A stretch of DNA of 64,000 bases from Methylophaga sp. (lineage in GTDB: Bacteria > Pseudomonadota > Gammaproteobacteria > Nitrosococcales > Methylophagaceae): contig NVVW01000002.1 of NCBI GenBank assembly GCA_002733505.1, positions 1 to 64,000 of the forward strand. Direction: 5' to 3'. The number at the start of each line of letters is the position of its first letter. The stretch's first letter is position 1. This document shows, one piece after another, positions 1 through 64,000 of the stretch. The notes under the pieces were generated by a model that searched no databases, was not told the origin of the DNA, and saw nothing but the letters and a program-made list of their open reading frames with translations. The position numbers and the translations under genes were made by a program.

Positions 1-119
1 GTGGCGCTTAGTGAAAGTGCTATCATGTCTATAGCATGATCTCTTTGCAGGAATTTGCAAGCTTTTTCTGCAGTTTCAATGATCACGGGTATATACCCAT
101 AATCATTCACTCTGTGCAT
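1..119 (-). CDS. Partial hypothetical ORF running off the window edge
   Basis: A reading frame opens at an ATG (117-119 on the minus strand) and stays open for at least 39 codons to the window edge. A strong Shine-Dalgarno (GGAGGAG, 125-131) lies 5 bases upstream. The start and the first ~14 codons lie in the terminal repeat of a dispersed element, and the same GGAGCGAAAATG string occurs in another copy near 63858, so the start signal may belong to the repeat. The peptide (ETAEKACKFLQRDHAIDM) is not recognised. It could be the 5' end of a real gene or a chance ORF. Confidence 0.3.
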   Translation of the reverse strand, partial: MHRVNDYGYIPVIIETAEKACKFLQRDHAIDMIALSLSA

Positions 120-261
120 TTTCGCTCCTCCGTCACTCCGGCAGGCTTTTAGCCGGAGTCTTGTTTGTAGTCAGATTCCGGCTAAAAGCCTGCCGAAACG
201 AAGTAACCGCAGGATCAATGACGAAACGGTAAAGACTGCAAATTGATTTCACTTGGGTATA
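92..261. repeat. Dispersed MITE-like element, tandem with remnants on both sides
   Basis: The element runs from TATACCC (92-98) to GGGTATA (255-261), with imperfect terminal inverted repeats. Its core is a palindrome: TCACTCCGGCAGGCTTTTAG followed by its inverted counterpart near 177-196. Just outside the left end (to 93) and the right end (from 260) lie further ends of the same family, each sharing a TA with this copy. The junctions therefore read GGGTATATACCC. The core resembles those at 24.2, 25.2, 29.7, 36.2 and 63.6-63.9 kb. Confidence 0.75.
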
Positions 262-270
262 TACCCATGA

Positions 271-765
271 TCATTCAATCTGTGAAATAAAGCCATCGCG
301 GATCATCATTTCAGTTGCTTGTTTGGGATCCTGCTCATCTATTGGTAGGCGCAGATAATAAGGAAGAAGCGAGGGGCGCATTGTTAATTCTATAACCTCA
401 TTTTCTGTTAAACGCTCAATAAGCGATTCTATTGTCTCAATCAAATTGCTAGGCGCGCCATCAGGGTACTGAGCCCTCATATGCTGAATTAACTGGTCGA
501 TGGTATGTTGTCCATCAGCCAATAAGACTATTCTTGCCATCCACGGGTCAACAGCCGTAAGATTATTATTATCTTTGACATCTACAACGGATACATCGTC
601 GCCATCAACCTTGTAAACCGTATTGCGTTTGAAATAATATGTGTGTTCCAAGGATAATTCCTCGCTGTGGTAAAATACAATTGCCATTAGTATCATGGTA
701 TTTAACGAATGTACATAATTCTCAATATGAAAATGAGCTAGATCAATGTAAGGGCAATGAGACAC
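271..765 (-). CDS. PqqD-like (PF05402-type) small protein
   Basis: A 164-residue protein whose residues ~48-130 look like a PqqD-type winged-helix domain (NTVYKVDGDDVSVVDVKD, then a helical part ending ENEVIEL). In PQQ synthesis and radical-SAM peptide systems this domain presents a precursor peptide to an enzyme. No PqqA, PqqE, radical SAM protein or precursor is visible nearby, so the role is unknown. The start is uncertain: the longest frame uses GTG at 765 without a clear ribosome site, and ATG codons at 696 and 687 are alternatives. The stop codon and last residues (SQIE) are encoded by the terminal repeat of a dispersed element. Confidence 0.6.
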   Translation of the reverse strand: MSHCPYIDLAHFHIENYVHSLNTMILMAIVFYHSEELSLEHTYYFKRNTVYKVDGDDVSVVDVKDNNNLTAVDPWMARIVLLADGQHTIDQLIQHMRAQYPDGAPSNLIETIESLIERLTENEVIELTMRPSLLPYYLRLPIDEQDPKQATEMMIRDGFISQIE

Positions 766-830
766 TCTGTTACCATACCGCTTACGTATAAATCACGTTC
801 GTAAACTAAGCCAAATTAGTGGAAGTTAAT

Positions 831-1283
831 ATGAAAATATGGGTTGATGCCGATGCCTGTCCGACAGTGATTAAAGAGATTTTATTTCGAGCTGCGGTGA
901 GGGCTAAAATCAGTACTACACTGGTGGCAAATCACGCATTATGCGTGCCGCCTTCGCCTTATATTAACTTTATGCAGGTTACCCATGGCTTTGATGTTGC
1001 AGACAATGAAATTGTCACTCGGTTAAATACGGGCGATCTAGTGATTACGGCTGATATTCCCCTTGCAGCGGAGGTGATTGAAAAAGGCGGACAAGCACTT
1101 AACCCCCGAGGCGAGCTTTATACCGTCGAAAATATTAAAGCGCGCTTAACGATGCGCGATTTTATGGACTCCCTTCGTTCTAGTGGCGTTAATACCGGCG
1201 GACCACCCGCATTGAGCCAAGCCAACCGAAAGGCTTTTGCTAATCAACTGGATAAAATACTAAATAAGCTGAAAACGGAATAA
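831..1283 (+). CDS. yaiI: YaiI/YqxD family protein (UPF0178)
   Basis: A protein of ~150 residues that matches the E. coli YaiI family along its length: [11 protein letters not shown] at the N-terminus, [31 protein letters not shown], and RLTMRDFMD plus GGPPALS near the end. The family has a PIN/NYN-like nuclease fold and an unproven function. The ATG at 831 is preferred over the upstream GTG at 819 because a GGAAG ribosome site (821-825) lies 5 bases before it and because family members begin with this sequence. It stands alone between the repeat-bounded PqqD-like gene and convergent topA. Confidence 0.9.
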
Positions 1284-1309
1284 ACGAATAAATTTAATAA
1301 AGGGCAGCT

Positions 1310-1335
1310 CTACAGATTGAATGATCACGGGTATA
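1310..1335. repeat. Solo terminal repeat of the dispersed element
   Basis: CTACAGATTGAATGATCACG followed by GGTATA is a lone copy of the ~26-bp terminal inverted repeat seen at 260-284, 19498, 36137 and elsewhere. It lies in the short gap between the convergent yaiI and topA genes. No core or second end is present, so it looks like a remnant. Confidence 0.6.
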
Positions 1336-1357
1336 GATTTATCCGTTTTTTAGATCG

Positions 1358-3640
1358 TTAAGATCCCACTTTTTCCGTAAAACCACACGCTTTTTGCGGA
1401 CACACTTTTTCTGTGCCGCGGCTTTTGGTTGTTTTAATCGTCAAAATTGGCCATTTACAATCAGGGCATTCTTCTTTTACAGGTTCATTCCATAATGCGT
1501 AATCACAATCGGGATAATCAGAACAGGAATAGAAGATTTTTCCGCGGCGTGATTTACGAACCAAAATCTCACCTTTATTACATTGCGGACAAGTCACACC
1601 GGTATTAGTAGGTTGTTCTAACGATTCAATATGCTTACATTTTGGATAACTACTACAGCCAATAAACTTGCCGTATTTTCCTACTCGCACCCATAAATTA
1701 GATTCACATTTTGGACATTTTCGGTCTTCAACCACTTCAGGTTCACTGGCCGTTGTTTCTTCACCGTCAATATTTCGAGTGTAATCACATTCAGGATAAG
1801 CGGTACAACCAATAAATCTCCCGCTTCGCCCCAACCGGCTTGATAAGGGTTTGCCACATTTTGGACAATCCTCACCAATATCTTCTTGAGTGACATCGCT
1901 ACGTTGTACTTCTTTATCTTTGGTCTCAACTTGCTCTTTAAATGGCCCCCAAAACTCACGTAACAATGGTATCCATTCTTTTTTACCCCGCGCAATATCA
2001 TCAAGATCATCTTCAAGCTTAGCGGTAAAATCATAATCAACATATTTAGCAAAATGCTTGGCTAAAAACTTACCGACCACGCGACCGACATCGGTAGGAT
2101 GAAAGCGTTTTTTCTCTAACTCGACATATTCACGCTGTAATAATGTAGAAATAATGCTGGCATAAGTTGATGGTCGACCAATATCGCGATCTTCTAGTGC
2201 GCGAACTAAACTGGCTTCACTAAATCGTGGTGGTGGCTCGGTAAAATGCTGTTCTGGACGAATCGCTTTAAGAACGACAATATCACCCACTTCCATTGCA
2301 GGTAACAAGCGTTCATCTTTGTCTGATTTAGCGGTATCATCTTTACCTTCAAGATAGACGCTCATAAAGCCAGGGTTGACCACTGTTGAGCCGTTCGCTC
2401 GGAAGGTGTTACCGGCACCACAACCCAAATCAACCGCAACGGTATTCATTGTTGCGTGGATCATTTGACTAGCAATAGTTCGCTGCCAAATAAGGGTATA
2501 AAGCTTTAGTTGATCCGACGATAAATACGCTTTTAATAGTTCGGGGCTACGCAAAATTGAAGTCGTTCGCACCGCCTCATGCGCTTCCTGAGCATTTTTT
2601 GATTTTGTTTTATATACTTGTGGCTTAGACGGAACGGAGCTCGCGCCATATTTTTCAGCAATGTAGCCGCGAATTTCTTCAACTGCTTCGTTGGCCAGCG
2701 TTACAGAATCAGTACGCATATAAGTGATTAAACCTACCGCGCCTTCACCGGTATCGGTACCTTCATAAAGTTGTTGGGCAACGCTCATGGTACGTTGTGC
2801 GCCAAAACCTAATTTACGCGAGGCTTCTTGTTGTAATGTTGATGTTGTAAATGGGGCTGCAGGATGTCGCTTGCGCTGTTTTTTATCAACTTTAGTAACC
2901 AGCAGCTTGCCTTGTGCTGCTTTATTTAACACTTCAACCACATCCGCAGACTGCTGCTCATTATTGACGGTGAATTGTGATAGTTTGTCACCTTTAAAAT
3001 GGGTCAGTTTCGCTTCAAATGCTTTCTTCTTGATTGCGGCATCCGCTTCTATCGTCCAATATTCTTGTGGAATAAAGGCTTCGATCTCAAGCTCGCGCTC
3101 AACAATCATTCGCAACGCAGGGCTTTGTACGCGCCCTGCAGATAGACCTCGGCGCACTTTTTTCCAAAGCAATGGTGACAATGTGAATCCAACAAGATAA
3201 TCCAGCGCACGACGAGCCTGCTGCGCATTGACCATATCCATCGATAATTCACGTGGATTGGCTACAGCATCATTAACCGCTTGCTTAGTGATTTCATGAA
3301 AAACAACACGGTATGTTTCTTTATTTTTAAGTACACCTCGCTTTTTTAATAGCTCAAAAAGATGCCAGGAAATCGCCTCTCCCTCACGATCCGGATCCGT
3401 TGCGAGATATAACACATCGGCTTTCTTCATCGCCTTGGCAATCGCATCAACATGCTTACTATTGCGTTCAATAACCTGATATTTCATCGCAAAATCATTG
3501 TTTGGATCAACGGCACCCTCTTTAGGGAGCAAGTCCCGAACGTGACCGTAAGAGGCAAGTACTTCCGTGCCGTTTCCAAGATATTTTTTAATTGTTTTTG
3601 CCTTTGCAGGGGATTCTACAATGACTAATTTATTTTCCAT
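1358..3640 (-). CDS. topA: DNA topoisomerase I
   Basis: Type IA topoisomerase that relaxes negative supercoils. The N-terminal Toprim domain (KLVIVESPAKAKTIKKYLG; ATDPDREGEAISWH) is followed by the catalytic core with GLITYMRTDS, where the nucleophilic tyrosine is Tyr307 from the chosen start. The C-terminus has four Cys4 zinc-ribbon modules starting CPKCGKPLS, CPKCESNLW, CPQCNKGE and CPDCKWP. The ATG at 3640 is chosen over an upstream start at 3667 because AAGGAA lies 6 bases before it and the protein then begins MENKLVIVESPAKAK, as in the family. It is the last gene of lysM-dprA-smg-topA. A perfect DnaA box lies just upstream (3706-3714). Confidence 0.97.
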   Translation of the reverse strand: MENKLVIVESPAKAKTIKKYLGNGTEVLASYGHVRDLLPKEGAVDPNNDFAMKYQVIERNSKHVDAIAKAMKKADVLYLATDPDREGEAISWHLFELLKKRGVLKNKETYRVVFHEITKQAVNDAVANPRELSMDMVNAQQARRALDYLVGFTLSPLLWKKVRRGLSAGRVQSPALRMIVERELEIEAFIPQEYWTIEADAAIKKKAFEAKLTHFKGDKLSQFTVNNEQQSADVVEVLNKAAQGKLLVTKVDKKQRKRHPAAPFTTSTLQQEASRKLGFGAQRTMSVAQQLYEGTDTGEGAVGLITYMRTDSVTLANEAVEEIRGYIAEKYGASSVPSKPQVYKTKSKNAQEAHEAVRTTSILRSPELLKAYLSSDQLKLYTLIWQRTIASQMIHATMNTVAVDLGCGAGNTFRANGSTVVNPGFMSVYLEGKDDTAKSDKDERLLPAMEVGDIVVLKAIRPEQHFTEPPPRFSEASLVRALEDRDIGRPSTYASIISTLLQREYVELEKKRFHPTDVGRVVGKFLAKHFAKYVDYDFTAKLEDDLDDIARGKKEWIPLLREFWGPFKEQVETKDKEVQRSDVTQEDIGEDCPKCGKPLSSRLGRSGRFIGCTAYPECDYTRNIDGEETTASEPEVVEDRKCPKCESNLWVRVGKYGKFIGCSSYPKCKHIESLEQPTNTGVTCPQCNKGEILVRKSRRGKIFYSCSDYPDCDYALWNEPVKEECPDCKWPILTIKTTKSRGTEKVCPQKACGFTEKVGS

Positions 3641-3705
3641 ATATTCCTTACCAAGTCTAGCTTGCAAAGCAAGATCTGTTTAACTGTAAATTAGGGTATC
3701 TCTAC

Positions 3706-3714
3706 TTATCCACA
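3706..3714 (+). promoter_or_regulatory. DnaA box upstream of topA
   Basis: TTATCCACA, a perfect consensus DnaA box, lies in the smg-topA gap about 65 bases upstream of the topA start. A single 9-mer can occur by chance. It is noted because three further perfect copies cluster at 49.1 kb. Confidence 0.4.
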
Positions 3715-3733
3715 GGTTTTTAGAGCTGCACAT

Positions 3734-4216
3734 TTAGTGAATAACCGCTTCCATATCTTCAAATACTAAGTCTTCCATCCATGCATAAGCCACATCACGA
3801 TCAGGTTGAAAAAATAACACCATCAACACAACCCACTTCATCTGATCCAAATCAATTTCATCCGTATCCAGCGCGAATAATCGTTCGATCACTATTTCAC
3901 GGGTACCGGCATCTAATACCCCAATTTGTTCCAAAAACAGCATGTATCCACGGCATTCAGCCGTTAAGCGCTCTTGTTCCTGCGGCGTATAATGACGCAT
4001 TGCCCGTTCTGGCTCTTCCGTATTAACTGCTTCAGACTGCTGTCCTACCACCGTCATACTTTCTAACCATTCAAACGCTTTATGGATCTCACTTTCTGGA
4101 AAACCCACATGCTCTAATTCTGTTTCTAAAGCATCTTGATCCGGTTTGTCAGCTTCATCATTATCAATGTAGTTTTCAAATAAATACAACAATACGTCAA
4201 ATACATTTTCTTTCAT
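3734..4216 (-). CDS. smg: Smg family protein (DUF494)
   Basis: A ~160-residue acidic, helical protein of the Smg/DUF494 family, whose function is unproven. The family is almost always encoded between dprA and topA, as here. Recognisable parts are MKENVFDVLLYLFENYID at the start and LDLDQMKWVVLMVLF-type sequence near the C-terminus (here DEIDLDQMKWVVLMVLF). The ATG at 4216 has GAGGAA 4 bases upstream and fits the family start better than the upstream in-frame ATG at 4228. It starts 9 bases after the dprA stop, so translation is probably coupled. Confidence 0.93.
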   Translation of the reverse strand: MKENVFDVLLYLFENYIDNDEADKPDQDALETELEHVGFPESEIHKAFEWLESMTVVGQQSEAVNTEEPERAMRHYTPQEQERLTAECRGYMLFLEQIGVLDAGTREIVIERLFALDTDEIDLDQMKWVVLMVLFFQPDRDVAYAWMEDLVFEDMEAVIH

Positions 4217-4224
4217 TTTGTTCC

Positions 4225-5295
4225 TCACGAGCTGATGCGAACATAGCGTCCACCAGGCAAAGATTCTACCTGACCTTGCAACTCTAATAATAATAGCATG
4301 GAGGAAACCGCTTCTGCCGTCAATCCACTTTTTTGTATTATGGAATCTATTTCGATAGGGTTATAGCCAAGATGCTCAAACAAGGTGCGGTAATCAGCAT
4401 CGTCATTACTTGGTACTGTCTTGGGCTCTGCTTGTTCTACTTCAGCCAACCGTTGCGCGCCCGCCAATGGCCCGAGATCTTCTAAAATATCTTGAGCCGT
4501 TTCAACTAATTTAGCACCTTCACGAATTAATCGATGGCAACCCCGGACAAGCGGGTTATGAATTGATCCTGGGATTGCAAATACTTCGCGCCCTTGTTCC
4601 AAAGCCATACGTGCTGTAATAAGTGAACCACTACGAATTGCGGCTTCTACAACCAAGGTTCCTAGTGACAAACCACTGATAATACGATTTCGCCTAGGAA
4701 AATTTTCGGCCCGGGGTGGGGTTCCTAGAGCAAATTCAGAAACTAAAGCACCCTTTAATACGATGTCATTTGCTAATGTTCGATTTTTTGCAGGATAAAC
4801 ACTGTCTAGCCCCGTACCAATAACAGCAACCGTTTTGCCCGACGTTAAGGCTCCCTTATGCGCTGCAGCATCAATACCCATTGCCAAACCGCTGGTAATA
4901 GCAATATCACCTTGTGCAATATAACGTGCAAATTCATAAGCAGTATCACGCCCTGAGGCTGATGGGTTACGGCTGCCTACCACGGCTATTTGCCAGCTGG
5001 ATAAAAGCGAAACATCACCCTGAACAAATAATAAACTAGGAGGATCGGCTATTTGTTTAAGTAATGCCGGATAGCGTGGATCATGCAATGTAACAATGTA
5101 CCGGTTTGGCTCATCAAACCATGCCAACTCTTTTTCTACTCTATCCCAATCCGGCTTAGCAAGGGCTGCTCGGGAGCGCGCTGAAATATTCTCCGCCTGA
5201 TTGGGTGCCACAAACACAGCTTCTGGCTCACTGAACTGCGCCAATAACCGAGCAAAGGTTACCGGTCCCACACCCGGCGTGTGGTGCAAAGCCAA
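4225..5295 (-). CDS. dprA: DNA-processing protein DprA
   Basis: DprA/Smf loads RecA onto incoming single-stranded DNA during natural transformation. The Rossmann-like core is clear: VGSRNPSASGRD, ITSGLAMGIDAAAH, TVAVIGTGLDSVYP, NFPRRNRIISGLS and EGREVFAIPGS-type sequence (here QGREVFAIPGSI). A C-terminal winged-helix domain (residues ~290-356) follows. The start is unusual. The annotated TTG at 5295 cuts into the family's conserved WLALHHTPGVG motif; the frame continues upstream through FLKDWVFSLKRFSDKQ to a stop at the lysM TAA, with no ATG, GTG or other TTG there. Either a rare start codon is used or the N-terminus is short. Confidence 0.93.
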   Translation of the reverse strand: MALHHTPGVGPVTFARLLAQFSEPEAVFVAPNQAENISARSRAALAKPDWDRVEKELAWFDEPNRYIVTLHDPRYPALLKQIADPPSLLFVQGDVSLLSSWQIAVVGSRNPSASGRDTAYEFARYIAQGDIAITSGLAMGIDAAAHKGALTSGKTVAVIGTGLDSVYPAKNRTLANDIVLKGALVSEFALGTPPRAENFPRRNRIISGLSLGTLVVEAAIRSGSLITARMALEQGREVFAIPGSIHNPLVRGCHRLIREGAKLVETAQDILEDLGPLAGAQRLAEVEQAEPKTVPSNDDADYRTLFEHLGYNPIEIDSIIQKSGLTAEAVSSMLLLLELQGQVESLPGGRYVRISS

Positions 5296-5364
5296 CCAAC
5301 AGGCTAATGGTCGCTGTTTATCAGAAAACCTTTTCAGACTAAATACCCAATCCTTTAGGAAGAA

Positions 5365-6438
5365 TTACTCTATATCTCTTATTTTATCGCCAATATGAAT
5401 TGCTCGAGTCGCTTTCATCACGATAGCATAACTCACTTTTTCATAGACTTTAAATATCATTGCTATGCCCGCTTTTTCATCCGGAAGCGTGACCACTTCA
5501 TTTTTATGATCTCTATTTTTAAGGTTAAAATAATCCTCTTCATAGGTACCCGAAAGCACACTATCTCTTACCGTATCACCAGCTTGCCATATAGAAACCA
5601 CATGGCCCGATTCCATATCTTCTCTTGCTCCGCGATTTAGCACAACCACCTGATATTGACCCACTTGAGAAACACCATCAAAAACAGAAAGTATAACGCC
5701 ATCAACTTCATGAGTGGGTAGGCGAGGAATAAAGTTCAAATCGTAATTTGAGGCATCTATATCTAATAAACGATCGCCAATCATAACTTCTCGCGATGTT
5801 GTCCGTAGATCTAGTGTCGCAGGATCGCCCATTCTAATTATCCAAGCATCGGCAAGATAAATCGCTTCAAAACCTAAAACTTCTGCTGTTTCTGGGTCTT
5901 GGTATACCGGTCCTTCACGGAAGACATTATAGTGTTTGCCTTTATTCGCATCGACCCCACGCACATAAACTTGATCTCCCGCACCTGAAATTAAGCGCTC
6001 TTCTGAACCGGCAACCACATAAGGCGCAGAATCTAACACTTCAGCACCCACAACGCGTGGCTTCGAAAGAAATGGGCCAATCGCTGACAAAGGAATGGTG
6101 GTAATGGCTGCCTCTAGTTCAATTTCTCGCATTTCTGGTGATAGCTTGCCGTTTCTTGAGCCCCGTGTCAGTTTGAGACAAGGCTTACCATCACAATCTG
6201 CCAACCAAAGAAGGTCGCCCGGATAAATTAAATGTGGGTTTTCAATCTGTGGGTTAACACTCCAGATCTCAGGCCAATGCCAAGGGTATTTAAGAAATTT
6301 TCCTGAAATATCCCATAGCGTGTCGCCTTTCACGACCACATATTCTTGCGGGTGATTTTCGTTTAATTCTACTGCTTGAACAGTAAGCGCAAAACCGAAG
6401 AAGAAAAACAATATACTAAAATTGATACGTCGAATCAT
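5365..6438 (-). CDS. LysM peptidoglycan-binding protein
   Basis: A secreted protein with a signal peptide (residues 1-~22, RRINFSILFFFFGFALTVQA). A LysM domain follows (EYVVVKGDTLWDISGKFL ... NPQIENPHLIYPGDLLWL, residues ~32-85), and then a long C-terminal region of unknown fold. LysM binds peptidoglycan glycan strands. This gene is the usual upstream partner of dprA in Gammaproteobacteria, divergent from def. The ATG at 6438, with AGGAT 7 bases upstream, is preferred to 6483 because it places the signal peptide at the N-terminus. Its function is not established. Confidence 0.88.
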   Translation of the reverse strand: MIRRINFSILFFFFGFALTVQAVELNENHPQEYVVVKGDTLWDISGKFLKYPWHWPEIWSVNPQIENPHLIYPGDLLWLADCDGKPCLKLTRGSRNGKLSPEMREIELEAAITTIPLSAIGPFLSKPRVVGAEVLDSAPYVVAGSEERLISGAGDQVYVRGVDANKGKHYNVFREGPVYQDPETAEVLGFEAIYLADAWIIRMGDPATLDLRTTSREVMIGDRLLDIDASNYDLNFIPRLPTHEVDGVILSVFDGVSQVGQYQVVVLNRGAREDMESGHVVSIWQAGDTVRDSVLSGTYEEDYFNLKNRDHKNEVVTLPDEKAGIAMIFKVYEKVSYAIVMKATRAIHIGDKIRDIE

Positions 6439-6898
6439 TAAAATATCCTCATGGACAATTTTTAAAACTACCTTAACTTTCAATCGAGCAATTAGGCAAA
6501 AATATTGAGTGTAGTCTGGTACAAGCGTAAACGCTAATCAAGCCTTATAGCAACTTTTTAGCTGAAAACCAGCAACAAGTCACGTAAAACTCATTTATAT
6601 TATGATGTCATCGCTTACTTATAACCTATCACTTTAAGTTGCAAGATCAAATGCAAAACAACTGAGAAACGCCCTAAACAAGTAGATCTACCTCTTTTTC
6701 AAACCTTATAGGTTGACATGTTCTTCACAAAAATAGTGGTCAAATCCCAGCCCTTGTGTCATTAACTAGAAATAATGCTATTTTCTTCAAATAAATATCT
6801 GTCAGCGCAACCATAACTGTACATTGTAAGTTATACAAAGTTTCCTAAGCGTATTATAATGGTAAAAATTAAACATTTAGAGACAAGCTTCAGTATTC
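6439..6898. other. Divergent intergenic region between lysM and def
   Basis: About 460 bases separate the two divergent core operons. The stretch is AT-rich and has no coding potential that I can support. It should hold the promoters for lysM-dprA-smg-topA (leftward) and def-fmt-rsmB (rightward). Only the def-side -10 element is clear enough to mark. No dispersed repeat copy is present, unlike most other long gaps in this window. Confidence 0.6.
6831..6860 (+). promoter_or_regulatory. Putative sigma-70 promoter of def
   Basis: A perfect TATAAT (6855-6860) lies 38 bases before the def start. A weak -35-like TTATAC (6831-6836) precedes it at 18-base spacing. The match was made by eye only. Confidence 0.4.
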
Positions 6899-7402
6899 AT
6901 GGCCTTACTTGATATTCTCCGCTTCCCCGATCCTCGTTTACGCAAAAAGGCATTGCCTGTTTCAACGGTAACGGATCAAACCCGCCAGCTTGCGCAAGAT
7001 ATGCTTGAGACAATGTATGCCGCCCCAGGCGTGGGTTTGGCTGCAATTCAAGTGAATGTACAACAGCGTGTTGTTGTTATTGATATTTCTGAAGACAAGT
7101 CCACTCCACTTATTTTTATTAATCCAGAAATTATCCATAAAGAAGGTGAGCGAGAGCATGAGGAAGGCTGCTTATCTGTGCCTGAAGCCTATGAACTTGT
7201 TACGCGTGCTGATACCGTTAGCGTCAAAGCCTTAGATCAAAATGGCAAAACATTTGAATTAGATACTGATGAATTATTGGCAACCTGTATTCAGCACGAA
7301 ATTGACCATTTAGATGGTAAGCTTTTTGTTGATTACATTAGCAATTTAAAACGCCAGCGGATTAAAAAACGCTTAGAAAAACAAGCCAAACAAAACAAGT
7401 AA
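6899..7402 (+). CDS. def: Peptide deformylase
   Basis: Removes the formyl group from the initiator methionine of nascent proteins. All three metal-site motifs are intact: GVGLAAIQ (44-51), EGCLS (89-93, Cys ligand at 91) and QHEIDH (132-137, two His ligands and the catalytic Glu). At 167 residues it has the normal length for the bacterial enzyme. It is first in def-fmt-rsmB, with fmt 12 bases downstream, so the opposing formylation and deformylation enzymes are made together. No clear Shine-Dalgarno precedes the ATG. Confidence 0.98.
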
Positions 7403-7414
7403 CTAACTTCAATT

Positions 7415-8344
7415 ATGCGCATTATCTTTGCTGGCACACCTGAATTTGCCGCTGAAACACTGAAAGCTCTGTTAACAACAGAGTATGATATTTGCGCTGT
7501 TTATACGCAACCCGATCGCCCTTCTGGCAGAGGCAGAAAATTAACCGCCAGCCCTGTTAAACAGCTTGCATTAGAAAACAGTATTGCTGTTGAGCAACCA
7601 TTAAACTTTAAGGAAGCCGAAGCAAAACAAACACTGGCAAACTATAATGCTGATTTAATGATTGTCGTTGCCTATGGGCTATTGTTACCACAAAGCGTAC
7701 TCGACGCGCCCACACTGGGCTGTATCAACATTCACGCATCGTTGCTGCCACGCTGGCGCGGTGCAGCGCCTATTCAACGTGCCATTCTTGCGGGTGATAC
7801 GCAAACGGGTGTCTGCATTATGCAAATGGAAGCGGGCTTAGATACTGGCCCCGTTTTAATGCGCGCAGAATGTCCGATCCATAGTGATGATACCGCTCAA
7901 ATTCTGCACGATCGCTTGGCGCAGCTTGGCGCGCAAACACTGTTAACTACACTAGCTAATATCGTTGAATTGCAACAGCATGCGCAACACCAAGATAATA
8001 GCTTGAGCTGCTATGCCGCCAAACTACAAAAACAAGAAGCCGATATTGATTGGCAGCAACCCGCTAGCCGAATTGTGTGTCAAATCAATGCGTTCAACCC
8101 TTGGCCTGTTGCTCAAACCCGCTGGCAAGATAAAGTCTTTCGAATCTGGGCGGCTACCACTTTAGACAAAATCAGCAAAGCAGCAGCGGGTGAAATAATT
8201 GCTATCGACCGTAAGGGTATAGAAGTAGCAACAGGTGATGGAACTATTCGCTTACAGCATGTTCAAATACCTGGTAAACGTGCTATGCCCGTTGCTGATT
8301 TTTTAAATGCTAACATACCCATTATTGGCGAACAGCTTGGTTAA
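7415..8344 (+). CDS. fmt: Methionyl-tRNA formyltransferase
   Basis: Transfers a formyl group from 10-formyl-tetrahydrofolate to initiator Met-tRNA. The N-terminal formyltransferase domain carries the catalytic triad region: NIHASLLPRWRGAAPIQRAI with Asn105 and His107, and GLDTGP with Asp143. The C-terminal OB-like tRNA-binding domain follows (AFNPWPVAQT; QIPGKRAMPVADFL). Length (309) is typical. The 3' end overlaps the predicted start of rsmB. Confidence 0.98.
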   Translation: MRIIFAGTPEFAAETLKALLTTEYDICAVYTQPDRPSGRGRKLTASPVKQLALENSIAVEQPLNFKEAEAKQTLANYNADLMIVVAYGLLLPQSVLDAPTLGCINIHASLLPRWRGAAPIQRAILAGDTQTGVCIMQMEAGLDTGPVLMRAECPIHSDDTAQILHDRLAQLGAQTLLTTLANIVELQQHAQHQDNSLSCYAAKLQKQEADIDWQQPASRIVCQINAFNPWPVAQTRWQDKVFRIWAATTLDKISKAAAGEIIAIDRKGIEVATGDGTIRLQHVQIPGKRAMPVADFLNANIPIIGEQLG

Positions 8345-9641
8345 AAAAACAAATGCCCGCTCAACCGCCGCTCGCGTTATTGCTGAAGTTGTGCACAAAA
8401 AACATGCCTTAAATGCCGTATTAGCCAATGCATTAGTCGAACTCCCTGAAAACGAGCGAAGCTTATGTCAGCAACTCTGTTACGGTGTTATCCGCTGGCA
8501 TTGTCAGCTAGAGGTAATTAGCCAGCAACTACTTAATAAACCTTTGCGAGCTAAAGATAGCGATATTGCTGCCTTATTATTATGTGGCTTATATCAATTG
8601 CGTAGCATGCGAATACCCGCCCATGCGGCTCTTTCTGAAACCGTTAATGCCTGCAAAATACTTGGCAAACCGTGGGCCACAGGTTTAATTAATGCCAGCT
8701 TACGGAATTATCAACGCCAACAACAGGAAATAGATGCTTCTTTGCTAGCTGATGATACGGCTCATTATGCGCATCCTCACTGGTTAATAGAACGCTATAA
8801 ACATGATTGGCCTGAACAATGGCAGGCAATTTTAACGGCAAATAATCAGCAACCACCGATGATGCTGCGAGTGAACCAACAACACGGCACGCGTGATAAT
8901 TACCTCGCTCGGCTCGGCTCTGAAAACATCAATGCCACTGCAATTGAACATTGCCCCAACGGTGTGCTATTAGCAACACCTTGTGATGTGCATGCCTTGC
9001 CCGGGTTTTCAGCAGGTGATGTGTCGGTACAGGATGGTGCCGCCCAACTTGTTGCTAGCATATTGGATTTAAAAGCTAATTTGCAGATCCTTGATGCCTG
9101 TGCCGCACCTGGTGGTAAAACGGGGCATATTCTTGAACATTATCCCGATAATCATGTTGTTGCATTGGATATTGCGCCATCACGCTTGCAAAGCATTGAA
9201 CAAAATATGGATCGTTTAACACTTAATGCCAAGCTCATCGCCGCTGATGCAGCGGAAACCACATCATGGTGGGACGGCAAGCTCTTTGATAGAATTCTAA
9301 TTGATGCACCTTGTTCCGGCATCGGTGTTATTCGTCGAAATCCAGACATTAAACTGTTGCGAAGGCCGGATGACATTGCCACATTAGCGATACAACAACA
9401 GCGTCTTTTGGATAATTTATGGCCGCTATTGAAGCAAGGGGGCTTATTGGTCTACACTACCTGCTCAGCACTAAAACAAGAAAATGAACAACAAATAGCT
9501 CATTTTTTAGCGCAGCACCCTGAAGCACAAGAATGTGAGCCCCCTAACGCACCAGCAACCCGACGATCTGTTGGCTATCAACGCCTACCTGGTGATGACA
9601 ACTTAGATGGTTTTTACTATGCCTGCATCCAGCATCGCTAA
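8307..9641 (+). CDS. rsmB: 16S rRNA m5C967 methyltransferase RsmB
   Basis: SAM-dependent methyltransferase for C967 of 16S rRNA. An N-terminal NusB-like RNA-binding domain (ARSTAARVIAEVVHKKHALN) precedes the Rossmann methyltransferase domain with DACAAPGGKTGHILE, LIDAPCSGIGVIRRNPDIK and the nucleophile motif VYTTCSALKQEN (Cys near residue 386). The start is uncertain: ATG at 8307 overlaps fmt by 38 bases, and TTG at 8337 would overlap by only 8. Neither has a good ribosome site, which suggests coupling to fmt translation. Confidence 0.95.
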   Translation: MLTYPLLANSLVKKTNARSTAARVIAEVVHKKHALNAVLANALVELPENERSLCQQLCYGVIRWHCQLEVISQQLLNKPLRAKDSDIAALLLCGLYQLRSMRIPAHAALSETVNACKILGKPWATGLINASLRNYQRQQQEIDASLLADDTAHYAHPHWLIERYKHDWPEQWQAILTANNQQPPMMLRVNQQHGTRDNYLARLGSENINATAIEHCPNGVLLATPCDVHALPGFSAGDVSVQDGAAQLVASILDLKANLQILDACAAPGGKTGHILEHYPDNHVVALDIAPSRLQSIEQNMDRLTLNAKLIAADAAETTSWWDGKLFDRILIDAPCSGIGVIRRNPDIKLLRRPDDIATLAIQQQRLLDNLWPLLKQGGLLVYTTCSALKQENEQQIAHFLAQHPEAQECEPPNAPATRRSVGYQRLPGDDNLDGFYYACIQHR

Positions 9642-10179
9642 ACTACTTTTTTTACTTATCTTCAGCATGCCCCTCTATGCTGAAACGTTTAGTGTGGACT
9701 ATGCACGTGTGACCAAAATTGGTAATGGCCATGTGTTCAATGCGCGCATCGCTTATCCACTTACTCCGCGTGTTAAAGAAGCGATAGAAAATAGTGTTCC
9801 TATTGTATTTTCTCAGCAAATCAAACTTATTAGACACACACCGCTACTTGGCAAATATTGGACATGGCAGCAAACAGTCTGGCTTACTGAAATTCGATAT
9901 GAAATTCGTTATCATGCGCTCTCTCAACAATATATCGTACGAACCTTAGGCACGCAAAATCAAAATACTTACCCTTCTCTTGATGACGCATTACAGGCAT
10001 TAGGAACCATTAGTGCGATAGGCCTACCTCCTGAACATCTGACAAAAACGCATAATTTATCGCTAAAAATTCGTAGTGAACTCGATCTTTACGCCCTGCC
10101 CACCCCGATGCGACCAGGCGCACTTGTTTCTAAAAAATGGCAACTGGCAAGCCCTTGGGTAACGGCACAATGGGATTAA
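9607..10179 (+). CDS. DUF4390 domain exported protein
   Basis: A 190-residue protein with an N-terminal signal peptide (SSIAKLLFLLIFSMPLYA) and a DUF4390-type body (ARIAYPLTPRVKEAIENSVPIVF; IRYHALSQQYIVRTLG). The family has no known function but is usually encoded between rsmB and an NtrY-like kinase, as here. It overlaps rsmB by 35 bases; a second ATG at 9619 is an equally good start. It probably acts in the periplasm, perhaps with the downstream sensor, but that is inference from position only. Confidence 0.8.
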   Translation: MVFTMPASSIAKLLFLLIFSMPLYAETFSVDYARVTKIGNGHVFNARIAYPLTPRVKEAIENSVPIVFSQQIKLIRHTPLLGKYWTWQQTVWLTEIRYEIRYHALSQQYIVRTLGTQNQNTYPSLDDALQALGTISAIGLPPEHLTKTHNLSLKIRSELDLYALPTPMRPGALVSKKWQLASPWVTAQWD

Positions 10180-12353
10180 GCTTAATAAAACGCCTTAGCT
10201 CCGGAGTTGCACCCTATTTATATCTGGCTGTATTACTGGTTGTTTTGGCTTATTTTCTAAGCGTTACCACCCAAGACAGTTCGCGACTTAACGATTTATT
10301 CCTTGTTATTTTTGGTTTAGCCATTGTCATCACAGTACTACTGCTTGCACTGTTAGGTCGTAGTATTTATAAACTTTACCGTGATTACAAAAACCAAGTT
10401 GAAGGCTCCCGGTTAACGGTTCGCCTAGTCAGCCTGTTCGCTTTATTAATTATTGTTTCAACCACCATCGTCTATAGCTTTTCCATTCATTTTTTACATC
10501 GCGGCATCAATAGCTGGTTTGATGTTGAAATTGAACAAGCTTTGGATGATGCTTTGGAGTTAAGCCGATCATCTCTTGGCATTCGAATGCGAACGATGCT
10601 AAGACAAACCCGCATGATGTCAGGCGTATTGAGTGAGCTGCCGGAAAAAGATCTTCACCATAATGTGCGTGAGCTAACAAAGCTAAGTGGCGCGATGGAA
10701 GTCAGTATTTGGAGCCTCGATGGTCAATTGGTTATATCTAGCACTGAAAATGATTCCATCGTTCTGCCACAGCGACCCAGCGAAACCATTTTTAATCAAC
10801 TCCAACAAAAAGAAGACTACATTAGCCTCGATCCTAGTGATAATGACGGCTTTCTATTGCGTGCGGCAGTGCTGCTACCCAAAAAACGACCTGCACAACA
10901 AGATCGATTCCTGCAAGTCATATTTCCCGTTAATAAACGTTTAAGCGCCTTAGGGAAAACCGTTCACGATGCTTATGCTGATTACAAAGAGATTAGCTAC
11001 CTGCGTAAACCACTCATCACTATATTCACCCTAACCCTCAGCCTGATTGTATTACTCACCACGCTGGCTTCAATTTGGTTTGCCATTTGGATTTCACGCC
11101 GCATCGTAGAGCCTTTACAAGCGCTATCCGCAGGAACCCAAGCGGTAGCGGCCGGTAATTATAATATGCAACTAACAGCCCAAGGCCATGACGAAGTTGG
11201 CTTTTTAGTGCGATCATTTAACCAAATGACACAGCGCCTCACTCATGCTCGTAACGCTAACCAAAATAGTCATCGCAAATTAGAGCAGCAAACAAATCAT
11301 CTTGCTACCGTGCTTGGCAGCTTGTCTAGCGGGGTTATCACCATTGATAGTCGACATTTTTTACGCACCGCAAATATCGCCAGCAGCAAAATTCTAGGCG
11401 TTAATTTGCAGCAACGAATTGAAGGAATAGTGAGTAATTTAAGCGCCCATCACTCAAAATTAAGTCCGCTCACTTTAGTCATAGAGCAACACTTCACCTT
11501 AAAAGAAAGCTGGCAACAACAAATTGAAATACAACAACAAAAAGGCATGCAAACCTTAATGTGTAACGGCACGCCTTTGCCAGATAATACCGGTTATGTA
11601 ATTGTGTTTGATGATGTTACCGCACTTTTACAAGCACAACGTAATGCTGCCTGGGGTGAAGTTGCAAAACGACTCACCCATGAAATTAAAAACCCATTGA
11701 CCCCCATTCAGTTATCTGCCGAGCGCTTGCAACATAAATATTTACCGCTATTGCCGGCAGATCAGTCTGAAACACTCACCAAACTGACCAGTACTATTGT
11801 CCAACAAGTCGAAGCAATGAAAGGCATGGTGAATGATTTCTCTGATTACGCCCGCAATCCTGGGCTGGCATTAAGCCAACAAGATATTGGCGAGTTGATT
11901 CGTGATGTGCTTACCCTTTATCAAAGCAATCCCCTGCATCAATTTACCTTACTTAACAACCCTCAAAATATAACATTAAACCTTGATGCAAATCGTTTTA
12001 GACAGGTGCTGCATAACCTTCTTAAAAATGCTATTGAGGCCAGTGAAGATGCTAATCTGCAGGTTGATATCGTTTTAAGTTATCGCACCATCATGCAGGA
12101 TGAACGCTCTCTTTTAGAAATAATTATTCACGATCATGGCCCCGGAATTCCAGATGAAAAGATCAATTCAATCTTTGAACCCTATGCGACCAACAAGCAG
12201 AAAGGTACCGGCTTAGGTTTAGCTATTGTTAAAAAAATAATTGAAGAGCATCATGGTCATGTATGGGCAGAAAATGACGATGCTGGTGGAGCCCGTATTG
12301 TAATGCACCTGCCCATAAATAGAGATAAGGTAAGCCCTAAGCATGAACGATAA
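10170..12353 (+). CDS. NtrY-like membrane sensor histidine kinase
   Basis: A kinase of ~727 residues. N-terminal transmembrane segments (LYLAVLLVVLAYFLS; LIFGLAIVITVLLLALLG-like; LFALLIIVSTTIVYSF) lead into a periplasmic loop. A further membrane helix (LSLIVLLTTLASIWFAIWI), HAMP, PAS, HisKA and HATPase domains follow. The H-box is LTHEIKNPLTPIQ, and the ATP site has DHGPGIP and GTGLGLAIVKKIIEEHHG. This layout is that of NtrY, linked elsewhere to nitrogen or redox signalling. The ATG at 10170 gives a natural membrane N-terminus; ATG at 10137 is an alternative. It overlaps its response regulator by 11 bases. Confidence 0.9.
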   Translation: MGLSLIKRLSSGVAPYLYLAVLLVVLAYFLSVTTQDSSRLNDLFLVIFGLAIVITVLLLALLGRSIYKLYRDYKNQVEGSRLTVRLVSLFALLIIVSTTIVYSFSIHFLHRGINSWFDVEIEQALDDALELSRSSLGIRMRTMLRQTRMMSGVLSELPEKDLHHNVRELTKLSGAMEVSIWSLDGQLVISSTENDSIVLPQRPSETIFNQLQQKEDYISLDPSDNDGFLLRAAVLLPKKRPAQQDRFLQVIFPVNKRLSALGKTVHDAYADYKEISYLRKPLITIFTLTLSLIVLLTTLASIWFAIWISRRIVEPLQALSAGTQAVAAGNYNMQLTAQGHDEVGFLVRSFNQMTQRLTHARNANQNSHRKLEQQTNHLATVLGSLSSGVITIDSRHFLRTANIASSKILGVNLQQRIEGIVSNLSAHHSKLSPLTLVIEQHFTLKESWQQQIEIQQQKGMQTLMCNGTPLPDNTGYVIVFDDVTALLQAQRNAAWGEVAKRLTHEIKNPLTPIQLSAERLQHKYLPLLPADQSETLTKLTSTIVQQVEAMKGMVNDFSDYARNPGLALSQQDIGELIRDVLTLYQSNPLHQFTLLNNPQNITLNLDANRFRQVLHNLLKNAIEASEDANLQVDIVLSYRTIMQDERSLLEIIIHDHGPGIPDEKINSIFEPYATNKQKGTGLGLAIVKKIIEEHHGHVWAENDDAGGARIVMHLPINRDKVSPKHER

Positions 12354-13620
12354 ATCACTCTCCATCTTAATTGTTGATGATGAACCCGACATTTGTGAGC
12401 TCATTAAAGATATTCTCAATGATGAAGGCTACCAAGCAACTTCCGCAGCCAATGGGGCAGAAGCGCGTACTGCTTTTTCTGCTCAAAAAAAGGATCTTAT
12501 TTTATTAGATATTTGGATGCCTGATATTGACGGTATTAGTCTATTAAAAGAATTTAAACAACTTGATGCCAGCACTACAATTATTATGATGTCCGGTCAC
12601 GGCACAATTGAAACCGCTATTGAGGCTACTCGACTTGGCGCCGCTGATTTTATTGAAAAACCGGTCTCTATAGCCAAACTATTACGCAGCATTGAATCAG
12701 CATTAGAAAAAAATGAAGAACAATCATCTATTGAACAGCCACAAGTTATCGAACCCATAGGTAAGAGCACACAATTGGCCTTGTTGCGAGAACAATCTCA
12801 ACGCGTTGCCAAACATGATATGCCTATTTTATTGCTCGGTGAAGGTGGTGTAGGCAAGCACTGTTTTGCTCGCTATCTACATCAGTTAGGCCCTTACTCT
12901 GCCAATAACTTAATTGAGCTTACGCCGGAAAGCTTTCCAACAGATAGCGGGAAACTCTCCGCTCTCGCTGAAAATAATTGTCTTTTTATTAATGACATAG
13001 CCCTCTTGCCCGCCAATGCACAAGCACTGTTATCGCACATGATTGATAACCAAAAATTAGCGAATTGCCAATTAATTTGTGCAACCCAATACTCACTCGA
13101 AAATGCAATCAATCAAGGTGAATTTGTTGAAGGCCTGCTCTATCAAATCAATAGCATCACACTTTCTATCCCCGCACTCAGAAATCATATTGAAGATGTG
13201 CCTGATTTAGTGCATTACTTTGTTGATGAACAAACATCGCAAGGCAAGCTTCCTTATCGCCATTTCACCGTTGCCGCTCAAAATCGACTTCGCAATTACC
13301 CTTGGCAAGGAAATGTATTAGAATTAAAAAATGTGATCCAGCGATTATTAGTGTTAAGTGATGCTGAAGAAATTGATGTTGAAGCTGTTGAAGAAGCCCT
13401 GAAGACAGAAGCCGCTTCAAACTCGAAAACCATCGAAAATATGATTAATTATGATTTACCTTTGCGTGAATCTCGGGAACAATTTGAGCGTATTTACCTG
13501 CTTCATAAATTAAAGCAAACGGAGGGTAATGTCGGTAAAGCCGCTAAGCTCGCAGGAATGGAACGCACGCATCTTTACCGTAAGTTGCGCACTTTAGATA
13601 TTGACGCCAAACAAGTTTAG
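12343..13620 (+). CDS. NtrX-like response regulator with degenerate AAA+ domain
   Basis: A receiver domain (residues 1-~122; acidic pocket Asp12/Asp13, phospho-acceptor Asp56 in LLLDIWMPD) is followed by a sigma-54-activator-like AAA+ region and a Fis-type helix-turn-helix (GNVGKAAKLAGMERTHLYRK). The AAA+ part is abnormal. The Walker A reads GEGGVGKH (~166-173). The stretch that normally carries ELFGH and the GAFTGA sigma-54 contact loop is missing. The Walker B is LFINDI instead of LFLDEI. It probably cannot remodel sigma-54 polymerase and may act as an ordinary DNA-binding regulator. It is paired with the NtrY-like kinase. Confidence 0.88.
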   Translation: MNDKSLSILIVDDEPDICELIKDILNDEGYQATSAANGAEARTAFSAQKKDLILLDIWMPDIDGISLLKEFKQLDASTTIIMMSGHGTIETAIEATRLGAADFIEKPVSIAKLLRSIESALEKNEEQSSIEQPQVIEPIGKSTQLALLREQSQRVAKHDMPILLLGEGGVGKHCFARYLHQLGPYSANNLIELTPESFPTDSGKLSALAENNCLFINDIALLPANAQALLSHMIDNQKLANCQLICATQYSLENAINQGEFVEGLLYQINSITLSIPALRNHIEDVPDLVHYFVDEQTSQGKLPYRHFTVAAQNRLRNYPWQGNVLELKNVIQRLLVLSDAEEIDVEAVEEALKTEAASNSKTIENMINYDLPLRESREQFERIYLLHKLKQTEGNVGKAAKLAGMERTHLYRKLRTLDIDAKQV

Positions 13621-13632
13621 GATACGAACACT

Positions 13633-15006
13633 ATGCAAATTCTTATTCTCGGAGCAGGGCAAGTAGGCTCATCCGTTGCAGCAACACTTGCCCGTGAAGA
13701 TGATGATATTACCGTTGTTGATGAAAATAATGATCTACTTCAAGCGCTGCAAGATCACTATGACATTCGTACCGTTCAAGGCCGCGCATCACACCCTAGT
13801 GTGTTGGCTAGAGCAGGAGCAGAGGATGCAGATCTAGTCCTTGCCGTGACCAATAATGATGAAACTAATATTGTTGCTTGCCAAATTTGCCATACGCTCT
13901 ATAACACGCCAACCAAAATCGCTCGCATTCGTAGCAATGAATACCTGTTGAAACCTGAGTTATTTAATGATGATGCGCTTGCCATTGACATGCTTATTAG
14001 CCCGGAGCAACTCGTAACAGATTACATTGAGCGCTTAGTTCAACATCCTAATGCCTTGCAAGTGCTTGATTTTGCTGGGGGGAAAGTACAGCTGGTCGCG
14101 GTTAAAGCTTTTCATGGTGGCCCGCTTGTTGGCAACCCTCTATCAGAGCTACGACAGCACATCCCCAAGACACAAGCACGTGTAGCCGCTATTTTTAGAA
14201 ATGGCAGCCCCATTATTCCTAAAGCTGACACCATTATTGAAGCTGATGACGAAGTATTTTTTATCGCCGCCAGCAAAGATATACTATTAGTCATGGCTGA
14301 ATTACGACGGCTAGACAAACCCTATAAACGCATTATGCTCGCTGGTGGCGGTCAAATTGGCATGCGCGTTGCCAAAGCACTAGATGGTAAATATCAGGTG
14401 AAACTGATTGAATTCAATGAAGAACGCGCGCGGTTTCTATCTGAAGAACTCATTAACACTATTGTTCTTCATGGTGATGTTGCTAATGAAGAGCTTCTTC
14501 GAGAAGAAGATATTGATAATATCGATTTATTCTGTGCGCTGACCAATGACGATGAAGCAAATATCTTGTCTGCTATGTTGGCCAAGCGTATGGGGGCTAG
14601 AAAAGTATTATCACTCATCAACCGCGCAGCCTATGTTGATTTGATTGAGAGCAGTAGTATTGATATTGCTTTATCGCCTCAACAAGCAACTATCGGTAGT
14701 CTATTGGCACACATTCGTCGTGGCGACATTGTAGCCGTGCACTCTTTACGTCGCGGCGCAGCTGAGGCATTAGAAGCCATTGCACATGGTGATAAAAAAT
14801 CGTCACTTGTTATCGATAGGCGAATTGATGAAATAGATCTACCTCCAGGCACGACTATTGGCGCCCTTGTTCGCGGTGATGAAGTAATTATTACCCATCA
14901 TGACACCGTTATTCAAGCCGAAGATCATGTTATTTTATTTGTAATAAATAAACGCTTCATCCCTGAGGTTGAACGTTTATTCCAAGTAGGATTTAATTTC
15001 TTTTAA
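13633..15006 (+). CDS. trkA: Trk potassium uptake regulatory subunit TrkA
   Basis: Cytoplasmic NAD(H)-binding gating subunit of the Trk/Ktr potassium transporter. It shows the typical duplicated RCK layout: RCK-N with [14 protein letters not shown] (residues 3-16), RCK-C, then a second RCK-N with [17 protein letters not shown] (~235) and a second RCK-C. Length (457) matches E. coli TrkA. It follows the NtrX-like gene by 12 bases, as in many Gammaproteobacteria. The membrane subunit TrkH is not in this window. Confidence 0.96.
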
Positions 15007-15027
15007 TCAAGGAAAGGGCACCATTAA

Positions 15028-15585
15028 ATGACAACATCTCTAAAAGGTCATTTTTTAATTGCTACACCCGCATTAAACGGTTCCTATTTTCATCATTCTG
15101 TTATCTATTTATGCGAACACGATGATGAAGGGGCGATGGGGCTTGTGATCAATCAGCCTGCAGACATCATGTTAGATGAATTGTTAGCGCAAGTTAATAT
15201 AGAAAATAATACGCCAAGCACCGCTTCTACCCCCATCTTGCTCGGTGGTCCTATGCAACAAAATCAAGGTATTATCCTTCATGATTCACCAAACAATACT
15301 GAAATAAGCAGCCAAATATCCGACGGTATTTACCTTTCAGCCTCTACCGATCTTCTTAGAATACTGGGCACAGAGCATTCGCCAATGCATAGTTTAATCG
15401 CCTTAGGTTATTCTGGCTGGGGCGCAGGTCAACTTGAACAAGAAATTGTTGAAAATAGTTGGCTAACGACTGCCGCCGATAATGATGTTTTATTTAATAC
15501 GCCCAGTGAACAATGCTGGCACGCTGCTGCAGAATTATTAGGCATTGATATTAATCTAATTTCAGCTACTGTAGGTCACGCATGA
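15028..15585 (+). CDS. YqgE/AlgH family protein
   Basis: A 185-residue protein of the YqgE/AlgH family: LKGHFLIATPALNGSYFHHSVIYLCEHDDEGAMG at the N-terminus in two conserved blocks, GLVINQPA, LLGGPMQQNQG, and GYSGWGAGQLEQEI near the C-terminus. The biochemical role is unknown; the name AlgH comes from an alginate phenotype in Pseudomonas. A good ribosome site (AAGGAAAGG) precedes the ATG. It overlaps ruvX by four bases (ATGA), the usual pairing. Confidence 0.95.
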   Translation: MTTSLKGHFLIATPALNGSYFHHSVIYLCEHDDEGAMGLVINQPADIMLDELLAQVNIENNTPSTASTPILLGGPMQQNQGIILHDSPNNTEISSQISDGIYLSASTDLLRILGTEHSPMHSLIALGYSGWGAGQLEQEIVENSWLTTAADNDVLFNTPSEQCWHAAAELLGIDINLISATVGHA

Positions 15586-16001
15586 CGCGTACACTGCTTG
15601 GTTTTGACTATGGCCTAAAAAATATTGGCGTCGCCGTCGGCCAAGACCTCACCCAAACAGCAAATCCTCTTACCGTCATCAAAGCACGAGACGGCATTCC
15701 GAATTGGGATGATATTGAAGCATTAATAACTGAATGGCAACCAAAATTGCTTATCGTCGGCCTACCCCTTAACATGGACGGCACCGAACAACAAATGACG
15801 ACTGCAGCACGCAAATTTGGTAATCGTTTAAATGGCCGGTTTCAAATCGCAGTAGAATGGCAAGATGAACGGTTAAGTACCTTTGAAGCGCTTGAACAAC
15901 TGGGCGTTCGCAGTAAGCTACAAGCAAAAAATCGAGATGATGTTGATCGCATCTCAGCACAATTAATTCTTCAATCATGGTTAAATGAGCATCCGCAATG
16001 A
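15582..16001 (+). CDS. yqgF: Putative pre-16S rRNA nuclease / RuvX (YqgF)
   Basis: A 139-residue RNase H-fold protein of the YqgF/RuvX family, implicated in 5' maturation of 16S rRNA and earlier proposed to be a Holliday junction resolvase. The family signatures GFDYGLKNIGVAVG (residues 7-20), LIVGLPLNMDGTEQ and WQDERLSTFEA are intact, with acidic catalytic residues Asp9, Glu/Asp in the DERLST block and a C-terminal Asp (DVDRISA). It overlaps algH upstream and pyrR downstream by four bases each. Confidence 0.95.
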   Translation: MTRTLLGFDYGLKNIGVAVGQDLTQTANPLTVIKARDGIPNWDDIEALITEWQPKLLIVGLPLNMDGTEQQMTTAARKFGNRLNGRFQIAVEWQDERLSTFEALEQLGVRSKLQAKNRDDVDRISAQLILQSWLNEHPQ

Positions 16002-16513
16002 CTACTTCACTCTCAAATATCGATACATTATTAACCTCCATGGCCAATGATATACGCCATCAATTAGCCGATAAAAACATCTTGCTCATTGGCATTCACA
16101 CTGGCGGCGTATGGGTCGCTAAGGCACTTGCCGAGTTATTAGACGATGACTTTTTTGATGGTGCGCTGGGCACATTAAATATCGCTTATTACCGTGATGA
16201 TTTCACCCGCATCGGTATGCACCCGCAAGTTGCTCCTTCAGATCTACCCTTTAGCATTGACGATCGCCACCTATTATTAGTCGACGATGTGCTGCACAGT
16301 GGCCGTACCGTGCGCGCCGCGCTCAATGAAATATTTGATTATGGCCGCCCTGCCCGTGTCAGTCTTGCCGTGCTGATTGAGCGCAGTGGTCGCGAACTAC
16401 CGATAAGAGCTGATATAATAGGCCAATCGATCAATTTGACGGATGATCAACATATAAAATTGAGTAATGGTGACGACGGCTTGCAACTAGAATTACGATC
16501 CAATGACCAATAA
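15998..16513 (+). CDS. pyrR: PyrR-type phosphoribosyltransferase
   Basis: A 171-residue type I phosphoribosyltransferase of the PyrR family. The PRPP-binding loop is [18 protein letters not shown], and [11 protein letters not shown] is the substrate-side motif. In Gram-positives PyrR is both a uracil phosphoribosyltransferase and an RNA-binding attenuator of pyr genes; in proteobacteria its regulatory role is less clear. It lies directly before pyrB, overlapping it by 11 bases, which fits a pyrimidine role. Confidence 0.93.
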
Positions 16514-17471
16514 CCAGCTTACCGAAAACGGTCAACTGCGTCATTTCCTAACCATAGAAGGGCTTAAACGTCCGCTACTAACCGAGATCATGGATCGTGC
16601 TGAGCAATTTTCCAGCATCGGTAATCGCCAAGTCAAAAAAGTGCCGCTACTACGTGGCAAAACCATTATGAACCTGTTTTTTGAAAACAGTACCCGTACC
16701 CGTACCACCTTTGAATTAGCCGCCAAACGACTGTCGGCAGATGTGATCAGCTTGAATATCAGTACCTCGGCCACCTCAAAGGGCGAAAGTTTATTAGACA
16801 CGCTTCATAATCTCGAAGCGATGCATACCGATATGTTTGTAGTGCGCCACAACCAAAGTGGCGCGGCAGAATTTATTGCCCAACATGTTGCACCTCATGT
16901 CAGCGTGATTAATGCGGGCGATGGCTGTCATGCTCACCCAACTCAAGCCATGTTGGATATGTTCACCATCCGCCGCCATAAACAGCACTTTCCTGATCTA
17001 CGTGTGGCGATTATTGGTGATATTTTACACTCGCGTGTTGCTCGCTCACAAATCCAAGCCTTATCAACATTAGGCGTTGGTGAAATTAGAGTGATTGGTC
17101 CCAAAACATTACTGCCTGCCGATTGTCAAACCTTAGGTGTACATGTCTACCACGATCTTGATGAAGGTCTGCGTGATGTTGACGTTATCATGACCTTGCG
17201 CCTACAAAACGAGCGCATGCAAGGCGCGTTATTACCCAGCGCCCGCGAATATTTTCAATGCTTTGGCTTAACCGAAGAAAAGCTCAAACTGGCTAAAGCT
17301 GATGCCATTGTGCTGCATCCCGGCCCCATTAACCGCGGTGTTGAAATTGCCTCAACGGTTGCCGATGGTCCCCAGTCAGTCATCCTTGAACAAGTGACCC
17401 ATGGCATCGCTATTCGCATGGCGGTGATGACAATGGCGTTAGGATCGCAAGCAGAAGAGGGTGTATTGTGA
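16503..17471 (+). CDS. pyrB: Aspartate carbamoyltransferase catalytic subunit
   Basis: Catalyses carbamoyl phosphate + aspartate to carbamoyl aspartate, the first committed step of pyrimidine synthesis. The carbamoyl-phosphate loop [19 protein letters not shown] and the [12 protein letters not shown] and [10 protein letters not shown] motifs are intact. Length (322) and the downstream inactive dihydroorotase partner fit the Pseudomonas-type (class A) holoenzyme rather than the PyrBI type; no pyrI is present. It overlaps pyrR upstream and pyrX downstream. Confidence 0.97.
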
Positions 17472-18751
17472 AAACTCAAATAAGCAATGGTCGCGTTATC
17501 GATCCTGCCAGCAATATTGATTCACACCTAGACCTATTCATTGACGAGGACAAAATTGTTGCTATAAGTGACTATTATGATGGCTTTGCTGCCGATCAAA
17601 TTATTGATGCTAGCGGTTTAATCATCTGCCCAGGCTTAGTTGATCTCTGCGCTCGACTTAGAGAGCCCGGCCAAGAACATACTGCCACCATTGATAGTGA
17701 AACCCAAGCCGCAGCAAAGGGGGGCATTACCTCGCTTTGTGTGCCACCCAATACCGATCCCATCATAGATTCACCGGCCGTTGTTGAGCTTATTGAAGAT
17801 CGCGCCAAAAAAGCCGGCAGAACCATGGTCTACACCATTGGCGCTCTTACTCAAAAATTAGAGGGTAAATTGCTCAGTGAAATGATGGCTTTAAAACAAG
17901 CAGGCTGTATTGGTATCAGCAATGGTCTTTCGCCAATAAAAAACAGCTTAGTGTTACGTCGGGCAATGGAATATGCCGCCACGCTAGATTTCACTTTATT
18001 TATTAATGCAACCGATCCATGGTTACAAGCTCAAGGCTGTGTGCATGAAGGCATGGTCAGTACTCGCCTTGGACTTGGTGGCATAGCTGAAGCGGCTGAA
18101 ACTATTGCCGTTTCAAGAGATTTATTGCTTATCGAACAAACCGGTGTTCGTGCCCATTTCCACAACTTATCTACCGCTAAAGCCGTAGCTATGATTCAGC
18201 AAGCACAACAGCATGGGCTCAACGTAACAGCCGATGTGAGCGCCCATCATTTACATTTAAGTGAGCATGATATTGGCAATTACGACAGCCTTAGCCATGT
18301 GATGCCGCCACTGCGCAGCACCCGCGATCGCGATCAGTTGCAACAAGGTTTACGTGACGGGGTTATTAGCGCGATTTGCTCCAACCACCAACCGCTCGAC
18401 AATGATGCAAAACAAGGACCTTTTGCACAAACCAAACCCGGCATTTCTGGTCTAGAAACACTGTTATCCCTGACCATGAAACTGGTTGATGATGGTGAAA
18501 TATCACTCAAACAAGCGGTGGCTAATTTGACCTGTAATCCCGCAACAATACTTAATATTGATGCGGGCCAACTAAAAGTAGGTGGCAGCGCAGATATCTG
18601 TATTATCAACCCCGCAGCGCATAATGAATGCCAACCACAGCAGTTCGTTAGTTCAGGCAAAAATAGCCCCTTTACTGGCTGGCTGTTTAACCACGAGGTC
18701 AGTCATACTTTATTTAATGGCAAGCTTGTATACCAAAAAGACAGTGACTAA
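17468..18751 (+). CDS. pyrX: Dihydroorotase-like non-catalytic subunit PyrX (PyrC')
   Basis: A 427-residue amidohydrolase-fold protein encoded right after pyrB with a four-base overlap. In active dihydroorotases the metal site starts with a His-X-His in the LVDLHVHFREPG block. Here the block is [18 protein letters not shown], so both histidines are gone. This is the hallmark of the non-catalytic PyrC' subunit, which scaffolds aspartate carbamoyltransferase in Pseudomonas-like organisms. A catalytic dihydroorotase must lie elsewhere in the genome. Confidence 0.93.
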
Positions 18752-19508
18752 AATTAATAGTAAACTCTACGCCTTAGATTTTGATGGTGTTATCTGCGAT
18801 AGTGCCATCGAAACGGGCATTACCGGCTGGAAGGTGGCACAACATATTTGGCGTGATATGCCTGCTCATCCCGCTGAAAAAATGATTAATCTTTTTCGGC
18901 AAGTTCGCCCCGTTATGGAAACAGGTTATGAAGCCGTTTTAATCATGCGCTTATTATATGAGGGAATATCGCCCGCACGGTTGCTTGCTGATTTTGCCAA
19001 TCAAATAAACCATATCATCAAACGAGAAAAGCTCTCTACCTCTGCACTCAAACAACAATTTGGTGAAACCCGTGATCACTGGATCGCTAATGATCTAGCA
19101 CAATGGATTGAAATGAATCCTCTGTTTGAGGGCGTTGCCGACAAGCTTCGTCAAATCGATCCTGAGCAATGTTATATCATCACTACTAAACAAGAACGTT
19201 TTGTTAGCCAGATCCTTGCGGCTAATAATATTGCTTTTCCTGCCGATCGCATTTTTGGCCTTGATCGTAATATGAGCAAACCGCAAATTCTTGCTGATTT
19301 GCTGGTAAAACACAGTGGGCAAACCATCTTATTTGTCGAAGATCGCTTGCCAACATTAATTAATGTTATCAATGATCAGCGATTAAATGATGTGCAATTA
19401 TTTTTTGCTGTTTGGGGCTACAATACCGAACAAGACAAAATGGATGCTTCCAAACAAGCCAAGATCACAACGCTAGATTTAGCTGGTTTTATATATTTAT
19501 ACCCGTGA
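18717..19508 (+). CDS. HAD superfamily hydrolase
   Basis: A haloacid dehalogenase-fold protein with motif I YALDFDGVICDS (nucleophile Asp and acid/base Asp), motif II in YIITTKQERF, and the C-terminal acidic motif in LFVEDRLPTL. It is probably a small phosphatase; the substrate is unknown. ATG at 18717 overlaps pyrX by 35 bases. GTG at 18744 would overlap less; neither has a strong ribosome site. The last codons (YLYP) and the TGA stop fall within the TATACCCGTGA end of a dispersed element, so the original C-terminus may have been changed by the insertion. Confidence 0.8.
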   Translation: MASLYTKKTVTKINSKLYALDFDGVICDSAIETGITGWKVAQHIWRDMPAHPAEKMINLFRQVRPVMETGYEAVLIMRLLYEGISPARLLADFANQINHIIKREKLSTSALKQQFGETRDHWIANDLAQWIEMNPLFEGVADKLRQIDPEQCYIITTKQERFVSQILAANNIAFPADRIFGLDRNMSKPQILADLLVKHSGQTILFVEDRLPTLINVINDQRLNDVQLFFAVWGYNTEQDKMDASKQAKITTLDLAGFIYLYP

Positions 19509-19644
19509 TCATTCAATTTGCGGTTTTTTATCCGTCATTGCGAACGCAGTGCGGCAATCCAGCTCTGCCCAGACTAGATTGCTTCGCGTTGCTCGCAATG
19601 ACGGTGTATTATTAACCACTGCATCTTCATTGATTACGAGTATA
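19498..19644. repeat. Dispersed MITE-like element with the alternative (type B) core
   Basis: The left end TATACCCGTGATCATTCAA (19498-19516) and the right end CTGCATCTTCATTGATTACG plus AGTATA (19619-19644) are inverted copies of each other. The core is a different palindrome from most copies: CCGTCATTGCGAACGCAGTG ... GTTGCTCGCAATGACGG (19532-19604). The left end supplies the HAD gene stop codon, and the right end stops two bases before the next gene's ATG. Confidence 0.8.
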
Positions 19645-19646
19645 TA

Positions 19647-20240
19647 ATGAGCCGATATCAACATCCTTTAAGCCTGTTGGCTTTATCTTTTTTACAGGTG
19701 TTACTCATAATAAGTCTGTTATATATTCAATTTACCGATGGTTTTTCCACCTTTTATACTGCTTTTTTCGCAGCAACCGCTATTAATACTACACTTATTT
19801 TTGTAGCATTTGGTTTACCTGTTTTTACAAAACTGGCTTTGACGCTTCGCGAGCACTCCAAATACGCTAGCGCTATTGTTTTATATCAACTCTATTTACA
19901 TATTATTATTGCTGCGTTCATTATTTTCGATCATATTTATGGTCGTAACTACATGGCAATATTTCTGCTTTCACCCTTTTTGATCATTTTTTTTATGACT
20001 GCCAGAATTACATGGCGTGCGTGCTTCGCTGTTTTAGGGTCAAAAATCTACAGTATCTTTGCAACCGGCTCAACAGCGCTACTGATCTGGAGCATGGTAT
20101 TAACCCTGCTGGGCTTGTTCTATCAACACCGTTTTCTATCAGAAAACCTACACACTTTGGTGCTTATTTACTTTGCAATACATTTTGCCGAGCTTGGTTT
20201 TGTGCTGCTCAAAATCAAAAAAGATCTAAGCGCTATTTAA
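19647..20240 (+). CDS. Hypothetical multi-pass membrane protein
   Basis: A 197-residue, strongly hydrophobic protein with about six predicted membrane spans (e.g. LLALSFLQVLLIISLLYIQF, IFVAFGLPVFT, YLHIIIAAFIIFDHIY, IFLLSPFLIIFFMTARI, ALLIWSMVLTLLGLFY, LVLIYFAIHFAELGFVLL). I do not recognise the family. It is an isolated plus-strand gene whose 3' end overlaps that of the convergent MFS gene by 15 bases. Its start lies immediately beside a dispersed element, so the promoter may come from that element. Confidence 0.6.
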   Translation: MSRYQHPLSLLALSFLQVLLIISLLYIQFTDGFSTFYTAFFAATAINTTLIFVAFGLPVFTKLALTLREHSKYASAIVLYQLYLHIIIAAFIIFDHIYGRNYMAIFLLSPFLIIFFMTARITWRACFAVLGSKIYSIFATGSTALLIWSMVLTLLGLFYQHRFLSENLHTLVLIYFAIHFAELGFVLLKIKKDLSAI

Positions 20241-21647
20241 ATTGCGATCATCTAAGGTATTCAAAATCTCATTATGTGCTTTTCTATCAAGCTGATATTT
20301 CGATGCTGACCAATAAATCAAGGGTGAAAGCGCTATCAATAACCACGTTGGCACCATTGCTAAACTATAAGCCGTTTCAATGGACTGCTCCGTTAACGTT
20401 GAATCAAAACCGATCACTTCTAATAATATGCCTCCAATCAAAATGCTAATCGAAATGCCCGCTTTATAAGAAAAATTATACATACCAAAATAAAGCCCTT
20501 CCTGCCGCTGACCTGTTTTTATCTCACCCTGATCAATAGCATCTGCCACCATTGAAAAAGGCAATGACATAAAAGCGCCATTACCTATGCCCGCCAGCAC
20601 ACTAAACCCCATCATGGTGTATACCGTCTGCGGCTGATTAAGGGGCAACCACTCTAAGGCAACATAGGCCATCGGTAATCCGGCAAAACCGAGTATTGCG
20701 AACGCCATTCCCATAATAAGTGCTGTTTTTTTCTCAAAGCGACGGCTTAGATAAACCCAAAACGGTTGTGACAAAATAGAAAACACCAGCACCGTAATAC
20801 CTATAGCGCCAATTTGTGGGCCGGTTAAATTATAGGTATATGTGCTGACGTGAAAGCCGATACTAATGGATACCTGAAAGGCAATTTCGATGATAAAAAT
20901 CATTATAATAATCGCTCTGAAATTAGCATTTTTTAAACTCTCAACTGCTAACTTCCAGACATTTATTTTTTGCTCTAACTCCTGCTGGCTGGGCTGTTTT
21001 CTATCTTTAGGAATAACAACAACGGCAATTAATGCGATAACTACCGTGATTATTGCAATAGTAAAACCCATAGCAGGGTAGGCTTCAGGATTTAATTGCC
21101 CTTTAGGATATTCTGCCGTAGATCTAAAGAAAATCACTGTCATACCTGCAACGGCAATAATCATCCCTATAACATGAAAGGTCGCACGGTAACTTTGAAT
21201 GCTGGTTCGCTCGTCATAACTTTTACTAAGGCTTCCGCCCATTGCAAAATAAGGCGCACCATAAAAAGTAAGCATGGTTTTAGTAAACAACACAAAAACT
21301 AATAGCAGAGTTATTTTATAGGCCTCGCTAGCCTCTGGAGAAATTGACCATAGTAATGCTGTGCCAACCGCGGTACCTACACCGCCAATAATTAAATACA
21401 GATGGCGCCGACCAAATCGATCTGATGTTGTTCGATCAGAAATATGTCCTATCCAAGGATCGGTCACCGCATCCCAAAGCACCGATATTGCCACAATAAC
21501 ACCCGCAACCATGGGCGAAATATGTAAAACGACCGTCACATAAAACAAAAAGAAACTGGCCATTATTTGATTTGGCACCGCATACGCTATCGCGCCTAAA
21601 CCATAACCTAGCTTTGCCTTTACCGGTAGTCTTTGTGCATCAGTCAT
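20226..21647 (-). CDS. MFS transporter of the GPH (MelB-like) cation symporter type
   Basis: A 473-residue, 12-span transporter. The N-terminal KLGYGLGAIAYAVPNQIMASFFLFYVTVV pattern and LWDAVTDPWIGHISDRTTSDRFGRRHLY match the glycoside-pentoside-hexuronide:cation symporter group, whose relatives carry sugars or other small solutes with Na+ or H+. The substrate here is unknown. The gene starts two bases after the acyl-CoA synthetase-like gene ends, so it is surely co-transcribed with that gene and the ThiF-like gene. It likely moves the substrate or product of that island. Confidence 0.87.
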   Translation of the reverse strand: MTDAQRLPVKAKLGYGLGAIAYAVPNQIMASFFLFYVTVVLHISPMVAGVIVAISVLWDAVTDPWIGHISDRTTSDRFGRRHLYLIIGGVGTAVGTALLWSISPEASEAYKITLLLVFVLFTKTMLTFYGAPYFAMGGSLSKSYDERTSIQSYRATFHVIGMIIAVAGMTVIFFRSTAEYPKGQLNPEAYPAMGFTIAIITVVIALIAVVVIPKDRKQPSQQELEQKINVWKLAVESLKNANFRAIIIMIFIIEIAFQVSISIGFHVSTYTYNLTGPQIGAIGITVLVFSILSQPFWVYLSRRFEKKTALIMGMAFAILGFAGLPMAYVALEWLPLNQPQTVYTMMGFSVLAGIGNGAFMSLPFSMVADAIDQGEIKTGQRQEGLYFGMYNFSYKAGISISILIGGILLEVIGFDSTLTEQSIETAYSLAMVPTWLLIALSPLIYWSASKYQLDRKAHNEILNTLDDRNLNSA

Positions 21648-21649
21648 TA

Positions 21650-23248
21650 TTATATCGCCTGTTCTGCATTAAGCGTCTCCTTAAGAGCCTCTCGCACTTC
21701 ACGCCGCAATACTTTACCCAATAAACTACGCGGCATTTGTTCTACAAAAACAATGTCTAGCGGCATTTGCCATGCGTGAATGCGTGAATCAAGCAGTGCC
21801 TTAATCTCAGCCTTCATCTGCGCTTTGTCCCTCTCTACAAAAGCTTGACGTACTGAAACACATAATACTGGCTTATCCGCTATCGCAACTAAACAACATT
21901 CCTTTACTGCGGGATGATCATGCGCCTCTTCTTCAACAAGGCGCGGATAAATCATACCACCATCACTTGCAATCAAGTCTGGCTGTCTATCAAGAATATG
22001 TAAATAATTTTCTTGATCCAAATAACCATGATCACCGGTAACAAAAAAACCGTCCTCTAAAATAACGCCTTTATTTTGTTCTGGGTTAAGATATGTTTTA
22101 AATCGTGTCGGCGTATTAACCTGCACCGATCCCACTTCCCCAAAAGGTAGAATATTATCATTAGCATCAACAATTCTTACCTTCACCCCCTCTACTACTT
22201 TGCCGCATGAACTCAAAATTGATCGGCTGACAATCTTGCCCTCTCTCATGTGACCTGCGCTCGACAACATGCTAACCGGCGGCAATATTTCTGCTTGGCC
22301 ATAACCTTGTTGAAAGATTGGGCCAAAGCGAGTAATCGCCTCTTCTAACTTGGCCGCTGGCATAGGTGCAGTGCCATAAATAATATGATCTACCGTTGCT
22401 AAATCTTTATCCATAGATTCTGGCAGATCTAATAAATCAATTAAATGACTGGGTGTTAAAAATAAACGGGTTGCTCCAAATTTTTTCACCGTGGCAACAA
22501 GCTGAGCAGGGCTATATTCATCTAGCAAAATCAATGTGCCACCACTTAATATCGTTGGCATAACTAAGCCCGAACCCGCACCCACCAATGGTATTGCCGT
22601 TAAATTAATATTAATAGCCGAGCGATCAGGCACTTTCTCAATATTTTTCACCATCATTTTTAGGCTGGTAATGGCAGAGCCATGACTTGAAATCAAGCCT
22701 TTAGGTGCGCCCGTTGTGCCAGATGTAAACCCTAAAGCCATCGGATCATCAGGCGATATCTGAACTTTTGTCAATATTGGTTGATGAGCCGCTAATTCCT
22801 GCTCATAGTTTCCACTGGCGCCCGTTTCCCATATCGGCAGTTCTGCTACTGCCGCACGCATTACTTCTGCACTGCCAACACCATAAGCAGGATCAACAAT
22901 AAATAATTTTGGTGGTGCTTTACCTGCCGCATCAACAATAAACTCGGCTGGGTGAGCCTGGTGAAAAGTAGTTAAGATAATACCTAGCTCAAGTGCCGCG
23001 GTACGAATTTCAAATAATTCTTTCTCGGCCTGCACCTGTGCAAAAATAATATCACCTTTTCCAAGCCCAGCGGCTTGCCATGCGGCAACCAGCCGATAAG
23101 ATCTATTCTCAAGCTCTTTATAGGTAAGCGTTGTATCTACTGTTTTTAATAAGATTCGATCTGAAAATTTGGCAAAAGCATAGCGATGCACATCGCGCGG
23201 TAATCTTAATTTTGATAAAAACCAATTTAATAAGAATTTTTGAAACAT
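21650..23248 (-). CDS. Acyl-CoA synthetase / class I adenylate-forming enzyme
   Basis: A 532-residue ANL-superfamily enzyme that activates a carboxylic acid as an acyl-adenylate. The P-loop is GFTSGTTGAPKG (173-184), the A5 region is QQGYGQAEILPP, and the A7/A8 region is GFFVTGDHGYLDQENYLHIL. The catalytic lysine is Lys512 in SLLGKVLRREV. The substrate and whether CoA is the acceptor cannot be read. It is 10 bases downstream of a ThiF-like E1 gene and two bases upstream of an MFS gene, which suggests one pathway handling a carboxylate. Confidence 0.88.
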   Translation of the reverse strand: MFQKFLLNWFLSKLRLPRDVHRYAFAKFSDRILLKTVDTTLTYKELENRSYRLVAAWQAAGLGKGDIIFAQVQAEKELFEIRTAALELGIILTTFHQAHPAEFIVDAAGKAPPKLFIVDPAYGVGSAEVMRAAVAELPIWETGASGNYEQELAAHQPILTKVQISPDDPMALGFTSGTTGAPKGLISSHGSAITSLKMMVKNIEKVPDRSAININLTAIPLVGAGSGLVMPTILSGGTLILLDEYSPAQLVATVKKFGATRLFLTPSHLIDLLDLPESMDKDLATVDHIIYGTAPMPAAKLEEAITRFGPIFQQGYGQAEILPPVSMLSSAGHMREGKIVSRSILSSCGKVVEGVKVRIVDANDNILPFGEVGSVQVNTPTRFKTYLNPEQNKGVILEDGFFVTGDHGYLDQENYLHILDRQPDLIASDGGMIYPRLVEEEAHDHPAVKECCLVAIADKPVLCVSVRQAFVERDKAQMKAEIKALLDSRIHAWQMPLDIVFVEQMPRSLLGKVLRREVREALKETLNAEQAI

Positions 23249-23258
23249 TTTTCAGCCT

Positions 23259-24134
23259 TTAGTCCCCGCCAGCCAATGCCGGTATCATTCGTTTTAACAC
23301 CTTCATTCGCAATCTTTGTAGAGGGTTTTTAGCGCCCCACCAGCGGTAACGCTGTTTATAGGTTTGTGAATAGGTATCGTATTGAGAAAACCACGGTACA
23401 AATTTAGGTTTGCGTTTATTCAGCACCAAACTTATCACCTCTGTTGCCGCAATACCCGATCCAATCTGGCAAGCCAAGCCTAAGGATGGCGCAGCGCCCG
23501 TACTGGGATCAACACCTTTTACATCCATATATTTTAAATGCGGCCCTTGACCTGCTATGCCCACCATAAATTGTAATACCATTTCATCCTTACTCATACC
23601 ATCTTCAAGGCCAAAAAAAGTATCATAATCCATACCTGTTGGCGAAAGAATAAAAACAACCGCACTAAAACCAATAGGGCCAATAGAGATAACCGGAATA
23701 CCAAGTTCACGCGCCCGCTTAAAAATAAGACGCCGCGCATCCATTGCAAACACTTCAAGCGCATCAATCATCACATCAACATCGGCTAAGAACTCATCAA
23801 TATTTCCGTGTCCTACCGCCTCATTAATCACCCTCACCTCTGCACTGGGATTAATATCCTTGATCACCTCCTCCATCACTAAGGCCTTATCTTTGCCTAC
23901 TGTACTCGCCATGGCACCATGTTGACGGTTGATATTGTGCACATCAAACTCATCAAAATCGGCAATAGTAAATTTACCTATGCCCGTTCGCGCTAAAGCC
24001 ACGGCATGCACGCCCCCCATGCCGCCCATACCCGGAATAGCAATCCGCGTATTTTTTAATATTTGCTGCTCTTGTTCACTAATTAAGCCTCGGTTTCGGC
24101 TAAATGCCCGATTGTAAAAATCATCTAAAGCCAT
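23259..24134 (-). CDS. ThiF/MoeB/E1-like adenylyltransferase, copy 1
   Basis: A 291-residue Rossmann-fold protein with the E1-type ATP site: GMGGMGG (35-41), ADFDEFDVHNINRQ (58-71, the Asp and Asn-x-x-Arg region) and IDALEVFAMDARR. ThiF, MoeB and MccB proteins adenylate C-terminal carboxylates or peptides. This one lacks the CxxC zinc pairs of ThiF/MoeB and an obvious catalytic cysteine. It resembles uncharacterised stand-alone proteins annotated as ThiF family. The C-terminal tail is basic (NPLQRLRMKVLKRM). GAAGG precedes the ATG. It is followed by the ligase and MFS genes, and is closely related to two upstream copies. Confidence 0.85.
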   Translation of the reverse strand: MALDDFYNRAFSRNRGLISEQEQQILKNTRIAIPGMGGMGGVHAVALARTGIGKFTIADFDEFDVHNINRQHGAMASTVGKDKALVMEEVIKDINPSAEVRVINEAVGHGNIDEFLADVDVMIDALEVFAMDARRLIFKRARELGIPVISIGPIGFSAVVFILSPTGMDYDTFFGLEDGMSKDEMVLQFMVGIAGQGPHLKYMDVKGVDPSTGAAPSLGLACQIGSGIAATEVISLVLNKRKPKFVPWFSQYDTYSQTYKQRYRWWGAKNPLQRLRMKVLKRMIPALAGGD

Positions 24135-24150
24135 AATTACCTTCTACTAA

Positions 24151-24299
24151 TTTTATTCATCCGTCATTCCGGTTTTATTCATCCGTCATTCCGGCATGTT
24201 TTTAGCCGGAATCTGCATTGCCAACAAACCAGATCCCCCGATAAGCTTGTGCTCAGCTTGACTGGGTAAAATCTCGAGAATGACGTATAGAGACTGCCA
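24151..24299. repeat. Dispersed element (type A core) with a 22-bp tandem duplication
   Basis: The stretch TTTTATTCATCCGTCATTCC plus GG is duplicated in tandem (24151-24172 and 24173-24194). It is followed by the type A core GGCATGTTTTTAGCCGGAAT and the segment GATAAGCTTGTGCTCAGCTT shared with the copies at 25.3 and 36.2 kb. The ends are degenerate. It fills the gap between two ThiF-like paralogues. Confidence 0.65.
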
Positions 24300-24301
24300 A
24301 G

Positions 24302-25171
24302 CTAATCACTTAACGCCGGCACCATCTTACGCAACACCTTCATGCGTAATCGCTGTATTGGATTGCGCGCGCCCAACCAGCGGTAATGATTTTTATAGTA
24401 TCGTGCATAAGGATCAAAATGCTGAAACCAAGGTATAGCCTTAACAGGCCTGCGTTTCAACACCCAATTAATCACTTCTGTCGCCACCATGCCCGCACCG
24501 ATATTGCATGCCATACCAACAGAAGGCGCACCGCCCGTTGTTGGGTCTATTTTTGTCACATCCATATATTTTAAATGTGGGCCGACTCCGCCAATGCCTG
24601 CCAGAAAATACAGTACCATTTCATTATTAGACATCTCATCATTAAAACCAAAAAAAGTATCACAATCCATACCGTCAGGAGCAAACAAAAACATGGCAGC
24701 ACTAAACCCTATCGGCGCAGTGAATAATACTGGAATGCCTAACGCTTTCGCTCGACGATAAATTAAACGGCGTGCATCCATCGCAAACACATCTAAGGCA
24801 TCAATCACTATATCAACATCGACTAAAAATTCATCAACATTATCAGCGCCAATCGCCACATCAAATACGCGCACATCTGCACCGGGGTTAATATCTTTGA
24901 CCTTTTCAGCCATGACCGATGCTTTTAGTTTGCCAACCGTGCTCGCCATTGCACCATATTGACGGTTGATATTGTGCACATCAAATTCATCAAAATCGGC
25001 AATGGTATAACGCCCTATCCCTGTTCGGGCTAAGGTGGCTGCATGCAAGCCGCCCATACCACCCATTCCAGGAATAGCCACTCGCGTATTCTTTAATTTT
25101 TGCTGTTCTTGTTCGCTAATCAAGCCACGGTTGCGGCTGAAAGCACGGTTATAAAAATCATCTAAATCCAT
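24302..25171 (-). CDS. ThiF/MoeB/E1-like adenylyltransferase, copy 2
   Basis: A 289-residue paralogue of the copy at 23.3-24.1 kb. The N-terminus is almost the same (DDFYNRAFSRNRGLISEQEQ; GMGGMGG; ADFDEFDVHNINRQ), while the middle and C-terminal parts have diverged (MFLFAPDGMDCDTFFGFNDE; GAGMVATEVINWVL). This pattern suggests a tandem duplication with functional divergence. It too lacks zinc-site cysteine pairs. It is separated from copy 1 by a repeat-filled gap of ~170 bases, so the two may be one transcript. The ribosome site is weak (AGAGAG). Confidence 0.85.
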   Translation of the reverse strand: MDLDDFYNRAFSRNRGLISEQEQQKLKNTRVAIPGMGGMGGLHAATLARTGIGRYTIADFDEFDVHNINRQYGAMASTVGKLKASVMAEKVKDINPGADVRVFDVAIGADNVDEFLVDVDIVIDALDVFAMDARRLIYRRAKALGIPVLFTAPIGFSAAMFLFAPDGMDCDTFFGFNDEMSNNEMVLYFLAGIGGVGPHLKYMDVTKIDPTTGGAPSVGMACNIGAGMVATEVINWVLKRRPVKAIPWFQHFDPYARYYKNHYRWLGARNPIQRLRMKVLRKMVPALSD

Positions 25172-25240
25172 AATGCTCTCTTATTTAATTTATCTATCCA
25201 CCCTGTCTTCGTTTGCTACATTTCGCTGCTTTTAAAGCAT

Positions 25241-25343
25241 CGTCATTCCGGCATATTTTTAGCCGAAATCTACATTGAAAACGAACTAGATCCCCCGATA
25301 AGCTTGTGCTCAGCTTGACTGGGTAAGATCTCAAGGATGACAC
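25241..25343. repeat. Dispersed element core, type A
   Basis: The stretch CGTCATTCCGGCATATTTTT ... GATAAGCTTGTGCTCAGCTT ... is a near copy of 24186-24285 and is related to 36181-36279. Clear terminal repeats are not visible. It lies in the 349-base gap between ThiF-like copies 2 and 3. Confidence 0.65.
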
Positions 25344-25383
25344 GTTTAATTTAAATTTGGTATTTTCCATTTAACACCCCGTT

Positions 25384-25491
25384 CGTCATTGCGAGCAACG
25401 CGAAACAATCTAGGCAGAACTGGATTACTTCACTGCGTTCGCAATGACGGGTCGAAACTAGATCCCCGCTTACAAACATGCGGGAATGACA
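25384..25491. repeat. Type B palindrome joined to half of a type A core
   Basis: CGTCATTGCGAGCAACGCGA ... CGTTCGCAATGACGG (25384-25450) is an inverted-repeat palindrome like that at 19532-19604. It runs straight into a type A half-core (GATCCCCGCTTACAAACATG CGGGAATGAC). A 12-base direct repeat, TTCCATTTAACA, flanks the block at 25365-25376 and 25515-25526. The block ends where ThiF-like copy 3 is cut off. Confidence 0.65.
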
Positions 25492-25520
25492 AGTTTTACT
25501 TTAAAGCAGGGATCTTCCAT

Positions 25521-25958
25521 TTAACAAACTGCTTTTTTATAAAGCAAAAGCCGCGCATCCATTACAAACACATCCAAGGCATCAATCATCACATCCACAT
25601 CAGCCAAAAACTCATCCGCATTATCAGACCCAATAGCCTCATTAATAATCTTAATCTCAGCGCTGGGATTAATATCTTTGATAATGCTCGCCATCACTTG
25701 CGCTTTATCTTTATCAACCGTGCTCGCCATCGCGCCATATTGACGATTAATATTATGCACACCAGATTCATCAAAATCAGCAATAGTGAATTTGCCAATG
25801 CCTGTTCGCGCTAGTGTTACCGCATGAGTCCCGCCCATACCGCCCATGCCTGGAATAGCCACTAGTGTATTTTTTAGTTTTTGTTGATCCTCTTCGCTTA
25901 TTAAGCCTCGGTTACGGCTAAAGGCTCGATCATAAAAACTATCAATATAATTGTTCAT
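25521..25958 (-). pseudogene. Truncated ThiF/E1-like gene, copy 3
   Basis: A 145-codon frame that matches the first half of the two adjacent ThiF-like proteins: FYDRAFSRNRGLISEEDQQK, GMGGMGG, ADFDESGVHNINRQ and IDALDVFVMDARLL. It stops after KKAVC, where the full-length copies continue for ~145 more residues. The missing half is replaced by a block of dispersed repeats beginning at ~25520. No clear ribosome site precedes the ATG. It is most likely a decayed third copy, though the nucleotide-binding half is intact and could still be made. Confidence 0.8.
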
Positions 25959-25997
25959 TCGGGATCATTTAGCCTAATGGCAGCACGAGACAAAATA

Positions 25998-26038
25998 AAG
26001 CCACTTACACCGGTTTTGTGTAAATGGCTTCGTTTTTT
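25998..26038. terminator. Bidirectional intrinsic terminator after the TonB receptor gene
   Basis: A 13-bp stem (25998-26010 with 26018-26030, one wobble/mismatch) encloses a 7-base loop. It is followed by a T-run on the plus strand (26032-26038) and by TTTATTTT on the minus strand. It sits 15 bases past the stop of the TonB-dependent receptor gene and separates it from the truncated ThiF-like gene. Confidence 0.75.
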
Positions 26039-26052
26039 AACTTCAATGCCAG

Positions 26053-28338
26053 TTAAAACTTAACACTGGCTGTAACCCCATAAGTTCGTTCTATTGGTGC
26101 TTGCGTTAAAGAATTAAAGCGCTGATAGCCCGTCACTCCAGGAATAAAATCTGCAGCTTGTGCTGGGTTAGGAATAGCAACCGCTCCCACTGTCTCATCA
26201 TTATCAAACAAGTTTCTTACCCAAAACTTAATCGCATATTTATCACTTTCAAAGCCACTGCGCAGATTCACAACAGTACGGGAAGGAATGAGTGGTGGGT
26301 TATCAACAGCAACACCCGACTGCTCAGATTGATACATCACGTCAATGCGTGTTTTCCAATCAAAGTCTGCTATAGCAAAGGGCTTGGTATATTGCACAGA
26401 GGTATTGGCCGTCCATTCCGACACATATTGCATCCGGTTGCCATCTAATACCGGGTTCATCCCAAGCCCTGCAAGTGCTCCAAAAGTATAGTCATCGTAT
26501 TCGGCATCCGTATATGACAATCCTGCCATTACATCCCAATTTTGGGCAGGTTTAGCAGCAATTTCTAACTCAAAGCCTTTCGATGTTGACTGACCTGCAT
26601 TTTCGTTCAATACTGCTCCAGAATCACCTAGCGCACGAACAATTTGATCATCCCACTTAATGTAGAAAACAGCTAGGTTAGCTGTTAAGCGATTATCCAA
26701 CCACGAACTTTTAATACCGACTTCATAGTTAATGCTTTTTTCTTCATCATATGTACGCTCATCAGCAGCTACCGCTCCCGAGTCTGTAGCTGTATTAAAG
26801 CCACCTGATTTAACTGCTTTTGCCACGCTTGTATAAATCATCGCATTATCAGAGATCTGATAATCTAGTGCGACTTTAGGCGTAAAGTTATTAAAGCTAG
26901 CGCTATCACTAAATCGACCAACGGCTCCTGTGTCTAAGTTAGTGTCAACCACATCAACTTCTTTTTCCTCATAAGCATATCGACCCGATAATGTCAGCGC
27001 CCATTGGTCGCTTAAATCAAAACCAACAGAACCAAATACCGCCCAATTTCGTGTGCTTTCATCAACATCCGATGATAAACCTGGGGCAAGTGCATTTGCT
27101 AAAACCAGCCCCCCCCCAAGAGGAACAGGAGCAAGTGGCGCTCCCGCTACAAATGCATCATTTGTTTTAGTGTTTCTGTCTAAATCATAAAAATAGAGGC
27201 CGCTCATCCAGCGAATAGATTGATCAACTGACGTTATTCTAAATTCTTGGCTAAATTCATCTTGCTCCATCTCTGTCTCCGTCATGCGGATCTCTCTTGC
27301 TTCATAATCACTATCAACAAGTGAGTCAAACTCTAAATCGTTATAGCCTGAAATTGAGGTGAGCGTTACATTATCTAAATCCCAGTTCACCTGAAAGGAG
27401 GTGTTTACATTATCACGTTCATTATGACCCGGTGTTACAGCAAAACCTTTAGTAATGCTTGGCAAGTCGCCACCGTAGCTTTGAAAATCATTAAAGGTGA
27501 TAAACGCCGGCAGTCTAGGGCTAACTCTATTTGTTGTGAAGTCTTGATTATTTTCAACAAACTGCACAGCATCATCACCATCATTGGTATTTTCAACTCC
27601 TACACGAAATACCATTTCTAAATTATCCGTTGGCAATGCTACTAGTGAAAGTGAATAATTATTGCTTTGCTTCTCATCTAAATTGCTACCATCAAGCTCA
27701 TTTTTATAAAAGCCATCAAAACCAGAATGCATGGCACCAACACGATAAAACAAGGTGTCTTCAGTTATCGCACCACTATGAGAAACACGCACATCCTTAC
27801 GCCCTTCATTGCCCAGTGTTACCTCAAGCCTGCCTTCCGGCTCATTACCCGGTTGCTTGGTAATGTAATTAATTGCACCGGCAAAGGTGTTGCGCCCATA
27901 CAATGCACTTTGTGGGCCTTTAGCAATTTCTATACGCTCAAGCTCATCACCAAACATCGCCTCCATTGCGCCACGCGCTTCTTGGTAAACACCGTCAAGG
28001 AAAAAACCAATATTAGGCTCGCCAATTGTCGTATTCATCCCGCGAATAACGGGGTTGCCGACTCGACCGCCAAACAAGGGTGTGTAAGTGAACCCTGGCG
28101 TCATCATTGCAATATCTTCAATGTCCTGCAAGCCCGCATCTTCAATTAATTCTGCTGAGAAGGCAGTAATCGCAATCGGCACTTGTTGCAATGTTTCTTC
28201 ACGTTTGCGCGTCGTTACCACCATTTCACCTAAACTAAGTGAGTCGGCTCCGGTAGTGTCATCACCCTCAGCAAAAGCAATGGTGGGTACTGAAAGTATT
28301 TGACAACAGGCCAGACTAATAATGGTGCGTTTAAACAT
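26053..28338 (-). CDS. TonB-dependent outer-membrane receptor
   Basis: A 761-residue outer-membrane transporter energised by TonB. A signal peptide (residues 1-~23, ISLACCQILSVPTIAFA) is followed by a TonB-box-like stretch (LGEMVVTTRKREE) and the plug domain (VPIAITAFSAELIEDAGLQD; GPQSALYGRNTFAGAINYIT). A beta-barrel follows, ending in a C-terminal aromatic residue (YGVTASVKF). The style resembles receptors for complex organic ligands, but the ligand is not readable. It stands upstream of the ThiF-ligase-MFS genes on the same strand, yet a terminator separates them, so shared function is inference. Confidence 0.93.
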   Translation of the reverse strand: MFKRTIISLACCQILSVPTIAFAEGDDTTGADSLSLGEMVVTTRKREETLQQVPIAITAFSAELIEDAGLQDIEDIAMMTPGFTYTPLFGGRVGNPVIRGMNTTIGEPNIGFFLDGVYQEARGAMEAMFGDELERIEIAKGPQSALYGRNTFAGAINYITKQPGNEPEGRLEVTLGNEGRKDVRVSHSGAITEDTLFYRVGAMHSGFDGFYKNELDGSNLDEKQSNNYSLSLVALPTDNLEMVFRVGVENTNDGDDAVQFVENNQDFTTNRVSPRLPAFITFNDFQSYGGDLPSITKGFAVTPGHNERDNVNTSFQVNWDLDNVTLTSISGYNDLEFDSLVDSDYEAREIRMTETEMEQDEFSQEFRITSVDQSIRWMSGLYFYDLDRNTKTNDAFVAGAPLAPVPLGGGLVLANALAPGLSSDVDESTRNWAVFGSVGFDLSDQWALTLSGRYAYEEKEVDVVDTNLDTGAVGRFSDSASFNNFTPKVALDYQISDNAMIYTSVAKAVKSGGFNTATDSGAVAADERTYDEEKSINYEVGIKSSWLDNRLTANLAVFYIKWDDQIVRALGDSGAVLNENAGQSTSKGFELEIAAKPAQNWDVMAGLSYTDAEYDDYTFGALAGLGMNPVLDGNRMQYVSEWTANTSVQYTKPFAIADFDWKTRIDVMYQSEQSGVAVDNPPLIPSRTVVNLRSGFESDKYAIKFWVRNLFDNDETVGAVAIPNPAQAADFIPGVTGYQRFNSLTQAPIERTYGVTASVKF

Positions 28339-28549
28339 GTTTCTCTCTCCTTAAAAACTGACCTGCAAACAGTTAATATAGTTAGTGCTTGCTTGCAAGC
28401 TTAACCCTAGTTAATATATGTTTTTACGTTTTAACATTTGAAAAGTAATCATATAACACCTTGATTTTAAAGAGTGTGCGCTATCACTGGTTTTTAGAAT
28501 ATCTATATGCGCTACAATCATCCCACTAAACTTAAAGTGAATTACATAA

Positions 28550-29614
28550 ATGACTGATGGAAAACGCACACTAATTCAAGGATGGTTGTTATGCCTATTT
28601 ATTACCTCCCTACTCGTTACCCATTCTTTTGCTCCAGCCTATGCAGGGGATGATGACTCACAACAGTTTGCTACCCCGGTATCAAGTACGGTGCTAGAAC
28701 AGATTCTATTTTTCCCCTCACGTGAAGCGCCGGCAACGGTTGTCAGCCTAAACAACAGCATGATTAGTGCAGAGATTTCAGGCGAAATTCTTGAGATCCT
28801 AGTTCAAACAGGCGATGAAGTTAAAAAAGATGATGTTCTAGCTAAAATTGATTGTGAGCCTTATCAAATCGCCAAGCAACGTGCTAATGCAGCGCTTAAT
28901 TCTGGCTATGCGCGTAGCAAATATGCCAAACAACGCCAGAAAGATGCGGAAAAATTACGAAGTAGCCGTGCTATTTCTGTAGATCAACTTAATATGCGTA
29001 GCTCTGAAGCCAATGCACTAGCATCAGAAATTGGCGTATTAGCCGCAGATTTAAAAGAAGCCAAGCGCCGTATCACCAAATGTATAATCACTGCGCCTTT
29101 TGATGCGGTTGTGGTCGAACGACAAGCCAGTGTAGGGGACTACACCATCCCCGGTTCGGTATTGGTCAAATTATTAGATCTTAATAACTTAGAAGTAAGC
29201 GCTAAAATCCAACAGCAAGATGTAGGCAGCCTAAAAACGGCAAGTACCATTTCCTTTATCACATCAGGTAAAACACATCCTGTAACGAACCGTACTGTCG
29301 TTCCATTGGTAGATAGTCGAATTCGTAGCTATGAAGCACGTCTTGATTTTACCAAAGATGTTGCCTCCACCGGTTCTGCTGGTCGGCTGCGATGGCAAAG
29401 CGATCAGGTTCATATCCCTGCCGATTATCTAGTAAAACGAAATGAGCAATTAGGCATTTTTATTAATAAAAATGGCACCGCTTATTATCATGTGCTCAAT
29501 GCAACGGGCAATGGCTTGCCTGCTGCTATTGATTTGCCTGCAAACACAGAAGTAATAACAACCGGTAGATATGGCCTAGTTGATGGCCAAGCTATAAAAA
29601 TAGTAAACCCGTAG
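28550..29614 (+). CDS. RND efflux periplasmic adaptor (membrane fusion protein)
   Basis: A 354-residue secreted adaptor: a signal peptide (residues ~8-32, ending APAYA), then the split lipoyl domain (ISAEISGEILEILVQTGDEVKKDDVLAKIDC and ITAPFDAVVVERQASVGDYT) around a coiled-coil hairpin (~residues 105-165), and beta-barrel domains. It bridges an inner-membrane RND pump to an outer-membrane channel. The pump gene follows on the same strand after a 145-base gap that holds a dispersed element. No TolC-type channel gene is present nearby. Confidence 0.88.
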   Translation: MTDGKRTLIQGWLLCLFITSLLVTHSFAPAYAGDDDSQQFATPVSSTVLEQILFFPSREAPATVVSLNNSMISAEISGEILEILVQTGDEVKKDDVLAKIDCEPYQIAKQRANAALNSGYARSKYAKQRQKDAEKLRSSRAISVDQLNMRSSEANALASEIGVLAADLKEAKRRITKCIITAPFDAVVVERQASVGDYTIPGSVLVKLLDLNNLEVSAKIQQQDVGSLKTASTISFITSGKTHPVTNRTVVPLVDSRIRSYEARLDFTKDVASTGSAGRLRWQSDQVHIPADYLVKRNEQLGIFINKNGTAYYHVLNATGNGLPAAIDLPANTEVITTGRYGLVDGQAIKIVNP

Positions 29615-29617
29615 GTG

Positions 29618-29755
29618 GAAGGGCATGATACATGAAATTACGGTTTCCACATTTTCACCCTACCGTCATTCCCGCATGTGCTTAGCGGGAGCCTTGCTTA
29701 CACTCAGATCCCGGCTAAAATCCTGCCGGAATGACATTGATTTCACTTGGCTATA
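29618..29755. repeat. Dispersed element (type A core) inside the RND operon
   Basis: The type A core CGTCATTCCCGCATGTGCTT (from 29664) and its inverted partner CCGGCTAAAATCCTGCCGGA (29711-29730) are followed by a right terminal repeat ending GGCTATA at 29755. The left end (~29618-29640) is degenerate. The pump gene's ATG lies five bases beyond the right end, so that gene's upstream signals come from the element. Confidence 0.65.
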
Positions 29756-29759
29756 AAAC

Positions 29760-32700
29760 ATGTATCGCAAGCTTCTCACTAACACGGTTCTTGTTAACCT
29801 AACTTTCTTGCTGGTTGTTGTTGCAGGTTGGCTCAGTTACATGTCAATGCCGCGAGAACAAGATCCCGATGTCAATTTTAATTGGGTTATTGTCAATACT
29901 GTTTGGCCGGGCGCTACCGCTGAAGATGTTGAAAATCAAATTACCAACCCGATTGAAGATGAAATAGAAAAAATAGCCGATGTAAATCGTGTATCAAGTA
30001 GCAGTCGCGTTGCTTTTTCTTTCATCGTGATTCGTTTTGCAGATATTGAAACCCGTGAATTTCGTCAGCGCATTGAAGAGCTTCGTCGCGGTATCCAGTC
30101 TGCAGTCGATAATCTGCCGCCAGATGCCAAACAGCCCATTGTTACAGAATTATCTAGCTCAAACACCTATCCTACTGCGGTTGTCACCGTTTCAGGCATA
30201 GAAAATGATGAGCTATTGCGCCGAACTTCGCGCGATGTTGCTAAAGATATTGCACGCATAAAAGGTGTTGATCGTGCCGACACATGGGGCATCGAAGATC
30301 CTGAATTACAAGTGCTCTTTGATCCTGAAAAACTGATTGGTTTAGGTGTGTCGCCTACTGTTTTAGCCAGTACCGTCAATGCCTATTTTAGAGACCTGAC
30401 CGCGGGCAGTATTCAGCTCGGCGAACAACAATGGCGAATTAGGCTGAGCGGAACAAGCAATGACCCCAATTATCTTGCCGAACTGCCCATATTAACCATT
30501 GAAGGTGAGCTACCCTTGCGCAGTGTTGCTACCATAGTTCGCGGCCAAGAAAAGCCCTCACAGTTAGTTTCCTATGAAGGCCGGCCTGCCTCGATGATAT
30601 CCGTATTTAAACGCGGCAACGCCAATAGTCTTTCCTTATTAGAGGATCTGCAAGCTTATGTTTACGAGCGTAATTACGCCTTAGAAGGTCAAGGCATTCA
30701 CCTTGATATTGTAGACGACCAAACGGTAGCAACACGCACCGCTATCGGTTTGATGGAAAAAAATGCTTTGATCGGTCTTATGCTGGTCATGTTGGTGACA
30801 GGCGTATTTCTTGGCTGGAAAATCGCTGTATTTACGGGTATCGGGCTTGTTTTCTCTTTGATGGGATCGTTTTGGATCTTAGCTGCCATGGGTGAAACCT
30901 TAAATATTATGGTTTTGCTTGGTATCGTTATTGTTTTGGGAATGCTAGTCGATGATGCCGTTGTTGTTGTTGAGTCAATGTATGTCAACCTCAGAAAAGG
31001 CATGTCAAGCATTGATGCCGCCCTAGCTACGGCGGATGAAATGTGGGTGCCGGTGATGGTGTCATCGCTCACCACCATTGCTGCCTTTTTACCGCTTATT
31101 TTATTGCCGGGTATTTTAGGGCAGTTTATGCGCATTGTGCCTATCGTGGTTTCCGTTGCTTTAGTGGTCAGTTTAATTGAAGCATTTTGGTTGTTGCCAT
31201 CACATATTATTTCAGCCAATCCAGATCCTGCAAAACTTGGCCTTATTCAGCGAACACGAAATCGTGTAACAAATTGGATCCGTCATCGCTATATCCATGT
31301 GCTTATTCCTGTTATGCGCTTTCCTAGATTAAGCATTTCGGCAGGGGCGATGCTTAGCTTGCTTGCTGTTTTTGCGGTAACAAGCAATTTTGTACGTGTT
31401 GATTTTTTTGCAAATGACCCCATTCGCCTGTTTTATCTTAATGTTTATATGCCCGCAGGCACCTCATTAAGTAGCACCGATGAAGCACTAAAAAGACTTG
31501 ATGTTAGAATTCGCCAACGCCTTGATGCCAAAGAATTTCGCTCTATCTCAACAACAGCAGGTGTGTTACTCACCGAAACAGAGCCGCTATTTGGCGATAG
31601 CATGGGGCAAATAATGTTTAGCCTGCCGGCTCGAACCAACGGCTTACACTCTGTTGATGAGTTAATTGAACAGGTGAGGCTAGCCACCCAAGATATTCCT
31701 GGGCCGACACATCTATCCTTTTTACGTCGCAACACCGGCCCACCCAGTGAAAGCCCTATTAGCGTAAAAGTACGTGGTGATAAAATAGATCAATTACGTC
31801 AAGCGACCGCCGCTTTAGAAGCGCTTATGGTAACCATTCCCGGCATCCAAGATCTGCATAGTAATGATGCACTAGCAGGCCCACAACTCACGCTTAAACT
31901 CAATCCTGATGCCATTACTCGCGCCCAGCTTAACCCTGCTGATATTGCTGAAATTTTGCGTCTCTATGTAGATGGCAGTACCGTGGCGAATATGCGTTTT
32001 GAGGGTGAAAAATGGAATGTACGGGTAAAAGCAACGCCCAGCTCATTACAAGATATAAAATCCTTTTTAAATTATCCTATTGGTTTGGCTGATGGTAGTG
32101 AAATTGCGATCGGGCAGCTCGTCACCTATTCCTCATCTTATGCTGAAAGCACCATTCATCACCGTAATTTTAGACGCACCATTACCTTAGAAGCCGATCT
32201 TGATAGCGAGGTAAATAACAGTATAAAAGCAAATGCCCAAATTGCTGAAAGGTGGCAAGATATTGCCGATCAATATCCAGATGTAACATTAGATTTTTCA
32301 GGTGAAATGGATGATATAAAAGAAAGTTTAAATGGTATGGCCGTGCTATTTTTATTTGGGATCGGCCTGATCTATATGATCTTAGGAACCCAATTTAAAA
32401 GTTATTCCCAACCACTACTGATTCTGGCAACCGTGCCGATGGCCTTTACCGGTGTTATTTTGGGGCTTATTGTGAGCAATAATCCATTAAGCTTATACAC
32501 ATTATATGGGGTAATTGCACTCGCCGGCATTGTGGCTAATGACGCGATCGTATTGATCTCGACCGCCAATCGTAATCTTGCCAAAGGCATGTCGCTGACC
32601 CACGCCATCATTAAAGCCGCTCAACGTCGTGTAATGCCGATCTTAATCACCACTGTTACCACCATGGCTGGCTTGTTTTCGCTAGCGGCCGGTTTGGGTG

Positions 32701-33281
32701 GCAAGTCCTTAATGTGGGGGCCTTTAGCGACGGCAATTGTTTGGGGTCTAGGCTTCGCCACTATTTTAACACTGTTGCTGACCCCTCCTTTATACGCTTT
32801 TATTATGCGCAATAAGACCGGCAAAAAAGCTATTCTGGCATCGCCACCACCACTGCCTGATAGCTCCGGCGGTATGGTTGCCTCAATTAATAACCTATCA
32901 TCATTCTTTAGCAAAGAACGTCAGGTTGATAAGGCAGGTTTAGATGAAATTGCCGCTCACGGCTCACTTAAAACAATCTATGAAATGGCAACAAAAGCAT
33001 TTGAAAATGGCGAAGCAGAAATTGCTATTCGCCACTTCCAAGCATTAGCAAAACACCTACCCAATAATTTCACCATTAACTTAATGGCAGCACAGTCAAT
33101 CATGTTGTATATGCAAGGCATTGGTTGGGATATTGGTTATCTTGATCGTGCTAAACGTTATTTTGCCAAAGCAAAACAAGTGCACCCTGATGATGCCCGC
33201 GTAATTCATCTAGCGGCGCTAATCAAAGAGCTTGATACCAACAGTGATGTAGCAATAGACTGGGGGAAACTAGCTAAGTGA
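29760..33281 (+). CDS. RND efflux pump permease with a C-terminal TPR-like extension
   Basis: A 1173-residue proton-driven inner-membrane exporter of the HAE/AcrB-like class. The N-terminus (MPREQDPDVNFNWVIVNTVWPGATAEDVENQI), the proton-relay segment GIVIVLGMLVDDAVVVVE (~residue 390-407) and the second membrane block (GVIALAGIVANDAIVLI) are all typical. Family members are usually ~1020-1050 residues. Here the last ~120 residues form a soluble helical region (KTIYEMATKAFENGEAEIAI; AKRYFAKAKQVHPDDARVIH) that looks like TPR repeats, probably cytoplasmic. No clear ribosome site precedes the ATG. Substrate unknown. Confidence 0.92.
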   Translation: MYRKLLTNTVLVNLTFLLVVVAGWLSYMSMPREQDPDVNFNWVIVNTVWPGATAEDVENQITNPIEDEIEKIADVNRVSSSSRVAFSFIVIRFADIETREFRQRIEELRRGIQSAVDNLPPDAKQPIVTELSSSNTYPTAVVTVSGIENDELLRRTSRDVAKDIARIKGVDRADTWGIEDPELQVLFDPEKLIGLGVSPTVLASTVNAYFRDLTAGSIQLGEQQWRIRLSGTSNDPNYLAELPILTIEGELPLRSVATIVRGQEKPSQLVSYEGRPASMISVFKRGNANSLSLLEDLQAYVYERNYALEGQGIHLDIVDDQTVATRTAIGLMEKNALIGLMLVMLVTGVFLGWKIAVFTGIGLVFSLMGSFWILAAMGETLNIMVLLGIVIVLGMLVDDAVVVVESMYVNLRKGMSSIDAALATADEMWVPVMVSSLTTIAAFLPLILLPGILGQFMRIVPIVVSVALVVSLIEAFWLLPSHIISANPDPAKLGLIQRTRNRVTNWIRHRYIHVLIPVMRFPRLSISAGAMLSLLAVFAVTSNFVRVDFFANDPIRLFYLNVYMPAGTSLSSTDEALKRLDVRIRQRLDAKEFRSISTTAGVLLTETEPLFGDSMGQIMFSLPARTNGLHSVDELIEQVRLATQDIPGPTHLSFLRRNTGPPSESPISVKVRGDKIDQLRQATAALEALMVTIPGIQDLHSNDALAGPQLTLKLNPDAITRAQLNPADIAEILRLYVDGSTVANMRFEGEKWNVRVKATPSSLQDIKSFLNYPIGLADGSEIAIGQLVTYSSSYAESTIHHRNFRRTITLEADLDSEVNNSIKANAQIAERWQDIADQYPDVTLDFSGEMDDIKESLNGMAVLFLFGIGLIYMILGTQFKSYSQPLLILATVPMAFTGVILGLIVSNNPLSLYTLYGVIALAGIVANDAIVLISTANRNLAKGMSLTHAIIKAAQRRVMPILITTVTTMAGLFSLAAGLGGKSLMWGPLATAIVWGLGFATILTLLLTPPLYAFIMRNKTGKKAILASPPPLPDSSGGMVASINNLSSFFSKERQVDKAGLDEIAAHGSLKTIYEMATKAFENGEAEIAIRHFQALAKHLPNNFTINLMAAQSIMLYMQGIGWDIGYLDRAKRYFAKAKQVHPDDARVIHLAALIKELDTNSDVAIDWGKLAK

Positions 33282-33326
33282 GGTTTTTGTAAAACGCAAG
33301 TGCGAAAGAAAAATCTCAGCATAAAT

Positions 33327-33403
33327 TGGCGGAGCGGACGGGACTCGAACCCGCGACCTCCGGCGTGACAGGCCAGCATTCTAACCAGCTGAACTACCGC
33401 TCC
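33327..33403 (-). tRNA. tRNA-Asp (GTC anticodon)
   Basis: A 77-base cloverleaf on the minus strand: acceptor GGAGCGG paired with CCGCTCC, a D-arm with GTTCAGCTGGTTAGAA, an anticodon loop CTGTCAC with anticodon GTC, a T-arm GGGTTCGAGTCCC, discriminator G and an encoded CCA. It stands alone, 46 bases after the convergent RND pump gene. Confidence 0.96.
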
Positions 33404-33538
33404 ACACCTCTTTAAGCAAGTTCATTTCTAAACCGGAAACTCAAAGAAGCGGCAAGAATACAGTAAATTTTACAAAGGTGTTAGCGTTATTTTTATGAAA
33501 ATATTGCCACCTACAGCTGTCGACACCAAAACACTAGC

Positions 33539-35281
33539 TTACACCCAATTATTTTGTTTTGCCGCCTGCAGTTTTATGTAGCCTTCAAGTAGTTTTGTAT
33601 GTCGCTCAAAACCCTCTAAACTTAGACCCGGGCAGTGCAAGTCATGAAAAATAGTATTACCCTCCACAATCGCTAAACCCTCTGCGGCATTCTGCTTGCC
33701 ATACAGTTTCTCTAAGCCCGCTAAATAGTCTGCATAATCACGCTGCGGGTGCCATTTAATTTCTAGCAACGCTTTTATGCAACGATATTGAAGTAGCTTT
33801 TCATCAGATCCTTGTCCAAGCGCCAAACACCAATCCAGCCATTCCATCGCTTGCTGATCCTGCAGTGCAAGATACAACATGGCTTTAATCTCGCCTAAAC
33901 GTATTGTCGCCCATAAAGTATGAGCATCAGGCGCTAAGCCGATAAATGCCGCCGCCAAAGTTTGATCGTTATAAGCGCCCTCGTCCAATCGGTCTAGAAT
34001 GCCTTGCCACTGCTCACTATTACCCTGTTTTAATGTTAAAAAATCTTCGCGAAACAAGGCGCCTTCATTATTATTTTCCCAAACAAGTTCATCGACAGGA
34101 TATATATCAGACATGCCGGGCACTAAAATACGGCAGGCATAGACATCTAAATGTTCATAATCAGCAATGTAAATATCAAATCCCATCTGGTGAATTTTAT
34201 TGCTCAGATAATCAAATTCATCCGCTGTTTCACTATCATGATCCCAATCATAAAATTCATAATCTGCAGTAGATCGGAAAAAGTCATTTGAAATGTAACC
34301 GCTAGAATCAATAAAATGCATCTCTAAATTCTGCGGAGAAGCCACTTCCTCTAAATCAAATATCGGTGGATGAAAGACATCAAGCTGGTCTAGGTTTCGC
34401 CCTTGTAATAACTCGGTTACCGTGCGCTCTAAAGCCACCTCGAAACTAGGATGAGCACCAAAAGAAGCAAACACCGATCCGTCTTTTGGGTTTATCAGCG
34501 TCACACTCATTACCGGGTATTTGCCACCTAAAGAAGCGTCAGCAACTTTAAGAATATAGCCATATTGTTCTAGCTCTTGTATTGATTTTTGAATATCTGG
34601 ATAACGATCTAACACTTCTTTCGGTAGATCCGGCAAGCAAATACCTTCTGCAATGATCTTATTTTTGACATAGCGTTCAAAAATTTCTGATAGTGATTGA
34701 ACCCGCGCTTCATTTTGCGTATTACCCGCTGACATACCGTTACTGACAAAAATATTGGCAATAATGTTAATGGGAATATAAATTGATGCTCCATCTTGTA
34801 GGCGATGATAGGGTACAGCGCAAATTCCTCGCTCTCCTGTTCCAGAGTTTATATCGAACAATTTATCGGGGCTTAACTCATTCTCCGGGTCAAAATACTG
34901 CCATAAAGCTTGATCCATTAACCCCGAAGGCATTACATCACCAGAGCCTTCAAACCAGCGTTCATTTGGATAATGTACAAAGTCGCCGTTACTATGGTGT
35001 TCACCGAGGTAAAAATCAGCAAAGAAATAATTACAGCTTAACCGCTCAAAATACTCGCCCAAAGCACTGGCCAAACATGCTTTTTTACTGCTGCCTTTGC
35101 CATTGGTAAACATCAACGGACAGCTTTTATCACGAATATGCACAGAATAAACATTGCTAACAGGATTGAGCCAAGAAGCTTGTTCAATATCAAAACCAAA
35201 TGACTTTAATTTTGCCTCCATCGTTGCAATACTGGTTTCCAGATCGCTGTCTTTACCTTTGATATATGTTTTTTCTGTCAT
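33539..35281 (-). CDS. ycaO: YcaO (ribosomal S12 methylthiotransferase accessory factor)
   Basis: A protein of ~580 residues that matches E. coli YcaO along its length: YIKGKDSDLETSIATMEAKL, FEIEQASWLNPV-type start (here FDIEQASWLNPVSNVYSVHIRD), FTNGKGSSKKACLASALGEYFERLS, NARVQSLSEIFERYVKN-type (here NEARVQSLSEIFERYVKNKI), TVTELLQGR and IADYEHLDVYACRILVPGMSDIYP. YcaO-fold proteins bind ATP to activate amides; the E. coli protein supports RimO methylthiolation of ribosomal protein S12. It is not a RiPP cyclodehydratase, and no precursor gene is near. ATG at 35281 fits the homologue best; the frame also has ATGs at 35284 and 35293. Confidence 0.93.
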   Translation of the reverse strand: MTEKTYIKGKDSDLETSIATMEAKLKSFGFDIEQASWLNPVSNVYSVHIRDKSCPLMFTNGKGSSKKACLASALGEYFERLSCNYFFADFYLGEHHSNGDFVHYPNERWFEGSGDVMPSGLMDQALWQYFDPENELSPDKLFDINSGTGERGICAVPYHRLQDGASIYIPINIIANIFVSNGMSAGNTQNEARVQSLSEIFERYVKNKIIAEGICLPDLPKEVLDRYPDIQKSIQELEQYGYILKVADASLGGKYPVMSVTLINPKDGSVFASFGAHPSFEVALERTVTELLQGRNLDQLDVFHPPIFDLEEVASPQNLEMHFIDSSGYISNDFFRSTADYEFYDWDHDSETADEFDYLSNKIHQMGFDIYIADYEHLDVYACRILVPGMSDIYPVDELVWENNNEGALFREDFLTLKQGNSEQWQGILDRLDEGAYNDQTLAAAFIGLAPDAHTLWATIRLGEIKAMLYLALQDQQAMEWLDWCLALGQGSDEKLLQYRCIKALLEIKWHPQRDYADYLAGLEKLYGKQNAAEGLAIVEGNTIFHDLHCPGLSLEGFERHTKLLEGYIKLQAAKQNNWV

Positions 35282-35293
35282 CATATTACCCAT

Positions 35294-35328
35294 AAAAAGA
35301 ACCCCCTATTCTAAAATAGAACAGAGGG
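35294..35328 (-). terminator. Intrinsic terminator downstream of the cupredoxin gene
   Basis: On the minus strand, a 12-bp stem (35317-35328 with 35302-35313, two G-U pairs) with a 3-base loop is followed by a T-rich tract (TTCTTTTT, 35294-35301). It lies between the cupredoxin stop and the ycaO start, only ~10-20 bases before the ycaO ATG. It should end cupredoxin transcripts and could also act as an attenuator for ycaO. Confidence 0.7.
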
Positions 35329-35355
35329 CTGTTTGCTACGTTACTAGTATAACAA

Positions 35356-36021
35356 TCACATGGCTTCAGCAGCCAAGATTGCCTTCTTAACCAAACGTTT
35401 GGCCGCGCCTTTAACGGGCGCATCTTTGATCATTTGTAAGTTCACCGGTTTGCCCACAATGATCACCCCGCCCATGCCACCACCAAAATGAGGCGTACAT
35501 TTATAAATATAAATGCCTTCATGGGTGAATGTTCTCTGGTAATTCTCTCCCATTTTAGAATGCCACATTTCTGCCGCATCAGGAATCAAACCTACCAAAG
35601 ACTTTGTATCATGGGTCGCCATGTTCTCCCACGCTACCGTATCACCAGGAGCAATGATCACCACAAGGGGCTTATATTTCAACAGATTAGTAGTCACAAT
35701 GTGAATTTTACTTGCCGCTGTCGGCTGCGGCTTAACCGGTGTTTCTTTTTCAACTTCGGGCTCTGGCACTACAGCAACTTCCTCTTCAATGGCCGGTGCT
35801 GTAGTAGGCTCAATAGGTGCTTCCTCATTAACCACATCTTTAATTTCGGGCTCTGTTGCAGCTTCTTGTTGAGTATCAACAGTACGTTTTTCAAGAGCTG
35901 ACGGCTGCTCTACTTCTATTGAATTATAACGATCATTGTCACCTTGCAATGCAGGCCATATCGCCCAAAGAATAAAAAGACCTACGGCAATATGGGCAAG
36001 CGTAAACATCAAGCTTTTCAT
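35356..36021 (-). CDS. Membrane-anchored pseudoazurin-like cupredoxin
   Basis: A 221-residue protein with an N-terminal membrane anchor or signal (residues 5-26). A long Pro/Glu-rich linker follows (~35-103, e.g. AVVPEPEVEKETPVKPQP), then a C-terminal pseudoazurin/plastocyanin-type domain (~104-200). The type 1 copper ligands are visible: His137 (MATHDT), Cys175 and His178 (YKCTPHFG), Met183 (GGMGG). Soluble pseudoazurins carry electrons in the periplasm; this one appears tethered to the inner membrane by a flexible stalk. In a methylotroph it may pass electrons from a dehydrogenase to an oxidase; that is inference. Confidence 0.88.
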   Translation of the reverse strand: MKSLMFTLAHIAVGLFILWAIWPALQGDNDRYNSIEVEQPSALEKRTVDTQQEAATEPEIKDVVNEEAPIEPTTAPAIEEEVAVVPEPEVEKETPVKPQPTAASKIHIVTTNLLKYKPLVVIIAPGDTVAWENMATHDTKSLVGLIPDAAEMWHSKMGENYQRTFTHEGIYIYKCTPHFGGGMGGVIIVGKPVNLQMIKDAPVKGAAKRLVKKAILAAEAM

Positions 36022-36136
36022 TTTTTTCTCCGAACTTTAAGATAGCGCCAGTATACCTATTTAATATGCTCAATAATATGCCTATTATCTGATAATGGTT
36101 GACCACGATCAAGAAACCAGCTTTTAGCATGGGTAC

Positions 36137-36317
36137 TATGCCCGTGATCATTCAAGTTGCAGATGATTTTGTAGAAATCTCGTCATCCTCGAGATCTTTT
36201 ATCGGGGATCTCTAGCGGAAACACTAGACTCCCGCTAAGCTTGTGCTCAGCTTGACTGGGTAAGCATGCGGGAGTGACGAAAAAGGTAAATCTGCATCTT
36301 CAAGTATTTTGGGTATA
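36137..36317. repeat. Full-length dispersed MITE-like element, type A core
   Basis: This is the clearest copy. The left end TATGCCCGTGATCATTCAAG plus TTGCAG (36137-36162) and the right end CTGCATCTTCAAGTATTTTG plus GGTATA (36292-36317) are imperfect 26-bp inverted repeats. The core 36181-36279 contains CCGCTAAGCTTGTGCTCAGC and ends GCATGCGGGAGTGACG. It fills almost the whole 309-base gap between the cupredoxin gene and the DUF937 pseudogene; nothing else is visible there. Confidence 0.8.
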
Positions 36318-36330
36318 AACAATTAGTTCT

Positions 36331-36903
36331 TTATTTTAAGAAGCCTTTTAGTAGGCTGCCTACCAAATCGCCCGAACCAGACTTGTTGCCACCGCCCATC
36401 AAAGAGCCTAACACCGAACCCAGCAAGCCTCCTGAATTATTGCCACCACCTGAAATCGCTCCAGCTAACATATCAAGCATGCCGTTTGATTGTGCGCCTT
36501 TACTCATTGCGCCCATCAACATAGTTGCTACCATCGGTAATAATTTTTTGATAATGCTCGACCCAATACCTGTCGAGCTTGCCACTTGTGATGCCACTTG
36601 TCGGCTGGCATCTTTGCTGCCTAAAAGGTGACCCAGTATTTTATTGCCATCCCGTAAAGACTCGGGCTCAGATAGCGTGTTGGGATCATCAACATAACGC
36701 TGGTGATTGCCCTTTCCTAGCGCTCCTAACAACGATTATAAGCCGTTTTCTTGCTCCACATTATTCTGTAATTTGCTTGTTAATGCTGGTAATAATTGAG
36801 ATAAAATATCGCTAGTCTGATCCGTTGAAAGGTTGTTTTGTTTGGCTAAGGCTCCTAATGTGTCACCTTTGGTTGCCGCCAAAACCATATTTAGTAAATC
36901 CAT
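36331..36903 (-). pseudogene. DUF937 family gene interrupted by an in-frame stop
   Basis: The frame starts at ATG 36903 with a strong ribosome site (GGAGGAG, 7 bases upstream) and reads MDLLNMVLAATKGDTLGALA ... VEQENGL. It then meets TAA (36736-36738) and continues in the same frame as SLLGALGKGNHQRYVDDPNT through a Gly-rich C-terminus (SGGLLGSVLGSLMGGGNKSG). The two halves together match a single DUF937 protein of ~190 residues, with the stop inside its conserved centre. It is probably a nonsense mutation; a sequencing error or readthrough remains possible. DUF937 function is not known. Confidence 0.8.
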
Positions 36904-36927
36904 ACGCTTGCTCCTCCGTGCCTGTTT

Positions 36928-37131
36928 TTATTTAAGGATAAAAGTTACTTTCATTGCCACTTTATAGGCAACAATTTTATTGTCTTCAATATCTAATGTT
37001 TGGTCTTGGATCCAAACGGAGGTAACATTTTCTAAGGTTTTTGTGGCGCGCTCTACACCCTCTTGAATAGCATCATCAAAACTTGTTGTTGAACGCGAAA
37101 TAACTTCTGTAACTCTTGCAATAGATGACAT
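36928..37131 (-). CDS. Dodecin flavoprotein
   Basis: A 67-residue protein of the dodecin family, which forms hollow 12-mers that store or buffer flavin (FMN, riboflavin) in the cytoplasm. The features seen are the start SSIARVTEVISRSTTSFDDA, the flavin-stacking Trp in VTSVWIQDQT, and the C-terminal strand KVAMKVTFIL. It lies just upstream of the DUF937 gene on the same strand. Length is normal for the family. Confidence 0.92.
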   Translation of the reverse strand: MSSIARVTEVISRSTTSFDDAIQEGVERATKTLENVTSVWIQDQTLDIEDNKIVAYKVAMKVTFILK

Positions 37132-37212
37132 AATAGTTCCTTTATTTATTAAATTTAAGAACGGTTAACTGTATACGTTATTTCTCGTTAAGACAAGTAT
37201 AGAAGCGTAAAA

Positions 37213-38229
37213 TCAGCTTTGCTGCGGGATCAGCGACCAATCATTGTTTACCGTTGCCAGTAGCCTTTTCAGCGCTTTGCTTTTGTTGCGATAGTTATCC
37301 ACATCCAAGTCCCATCGTGCTTTAACCGACACATGTAAAGGCCCGGTTATTTCTCGTACCAGCTCTTTTCGTGCTCGATAAATGCCGGTTCGCTCATTAT
37401 GTTGCTTATCCGTTGGATCGGGCTTCAATGTACTTAAAAAGTGTGACTCGAACTGTAAACCAAAGTTGATTGCTTCATTGCTGATCCATTGACTTGCAAG
37501 ATGGCTTAAACCCGCCTCTTTATAACCCCCGCCGACATCTGAATGCACACCCGAAAACCAAACTTGTTTAAGATCTAATCCTGGCTTGTCGCTCCACATG
37601 GTAGGCTCAAAATCTATACGGTTTTCATCTATGGCTACAGCGTGACGAGCATGTTGGATAATTTTGCTGGGCGCTGTGTCGTGAAATAAGAACTCACGCT
37701 CGCCTAATGCTCCCCAAAAAGGAACGGGGATCCCTAGCGCGCCAACGGTATCCCATGCCCCAATAAATTCGATCGGACAAATATCTGCGCACGCTAAGTC
37801 TTGTCGAAACTTTTTTGCCAGCGTCGCATTTGGTCCTGTTGATTTAGCACGTTTTCTATAAAGTTTATAAGCGGCAGGGATTTGATCGGCAAACTGTCTT
37901 TTTAACAGGCCGCAATTACGGATAAAGCCAGCCAAAGAACGAACAGTGTAAGCGCCTCGACTAAAACCAAAAAAGAAAAGCGGGTCGCCCACGTTATAAT
38001 TATGAACGATAAAGCGATAACAATCTAAAATGTTCTTATCAATGCCAGCGCCGGTTAGTCCACCCGCTATTTTTTTCCTGTCCGTGCCAACACCCCAATC
38101 ATAAAAAACGATTTGCTCTACACCATCAGCCATCGGCTTAATGCCTCGAGCCATTTGTAACACATTAGTAGCAAGGCCTTTATCGGGTGAGTTCCATGTG
38201 CCATCTGCAAAGATCACGATCCTTTTCAT
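37213..38229 (-). CDS. DUF2235 alpha/beta-hydrolase-like protein
   Basis: A 338-residue protein of the DUF2235 family. It has the N-terminal motif IVIFADGTWNSPD, the nucleophile elbow GFSRGAYTVRSLAGFI, and a later VHSDVGGGYKE block that supplies acid/base residues. Some family members are phospholipase-type effectors of type VI secretion, but many are stand-alone. No secretion genes or signal peptide are present here, so a cytoplasmic esterase or lipase-like role is the most that can be said. It follows the C1 operon with small gaps and may be its last gene. Confidence 0.85.
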   Translation of the reverse strand: MKRIVIFADGTWNSPDKGLATNVLQMARGIKPMADGVEQIVFYDWGVGTDRKKIAGGLTGAGIDKNILDCYRFIVHNYNVGDPLFFFGFSRGAYTVRSLAGFIRNCGLLKRQFADQIPAAYKLYRKRAKSTGPNATLAKKFRQDLACADICPIEFIGAWDTVGALGIPVPFWGALGEREFLFHDTAPSKIIQHARHAVAIDENRIDFEPTMWSDKPGLDLKQVWFSGVHSDVGGGYKEAGLSHLASQWISNEAINFGLQFESHFLSTLKPDPTDKQHNERTGIYRARKELVREITGPLHVSVKARWDLDVDNYRNKSKALKRLLATVNNDWSLIPQQS

Positions 38230-38255
38230 CTTCCCTCACCCCTCGCTTTTTAACT

Positions 38256-38666
38256 TTAGCTAAACTGTAGCAGATCTCCGTTCCTATCAAAAGCTAAATA
38301 GCGTGATAGATTGCCACCATTTTCCACCATCTGCACCATCATTTTAAGTTGCAGATCCGTTTCTTCAGCACTAGGCATCATGCTGCCTATACCTGAAAGG
38401 CAAGCCACCAACACCATCTGCCACTCTTGTTCCATATTCTCTGATTCTTTAACTAAGTCAACAAAATTAGTTAAATCATCTAGAGGCTTATCAACACACA
38501 TAAGAGGCGACAGCACGCCGCCTTTCCCGGCATTAAAGCGCTCTGCTTCATCACCTTCAATATCATCAGGTAATCCTGTTTTTAAAAAAACAAATAGAAA
38601 CCGTTGTGGTTCTTTTTGCTCTCTACCCACCATTAATAAGGTTTCGTAATTAACTATATCAACCAT
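38256..38666 (-). CDS. Conserved acidic protein (often annotated ribonucleotide reductase subunit alpha)
   Basis: A 136-residue acidic protein with the pattern EPQRFLFVFLKTGLPDDIEG, GGVLSPLMCVDKPLDDL, FVDLVKESENMEQEWQMVLVACLSG and LAFDRNGDLLQFS. I recognise this as a small conserved proteobacterial family that databases often label as a ribonucleotide reductase alpha subunit. It has none of the catalytic parts of that enzyme, so the label should not be trusted. It lies 39 bases downstream of fhcC on the same strand. Function unknown. Confidence 0.7.
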   Translation of the reverse strand: MVDIVNYETLLMVGREQKEPQRFLFVFLKTGLPDDIEGDEAERFNAGKGGVLSPLMCVDKPLDDLTNFVDLVKESENMEQEWQMVLVACLSGIGSMMPSAEETDLQLKMMVQMVENGGNLSRYLAFDRNGDLLQFS

Positions 38667-38705
38667 GTTTTTACTCTTTATATTCTGTTGAGATCCGCTA
38701 AGCTC

Positions 38706-39515
38706 TCAAATTTTAACCAAAATTTCGCCCATACCAATACCGCCTAAATCACCGGCATAACGTTGAACCCGTGAAAACAGTTCTAAATTAGCAAACTGGG
38801 TGTCTAAATTACGGAAAGAGGCTAACATTAGCGGTAAAAATGCCAAGGTGTGTGCGCCGCAGTCATTAAAGTTTGCTGGGATCTGAGCCTCTTTCAGCAA
38901 TAACAGTGTGCCACGCTTCATGCCATAACCCAGGTGAGCACCCACACTGCCTAAAACGGCAATCGTGCCAGAGACCATTCTTGCACCACAATAATCACCG
39001 GCATTACCTTCAATTAAGATATAGCCGCGACGCATATGATCGCCGGTACGTGCACCGGTATTACCCGTTATTATAACGGTTCCACCGGTCATGCCATTTT
39101 TATTGCCAACACGTGCCCCACCTACAATATCACCGGCATTGCCGTTAATTTTTATCTGGCCACCTTTCATTTCACAGGCCGTATAAACTCCCGTATTACC
39201 CGTTACAAGGATATAACCATTCGTCATCATTGCACCGAGATAAGCACCGACATTACCCTTTATTTCAATAGTGCCATGGCTCATTTGGTTACCGATAAAG
39301 TCTAATTTATCACTGCTGTTTTCAAAGATGATATAGCCGGTTGCATCGCCACTAATATCAAATACACTGTCAACCCGAACCGTGCGATTACCTGATGGCA
39401 ATTCAATGGCTGCAATTTCAGCTACTGATTTCCCATCCAACTGGTTGGGGGTCAGAACTGAGCAATCAATGCGCTGTTTGGGATGCTGTTTTAGTGTCAG
39501 AACTAATGTGCTCAT
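38706..39515 (-). CDS. fhcC: Formylmethanofuran dehydrogenase / formyltransferase subunit C
   Basis: A 269-residue right-handed beta-helix protein built from Gly/Asn-rich turns (GTIEIKGNVGAYLGAMMTNG; GGTVIITGNTGARTGDHMRR; GYILIEGNAGDYCGARM). It matches FhcC, the structural subunit of the bacterial formyltransferase/hydrolase complex and related to archaeal FwdC/FmdC and the glutamate synthase C-terminal domain. The start overlaps the fhcD stop by four bases. In aerobic methylotrophs the complex releases formate from formyl-H4MPT. Confidence 0.95.
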   Translation of the reverse strand: MSTLVLTLKQHPKQRIDCSVLTPNQLDGKSVAEIAAIELPSGNRTVRVDSVFDISGDATGYIIFENSSDKLDFIGNQMSHGTIEIKGNVGAYLGAMMTNGYILVTGNTGVYTACEMKGGQIKINGNAGDIVGGARVGNKNGMTGGTVIITGNTGARTGDHMRRGYILIEGNAGDYCGARMVSGTIAVLGSVGAHLGYGMKRGTLLLLKEAQIPANFNDCGAHTLAFLPLMLASFRNLDTQFANLELFSRVQRYAGDLGGIGMGEILVKI

Positions 39516-40408
39516 GCCATGATCTCCTGCAAATGGAAGTGGAATGGCCCAAGTTTTCCACCATAGTTACCCGCACTAATTCGGCGAATACCGTTTGCCG
39601 CACCTAAATCACACACCGCCTGAATGCCAACCCGCATCGCTATATCAATATCTTCTTTAGTCAGACCATCAATAACAATTTCCATTACTGACTCAATTTC
39701 AGGCGAAAGTTCGGTCTTGGTTTGCCCTTTTAAGGTAGGGCAAAAAGCATCATTAGTTGAGGCATTGAGTGCTTTGAACTTTGAACCCATTTTTGAACCT
39801 GAGCGAACAATACCACCCGGGAATGGCATAATCACATTAGGGCATTTTTTCATCTCAATAATAGCGGCTTCACAGGCTGCTAAGGCTTGCGCTTGGGATT
39901 CAGCTAACACTAGAAAATTACCACCGCCAACAGCGGCTTGAACACCGGTTTTCTCTTGGGTTAAAAACTCACCATCCATCACCGGAATACGCCAATAACG
40001 TTTACCATCAATCATTTTTGATATTTGGAAACCATCGCCAAAAAAGCGTAGATTCTGACCTAGCGCAATTTCAGTTTCACTTTCTAAGCCTGAAAATAAC
40101 GCTGATGTAGGCGAAGTAAGCACACACTGACCTGATCGGGTTTCAACTTGTTTTGCTAGGCTTTTTCCGCCCATTGCAAAGATTAATATAGACACGCCCG
40201 GCCGACCATCTGGTGTTTCGCTAGGATCAAGCACTCTTTCAATACCCGCCTCGCAGCCACAAGCAATAACCGATGTGGCAAAACCGGTAAAGGTTTGTGC
40301 TGAAATCATCGCCCACTTTGTATTTAATGCGGTGATGATTAAGCGTGTGCCTTTCATTGGAAATGCTTCGGCAAAAGTTTCATCAATTATGACACCATTG
40401 ATAATCAT
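39512..40408 (-). CDS. fhcD: Formylmethanofuran-tetrahydromethanopterin formyltransferase
   Basis: A 298-residue protein that matches the Ftr/FhcD family: INGVIIDETFAEAFPMKGTR at the N-terminus, TSVIACGCEAGIERVLDPSETPDGRPG, and RISAGNYGGKLGPFHFHL near the C-terminus. It moves the formyl group from formyl-H4MPT to the methanofuran-type carrier on FhcA. It overlaps fhcA upstream and fhcC downstream by four bases each, so the subunits are translated in a coupled way. Confidence 0.97.
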   Translation of the reverse strand: MIINGVIIDETFAEAFPMKGTRLIITALNTKWAMISAQTFTGFATSVIACGCEAGIERVLDPSETPDGRPGVSILIFAMGGKSLAKQVETRSGQCVLTSPTSALFSGLESETEIALGQNLRFFGDGFQISKMIDGKRYWRIPVMDGEFLTQEKTGVQAAVGGGNFLVLAESQAQALAACEAAIIEMKKCPNVIMPFPGGIVRSGSKMGSKFKALNASTNDAFCPTLKGQTKTELSPEIESVMEIVIDGLTKEDIDIAMRVGIQAVCDLGAANGIRRISAGNYGGKLGPFHFHLQEIMA

Positions 40409-42072
40409 ATTTTGCCTCCTGCATGTAGCGGCTGCACGGTTAGACTACCTCGGCCATCATCGACAATCTCATCATCACTTATTTTAAAGTTGCCCATTTT
40501 CTGGGTGTGATATTTATCAAAATACGGTTTTAATAATTTTTCAATATTGTTGTCATATTCAGGCTTAACCACATGCGTTGTGCCCCATGTAACCTCAATT
40601 ATTTCACCATCTTTAACTACCATGACACCGTCTTTAAATACATAATCAGGTTTGCTGAACATTTTTTCACGATCTTCATTGTCAGTATAAACGGTAATAT
40701 CTGCTGCGCCACCTATACTTAAGTGACCACGATCGGCAAGGCCAACCAATTTAGCCGCACCCGCACGCGTCATAATAGCAATTTCATACAGCGTATATTC
40801 ACGCTCTAATGAGGCTAAATGGCTGGCTTTTTGTGCCTCTGGATGCAGTGTCGATAACACATCATTGCGGAAGGTTTTATCCATCAATAATCGTATCAAA
40901 TGTGGATAACTGGTAAACGGTGCACCATTAGGGTGATCCGTTGTTAAGAACACGCGCCAAGGATCATCCACCATTAGAAATGTTTCCAAGCCAATCATCC
41001 ACTGCAAGGCGTTGACATAATTTTGATCTTTATACTTGAATGGCACTACACCACAACCGGCATCACACTCAATATCCATCGTTACCCATTTATTTGGGCT
41101 GGCATGGGAGTGGGCGGCATGTTGGTGCATGCTGTCACCCGATACCGTAACCGTTTGACCAAATAAAATTTGACCGACATCTGCGGTAATGTTTTTATGT
41201 TTGTTGATTATTTCGGCAATTTGAGCTGAACCCGACGAGAATTTAAAATCACCCTCAGTACCATAACTATGGAACTGAATATGCGTCATATGCATCGGCA
41301 AGCCGTTAATGCCTTCCATGGTATCAATAGTCGTTTCTAGGTTGCCTGGCACACCCAAATTACAGCCATGCACATGTAGCGGGTGCGGCACGCCTAATTC
41401 TTTTACCGCCGTTGCTAGTCGCGCTAAAATATCGCGTGGTGTAACACCGTAATACTGGTTTTTTTCATCCAAATCCATTTTACGCTGGTTAAATTTAAAG
41501 GCATTAATGCCACCCGGGTTCACCACTTTTACGCCGATCGCCTGTGCATGGGTCATTGTCCACGCCACATAGTTATTAATGGCTTCTTGGTCGCCATTCG
41601 ATGCCATCATCCGCAGCAGAAAATCATCACTGCCCAACATCACATAACCGCCTTTGTCGATGATAGGCGTATCACCCATTTCCATATGTGCTTGACGGGC
41701 ATTGATGGGTAATATTGCCGGTTCAAAGCCTGCGGTATAACCCATTTCAGCATAACGATAACCTGCTGTTAACGTGCTCGGTGCGGCGTGACCACAGCCT
41801 GATCGCATTAACTCGGTGCGAGCAATCACATCGGCCGCATGATCTTCAGGCAACATGGTGCGGGCAATATTAATTTTGCCTCCACCAATATGGGTGTGCA
41901 TATCAATGGCGCCGGCCATCACCACTTTGCCGCGCACATCAATTTCTTTATCTATACGATCATCGCCCGGCTTGGCAATAATGCGGCCATCGCGGATATA
42001 AATATCTTTGACTTCATTGTTGATGCTATTGGCGGGATCGTAAATTCTGCCGCCGGTTAATTTAGTTAACAT
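40405..42072 (-). CDS. fhcA: Formyltransferase/hydrolase complex subunit A
   Basis: A 555-residue amidohydrolase-fold protein, the formylmethanofuran hydrolase subunit. The dinuclear metal site starts with IDMHTHIGG (His59, His61), and further ligand blocks HVHGCNLG, HMTHIQFHSYG and LTTDHPNG are visible. In bacteria it hydrolyses the formylated methanofuran analogue to formate. Length and motifs are complete. It follows fhcB by 17 bases. Confidence 0.97.
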   Translation of the reverse strand: MLTKLTGGRIYDPANSINNEVKDIYIRDGRIIAKPGDDRIDKEIDVRGKVVMAGAIDMHTHIGGGKINIARTMLPEDHAADVIARTELMRSGCGHAAPSTLTAGYRYAEMGYTAGFEPAILPINARQAHMEMGDTPIIDKGGYVMLGSDDFLLRMMASNGDQEAINNYVAWTMTHAQAIGVKVVNPGGINAFKFNQRKMDLDEKNQYYGVTPRDILARLATAVKELGVPHPLHVHGCNLGVPGNLETTIDTMEGINGLPMHMTHIQFHSYGTEGDFKFSSGSAQIAEIINKHKNITADVGQILFGQTVTVSGDSMHQHAAHSHASPNKWVTMDIECDAGCGVVPFKYKDQNYVNALQWMIGLETFLMVDDPWRVFLTTDHPNGAPFTSYPHLIRLLMDKTFRNDVLSTLHPEAQKASHLASLEREYTLYEIAIMTRAGAAKLVGLADRGHLSIGGAADITVYTDNEDREKMFSKPDYVFKDGVMVVKDGEIIEVTWGTTHVVKPEYDNNIEKLLKPYFDKYHTQKMGNFKISDDEIVDDGRGSLTVQPLHAGGKI

Positions 42073-42089
42073 AAATATGAATCTGCCTT

Positions 42090-43364
42090 TTACAATTGTT
42101 GTTCTACGGCTGTTAGTACATCGAATGTACTTGGCAAACCACTGTCTCGTAATTTCCGTAACGGTACAGCCACCGCACCGTCCGCGCGAAAAGCGTGTCC
42201 AGTATGATCGATCCCCGGTGTACCTACAGGAATAAAAACGTCCGGCTCTTGCTCAAACTTCATACCGGAACGACCTAGAACAACCGTTGTCGCATTTGAT
42301 TTTGGTGGTGTACGATCAATATTAAAGCTCGAGATCCAAACTAAGGTATCAACTTCGTCACTTTTTAACATTCGATTGGTATCGCAAAGATACGGATCGT
42401 AATCAGGGTAACCTTGATTAAAATTAGTGCGCATCGGGAAACCTGATTGCCAAGCTGATACTTGATTAACGGTTATGTTGCCATCCTTGCCACCCAAAGG
42501 TAAGCCGCTAGATCGTGTAGCTGAATTGAGATCTTTAACCATCTCACAGACCATTTGCACAGTTGCTTCTGCATGATCAAAATCCAAGTCAGCTGTCGAC
42601 CAAGTTACCACTGAATATTTGGCTTTTTTTAGCTTGTCAGCCAATACCGCCAGATCAGTTACCGCGATACCGCCCACCTGTGTTGCCTGTATTGTTTTGC
42701 CGTTCACTAGCGCACGTAATATCGAGACCACTTCTGGCAGATCGGCATCATCACAGCCTAAAACCTGCGCTTTTTTGCCTTGAGGTGAGGTCGAGGCATC
42801 AGCTGAAGGCGCTTTACCTAAATAAACCACTTGGCGCGAGGCAATATCTTGATCAAACATGCTCTCCTTATTCCACACCATCCGTTCAAAAAAACGGGGA
42901 TACTCTGCTTCAATATCACTGCCTACCACTAACAATAAATCAACGCGATTTTTTACTTCGGTTAATGTGGTCAACATCCAACCGGTATCTTGTAACACCA
43001 AGGTGTTTCTAAATCCGGCTGCAGAATCCATATTATCAATGGTGGCACGGCTTTTATCAGCTAAGGCCATGGCACTACGCGCACCGTTTACGTCGGTCGC
43101 CATGCCCGCAATAACGGGTTGCTTGCTGTCTCTTAATAAATTAGCGATATGCGTTACCGCGTCATTTAAAGATACTTCTTTGCCTTTTACCCGTGGCGCG
43201 GTATCTGTGATCGGTGTTTCAAAGCCCTTTTTAGTTACCGCATCACCATTTTCAATAATGGATACGGCATTACCTGCAACTTTGATGGTTAAATCATCAA
43301 CGGCAATGCCACAAAATGGGCTTGACACTTCTTGCCAAACTTCCGCTCCGGTTTTTTCAGTCAT
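42090..43364 (-). CDS. fhcB: Formyltransferase/hydrolase complex subunit B
   Basis: A 424-residue protein related to archaeal FwdB/FmdB, a molybdopterin-fold subunit. The N-terminus SSPFCGIAVDDLTI keeps one cysteine but lacks the cysteine set for a 4Fe-4S cluster, and no CxxC-type metal site is seen elsewhere. This agrees with the bacterial FhcB, which is thought to have lost redox activity and to be structural, since bacteria release formate hydrolytically. It is the first fhc gene here, nine bases after the pterin dehydratase-like gene. Confidence 0.93.
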   Translation of the reverse strand: MTEKTGAEVWQEVSSPFCGIAVDDLTIKVAGNAVSIIENGDAVTKKGFETPITDTAPRVKGKEVSLNDAVTHIANLLRDSKQPVIAGMATDVNGARSAMALADKSRATIDNMDSAAGFRNTLVLQDTGWMLTTLTEVKNRVDLLLVVGSDIEAEYPRFFERMVWNKESMFDQDIASRQVVYLGKAPSADASTSPQGKKAQVLGCDDADLPEVVSILRALVNGKTIQATQVGGIAVTDLAVLADKLKKAKYSVVTWSTADLDFDHAEATVQMVCEMVKDLNSATRSSGLPLGGKDGNITVNQVSAWQSGFPMRTNFNQGYPDYDPYLCDTNRMLKSDEVDTLVWISSFNIDRTPPKSNATTVVLGRSGMKFEQEPDVFIPVGTPGIDHTGHAFRADGAVAVPLRKLRDSGLPSTFDVLTAVEQQL

Positions 43365-43373
43365 CTTGAACCC

Positions 43374-43754
43374 TTAATCGTATTTCATATATTTAAACCG
43401 TGGATCAGAAGGGGTACCTTCAAATGGGCTACCTTGTTCTTCACCTGGCTGCCATTGCACAACCTGTTCTATTTTTTTTGCCAACTCAAAATCTTTATCG
43501 GTAATACCTTTGGCACTATGCGTAGTTAACTTTACAATTACAAAAGCGTAAGAAGCGGTAAGATCAGGATGGTGCCAAGCAGCTTCCGCCAAATGCCCTA
43601 CGGTATTAATCACCATTAAGGTGCCCTTCCAACCACTGGTTTTATATTTACGGCGGATCCAGCCCTTTTCAAAATACCAATGCGGCAATTCTGCGACTAG
43701 CTTTTCAGCAATTTCTGCTTCCGAATACGTTTTTTCTGTTTGCCTAGACATCAT
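43374..43754 (-). CDS. Pterin-4a-carbinolamine dehydratase-like protein
   Basis: A 126-residue protein with the PCD/DCoH signature: AEAAWHHPDLTASYAFVIVKLTTHSAKGITDKDFELAKKIE, written here as a motif at residues ~55-95, with the His-His-Pro pair and the TH near its end. Classic PCDs recycle biopterin. Homologues beside H4MPT genes in methylotrophs are thought to serve pterin (dephospho-H4MPT) metabolism. Its place as the first gene of the fhc operon supports that role. The C-terminal tail (QPGEEQGSPFEGTPSDPRFK) is longer than in classic PCDs. Confidence 0.87.
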   Translation of the reverse strand: MMSRQTEKTYSEAEIAEKLVAELPHWYFEKGWIRRKYKTSGWKGTLMVINTVGHLAEAAWHHPDLTASYAFVIVKLTTHSAKGITDKDFELAKKIEQVVQWQPGEEQGSPFEGTPSDPRFKYMKYD

Positions 43755-43802
43755 CTCAACCTCTATAGTTAGACATGTTGAGCATACTCCGATTTTAATG
43801 TT

Positions 43803-44351
43803 CTAACCATGCTTTGCTCTCATTAATAACGACTCAATATCATTTTGTTTTAATTGTTTTTGTAATTGATCGGCATTATCTCGACCGATAATAGGACCGA
43901 CCTGCACCCGATGCCAAGTGTCTTTATTGTCAATGGTCACGGTTTGCACTTTCGACTCTATTCCTAAAAGCGCCAGCCTTGCCCGATATCTATCAGCATC
44001 GGCCGCCTTTCTAAACGATCCCACTTGTAGCATATAACTTATTTTGACGGTGGTTTCAGGGGTTGTTTGAGGGGGCGATGTCACAATAGGTTTAGGCGTG
44101 GGCGCTTGTTTCGGCGTTTTAACCACCACCTCCATTTCCGGTAGCAAAGTATAAAAATCAAAGGTGGGTTCAACATGCTTGTTGGCCTTTTTATCTTCTT
44201 TAACTACGGCAACTGGCTGTTCTGCGGGTACATTATCTTTTAAATGCAAAAGAAACATAGCAAAAGCACCAACAGCAAAACTCAAAAACATCGGACCCCA
44301 AGGTATTGTTTTTTCTGTTGTTTTATTACGTGAATTTTTTGTCGCAGCCAT
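43803..44351 (-). CDS. SPOR-domain membrane protein (FtsN-like)
   Basis: A 182-residue protein with one N-terminal membrane helix (MFLSFAVGAFAMFLLHL, ~residues 22-38), a Pro/Lys-rich periplasmic linker, and a C-terminal SPOR domain (KISYMLQVGSFRKAADADRY ... WHRVQVGPIIGRDNADQLQ). SPOR domains bind denuded peptidoglycan at the division septum. It follows argS with a one-base overlap, the usual position of an FtsN-like protein in Gammaproteobacteria, though it is shorter than E. coli FtsN. Confidence 0.88.
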   Translation of the reverse strand: MAATKNSRNKTTEKTIPWGPMFLSFAVGAFAMFLLHLKDNVPAEQPVAVVKEDKKANKHVEPTFDFYTLLPEMEVVVKTPKQAPTPKPIVTSPPQTTPETTVKISYMLQVGSFRKAADADRYRARLALLGIESKVQTVTIDNKDTWHRVQVGPIIGRDNADQLQKQLKQNDIESLLMRAKHG

Positions 44352-46111
44352 TACATTGTCTCCGGTGCAGATACACCTATCACCGTTAAACCATTTTTAA
44401 TTACTTGTTTCACGGCCATTATCAATGTTAACCGTGCTTGGCTTAACTCAATATCATCGACAATAAAGTGATGGGCATTGTAATAGGTATGAAAATCACG
44501 CGCTAAATTGATTAAATAATGCGCCAAAATATGGGGTGTATAGTTCAATGCGGCTGTTTCAATAATCTCTGAATAGCACGCTAAAGCAGTCAATAATGCG
44601 TGTTCATGATCTTCGCTTAAACGATTTAGGTTTTGCATACCTTGTTGTTGATCTCTCGTTAAACCACGCTCTTTTAACTGCCTAAACACACTGCATACCC
44701 GCGCATGAGCATATTGCACATAATAAACAGGGTTATCATTGCTTTGTGATTTTGCCAATTCAAGATCAAAATCCATATGCTGATCAGCACCGCGCAATAC
44801 ATAAAAGAACCGTGCGGCATCTTTACCTATTTCTTGTTGTAATTCTTTCAAGGTGACAAACTGGCCACTTCGCGTCGACATCGCCACTTTTTCACTGCCA
44901 CGGTATAACACTGCAAATTGAACTAATAATACTTTAAGACGCGCTTCATCTTGTCCCATTGCGGTTAACGATGCTGTTACACGAGGGATATAACCATGAT
45001 GATCGCTGCCCCACACATCAATTACCGTATCAAAGCCACGGTTAAATTTATTGAGATGGTAAGCAATATCTGATGCAAAATAAGTGGTCTGACCATTATC
45101 ACGCACCACCACCCGATCTTTCTCATCACCATAATCGGTGGATTTAAACCACCAAGCACCGTCTTTTTCATACAAAACATTAGCTGCTTTTAACTGCTCA
45201 ATCGCTTTATCAACATCGCCTGATGCCATCAATGAGCGTTCAGAAAACCACTCATCGTAATCGGTACCAAAATCAGCAAGATCGGTTTTAATACCTGCGA
45301 TAATTGAATTTAAAGCTAAATCAAACACTTTACGATAATCCGCTTTGCCCAATAACGCTTTGGCGTTTAAAATCAAACCATCAATATGCTGTTCTTTGTC
45401 GCCGCCTTGCGGCTCATCATCTACTACTTTGTCAAATACAGAGGCAGTAATACGGCATAAATCTTCGCCGCACTCGGTTATTAATTTTTCTGCAATCTCT
45501 ACAATATACTCACCTTTATAACCATTGCTGGGAAAGGTAAACTGTTCGCCACACGCCGCTAAATAACGCAGCCAAACACTGGTGGCTAAAATATCCATCT
45601 GCCGACCGGCATCATTGACATAATATTCACGGTGCACATCAAAACCAACTTCTGCGAGCAAACTACTGACCACTGAACCATACGCCGCACCACGACCATG
45701 CCCTACATGCAAAGGGCCTGTTGGATTAGCAGACACAAACTCAACTTGCACACGCTTACCCTCGCCCAATTTACTTTGACCAAATTGATTGCCTGCCGCC
45801 AGTACATCTTTAACAATTTGTTGAGCCGAGTCAGCAGAAAGGGTGAAATTAATAAAGCCCGGCCCTGCAATATCAACTTGAGTAATAAAATCAACATCTG
45901 GCAAAGCATCTACAATTGCGGTGGCAATTTGGCGGGGGTTCATTTTGGCAGGGCGAGCCAACATCATTGCAACATTACAAGCAAAATCGCCATGCGCTTT
46001 ATCTTTAGTGCGCTCAATTTGAATCTCAGGCACCGTCATTTCGGGAAGCGTGCCTTGTAAAATCAAATCAGCTAACACCTGATGAAGCACCTTAATTAGT
46101 TTAGCTTTCAA
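44351..46111 (-). CDS. argS: Arginyl-tRNA synthetase
   Basis: Class I synthetase that charges tRNA-Arg. The HIGH motif is [20 protein letters not shown], the N-terminal additional domain covers residues 1-~110, and the KMSKS-equivalent is [13 protein letters not shown], as is usual for ArgRS. The C-terminal DALR anticodon-binding domain follows ([19 protein letters not shown] ... [11 protein letters not shown]). Length (586) is normal. It is paired with the downstream SPOR protein. Confidence 0.97.
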
Positions 46112-46157
46112 ATTGATAAACCTACGGGGAAAAGGAATTGCGGGTATTTTAACCGAT

Positions 46158-46484
46158 CTACAATATGACTGTTAGCTGTTTTTTTCTTGTATTAAGTAAA
46201 TATTTTCGCAACATTCTTTCGCATCGCATCACATAAAGAATATAGACTTTATTACCTTCAATTCGATAAAAAACACGACATGGCTTTACAATAACTTCTA
46301 AATATCTTGATTTTTTAAACTCTACTGGTTTACATCCAGATTCTGGAAATTGTTCTAGGCGGTCTGTGCTAGAGAAAACTTTTTTTACTAGATTAACTGC
46401 AGCGTCTGGCTTATCAAGTGCTATATATTCTGCTATTGCATCAAGGTCGGATAGAGCAGGTTCGATCCATATTACTTGAGCCAT
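46158..46484 (-). CDS. RelE/ParE family toxin
   Basis: A 108-residue protein of the RelE/ParE fold: [57 protein letters not shown]. Members inhibit translation by cutting mRNA on the ribosome (RelE) or poison gyrase (ParE); this sequence looks more ParE-like. It follows the antitoxin gene with a 13-base overlap, the standard order. The pair sits between argS and priA. Confidence 0.9.
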
Positions 46485-46729
46485 TTACTCATTTTTTGTT
46501 TTGCTTCTGCTTGAGTATAAAGGCGGCGTTCTAAAATAGCTGTTTCACCTTTGGCTATTCCATCCAATATTTTCATTCTATTTTGCATCATTTCATAATC
46601 TTCAACATCAACAAGATATGCTGATGGCTGACCGTGTTCGGTAATAAGTACGGGCTCTTTGGAATCATGTAATTCGGCCAATATTTTGGTTGCTTGGCGT
46701 TTTAAAGTAGTCACTAATTCAATTTTCAT
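46472..46729 (-). CDS. Phd/YefM family antitoxin
   Basis: An 85-residue antitoxin. The N-terminal Phd/YefM DNA-binding fold reads VTTLKRQATKILAELHDSKEPVLITEHGQPSAYLVDVEDYE, here at residues 5-45, and a C-terminal toxin-neutralising helix follows. It likely represses its own operon through the palindrome just upstream (46731-46752). Confidence 0.9.
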   Translation of the reverse strand: MKIELVTTLKRQATKILAELHDSKEPVLITEHGQPSAYLVDVEDYEMMQNRMKILDGIAKGETAILERRLYTQAEAKQKMSKWLK

Positions 46730-46730
46730 A

Positions 46731-46752
46731 AAGTGATACTATACTGTCACTT
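46731..46752. promoter_or_regulatory. Palindromic operator-like site upstream of the antitoxin gene
   Basis: AAGTGA (46731-46736) and TCACTT (46747-46752) form an inverted repeat with a 10-base centre, one base before the antitoxin ATG. Phd/YefM antitoxins typically bind such palindromes over their own promoter. Assigned by position and symmetry only. Confidence 0.5.
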
Positions 46753-46777
46753 ATAATTTTACAATTAGTTTTTATAC

Positions 46778-48961
46778 TCACATCAAATCAACAGGATCAA
46801 TATCAATTGACCAACGAACTTTTCGAGCTAACTTTAACTTTGAAATAGCGTCAATTGAATGATCTAATAATTGATGAATGGGTTTTCGTTGTTCACACGA
46901 TAATAAAAGTTGTGCTCGATATCGGCCTGCTCTTTTTTCCATTATGGCGGGCACAGGGCCTAATATCATTACCTGTTGTTGATGAGTTTGGTTGAACACT
47001 TCTAATGCTTCACTTAAAAACAGCATTGCGAGGGATTGTTGTTTATCTTCTGCTCGAATTACACAAAGTGATCCTGCGGGTGGCATCCCCATTTGTTGGC
47101 GTTGTTGTAAAATTGTTTTAGCAATATAAGAATAATCATGACCGATTAACGCTTTCCAAAAGGTATGGTTGGGTTGGCTGGTTTGAATAAACACCTCGCC
47201 TGCTTTTTCGCCTCTTCCTGCTCGACCTGTCACTTGAGTAATCAGTTGTGCAAGGCTTTCTGTTGCCCGAAAATCAGCACTAAATAAACCTTGATCAGCA
47301 TCTAACACCCCCACCAGTGTGACATTATGAAAATCATGGCCTTTAGCTAACATTTGGGTGCCCACTAATATTTTGGCACCACCTTGTTGAATATCAGCCA
47401 CAATATTAGCAAAGGCATTCACTTTTTGGGTGGAATCACGATCAATTCTAATCACCGATGTTTCAGGAAAATATTGTTGCAAGGTTTGTTCTAATTGCTG
47501 TGTGCCCACACCATAGGTTTTTAATTCCGTTGTTTTGCAAGTAGGGCAATATTGAATTAAACGATGAATCAAACCACAGTGGTGACACATTAAAATATGG
47601 CGTGATTGATGCACAATCATTTTAGCGTCACATGAGGTGCAGCTAGCGATCCAATTACAATCGTGACACATTAAAACAGGGGCGAAGCCGCGGCGATTGA
47701 TAAATAATAAAACCTGATTATCTAGGCTTATTTGCTGTTGGATCGCTTTGTATAAAATAGTAGAAATACCACTATTTGCTGTAGGGCCCTCACTATCTAC
47801 CATTCTTATTTTTGGTAATTTAGCACCGGTAGCACGCTCAGTTAATGTTAATTGCGTATATCGCCCTTGTTCGACGTTGTAGAGACTTTCTAGTGAAGGG
47901 GTCGCACTACCCAACACAATAGGGATTTCTGCCCGCTGTGCTCTTATTAGGGCAATGCTACGGGCATGATAACGTAAGCCATCTTGCTGTTTATATGAAC
48001 TGTCATGTTCTTCATCAATAATAATAACACCGATATTTTTTAAGGGCGTGAATACTGCTGAGCGTGTGCCGATTACTACATCAGCCAAGCCATCTCGTGC
48101 TAATAACCACGCTTGTTTTCGATCGCCATCTGATACCGCAGAATTAAGTACCACGATATTAGCATCTAAATGCTGACGAAAACGTTGAACAAATTGTGTG
48201 GTTAAACCTATTTCAGGGATCAAGATAAGGGCTTGTTGACCTTGTTCAATAATCTTTTTGGTCAGTTGAATATAAACTTCTGTTTTGCCACTACCAGTAA
48301 TGCCATGTAGTAGATAGGGATTAAAGCTATTGTGATTTTCCCAAACAGTATCAACTACATATTGTTGTTGTTTAGATAAAATATGATAGGGTTGAATATC
48401 ACCGTTTAATAATATTTGTTTAACTTGTTGTTGTTGAGTGAGTAGTTTTTTTTGTTCTAATGAAAACAAAGAAGATTTACATGAGCCTAACGCTATGGTT
48501 ATTTGTTGCTGTGAAATAGCATTTGAATAATCAGCTAAATAAGAAATTATTTGCTGTTGTTTTTTACCTAACTTTTGTTCGCTTTGATCTGAGGATAAAG
48601 CCCAATAGGCTTCAGTTTTTAGTTCAGCAGGTTCTTGCTGGCGTAGTTTTTTAGGTAATGCCGCCTGAAAACATTCACCCATTGGATGGTGATAATAATC
48701 ACTAACCCACTGAATAAGTTCAAAAGTAGTTTTTGGGATTAAAGCTTGATCATCAATAATCTTTTCAATTGTTTTTAATTTAGCATTTTGTTTTTCAGAC
48801 CTTAATGTTGAGATCCCTACAATAATGCCTACCAACTGACGCGATCGAAAAGAAACTAAAACCCGCATTCCAAGTTGAGGGGTGATACTTGAATCTGCAT
48901 TGATATAATCAAAAACAGTTCGTAATGGACAAGGAATGGCAATATGAAGAATAGATGTCAT
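46778..48961 (-). CDS. priA: Primosomal protein N' (PriA helicase)
   Basis: A 727-residue replication-restart helicase. The N-terminal 3'-end-binding domain (IAIPCPLRTVFDYI) is followed by Walker A GITGSGKTEVY, DEEH box IIDEEHDSSYKQ, GSATPSLES, a zinc-binding insert (CHDCNWIASCTSC; CHHCGLIHRLIQYCPTC), and helicase motifs V/VI (GTQMLAKGHDFHNVTLVG; QVTGRAGRGEKAG). All motifs are intact. It is transcribed away from a DnaA-box cluster, divergent from folA. Confidence 0.96.
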   Translation of the reverse strand: MTSILHIAIPCPLRTVFDYINADSSITPQLGMRVLVSFRSRQLVGIIVGISTLRSEKQNAKLKTIEKIIDDQALIPKTTFELIQWVSDYYHHPMGECFQAALPKKLRQQEPAELKTEAYWALSSDQSEQKLGKKQQQIISYLADYSNAISQQQITIALGSCKSSLFSLEQKKLLTQQQQVKQILLNGDIQPYHILSKQQQYVVDTVWENHNSFNPYLLHGITGSGKTEVYIQLTKKIIEQGQQALILIPEIGLTTQFVQRFRQHLDANIVVLNSAVSDGDRKQAWLLARDGLADVVIGTRSAVFTPLKNIGVIIIDEEHDSSYKQQDGLRYHARSIALIRAQRAEIPIVLGSATPSLESLYNVEQGRYTQLTLTERATGAKLPKIRMVDSEGPTANSGISTILYKAIQQQISLDNQVLLFINRRGFAPVLMCHDCNWIASCTSCDAKMIVHQSRHILMCHHCGLIHRLIQYCPTCKTTELKTYGVGTQQLEQTLQQYFPETSVIRIDRDSTQKVNAFANIVADIQQGGAKILVGTQMLAKGHDFHNVTLVGVLDADQGLFSADFRATESLAQLITQVTGRAGRGEKAGEVFIQTSQPNHTFWKALIGHDYSYIAKTILQQRQQMGMPPAGSLCVIRAEDKQQSLAMLFLSEALEVFNQTHQQQVMILGPVPAIMEKRAGRYRAQLLLSCEQRKPIHQLLDHSIDAISKLKLARKVRWSIDIDPVDLM

Positions 48962-49227
48962 GTAACAAGTATAAATAATATATATATATTTAAAAGCTTA
49001 TGTTGTTGTTGTTTATTGCCTGTTGATATGTGTATAGACAATATTTTAAAATTAAAATCATAAGCTTACTTAAAATTTAGTTGTTGATATCTTTTCTATT
49101 AATATCGTTTATATTGTGGATAAAGAGCTGTTTTATCCACAGCTAAAGTTATCCACAGCTTTTTATTCAATTTATAAAGTTGTTATACAGATGTTATCCT
49201 AAGCAGATAGTTAAGAGTAATAAATAA
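48962..49227. other. AT-rich priA-folA gap with a cluster of three perfect DnaA boxes
   Basis: The 266-base divergent gap is very AT-rich (a TATATATATATTTA run at ~48978-48992). It contains three perfect DnaA 9-mers within 43 bases: 49115-49123 (minus orientation), 49133-49141 and 49149-49157 (plus). Genes on both sides point away from it. This resembles an origin, a DnaA-titration site or DnaA-controlled divergent promoters. dnaA, dnaN and gyrB are not nearby, so calling it oriC is not justified from this window. Confidence 0.6.
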
Positions 49228-49713
49228 ATGAAAATAGCACTTATTGTTGCAACCGATCAGCAAGGATTAATTGGAAAGGATAATGATCTTCCTTGGCATT
49301 TATCTGCCGATCTACAATATTTTAAAAAAGTGACTATGGGAAAACCTATTATTATGGGGCGAAACACCCATGAATCAATAGGAAAAGCCTTACCTGGTCG
49401 AAAGAATATTATTATTACTAAAAATAAAAAATATAAAGCAGAAGATTGTATTATTGTGCATTCAAAGGAAGAGGCATTAAATGAATGCAAGGATGAAGAT
49501 GAAGTAATGGTTATGGGCGGCGCATCTTTATATAAGCAATTTTTACCACGGGCAGATAAATTATATTTAACCTTAGTTCATGCTAATTTAGAAGGTGACA
49601 CTTGGTTTCCGCAATGGTATCAAAACGAATGGCAACAAATAAGCCGTGAACATCATTTAGCGGACGATAAAAATGAATATCCTTACAGTTTTATAGTCTA
49701 TCAAAAAAAATAA
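49228..49713 (+). CDS. folA: Dihydrofolate reductase
   Basis: NADPH-dependent reduction of dihydrofolate to tetrahydrofolate. Typical motifs are IALIVATDQQGLIGKDNDLPWHLSADL (residues 3-28 region, with the active-site Asp in SADLQ), MGRNTHESIGKALPGRKNII and VMVMGGASLYKQFLP. Length (161) is normal and matches chromosomal FolA. It is directly downstream of the DnaA-box cluster. A REP palindrome lies just after its stop. Confidence 0.96.
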   Translation: MKIALIVATDQQGLIGKDNDLPWHLSADLQYFKKVTMGKPIIMGRNTHESIGKALPGRKNIIITKNKKYKAEDCIIVHSKEEALNECKDEDEVMVMGGASLYKQFLPRADKLYLTLVHANLEGDTWFPQWYQNEWQQISREHHLADDKNEYPYSFIVYQKK

Positions 49714-49715
49714 GA

Positions 49716-49740
49716 GTAGGAGCGGCTTCAGCCGCGAACA
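49716..49740. repeat. REP palindrome after folA
   Basis: GTAGGAGCGGCTTCAGCCGC plus GAACA is a short palindrome with a GTAG head, of the REP type widespread in Gammaproteobacteria and mobilised by RAYT transposases. It lies two bases after the folA stop and just before the convergent TIGR02647 gene. The same sequence occurs twice, inverted, at 59.4-59.6 kb. Confidence 0.8.
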
Positions 49741-49746
49741 GACCGC

Positions 49747-49983
49747 TTATTCAGAGCTTAAAATTCGCAATGCAGCCTGAGTATGCTCCGCCGCTTCATG
49801 ACCTAAATCCGTTAAATAACCCCCATCTGGGCTATCAACCAAGCCTTTTTCATGTAAACGCTGTGTTGCGGAAATTAGACCTTCTCTAGCAGTATGGTGA
49901 ACTTTAATACCTTCTTGGGTGCTATCTAAATTATAGCGAAGTAATATTTCAATTTCATCAACTAAAGCTTGTTGTATTGACAT
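49747..49983 (-). CDS. TIGR02647-family small protein
   Basis: A 78-residue protein that matches the TIGR02647 family of unknown function: DEIEILLRYNLDSTQEGIKVHHTA, LISATQRLHEKGLV, and GGYLTDLGHEAAEHTQAAL. The layout resembles a small winged-helix protein. It stands alone between folA and the pilin operon. Confidence 0.85.
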   Translation of the reverse strand: MSIQQALVDEIEILLRYNLDSTQEGIKVHHTAREGLISATQRLHEKGLVDSPDGGYLTDLGHEAAEHTQAALRILSSE

Positions 49984-50188
49984 GATTTCACCTTGGCCTA
50001 ATATTAAAAATATATCCTACACGGATTTGTAGCCAAGGGGGTATATTTTAAGATTATTTTATAAAAAGAATAGAGAAAAGCGTGAGCAATAACACGGAAA
50101 AACAATAGTAAAGTGATCAATAATGTCATCATCTACCCTTTGGTACAGTAGTATCATTGTTATATTTATGGTATAAAAAATAGTTATT

Positions 50189-50743
50189 ATGATAAAAAGC
50201 AATAAAATACAAGGCTTTACCTTACTGGAGCTAATGATTACGCTTGCTGTCGCTGCAATTATGATGTCGATAGCTTTGCCTAGTTTTATGGGGTTAATAC
50301 GGGATAGCCGAATGACGACCGATGCAAACATTATTTTAACCTCTATCAATTATGCTCGTAGTGAGGCTGTTACTCGTAATGTTCAGGTAACAATATTGAA
50401 GCAAGGAGGTGGAGTTAGTGAATGGGAAGGAGGCTGGAATATTTTCACAGACTTTAATGGTAACGGCACCTGTGACGATGGTTGTGATGCAACAAACCCT
50501 GGAGAAGATGAGCTACTTAAAACATATGATGGTGTAGCAACAGGTTACACTCTCAGAACAGGTGGGAATTATCCAACATGGATGGCATATCTCCCTTCAG
50601 GAATGAGTGAGGGTAGTGGGCCAAATGTGAATGATACTTTTCGTTTGTGCGATCCTGATGCTGACACGATTAATTCTAGGGCAATTAATATTAATGTTTT
50701 AGGGCGAGCACGTATTTCAAGGGGCACGGCTTTATGTCCATAA
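50189..50743 (+). CDS. fimT: Minor type IV pseudopilin FimT/FimU (GspH family)
   Basis: A 184-residue pseudopilin. The prepilin peptidase site is IQG^FTLLEL (cleavage after Gly9, Glu at +5), followed by the hydrophobic helix LMITLAVAAIMMSIALPSF and a GspH-like C-terminal domain (ILTSINYARSEAVTRNVQVTI). FimT/FimU helps prime pilus assembly, and in some bacteria the C-terminal region binds DNA during transformation. It is first in the minor-pilin operon and overlaps pilV by 10 bases. Confidence 0.92.
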   Translation: MIKSNKIQGFTLLELMITLAVAAIMMSIALPSFMGLIRDSRMTTDANIILTSINYARSEAVTRNVQVTILKQGGGVSEWEGGWNIFTDFNGNGTCDDGCDATNPGEDELLKTYDGVATGYTLRTGGNYPTWMAYLPSGMSEGSGPNVNDTFRLCDPDADTINSRAININVLGRARISRGTALCP

Positions 50744-51213
50744 ACCGATATCAATATAGTAAAAAAACGAAAAAAAACAAAGGTTTTACATTAATAGAGG
50801 TATTAATTACCGTTGTTATTTTGGCATTGGGATTATTAGGTCTTGCAGGGCTTCAAATAAATTCTTTACGTGACAACCTTCGTGCCGAACATCGAGGAAA
50901 GGCAGTGCAACTGGCTTATGATATGGCAGATAGAATGCGATCAAATATAGTTGGTTTAAATGATTACACTGATGCACCAGCCGAAAATACCAATTGTATT
51001 GCTGTACCCATTGTAGGTTGCACGGCACAACAGCAAGCAGGTCATGATAGGTTTGAGTGGGAGAGGGCAATTGCAAATTCGCTTCCTTTAGGTGAGGGCG
51101 ATGTAAGTGAAGCCGCAGACGTGTATAGTATCACTGTAGCGTGGGATGATGATCGTAGTGGTGCGATTGATGCGAGCGACGCACAGTTTACAGTGAGGTT
51201 TTTTGAGCCATGA
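50734..51213 (+). CDS. pilV: Minor pilin PilV
   Basis: A 159-residue prepilin with cleavage site NKG^FTLIEV, helix LITVVILALGLLGLAGLQ and the PilV signature (NLRAEHRGKAVQLAYDMADRMRSN). It takes part in the tip/priming complex with PilW, PilX and PilY1. It overlaps fimT upstream and pilW downstream. Confidence 0.92.
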   Translation: MSINRYQYSKKTKKNKGFTLIEVLITVVILALGLLGLAGLQINSLRDNLRAEHRGKAVQLAYDMADRMRSNIVGLNDYTDAPAENTNCIAVPIVGCTAQQQAGHDRFEWERAIANSLPLGEGDVSEAADVYSITVAWDDDRSGAIDASDAQFTVRFFEP

Positions 51214-52211
51214 TTTCGTTGAAAAATTCACATCAAAAACAAAAAGGCTTCACCCTTATTGAAATAATGATTGCTCTAACGATAGGTATATTTTTAGCGG
51301 CTGGAGTTGCACAGGTATTTATAGGCACCAAACAAACCAATAGAATGCAAGAAAATCTCTCTAGAATGCAAGAAAACGCCCGTTTTGCCATGTATTTTTT
51401 AACTCAAGAGATTCGTCAAGCAGGTTTTGAGGGCAGTGTGTGTGGTAATAAAAAACTACTAGAAACGGCATATAACAACCTAGATTCTTCAGATGCAATG
51501 TATCATTTTAATTCATCAGATGCAATCGTCGGGTTTGATAGTTTTGGCTTGAATGGCAGTGATAAAATCACTGTAAAAAGAGTTGTACTATCCGGGCAAG
51601 GAATATCTATTGTTTTGCCTCATAATAATAGCAATGCTAATTTAAAAGTAGAGAGTAATGTGGGGAGCTTTGATTCAGGAGATATAGTTTTGGTAACAAA
51701 CTGCTCTAGAGGAGATATATTTCAAATTATCAACACCACAGGTGCGGGCGGAACAACTTTAGCGCATTCAGTTGGCAACAATAATCAACCAGGCAATAAA
51801 ACTAATAATTTATCAGCAGAATATACAGGGCCAGCACAGGTGTACCGCTTTTCAGTAAGAATGGCAGAGTATACTATTGAAGAAGATGGTTTTGGTGTGC
51901 CTGGATTAATGTTGAATAACGGTGTAATCACACAACAACTGGTACCTAATATTGAAAATATGCAGATCCTTTATGGTCAACGACAAGGCGGTGTTATGTT
52001 TTATGTTCCTGCAGCAACAGCAGGGTTAGATATGGCACAAGTAATAAGCATAAGGGTTAGTTTGCTGGCTAGAAGCCCAGATGATTTTGTTGCGACAAAC
52101 CCCCAACCTTATTTTTATAATGGGGTTGATGTGTCAGGAGCGGCAATACCTGATAGACGTTTAAGAAAAGTGTATACCTCTACAATTGCTGTGCGTAACA
52201 GGCTTAACTAA
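51210..52211 (+). CDS. pilW: Minor pilin PilW
   Basis: A 333-residue prepilin with cleavage site QKG^FTLIEI and the PilW block QTNRMQENLSRMQENARFAMYFLTQEIRQAGF, here at residues ~47-78. The long C-terminal domain is typical of PilW. It overlaps pilV by four bases and is 15 bases before the PilE-like gene. Confidence 0.92.
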   Translation: MISLKNSHQKQKGFTLIEIMIALTIGIFLAAGVAQVFIGTKQTNRMQENLSRMQENARFAMYFLTQEIRQAGFEGSVCGNKKLLETAYNNLDSSDAMYHFNSSDAIVGFDSFGLNGSDKITVKRVVLSGQGISIVLPHNNSNANLKVESNVGSFDSGDIVLVTNCSRGDIFQIINTTGAGGTTLAHSVGNNNQPGNKTNNLSAEYTGPAQVYRFSVRMAEYTIEEDGFGVPGLMLNNGVITQQLVPNIENMQILYGQRQGGVMFYVPAATAGLDMAQVISIRVSLLARSPDDFVATNPQPYFYNGVDVSGAAIPDRRLRKVYTSTIAVRNRLN

Positions 52212-52226
52212 AGCTAGGGTTAAAAT

Positions 52227-52631
52227 ATGAAGAAAACAAACAGTGGATTTACACTTATAGAATTGATGATTGTTGTCGCTATTATCGCCATTTTGGCAGC
52301 GATCGCTTATCCAAGCTACCAAGGCGCGATAAGAGATACGCGGCGCGGCGTTGCTCAGGCAGACTTGGTGGAGTTAGCAGGGTTTATGGAGCGATATTAC
52401 ACCACAAACTCACAATATACGGGTGCAGCTATTCCATTTAATGAGTCACCTCAAGAAGGAGATGCCGTTTATTATAATTTATCTGTTGCCATTCCTTCCG
52501 CCACGACATTTGTTTTAGTAGCAACACCAGCCGGCTCACAAGCCACAGATTATTGCGGTGTATTAATGCTAGAAGGCACAGATAAAAAAACAGCAGTCTA
52601 TGCAGGTTCAATCGTTGCAGGTTGTTGGTAA
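52227..52631 (+). CDS. pilE: Minor pilin PilE-like
   Basis: A 134-residue type IV pilin with cleavage site NSG^FTLIEL, helix MIVVAIIAILAAIAYPSYQ, and the PilE minor-pilin pattern RRGVAQADLVELAGFMERYYTTN. A C-terminal Cys pair (YCGVLM ... AGCW) probably closes the D-region loop. Its place between pilW and pilX is unusual: in Pseudomonas-like operons pilE comes last, after pilY1. Confidence 0.9.
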   Translation: MKKTNSGFTLIELMIVVAIIAILAAIAYPSYQGAIRDTRRGVAQADLVELAGFMERYYTTNSQYTGAAIPFNESPQEGDAVYYNLSVAIPSATTFVLVATPAGSQATDYCGVLMLEGTDKKTAVYAGSIVAGCW

Positions 52632-52757
52632 AGAGTGAGTTTAATCACAGAAAAAAAACAGCCATCATTATAAGATGAGAATAGTGAAATAGTGAACAAA
52701 TAGAATGAGTCCGAGTATAACTAACCCTCTAGGGATGAGGAATTATGGGGCAACACA

Positions 52758-53303
52758 GTGACAAATAACGGTTATTTGATGAGTTCTCGCCATACACAGC
52801 AGGGTGTAGTGCTGGCTATTGCTTTAATTATGTTAGTTTTAATTACGCTTCTTGCGGTGAGTGCGATGCGAACAACCATAATGGAAGAGCGCATGGCAAG
52901 CAATAGTCGCAATGATAATATTGCTTTTCAATTGGCCGAAACAACATTACGCCAAGCAGAAGAGAATCTTAAAAACGCTCCCAAAGTTCTATCTATTTTC
53001 GATGCCACCTCGACCCCCCCTGCTGTTGGCTTAGGAACATGCGAAATAGTTTTAAATAGCGAAGATTTTACAGATCAGAACCGATGGGATGCCATTGCCT
53101 GTGATTATGTCGGTAGTGCAGATGAGGGAGTAACACGAACAGCACATTATTTTGTTGAGTTTGTGCGTGCGGAAATACCTGTTGTGCCAGGAACAACCCC
53201 CCCTCGAAATTGCTATTATCGGGTGACCGCTAGAGGTTACGGGCCTGATGCAAATAGTGCAGTGACATTACAATCAACATATAAATTTAATGCGTGTAGT
53301 TAG
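52758..53303 (+). CDS. pilX: Minor pilin PilX
   Basis: A 181-residue protein with the PilX pattern QQGVVLAIALIMLVLITLLAVSAMRTTIMEERMASNSRN, here at residues ~13-51, followed by a variable C-terminal domain. The start is unclear: GTG 52758 and ATG 52779 both lack a good ribosome site. A strong site (GAGGAA) instead serves ATG 52745, which opens a seven-codon frame (MGQHSDK) ending at a TAA that overlaps the pilX start region. Confidence 0.88.
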   Translation: MTNNGYLMSSRHTQQGVVLAIALIMLVLITLLAVSAMRTTIMEERMASNSRNDNIAFQLAETTLRQAEENLKNAPKVLSIFDATSTPPAVGLGTCEIVLNSEDFTDQNRWDAIACDYVGSADEGVTRTAHYFVEFVRAEIPVVPGTTPPRNCYYRVTARGYGPDANSAVTLQSTYKFNACS

Positions 53304-53321
53304 GCGCAAGGTGTAGATATT

Positions 53322-56300
53322 ATGGGCAACTTAGCTTTAAGAAATAAATTTTTAGCACTTAAAAAACAATTTCATCATGTAAAGGCAAGCGTTTTATTTG
53401 TTACTGCACTGCTGTTTTCAAATAGCGTTATTGCTATTGATATAGCCCAAAGCCCCTTGTTTATTGACCAGTCAGCCACGCCGAACATCATGTTTGTTCT
53501 AGATGATTCTGGTTCGATGGATTTTGATATTCTCGCCGTGCCACATTGGCGTGCGCAAAATTATGATCACGATGTGATGCGTTATTGGGCACAAGGTGGC
53601 TGGCTGGGGTGGTCAGATACGCCCACGGGTAAAATTACCGATGCTACATGGCGATCGTATACCGGTTATTGTCAAGACAGAAATGCAGATGGCATTTGTT
53701 ATAATGAGCTATACCTGAATGATGATAATGATAGAGATGATAATGAAAAAACATTCATTGCCCCTGTTGTAGCAAACAATGATTGGGGTTTAGTGTTAGA
53801 GCATTGGTATTTCTGGGAGTTTCCGAAAGGTTACTGTTCTATGCCGAGTGGCGGTGGCGGTCCTGCTTTGCCAGATGCTGGCGATTGGTTGCCTAACCTA
53901 GATAAGGTTTTTGCCTTTTTAACGGGTTCGAAGCAGGCGTATGCGCATTCAGGCGATTTTGGCCCAAGCAATTCCCCCCGCCAATGGGATGGAGCGAATC
54001 ATGCAAGTACTCAAAATACAGGTGGCGGAGCTTATAGGCAAGAAGTGTGGAAAAATAAAGGCCCTGAGCGAAATACATGGGATGTAGATAATGAGTACTA
54101 TAACAATGCGGCAGACAAGACAGCATGTGAAGGCAATGGCGGCACTTGGAAAAGGAATACCAGTAGCAATCACAGAGTACTCCATCATGGCTCCTATACA
54201 TTTGACGGAACGACTACCCGCGCTACTTGGGTAAATGATTGGTCAGGCTCGGCTCCCGTCATTAATCCATTAACGGGAGCGATAACAGCAAATGGCCCGC
54301 TCAATAGCAACACCGGTGATTATCATCATGAATATCTAAAAAACTATACTACCGCCACAGCAGGGAGAGCGCGGTTTGATATTAACGGTGACGGGGTCGG
54401 TAATGATACCAGTTTCCGAGAGAAGGATGTCCAGAGCAATAGAGTCATTAATTATCGTTATATTCAACATTTAACAGACAATACCTATCCGCGATCAGAT
54501 TGGCATGCGTGTGGCAACACCAGCTCAACCAACTATTGGATGGCGACCAATGCCTGTGCACCATTAAATAATACTATGCCGGGCAATTACCCTGTAGCAT
54601 CACCTAATAACCCTATAGACAATCCAAGCAATCAGGTTGCACAAAGTATTTACAATAAAGGTAAGACGGATTTTGTTCAATTAGGTAACCCCGCAACAGT
54701 GCCTAGATATATCCGATCAGATGATTGGGTGGGCGATAATGGTAATCTGCCACGCCGCACCCCCAATGTTGACGTGTTAATGCCGCCTTGGGCTGCTAGC
54801 ACCAAACATGCGATGAGCAAACATGATCCCTTTCCCTTGGTGGTTGATTGGCGAGTGCGCTCAGCAGATTTCAATGTAATGTATTATAGCCCGGGCAGTA
54901 AATATGACGTGTGGGCCGACATTACGGAGGTGTTGCCGGCGGGGTGCACCAATAAATTTAATTGTGCCCGTAGTAATCCGCAACCCGGCACAGCAGGTTA
55001 TACATTAACGGAAGATTTAGCCCGCCCGAGAGCTGAATACGGTGCGGCAGGCGTCGCCCCTGTTAATGTTCAGGCCGGTTTTGTTTATGAGGTTTGGGTG
55101 GATGATGCAGGACATTTACCATCAAGGACAAGACCAGAATGGGAACGAGGAGACAGCAAGTGTGGCACAACAGGTGGCTATACACTAACAGCGGCAGATG
55201 TTACGGCAAGTTTTGGTGGTGCCGGTGTCGTTGATCCGGCAACAGGAATAGCTTATGGCGCAGGTGAGCATGTTTGTTTTAGTTATTTAAATCTAGATCC
55301 TAGCGGTAATGCCGGTGATGGTGAAATCGATTTATGGGATTCACACTACCGTGTTGAAGTAAAAGATACAGAAATTGTTGTACAAAAAGTACGCCGCACT
55401 CCCCACTTAAAAGGGAAGGAACTTTATACCGATTCTGTCTACGATCGATCAAGTCATTATTATTGGGATAATGGTGATGTGGCGGGCGCACCAAATAATG
55501 GCAGTGTTTCGTTCACCAATTTAGAGTTGGCTAATATGCGTGTGGCGATGTCAGATACGCGCGTATTAAGCACGACAATATATGATCCTGCAAATTACGC
55601 AATGTATTCTTCCAGTGCCTTATGTTTAAAATTACTAGGCGAAGACCCCGCTAATCCGGGCAACTGCCGCACGCTTGCACAAGTCAAAGAAAATGCCGCT
55701 AACTGGTATCAATATAGTCGCAAACGTTCATTTGTTGCTAAAGGCGCAATAGGCTTGTTAATGGCTGAAATTCCTGATGTGAACTATGGCTTAATGGGTA
55801 CCAAAAAACATAACAGTGATAATATTTCATCTTTATTTAGAGATGTGTACGATGGTAAAGGATCGGGTAATAGTGATGCTGATAGAAATACGCATAATGA
55901 TAATCTCAGGTCTGCACTATACAGTTATGTTTGGCCTGCTACAGGAACGCCTTTACGTCTTGCATTAGAGCGGGCAGGAGAATACTTTGCAGGCCGAGGC
56001 CCTAATTTGGGTGCGGGAGTGAACAACCATTCTATTAGCCCAATTACAGAAAGTTGTCAGAAAAATTATGCCATTATGTTAACGGATGGTTATTGGAACG
56101 GGGATGATCCGTCTGTAGGTAATGCAGATGGCGACAGCTACACGAATACATTAGCCGATGTGGCGAAAAAATATTATGATGAAGATCTTCGCCCGCTTTT
56201 ACCTAATGAGGTGCCAACAGATGCCTTTAATACTAATAGTCAGCAACACTTAACAACCATCGGTATTGGCTTTGGTGTTTCTGGTTCGCTGGTAGACGAC

Positions 56301-58703
56301 CCTGATCCGTCAAGCGGTCCAGCTGAAGATGGTTGGCCGGGCGATCCTGATGCATCGGGTGCCTCTGTCTTGACAGAAGCCTCAACGTGGGGTGGCGATC
56401 CAAAACCCAACTCAAATGCAGCCTTCAAAATCGATGATTTATGGCATGCTGCTTATAATAGTAGAGGAAGATATTATAAGGCAGACAACCCCGAACAGTT
56501 AATTTTACAATTAAAGGCGGCTATTCTTACTGCACTAGCGGCGTCAGGTTCAGCAAGCGCGTTAACGGCGAACTCAGCAGTGTTAACAGGCACAACTCGC
56601 GTTTATCAAACGCTTTTCAAAAGTGATGAGTGGTCAGGCGAGATTAAGGCTTATAGCTTGACGGCTTCGGGCTTAATCAATCCAGCGCCAATATGGACGG
56701 CTCAAAGTCAGTTAGATGCAGTTGCCCCGGGATCGCGGAAAATATTCACTTTAGATGCCAGTGGAGCAGGTGCTTCATTTAGCTGGGCGGCTTTAAGCCC
56801 TAGTCAGCAGCTTATGCTCAGAACACGCTGGGTACCGAATGTTCTGGAAAATGTTGCTTTTGGCCAAGCTCAGTTAGATTATATTCGCGGTCAAAGTGAT
56901 GCTCAGTTCCGAACACGGGCACACACATTGGGTGATATTGTCCATAGTGAACCATTATACGTCGGTGGGCCTAAACAGCTCTATCCTGATTCATGGCATG
57001 TGGTTGATTACAGTGCCTTTAGAGCGGCGAATAGTGGTCGAACACCTATGCTGTACGTAGGGGCAAACGATGGAATGATGCATGCTTTTGATGCCGCAAC
57101 CGGCGCCGAAAAATATGCCTATATTCCAAGGGTGTTATTGCCTAATTTGAATGCATTAAGCCATAAACCAAGCCCCGGCCAAGATTTTATCCATCACTAT
57201 TATGTAGATGACACCCCAGTAAGTGGGGATGTGTTCTTTGCGGGCGCTTGGCATACCGTGCTTGTCGGTGGTCTTCGGGCAGGTGGTAAAGGAATTTATG
57301 CTTTAAATATAACGACGGTTCCAGGCGGCACAGCAGAAGCGACGATTGCTGGCAATAAAGCGTTATGGGAGTTTACTAGTGCTAATGATATTGATATGGG
57401 CTACAGTTTTAGCCGGCCTAGTATTGTAAAATTAAATAATGGCGATTGGGGAGCCGTATTCGGTAACGGATATAATAGTGCTAATCATAAAGCGGCACTT
57501 TATATTGTTAATGTAGCAGATGGCTCCATAATTAAGAAATTTGAAATGGGCATCGGTAATATTGCTAATTCAAATGGGCTGTCAACGCCAACGCTGGTCG
57601 ATACCAATGGCGACATGATTGCTGATCGGGTCTATGCCGGTGATTTATTAGGTAACGTATGGACTATAGATATCAGTGATACTAATGAAACGAACTGGAA
57701 GTTTAGTTATAACACACTTACAGTGTCAGATACTGCGGTGGCTAAAACGCCGTTGTTTACTGCGTCAAATGGTATGGGTGGTGTGCAGCCTATCACGGCA
57801 CCAATTGCATTGAGTCAACATCCTTATGGGTCACTTGCGGGTTATATCTTAAACTTTGGCACAGGCAAGTACGTAGGCTTGACAGATAACACCGGCACAG
57901 GTCAGGTAACTCAAACAATGTATGGTATTTGGGATTACGGTGTGGCGGGCGTTACAAGAGGAAGCTTGCTCCAGCAAGTTATACAATCAGATCTAAGCCA
58001 TGCGGGTTCGGGAACAGAAGTCCGAGTGACTTCTGCAAATGGACCGGTGAGCTGGTTAAATACAGGCCATAATGTGGGTGATGTTGACTGGGAGGCTCAG
58101 GTTAACCAAAAAGGATGGCGAATGGATTTGATAGACACTGGTGCAGGTACACCTGCTAATCTTGGTGAGCGCATCGTGTCAAAAATGGTGCTTATTGATG
58201 GCGCGATTATTTTCTCTACCTTGCTGCCGGCAGCAGATCCCTGTGACGGAGGCGGTAGTGGTTATACGATGGCATTAAATGCGGCAACAGGCGCTCGTTT
58301 TGCAGTTTCGCCATTTGATATTGATGGTGATGGTCTGTTCTCAACGGCTGATTATGCTGATGTGAACGGCGATGGGTCGGCAGAAACAGCAGTCAGTGGC
58401 GTAAAATCATCATCAGGTATTCCAAGTGTTCCATTGATGTTGTATAAACCGGATGGCGGAGTCGTTGCTATTTCTGATCATAGTTCTGGTAGTCTAGTTA
58501 TGGCAGGGCCTTCAACGGCAGGAACGGCAACATGTGTAGTAAGCGGAGGAGCGGGAACCTGTACGGTTACAGCAGGGTCTCCACCGACATGTGTGATGAC
58601 GGGGGGTGGAACCTGTACCGTTAGCGGTACGATACAAGATGGAACGGGTCCTTTAAATGCTATTTCAAGCAAGGGTCGTCAAAGTTGGACTCAGTTAGAG
58701 TAG
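53322..58703 (+). CDS. pilY1: Type IV pilus tip/adhesin protein PilY1
   Basis: A 1793-residue secreted protein. It has an N-terminal signal (VKASVLFVTALLFSNSVIA), a von Willebrand A-like region with a MIDAS motif (IMFVLDDSGSMDFD, ~residue 55-68), and a C-terminal PilC/PilY1 beta-propeller (PMLYVGANDGMMHAFDAATG near 1241). A calcium loop DTNGDMIADRVYAGD lies near 1427, and a second EF-hand/dockerin-like loop (DIDGDGLFSTADYADVNGDG) near 1665. A Cys/Thr-rich repeat ends the protein (~1727-1777). It is much longer than Pseudomonas PilY1 (~1160). PilY1 senses surfaces and controls pilus extension. Confidence 0.93.
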   Translation: MGNLALRNKFLALKKQFHHVKASVLFVTALLFSNSVIAIDIAQSPLFIDQSATPNIMFVLDDSGSMDFDILAVPHWRAQNYDHDVMRYWAQGGWLGWSDTPTGKITDATWRSYTGYCQDRNADGICYNELYLNDDNDRDDNEKTFIAPVVANNDWGLVLEHWYFWEFPKGYCSMPSGGGGPALPDAGDWLPNLDKVFAFLTGSKQAYAHSGDFGPSNSPRQWDGANHASTQNTGGGAYRQEVWKNKGPERNTWDVDNEYYNNAADKTACEGNGGTWKRNTSSNHRVLHHGSYTFDGTTTRATWVNDWSGSAPVINPLTGAITANGPLNSNTGDYHHEYLKNYTTATAGRARFDINGDGVGNDTSFREKDVQSNRVINYRYIQHLTDNTYPRSDWHACGNTSSTNYWMATNACAPLNNTMPGNYPVASPNNPIDNPSNQVAQSIYNKGKTDFVQLGNPATVPRYIRSDDWVGDNGNLPRRTPNVDVLMPPWAASTKHAMSKHDPFPLVVDWRVRSADFNVMYYSPGSKYDVWADITEVLPAGCTNKFNCARSNPQPGTAGYTLTEDLARPRAEYGAAGVAPVNVQAGFVYEVWVDDAGHLPSRTRPEWERGDSKCGTTGGYTLTAADVTASFGGAGVVDPATGIAYGAGEHVCFSYLNLDPSGNAGDGEIDLWDSHYRVEVKDTEIVVQKVRRTPHLKGKELYTDSVYDRSSHYYWDNGDVAGAPNNGSVSFTNLELANMRVAMSDTRVLSTTIYDPANYAMYSSSALCLKLLGEDPANPGNCRTLAQVKENAANWYQYSRKRSFVAKGAIGLLMAEIPDVNYGLMGTKKHNSDNISSLFRDVYDGKGSGNSDADRNTHNDNLRSALYSYVWPATGTPLRLALERAGEYFAGRGPNLGAGVNNHSISPITESCQKNYAIMLTDGYWNGDDPSVGNADGDSYTNTLADVAKKYYDEDLRPLLPNEVPTDAFNTNSQQHLTTIGIGFGVSGSLVDDPDPSSGPAEDGWPGDPDASGASVLTEASTWGGDPKPNSNAAFKIDDLWHAAYNSRGRYYKADNPEQLILQLKAAILTALAASGSASALTANSAVLTGTTRVYQTLFKSDEWSGEIKAYSLTASGLINPAPIWTAQSQLDAVAPGSRKIFTLDASGAGASFSWAALSPSQQLMLRTRWVPNVLENVAFGQAQLDYIRGQSDAQFRTRAHTLGDIVHSEPLYVGGPKQLYPDSWHVVDYSAFRAANSGRTPMLYVGANDGMMHAFDAATGAEKYAYIPRVLLPNLNALSHKPSPGQDFIHHYYVDDTPVSGDVFFAGAWHTVLVGGLRAGGKGIYALNITTVPGGTAEATIAGNKALWEFTSANDIDMGYSFSRPSIVKLNNGDWGAVFGNGYNSANHKAALYIVNVADGSIIKKFEMGIGNIANSNGLSTPTLVDTNGDMIADRVYAGDLLGNVWTIDISDTNETNWKFSYNTLTVSDTAVAKTPLFTASNGMGGVQPITAPIALSQHPYGSLAGYILNFGTGKYVGLTDNTGTGQVTQTMYGIWDYGVAGVTRGSLLQQVIQSDLSHAGSGTEVRVTSANGPVSWLNTGHNVGDVDWEAQVNQKGWRMDLIDTGAGTPANLGERIVSKMVLIDGAIIFSTLLPAADPCDGGGSGYTMALNAATGARFAVSPFDIDGDGLFSTADYADVNGDGSAETAVSGVKSSSGIPSVPLMLYKPDGGVVAISDHSSGSLVMAGPSTAGTATCVVSGGAGTCTVTAGSPPTCVMTGGGTCTVSGTIQDGTGPLNAISSKGRQSWTQLE

Positions 58704-58715
58704 AACCAAAGTTTT

Positions 58716-58745
58716 AAGCAGTGGAGATGTTTTTCTTCACTGCTT
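58716..58745. terminator. Stem-loop after pilY1
   Basis: AAGCAGTG (58716-58723) pairs with CACTGCTT (58738-58745) around a T-rich loop, 13 bases past the pilY1 stop. There is no strong T-run after the stem, so it may be a weak terminator or an mRNA-stabilising hairpin. Confidence 0.4.
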
Positions 58746-58786
58746 GGGGCTGATTTCATTATTTACGAGTTTATAAGGACAGGATT

Positions 58787-59025
58787 ATGGAAATTCCAGG
58801 AATTTCACCATTAAGCGGTCAGCCAACATTGACCAATCCTTTAAACCAACAAAGCTTGTTGGCGGGGCGAGTGACGGTGTCTCAAGGAGTTGAAACACAT
58901 AATACGGAAGTAGTTCGCGAACAACCATCGAAAAAGTGCTGAAGTTGTAGCTCAAACTACTGAAAGTGCTTTTACAGCGTTTAGAGCCGGTCATTTTGGT
59001 GGTACAATTGATATTACAGTTTAAG
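58787..59025 (+). pseudogene. Small gene split by a frameshift
   Basis: ATG 58787, with AGGA ribosome site upstream, opens a 51-codon frame (MEIPGISPLSGQPTLTNPLN ... VVREQPSKKC) that ends at TGA 58940-58942. Right at its end, the +1 frame continues without a break as SAEVVAQTTESAFTAFRAGH then FGGTIDITV to TAA 59023-59025. The switch falls in a run of five A (58931-58935). Removing one A gives a single ~79-residue protein. I do not recognise the family. It is either a one-base insertion, a sequencing error, or a frameshifting gene. The pentapeptide-repeat gene follows 14 bases later. Confidence 0.6.
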
Positions 59026-59039
59026 CAAAGGTTTATTTA

Positions 59040-59384
59040 ATGACAGCACCTATTATTTCTGATGATCCTCTTTACCGCTTGTTGCGAGAAGGCAAAATGG
59101 ATGAGTTTAACCAGCGTATTGCCGCAGGTGAAAAAGCCGAGTTGTCCTCATGTGACTTTCGTCATATTAACCTACAAGGCATTAATGCTACAGGCTTAGA
59201 CTTTTCTAATAGCTATTTTAGGCAAGCAGACTTGCGTGGTGTGGATTTTACTGTTTGTGCAAACTTTAATGGCACCAGCATTCATGGTGCGAAGATTTCT
59301 GGTACGTACTTCCCTGCGGAGCTGCGGGCAGAAGAAATATTGTTATCATTGAATAACGGCATCCGTCTTCGCTATGGCGCATAG
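59040..59384 (+). CDS. Short pentapeptide-repeat protein
   Basis: A 114-residue protein with an N-terminal helical part (DPLYRLLREGKMDEFNQRIA) and a short run of pentapeptide repeats of the A(D/N)LXX type (CDFRHINLQGINATGLDFSN; FRQADLRGVDFTVCANFNG; TSIHGAKISG), forming a quadrilateral beta-helix of only a few coils. The function is unknown; the repeat run is far shorter than in Qnr-type gyrase-protecting proteins. It probably shares a transcript with the frameshifted small gene just upstream. Confidence 0.8.
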   Translation: MTAPIISDDPLYRLLREGKMDEFNQRIAAGEKAELSSCDFRHINLQGINATGLDFSNSYFRQADLRGVDFTVCANFNGTSIHGAKISGTYFPAELRAEEILLSLNNGIRLRYGA

Positions 59385-59418
59385 ATTATTTACGTGTCCC
59401 GAAAATCAATGAAAATAG

Positions 59419-59556
59419 GTAGGAGCGGCTTCAGCCGCGAACAAGCCTAGCAATCATATAGTCATGACCATTCAAAATGCAGTTTTTCCGCTTCGTCATT
59501 CCTATGAATAATGGGGAGGGCTTTTAGAGTTTGTTCGCGGCTGAAGCCGCTCCTAC
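59419..59556. repeat. Inverted pair of REP palindromes
   Basis: A 26-base REP sequence with GTAG head (59419-59444) recurs as its exact reverse complement at 59531-59556, with 86 bases between. The spacer contains a left end of the dispersed element (59457-59482) and a fragment of its core. The pair fills the gap between the convergent pentapeptide-repeat gene and tatC; the right REP ends one base before the tatC stop. Confidence 0.8.
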
Positions 59557-59557
59557 A

Positions 59558-60286
59558 CTAAGCTTCTTTTTTCTGCGGTAAAAAACGGGCACAAAACAAA
59601 CCCAATTCAAATAATATCCAAACTGGCAGCGCTAATAGCGTTTGTGAAATTATATCTGGCGGGGTTAGCAACATGCCCATTACAAAAGCGCCGACGATAA
59701 TATAAGGTCGCTTTTCTGCTAAACTTTCAACAGTTGATACGCCTGTCCAGATTAATAATAACGTAACAATGGGCACTTCAAAGGCAATGCCGAAGGCAAA
59801 AAACAGCTTTAATACGAAATCTAGATAACTACTTATATCCGTCATAATGGCCACGCCTTCAGGTGCGGCTTGAGTGAAAAAGCCAAACACCAGTGGGAAC
59901 ACTACAAAATAGGCAAAAACCATCCCTAAAAAGAATAATATTGTGCTGGCAAATAGCAGCGGAAACACTAGTTTACGTTCATTACTATATAAACCCGGGG
60001 CGATAAATGCCCACAGTTGATATAGCAAAATAGGCACCGCTAATAGTACCGCTAGACTTAAGGTGAGCTTAAAAGGGATAAGGAAGGGCGAGGCTACCTC
60101 TGTTGCAATCATCGTGCTGGATTCTGGCAGGTGACGTAGCAGAGGCTCGGCTAGAAAAGTATATAAGTCATTGGCGAAAGGCAGTAGACAGGCGGCGATA
60201 ATAGCAATGGCTAATAAGCCTCGCAATAGCCGATCACGCAATTCGACCAAATGTGAAATCAAGGGTTGCTGGCTACTTTCCGTCAT
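59558..60286 (-). CDS. tatC: Twin-arginine translocase subunit TatC
   Basis: A 242-residue six-span membrane protein, the receptor for twin-arginine signal peptides. The N-terminal HLVELRDRLLRGLLAI motif with the conserved Glu/Arg, and the span FFAFGIAFEVPIVTLLLIWTGV are typical. It is last in tatABC and overlaps tatB by four bases. The C-terminus is short and charged (LPQKKEA). Confidence 0.96.
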   Translation of the reverse strand: MTESSQQPLISHLVELRDRLLRGLLAIAIIAACLLPFANDLYTFLAEPLLRHLPESSTMIATEVASPFLIPFKLTLSLAVLLAVPILLYQLWAFIAPGLYSNERKLVFPLLFASTILFFLGMVFAYFVVFPLVFGFFTQAAPEGVAIMTDISSYLDFVLKLFFAFGIAFEVPIVTLLLIWTGVSTVESLAEKRPYIIVGAFVMGMLLTPPDIISQTLLALPVWILFELGLFCARFLPQKKEA

Positions 60287-60609
60287 GGCTTTTCTTTTTC
60301 AATGGGATCCGGTTTGATTGATTCTTCGCTTAGGCTTTTTTCAGCTTCTCCCTTTGTGGGTTCAGAATCAATCGAGTCGGATCCCATTGAAATAAGCTCA
60401 TCTAAATCAACGGTTTTATTTAAGGCTTGTTTGAGCTCTTCGGCACGCAGTTCGCGGGAGATCTCTGTTCGAATCGCTTGCAATGAAGCCGTGGCTCGAC
60501 CCATCCATAAGCCAGTAACGCGCACTAGTTTTGGCAGCCGTTCAGGACCGACTACAACGAGCGCAACAATGGCGATTAACAATAGCTCCCAGAAACCAAT
60601 ATCAGGCAT
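60283..60609 (-). CDS. tatB: Twin-arginine translocase subunit TatB
   Basis: A 108-residue protein: an N-terminal membrane helix (IGFWELLLIAIVALVVVGPERLP, with the Glu and GPERLP hinge typical of TatB), an amphipathic helix, and an acidic C-terminal tail. It forms the substrate-binding complex with TatC. A 76-base gap with a palindromic repeat separates it from tatA. Confidence 0.93.
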   Translation of the reverse strand: MPDIGFWELLLIAIVALVVVGPERLPKLVRVTGLWMGRATASLQAIRTEISRELRAEELKQALNKTVDLDELISMGSDSIDSEPTKGEAEKSLSEESIKPDPIEKEKP

Positions 60610-60656
60610 GGTTCGACAGGGCTCCCCTGAGCATAGTCGAAGGGCTCACCACGAGC
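60610..60656. repeat. Palindromic repeat between tatA and tatB
   Basis: GTTCGACAGGGCTCCCCTGA followed by GCATAGTCGAAGGGCTCACC forms an inverted repeat (TTCGAC...GTCGAA, 60612-60641). It belongs to another dispersed palindrome type known across proteobacteria. It interrupts an otherwise tight tat operon and occurs once in the window. Confidence 0.55.
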
Positions 60657-60685
60657 GCCAAAGAAAGTATGAGCATTATTTTCAC

Positions 60686-60916
60686 TTAGTTTGAGTGTTT
60701 ATCTTTTTCGTTCTCTACAGCGCGATTGATGACATTATCATTATCGTCTGACTTAGCTTCAATTTCATCTTCGCCTTCGCGCATAGATTGTTTGAAGTTT
60801 TTAATAGCGCTACCTACATCGCCGCCTAAGGAGCGTAATTTTTTAGTGCCAAATAATAAAATGATAATGGCTAATACAATTAATAATTGCCAAATACTTA
60901 TTCCACCGAATCCCAT
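60686..60916 (-). CDS. tatA: Twin-arginine translocase subunit TatA
   Basis: A 76-residue pore-forming Tat subunit: N-terminal helix [23 protein letters not shown], with the FGTKKLR hinge typical of TatA, an amphipathic helix [15 protein letters not shown], and a charged tail. It oligomerises with TatBC to move folded proteins across the inner membrane. Confidence 0.95.
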
Positions 60917-60944
60917 AATGTTCTCCTAATAATTCAAAGCTAGC

Positions 60945-60990
60945 TCCCAGCTAAAAGACGGCCGGAATGACGTGTTAATGAAGCTTCAAG
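60945..60990. repeat. Partial dispersed-element core between tatA and hinT
   Basis: CTCCCAGCTAAAAGACGGCC plus GGAATGACG is the right half of a type A core, followed by degenerate end-like sequence (GAAGCTTCAAGACTGC). No left half is visible. It lies in the 78-base gap between tatA and hinT. Confidence 0.45.
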
Positions 60991-60994
60991 ACTG

Positions 60995-61333
60995 CTAATT
61001 AAATCCGGGCAGATCTTTACCGCCCAGAATGTGTATATGCAGATGGGCGACTTCTTGGCCACCACCTGCGCCGGTATTGATGATAGTGCGAAAACCATCG
61101 TCTAAGCCTTGAGAGCGTGCTAAATCTGCAAGTTCTAGCATCATATAGGCTATTAATGTTTGGTGTTCATCGCTCAGCTCATCAAGGCTTTTAATGTGTG
61201 TTTTGGGAACCACTAACAAATGAACGGCTGCCTTCGGGTTAATATCTTTGAACACAAATATTTGATCGTCTTCATAGACTTTTGATGAGGGGATTTCACC
61301 AGCAATAATTTTGCAAAACAAGCAGTTAGACAT
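60995..61333 (-). CDS. hinT: HIT family nucleotide-binding protein (HinT)
   Basis: A 112-residue HIT protein: CLFCKIIAGEIPSSKVYEDD at the N-terminus and the histidine triad HLHIHILGGKDLPGF at the C-terminus. HinT hydrolyses phosphoramidates of AMP. It stands between hisE and tatA, the usual order, with its start overlapping the hisE stop by one base. Confidence 0.95.
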   Translation of the reverse strand: MSNCLFCKIIAGEIPSSKVYEDDQIFVFKDINPKAAVHLLVVPKTHIKSLDELSDEHQTLIAYMMLELADLARSQGLDDGFRTIINTGAGGGQEVAHLHIHILGGKDLPGFN

Positions 61334-61650
61334 TATTTACTCCTATTCGCTTTTTCGTCGAGCCCAGATAAACCAAAGCGCCGTTCAAGCTCATCAAGAA
61401 TAGTTTGCGGCTCAATATTATTATGCGCTAATAGCACTAAGCTGTGAAACCAAAGATCAGCGGTTTCATAAATTATTTCGTCTCTATTGCCACCTTTGCC
61501 GGCGATAATTGTTTCTGTCGCCTCTTCACCTAATTTTTTCAGTATTTTATCAGTGCCATCACGATACAGGCTGGCAACATAGGAGCTATCAGGATCGGCA
61601 TGCTTGCGTTGTTCGAGTATTACGGCAAGTTTGTTTAATACATCGCTCAT
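61333..61650 (-). CDS. hisE: Phosphoribosyl-ATP pyrophosphatase
   Basis: A 105-residue helical MazG-like enzyme for the second step of histidine synthesis (PR-ATP to PR-AMP). Motifs [32 protein letters not shown] and [20 protein letters not shown] are shown at residues 20-51 and 56-75. It is separate from hisI here, whereas in enterobacteria the two are fused. It overlaps hisI by four bases. Confidence 0.95.
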
Positions 61651-62027
61651 TTATATATCTCTTTTGGATCTTTTAAAACGGCCTCAGTTGTTTGCCATTG
61701 CCCGTCAACCAGTTGTTGATAAAAACAATGGTGGCGACCAGTATGACAGGCAATGCCGCCCTTTTGTTTGACTTCGATCAATATTGCATCATTATCACAG
61801 TCTAAACGAATCGATTTTACCCGTTGCTGATTGCCCGACTGCTCACCTTTATGCCAGATTTTTTGGCGTGATCGTGACCAATAAACAGCGTGACCCGTTT
61901 CTAGAGTAAGACGTAAAGCCTCTCTATTCATCCAAGCTAAAGTAAGCACTTGCTTCGTTTTATGCTCTTGCGTTATAACAGGTGCAAGACCATTAACATC
62001 CCATTTAACCTGTTCTAACCAGTCCAT
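61647..62027 (-). CDS. hisI: Phosphoribosyl-AMP cyclohydrolase
   Basis: A 126-residue zinc enzyme for the third step of histidine synthesis. Motifs are [36 protein letters not shown] and the zinc site [15 protein letters not shown]. It overlaps hisF by one base and hisE by four. Confidence 0.96.
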
Positions 62028-62800
62028 TACAAGCGAACCTCAATGCCTTGGCTTGCCATTTGCTGCTTGGCTTCTTCAATGGTATGCTCTCCAAAGTGGA
62101 ATATGCTAGCGGCGAGCACCGCATCAGCGCGCCCTATTTTGACACCATCAGTTAGGTGTTGTAATTCACCGACACCACCTGAGGCGATAACAGGAACCAC
62201 AACCGCATCACTGACTGCGCGAGTCAGTTCTAAATCAAAACCAGACTTGGTGCCGTCTTTATCCATACTGGTGAGTAATAATTCACCTGCACCGAAATCG
62301 ACCATTTTTTTCGCCCACTCTATGGCATCAATGCCAGTGGCTTTTCGACCACCATGAGTAAATATTTGCCAGCGTTTCGGCTCGCCGTCTGCCGAAACAC
62401 ATTTGGCATCTATTGCCACCACAATACACTGTGAGCCGAATTTTTCAGTAGCTTCACGCACAAATTCAGGGTTAGCAACGGCAGCCGAATTAATGCCTAC
62501 TTTATCTGCACCGGCATTCAGCATGCGACGAATATCTTCAACGGTGCGAATGCCGCCGCCCACCGTTAATGGGATGAACACTTGGCTAGCAACCGCTTCA
62601 ACCAGATGTTCCATGGTGTCGCGGTTGTCATGCGTGGCACGAATATCTAAAAAAGTAATTTCATCTGCGCCTTGTTCGTTATAGCGTTTGGCTACTTCGA
62701 CCGGATCGCCTGCATCACGAATATCCACAAACTGCACACCTTTCACCACGCGACCATTATCAACGTCGAGGCAAGGAATAATGCGCTTGGCCAAGCCCAT
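62027..62800 (-). CDS. hisF: Imidazole glycerol phosphate synthase subunit HisF
   Basis: A 257-residue (beta/alpha)8 cyclase subunit. The catalytic Asp residues are seen in [15 protein letters not shown] (Asp12) and [10 protein letters not shown], and phosphate loops in [12 protein letters not shown] and [10 protein letters not shown]. It pairs with HisH, which supplies ammonia. It starts at the base before hisA ends. Confidence 0.97.
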
Positions 62801-63553
62801 TTAGCGGTAATCCTGTGGTGGATTAAGGCGATCAGCCAGTGCTTGCGCTTCGGCCAAATCAATGGTGCCTTCATAAATAGCGCGACCAATAATAGCGCCC
62901 ATTACGCCTTCGCTTTCATAATGACATAAGGCTTTAACATCGTTATTATCGGTGACACCACCCGATGCGATAACGGGAATATTGATGGCGCGGGCTAAAT
63001 CACGGGTTGACTCTAAATTAACCCCTTGCATCATGCCATCACGACTAATATCGGTATAAATAATGGCCTCGACACCGTCTTGTTCAAAATGTTTGGCCAT
63101 ATCGGTTACGTCGTGACGAGAGAGTTTTGACCAGCCATCAATGGCGACTTTGCCATCTTTAGCATCAAGCCCCACAATAATATGACCGGGAAATTCAGCG
63201 CAAACATCACCGACAAAATGCGGTGCGTTAACGGCTTTTGTGCCAATAATGACATAACGCACCCCGGCTTCTAAATAGGTTTGAATGGCGTCTTCATCAC
63301 GAATACCGCCGCCAATTTGCACATCAAGATCAGGAAACTCTTTGCAAATATCGTGAATAATGCTGGCGTTAACCGGTTTGCCAGCAAAGGCGCCATCAAG
63401 ATCAACCATATGCAAGCGTTTTGCTCCCGCTTCAACCCATTTGCGAGCCACAGCGATCGGATCGTCTGAAAAAACCGTGTTGTCTTCCATCCGGCCTTGA
63501 CGCAAACGAACACAATGACCTTCTTTTAGATCAATGGCAGGGATCAACAACAT
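62801..63553 (-). CDS. hisA: ProFAR isomerase HisA
   Basis: A 250-residue (beta/alpha)8 isomerase for the fourth step of histidine synthesis. Motifs are [19 protein letters not shown] (Asp8), [20 protein letters not shown] (catalytic Asp near 129) and [13 protein letters not shown]. It is separated from upstream hisH by 331 bases filled with two dispersed elements, an unusually large gap for this operon. Confidence 0.97.
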
Positions 63554-63578
63554 AATAATGCTCCATTTTTTACGTATT

Positions 63579-63745
63579 TATAGCCAAGCTACTTTAAAGG
63601 TGCAGGCTTACCTTTTTCGTCATTCTCGCATGTTTTTAGCGGGAGTCTAGTGTTACCGCCATAGATCCCCGATATAAAGATCTTGGGGATGACAAGATTT
63701 ATACAATATACAAGAGTATCTGCAACTTGAATGATAACGGATATA
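63579..63745. repeat. Dispersed MITE-like element in the hisH-hisA gap, copy 1
   Basis: The left end TATAGCCAAGCTACTTTAAA plus GGTGCAG (63579-63605) and the right end CTGCAACTTGAATGATAACG plus GATATA (63720-63745) flank a type A core (TCGTCATTCTCGCATGTTTT; GATCCCCGATATAAAGATCT). The right end shares TA with the next copy. Confidence 0.75.
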
Positions 63746-63880
63746 TACTCGTGATACTTCATTTGCAAAAAAATATTCGTCATCCCGGTATGCTTTTAGC
63801 CGGGATCTCCGTACCAACACAACAAGACTCCGGCTTAAAATAGACCGGAGTGACGAAGGAGCGAAAATGATAAGGGTATA
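63744..63880. repeat. Dispersed MITE-like element in the hisH-hisA gap, copy 2
   Basis: The element starts TATACTCGTGATACTTCATT (63744) and ends AAATGATAAGGGTATA (63880), with a type A core (CGTCATCCCGGTATGCTTTT; CTCCGGCTTAAAATAGACCG). It is in direct contact with copy 1 (shared TA) and ends four bases before the hisH stop codon. The two copies fill the gap; no other feature is seen there. Confidence 0.75.
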
Positions 63881-63884
63881 TAAT

Positions 63885-64000
63885 TCATTGTTGCCCATTC
63901 CAACGCACAAAGTTTTTTAATAATTGTAGACCTGCATTATGACTCTTTTCCGGATGGAACTGTACTGCAAAAATATTATCTTTATAGAGTACAGAGGTGA
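63885..64000 (-). CDS. hisH: Imidazole glycerol phosphate synthase subunit HisH, C-terminal part
   Basis: The frame from the window edge to TGA (63885-63887) encodes [20 protein letters not shown] then [13 protein letters not shown]. The FHPEKS motif contains the His-Glu pair of the glutaminase triad of HisH. The rest of the gene lies outside the window. HisH releases ammonia from glutamine for HisF. Confidence 0.92.

Follow-up and report, generated by a model that had tools for sequence, protein, structure and literature searches.

The window analysed here, 64,000 nucleotides of a contig from the marine, methanol-using bacterium Methylophaga sp., belongs to a 2.37 Mb draft genome (G000) that is 93.5% complete. 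On its minus strand, read from 28338 to 20226, lie genes for a TonB receptor, a truncated ThiF-like protein (ThiF-C), two full-length ThiF-like paralogues (ThiF-A and ThiF-B), an ANL-superfamily ligase and an MFS_2 symporter (Table 1). The gene positions, the order, and the gaps of 10 bases between thiF-B and the ligase gene and of 2 bases between the ligase and symporter genes were all as reported in the first-pass annotation of this DNA. The same holds for its motif reading: GMGGMGG and HNINRQ were found again in all three ThiF copies, and CxxC zinc pairs in none. No conserved small ORF was found in the intergenic gaps of the island. The annotation had further spoken of one transcript, which is likely for thiF-A, thiF-B, the ligase and the symporter only, because the TonB gene is set apart by a strong terminator-like hairpin (14 pairs with a T-rich tail, 26031-25997) directly after it. 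The real unit also exceeds the 20226-28338 interval first delimited: the divergent RND adaptor and pump (28550-33281) belong to it, since their distribution is that of the other genes.

Table 1. Features of the island and of the divergent RND genes beside it.
Feature	Position	Strand	Model or family match
TonB-dependent outer-membrane receptor, 761 aa	26053..28338	-	PF00593, PF07715
thiF-C, truncated third paralogue (pseudogene), 145 aa	25521..25958	-	PF00899
Palindromic-repeat spacer between thiF-C and thiF-A	25172..25520	.	repeat families D3, D5, D10, I1-I3
thiF-A, E1-like adenylating enzyme, 289 aa, ATP-site residues all intact	24302..25171	-	PF00899, NF006077
thiF-B, paralogue with Asp127 to Glu, 291 aa	23259..24134	-	PF00899, NF006077
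ANL-superfamily acid ligase, 532 aa	21650..23248	-	PF00501 + PF13193
MFS_2 symporter, MFSD2A-like, 473 aa	20226..21647	-	PF13347
RND periplasmic adaptor, divergent from TonB gene	28550..29614	+	TIGR01730 above cut-off
RND pump with C-terminal extension	29760..33281	+	PF00873

The co-occurrence of ThiF and ligase, proposed earlier as a check, was examined across 29 members of the genus. ThiF of the NF006077 kind and the ligase occur together in exactly four of them (G000, G008, G023 and G028), with conserved order and place. G008 and G023 carry TonB, thiF-A, thiF-B, ligase and symporter genes plus the divergent RND adaptor and pump in identical order and with the same flanking genes; for G028, thiF-B and the ligase gene were seen on a 3-kb contig. 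The RND adaptor is kept in place in G008, G023 and G014, and the RND pump of the island kind is present in only 4/29 genomes. Sites inspected elsewhere in the genus, in the interval between a HAD gene and ycaO, were either empty (G019 and G015) or held another RND (about 25% identity). G014 retains the symporter, TonB and RND genes and has no ThiF or ligase genes; its 136-bp junction contains the start of a ThiF gene beside TonB and the end of a ligase gene beside the symporter, which indicates that G014 descends from a carrier of the complete island and has since lost the enzyme genes by deletion. L032 has an intact thiF-C orthologue (287 aa), which immediately follows the same TonB gene and precedes what looks like the start of thiF-A. 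A C-terminal remnant of thiF-C survives in the window and an N-terminal remnant in G008. Judged from these sequences, the truncated gene is a decayed third paralogue, and the ancestral order was TonB-C-A-B-ligase-symporter.

The dN/dS values between the three complete islands were computed, with the flanking pyrB/pyrC as comparison (0.02-0.05). The values were about 0.03-0.04 for ThiF-A, about 0.05-0.06 for ThiF-B, 0.09-0.10 for the ligase, 0.06-0.08 for the symporter, 0.08-0.15 for TonB and 0.03-0.07 for RND. Random cargo or decayed genes were ruled out by the range of 0.03-0.10 for ThiF-A, ThiF-B and the ligase. For most island genes dS is the same as for the flanking pyr genes (about 1.0-1.5), which argues against recent transfer and indicates mainly vertical descent within this clade. 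The symporter alone may have recombined, its dS between G000 and G008 being 0.58. An island-type ThiF (70% identity) was located at a contig end of a Rhodobacteraceae MAG, in a stretch with 57-58% G+C, and the ThiF clade thus extends outside Methylophaga. A search of viral contigs gave no relatives of the island. The island is a real, selected unit, and the scattering without conserved linkage that had been named as evidence against it was not seen.

Another reading is that the interval from the HAD gene to ycaO is a hot spot, in which the transport and enzyme genes lie side by side without any relation between them. The variability of the site, at which other Methylophaga have a different RND or nothing, the loss of just the enzyme genes in G014 and the terminator-like hairpin between TonB and thiF are in line with it. 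However, all complete carriers show the same order and pairing, and the island TonB, symporter and RND genes are missing at the inspected sites without trace of enzyme genes, so we regard chance vicinity as improbable.

ThiF-A (344.6 bits) and ThiF-B (340.5 bits) both scored above the curated cut-off of 266 for NF006077/PRK08223, and truncated ThiF-C reached 189.2 bits, as expected of half a protein. Distinct MoeB- and TcdA-like proteins (L001 and L004) are also encoded in G000; in a tree that took such proteins as outgroups, the island ThiFs formed one clade (100/100) inside NF006077, indicating one entry followed by local duplication. A sulphur-carrier E1 of the MoeB/ThiF type was ruled out, because the CxxC pairs and a ThiS-like ORF are both missing. 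A bacterial ubiquitin-like or defence conjugation system with its E1 was also considered. PADLOC E1-E2 models do match the nucleotide-binding core (E about 1e-17), as any E1-like domain would, but the matches span about 100 residues of models of 400-600 residues, the island has no E2, JAB or UBL genes, and the family-specific match is NF006077. With matches to the core domain only, this explanation was rejected as very improbable.

The family was detected in 40/369 sampled gammaproteobacterial genomes, and the gene neighbourhoods of 27 NF006077 loci, all outside Methylophaga, were surveyed. An N-acyl amino acid synthase (TIGR03694 or FeeM-like) was near or fused to ThiF at 23/27 loci, and a nitroreductase-type oxidase at 13/27, so that the oxidase is not universal in the family. 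Many of the loci are exosortase/PEP-CTERM loci, and several have a LolA-like, porin-like and MMPL set. A Nitratidesulfovibrio plasmid protein joins synthase, ThiF and oxidase as three domains of one chain. This architecture is that of oxazolone synthesis by OxzAB, TyzACB and TrzAS, and its published relatives are oxazolone cyclases that depend on ATP (PMC10404671, PMC12856293). In these systems the ThiF-like part uses ATP to cyclise an N-acyl amino acid, as in Mycobacterium tuberculosis TyzB with TyzC (PMC10404671), in TrzS (PMC12856293) and, as recounted in PMC12856293, in OxzB. The same gene pairing goes with dehydro-N-acyl-tyrosines, for which the role of ThiF is still termed enigmatic (PMC12479983). 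The ring closes within the substrate in oxazolone systems, and a separate acceptor protein is therefore not expected. The first interpretation thus stands in part: the locus is a conserved, selected unit whose enzymes are equipped to activate carboxylates, but the statement that no known pathway fits fails for the ThiF part, whose family and synthase/oxidase context among its relatives are those of oxazolone cyclases. The view that E1-like and ANL enzymes are unusual together was also partly wrong, as the thioquinolobactin and PDTC clusters have both.

The usual partners of such cyclases are missing from the window's genome. No N-acyl amino acid synthase was found in G000 by the TIGR03694, PF13444 and PF21926 models, and the same search in G008 (99% complete) and G023 (95%) gave only an OlsB-like fusion; a synthase from families other than those searched could be present. 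No FDO-A-type nitroreductase-superfamily flavin oxidase was found in G000, where the search matched no more than short N-terminal stretches (E 1e-5 to 1e-4) of ordinary nitroreductases, 207-247 aa long. The ligase conserves the P-loop TSGTTGAPKG and the catalytic Lys512, and the motifs TSGTTG..K and PRS.LGKVLRRE are present in 5/5 homologues. Its nearest solved structure is the fatty acid-CoA ligase FadD8, and it passed none of the NCBIfam families of known specificity (best PRK06187, 274 bits versus a cut-off of 476). The literature consulted on ANL amide ligases offered nothing decisive.

A homologue of the ligase (E ≤ 1e-80) was present in only 1/368 other gammaproteobacterial genomes, namely G106. 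There it is fused to an MMPL transporter, adjoins an MFS_2 gene and lies about 7 kb from an NF006077-type ThiF. Since it is unlikely by chance that the sole outside carrier of the ligase has a ThiF within 10 kb, the linkage of ligase and ThiF is solid. Neither synthase nor oxidase was found on the G106 contig with the ligase and ThiF, and no FDO was found genome-wide. The sole synthase-superfamily GNAT match in G106, an OlsB-like fragment at a contig end, was not counted. Both ligase lineages are therefore among the few synthase-less ThiF loci. That the ligase stands where the synthase is missing in both lineages is suggestive but, the lineages being few, no proof. The G106 symporter is just 26% identical to that of the island, and its ThiFs are not sisters of the island ThiFs.

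Active-site residues were compared in 40 NF006077 relatives, in the numbering of ThiF-A. The ATP-site residues R13, D61, N69, R70, K83 and D127 are invariant in these relatives, and ThiF-A and ThiF-C keep all of them. ThiF-B has Glu at position 127, fixed in 3/3 orthologues, where 40/40 relatives, MoeB and TcdA have Asp. Column 127 aligns with the Asp of the TD(N) motif of E. coli ThiF, the equivalent of MoeB Asp130. The D217A mutant of TrzS indicates that a conserved Asp of the adenylation motif is needed for cyclisation (PMC12856293), a residue that is only presumed to match column 127. That Glu127 has become fixed in a gene under purifying selection suggests that ThiF-B acts as a partner, as in eukaryotic E1 heterodimers, and ThiF-A and ThiF-B would then be a pair with one working site. 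Asp to Glu is a conservative change, and ThiF-B may still be active. An AlphaFold (AF2) model of ThiF-A reached a pLDDT of 92 and a pTM of 0.91; its nearest fold match was AclA, followed by MoeB and ThiF.

Two further columns that are invariant in the relatives are altered in the island clade, with Y173F in ThiF-A, ThiF-B and ThiF-C and P195 replaced by Gly or Ala in ThiF-A and ThiF-B. These altered pocket columns hint at a different substrate, perhaps something other than the usual N-acyl amino acids. They are among the observations that would fit a different bond, in which the ThiF pair and the ligase form a thiocarboxylate, link the substrate to another small molecule as an amide or ester, or build a metallophore that returns through TonB, with no intramolecular ring. 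The missing synthase and oxidase, the closeness of the receptor to siderophore receptors and the metallophore-like logic of RND out and TonB in also point this way. Nevertheless, the cluster has no gene for sulphur or siderophore chemistry, whether ThiS-like, JAMM, NRPS or another, nor a conserved small ORF between its genes, and we consider this reading rather unlikely.

The transport genes were also compared with characterized families. The TonB receptor resembles siderophore receptors in general only, scoring below every NCBIfam cut-off, and its best PDB match is the pesticin receptor (E 2e-22). The symporter matches MFSD2A best among PDB entries (E 2e-29 versus 1e-10 for MelB), and reached 184.5 bits against the sugar (GPH) model TIGR00792, under the cut-off of 231. 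It keeps the cation motif WDAVTDP (WDAxTDP) and the aligned Lys, residues that cannot tell sugar from lipid. Sugar transport is therefore disfavoured by the sub-cut-off score and the nearness to MFSD2A, with the aligned residues indecisive. The RND pump shares 49% identity with pumps adjoining ThiF-oxidase fusions in three genomes of its taxonomic order, and only 25% with the RND that other Methylophaga have at this site, indicating that it belongs with the ThiF system.

The strongest rival explanation, which we judge unlikely though worth keeping in view, is salvage. The TonB receptor and symporter would take up lipo-amino acids or lysolipids that other organisms produce, the ligase would trap them as CoA esters, the ThiF pair would re-activate or detoxify them, and the RND pump would be a safety valve, with nothing made de novo. 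Consistent with this, the genome has no detected synthase or oxidase, G014 retains the transport genes alone, the G106 ligase is fused to an MMPL lipid transporter, and ligase and symporter genes are tightly coupled, as in vectorial acylation. However, the RND exporter is conserved together with the island, and the strong constraint on two ThiF paralogues suggests a dedicated synthesis step.

Our best explanation, possible rather than probable, is an orphan carboxylate-adenylating cyclase locus in which an acyl-amino-acid/oxazolone pathway has been rewired. ThiF-A, either dimeric by itself or paired with ThiF-B in a heterodimer, would use ATP to adenylate a small amphipathic acid at its free carboxylate, the likeliest substrate being an N-acyl amino acid. 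A neighbouring group of the same molecule would then displace AMP to give a ring, an oxazolone or similar, with ThiF-B as a mainly structural partner that lends an Arg finger. The ANL ligase would replace the missing N-acyl amino acid synthase by adenylating the acyl part, which would pass to CoA or be joined directly to an amine. The RND pump would export the product or precursor, and the TonB receptor and MFSD2A-like symporter would re-import the amphipathic molecule.

This orphan cyclase pathway is proposed because of the NF006077 membership, the synthase/oxidase loci of the relatives and the published oxazolone cyclases; because synthase and oxidase are missing while the rare ligase recurs near an NF006077 ThiF in G106; and because ThiF and ligase share the same 4/29 genomes, order and place. 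The fixation of D127E in ThiF-B only, under purifying selection, the 49% identity of the RND to pumps beside ThiF-oxidase fusions, and the nearness of the symporter to a lysolipid symporter among solved structures argue in the same direction. The altered 173/195 columns and the divergent symporter and non-sister ThiFs of G106 were counted against it, as was G014, in which the retention of transport genes without enzymes indicates that transport can be useful alone. A bolder form, which we hold to be doubtful, is that the ligase is a non-homologous substitute for the synthase and a one-site ThiF heterodimer closes the ring, yielding an acyl-heterocycle that is secreted and re-imported. This would be a new type of pathway for signals, metallophores or surfactants of marine methylotrophs, convergent or ancient, in at least two bacterial lineages.

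ThiF enzymes of the NF006077 kind are widespread. In this locus the cyclase is kept while its partners are exchanged, dedicated import and export genes are added, and the E1-like subunit is present in duplicate, one copy having a fixed substitution in its active site. The locus opens two questions to experiment: which molecules the cyclase family truly activates, and whether an E1-like enzyme acting on small molecules has turned into a heterodimer with a single working site.

Compared with known systems, the symporter shares the MFS_2 family and the aligned cation-site aspartates and lysine with the lysophosphatidylcholine symporter MFSD2A and with MelB, at distant sequence similarity. TcdA, the ct6A cyclase, adenylates a carboxylate for intramolecular cyclisation. 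TcdA, MoeB and ThiF have the E1-like fold of the island ThiFs, and their target is a tRNA or a carrier protein. The nearest solved fold to ThiF-A is AclA of Tenacibaculum discolor (PDB 9egb; Z 28.3, 2.3 A over 241 residues, 22% identity), its function taken here from the PDB title; it was also matched by sequence profile. The stand-alone NF006077/PRK08223 ThiFs of PEP-CTERM/exosortase loci are like those of the island in family, length and ATP-site residues, whereas the island is not an exosortase locus and its ThiFs form a diverged clade with F173 and G/A195. A further parallel is with OxzAB, TyzACB and TrzAS (Pseudoalteromonas rubra, Mycobacterium tuberculosis), which have a ThiF-like, ATP-dependent carboxylate-adenylating domain of related kind; the likeness to OxzB, TyzB and TrzS is drawn from family, neighbourhood and the catalytic residues of ThiF-A. 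In contrast to these systems, no synthase or flavin oxidase was found in the island genome, which has instead two to three tandem ThiF paralogues, together with an ANL ligase, a TonB receptor and an MFSD2A-like symporter.

In the Methylophaga genome G014, which lacks the ThiF and ligase genes, the TonB and symporter genes still flank the beginning of a ThiF gene and the last part of the ligase gene. These remnants mark a deletion scar and show that G014 once had the complete island and has since lost it. In the window, palindromic intergenic repeats of the GTCATTGCGAGC... and GTCATTCCGGC... types occupy gaps within the island and its flanks, and the truncation point of thiF-C coincides with one of them. 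A strong terminator-like hairpin directly follows the TonB gene, and therefore the TonB and thiF genes may be transcribed separately.

The 197-aa ORF beside the symporter gene had no Pfam match; it is present in G008 at 71%, and no counterpart was found in G023. By its family match, the flanking YcaO is an ordinary S12 methylthiotransferase accessory factor rather than a peptide cyclodehydratase.

Coordinates of features in the window and in other loci
Feature	Position	Remark
Palindromic intergenic repeats	window 19533-19604, 24140-24290, 25180-25520, 29663-29736	
197-aa ORF	window 19647-20240	overlaps symporter gene end by 15 bases
Terminator-like hairpin	window 25997-26031	
YcaO	window 33539-35293	NF040716, above cut-off
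ThiF and ligase remnants, G014	L108:5006-5141	
Island-type ThiF, Rhodobacteraceae MAG	L035:10001-10309	70% identity
MMPL transporter-ANL ligase fusion	L072:13558-17568	1336 aa
WP_011176612.1	L118:7080-10049	989 aa

A Rhodobacteraceae MAG contig ends in an island-type ThiF, in a stretch of high G+C, and transfer to or from alphaproteobacteria is possible. Elsewhere, the gene for the MMPL-ligase fusion adjoins MFS_2, YCF48-like and DUF1329 genes; an NF006077-type ThiF lies nearby, as does a set of LolA-like, porin-like and MMPL genes. The three-domain protein WP_011176612.1, from a Nitratidesulfovibrio vulgaris plasmid, joins a FeeM-type synthase, a ThiF and a nitroreductase in a single chain; its annotation mentions nothing beyond the ThiF family.
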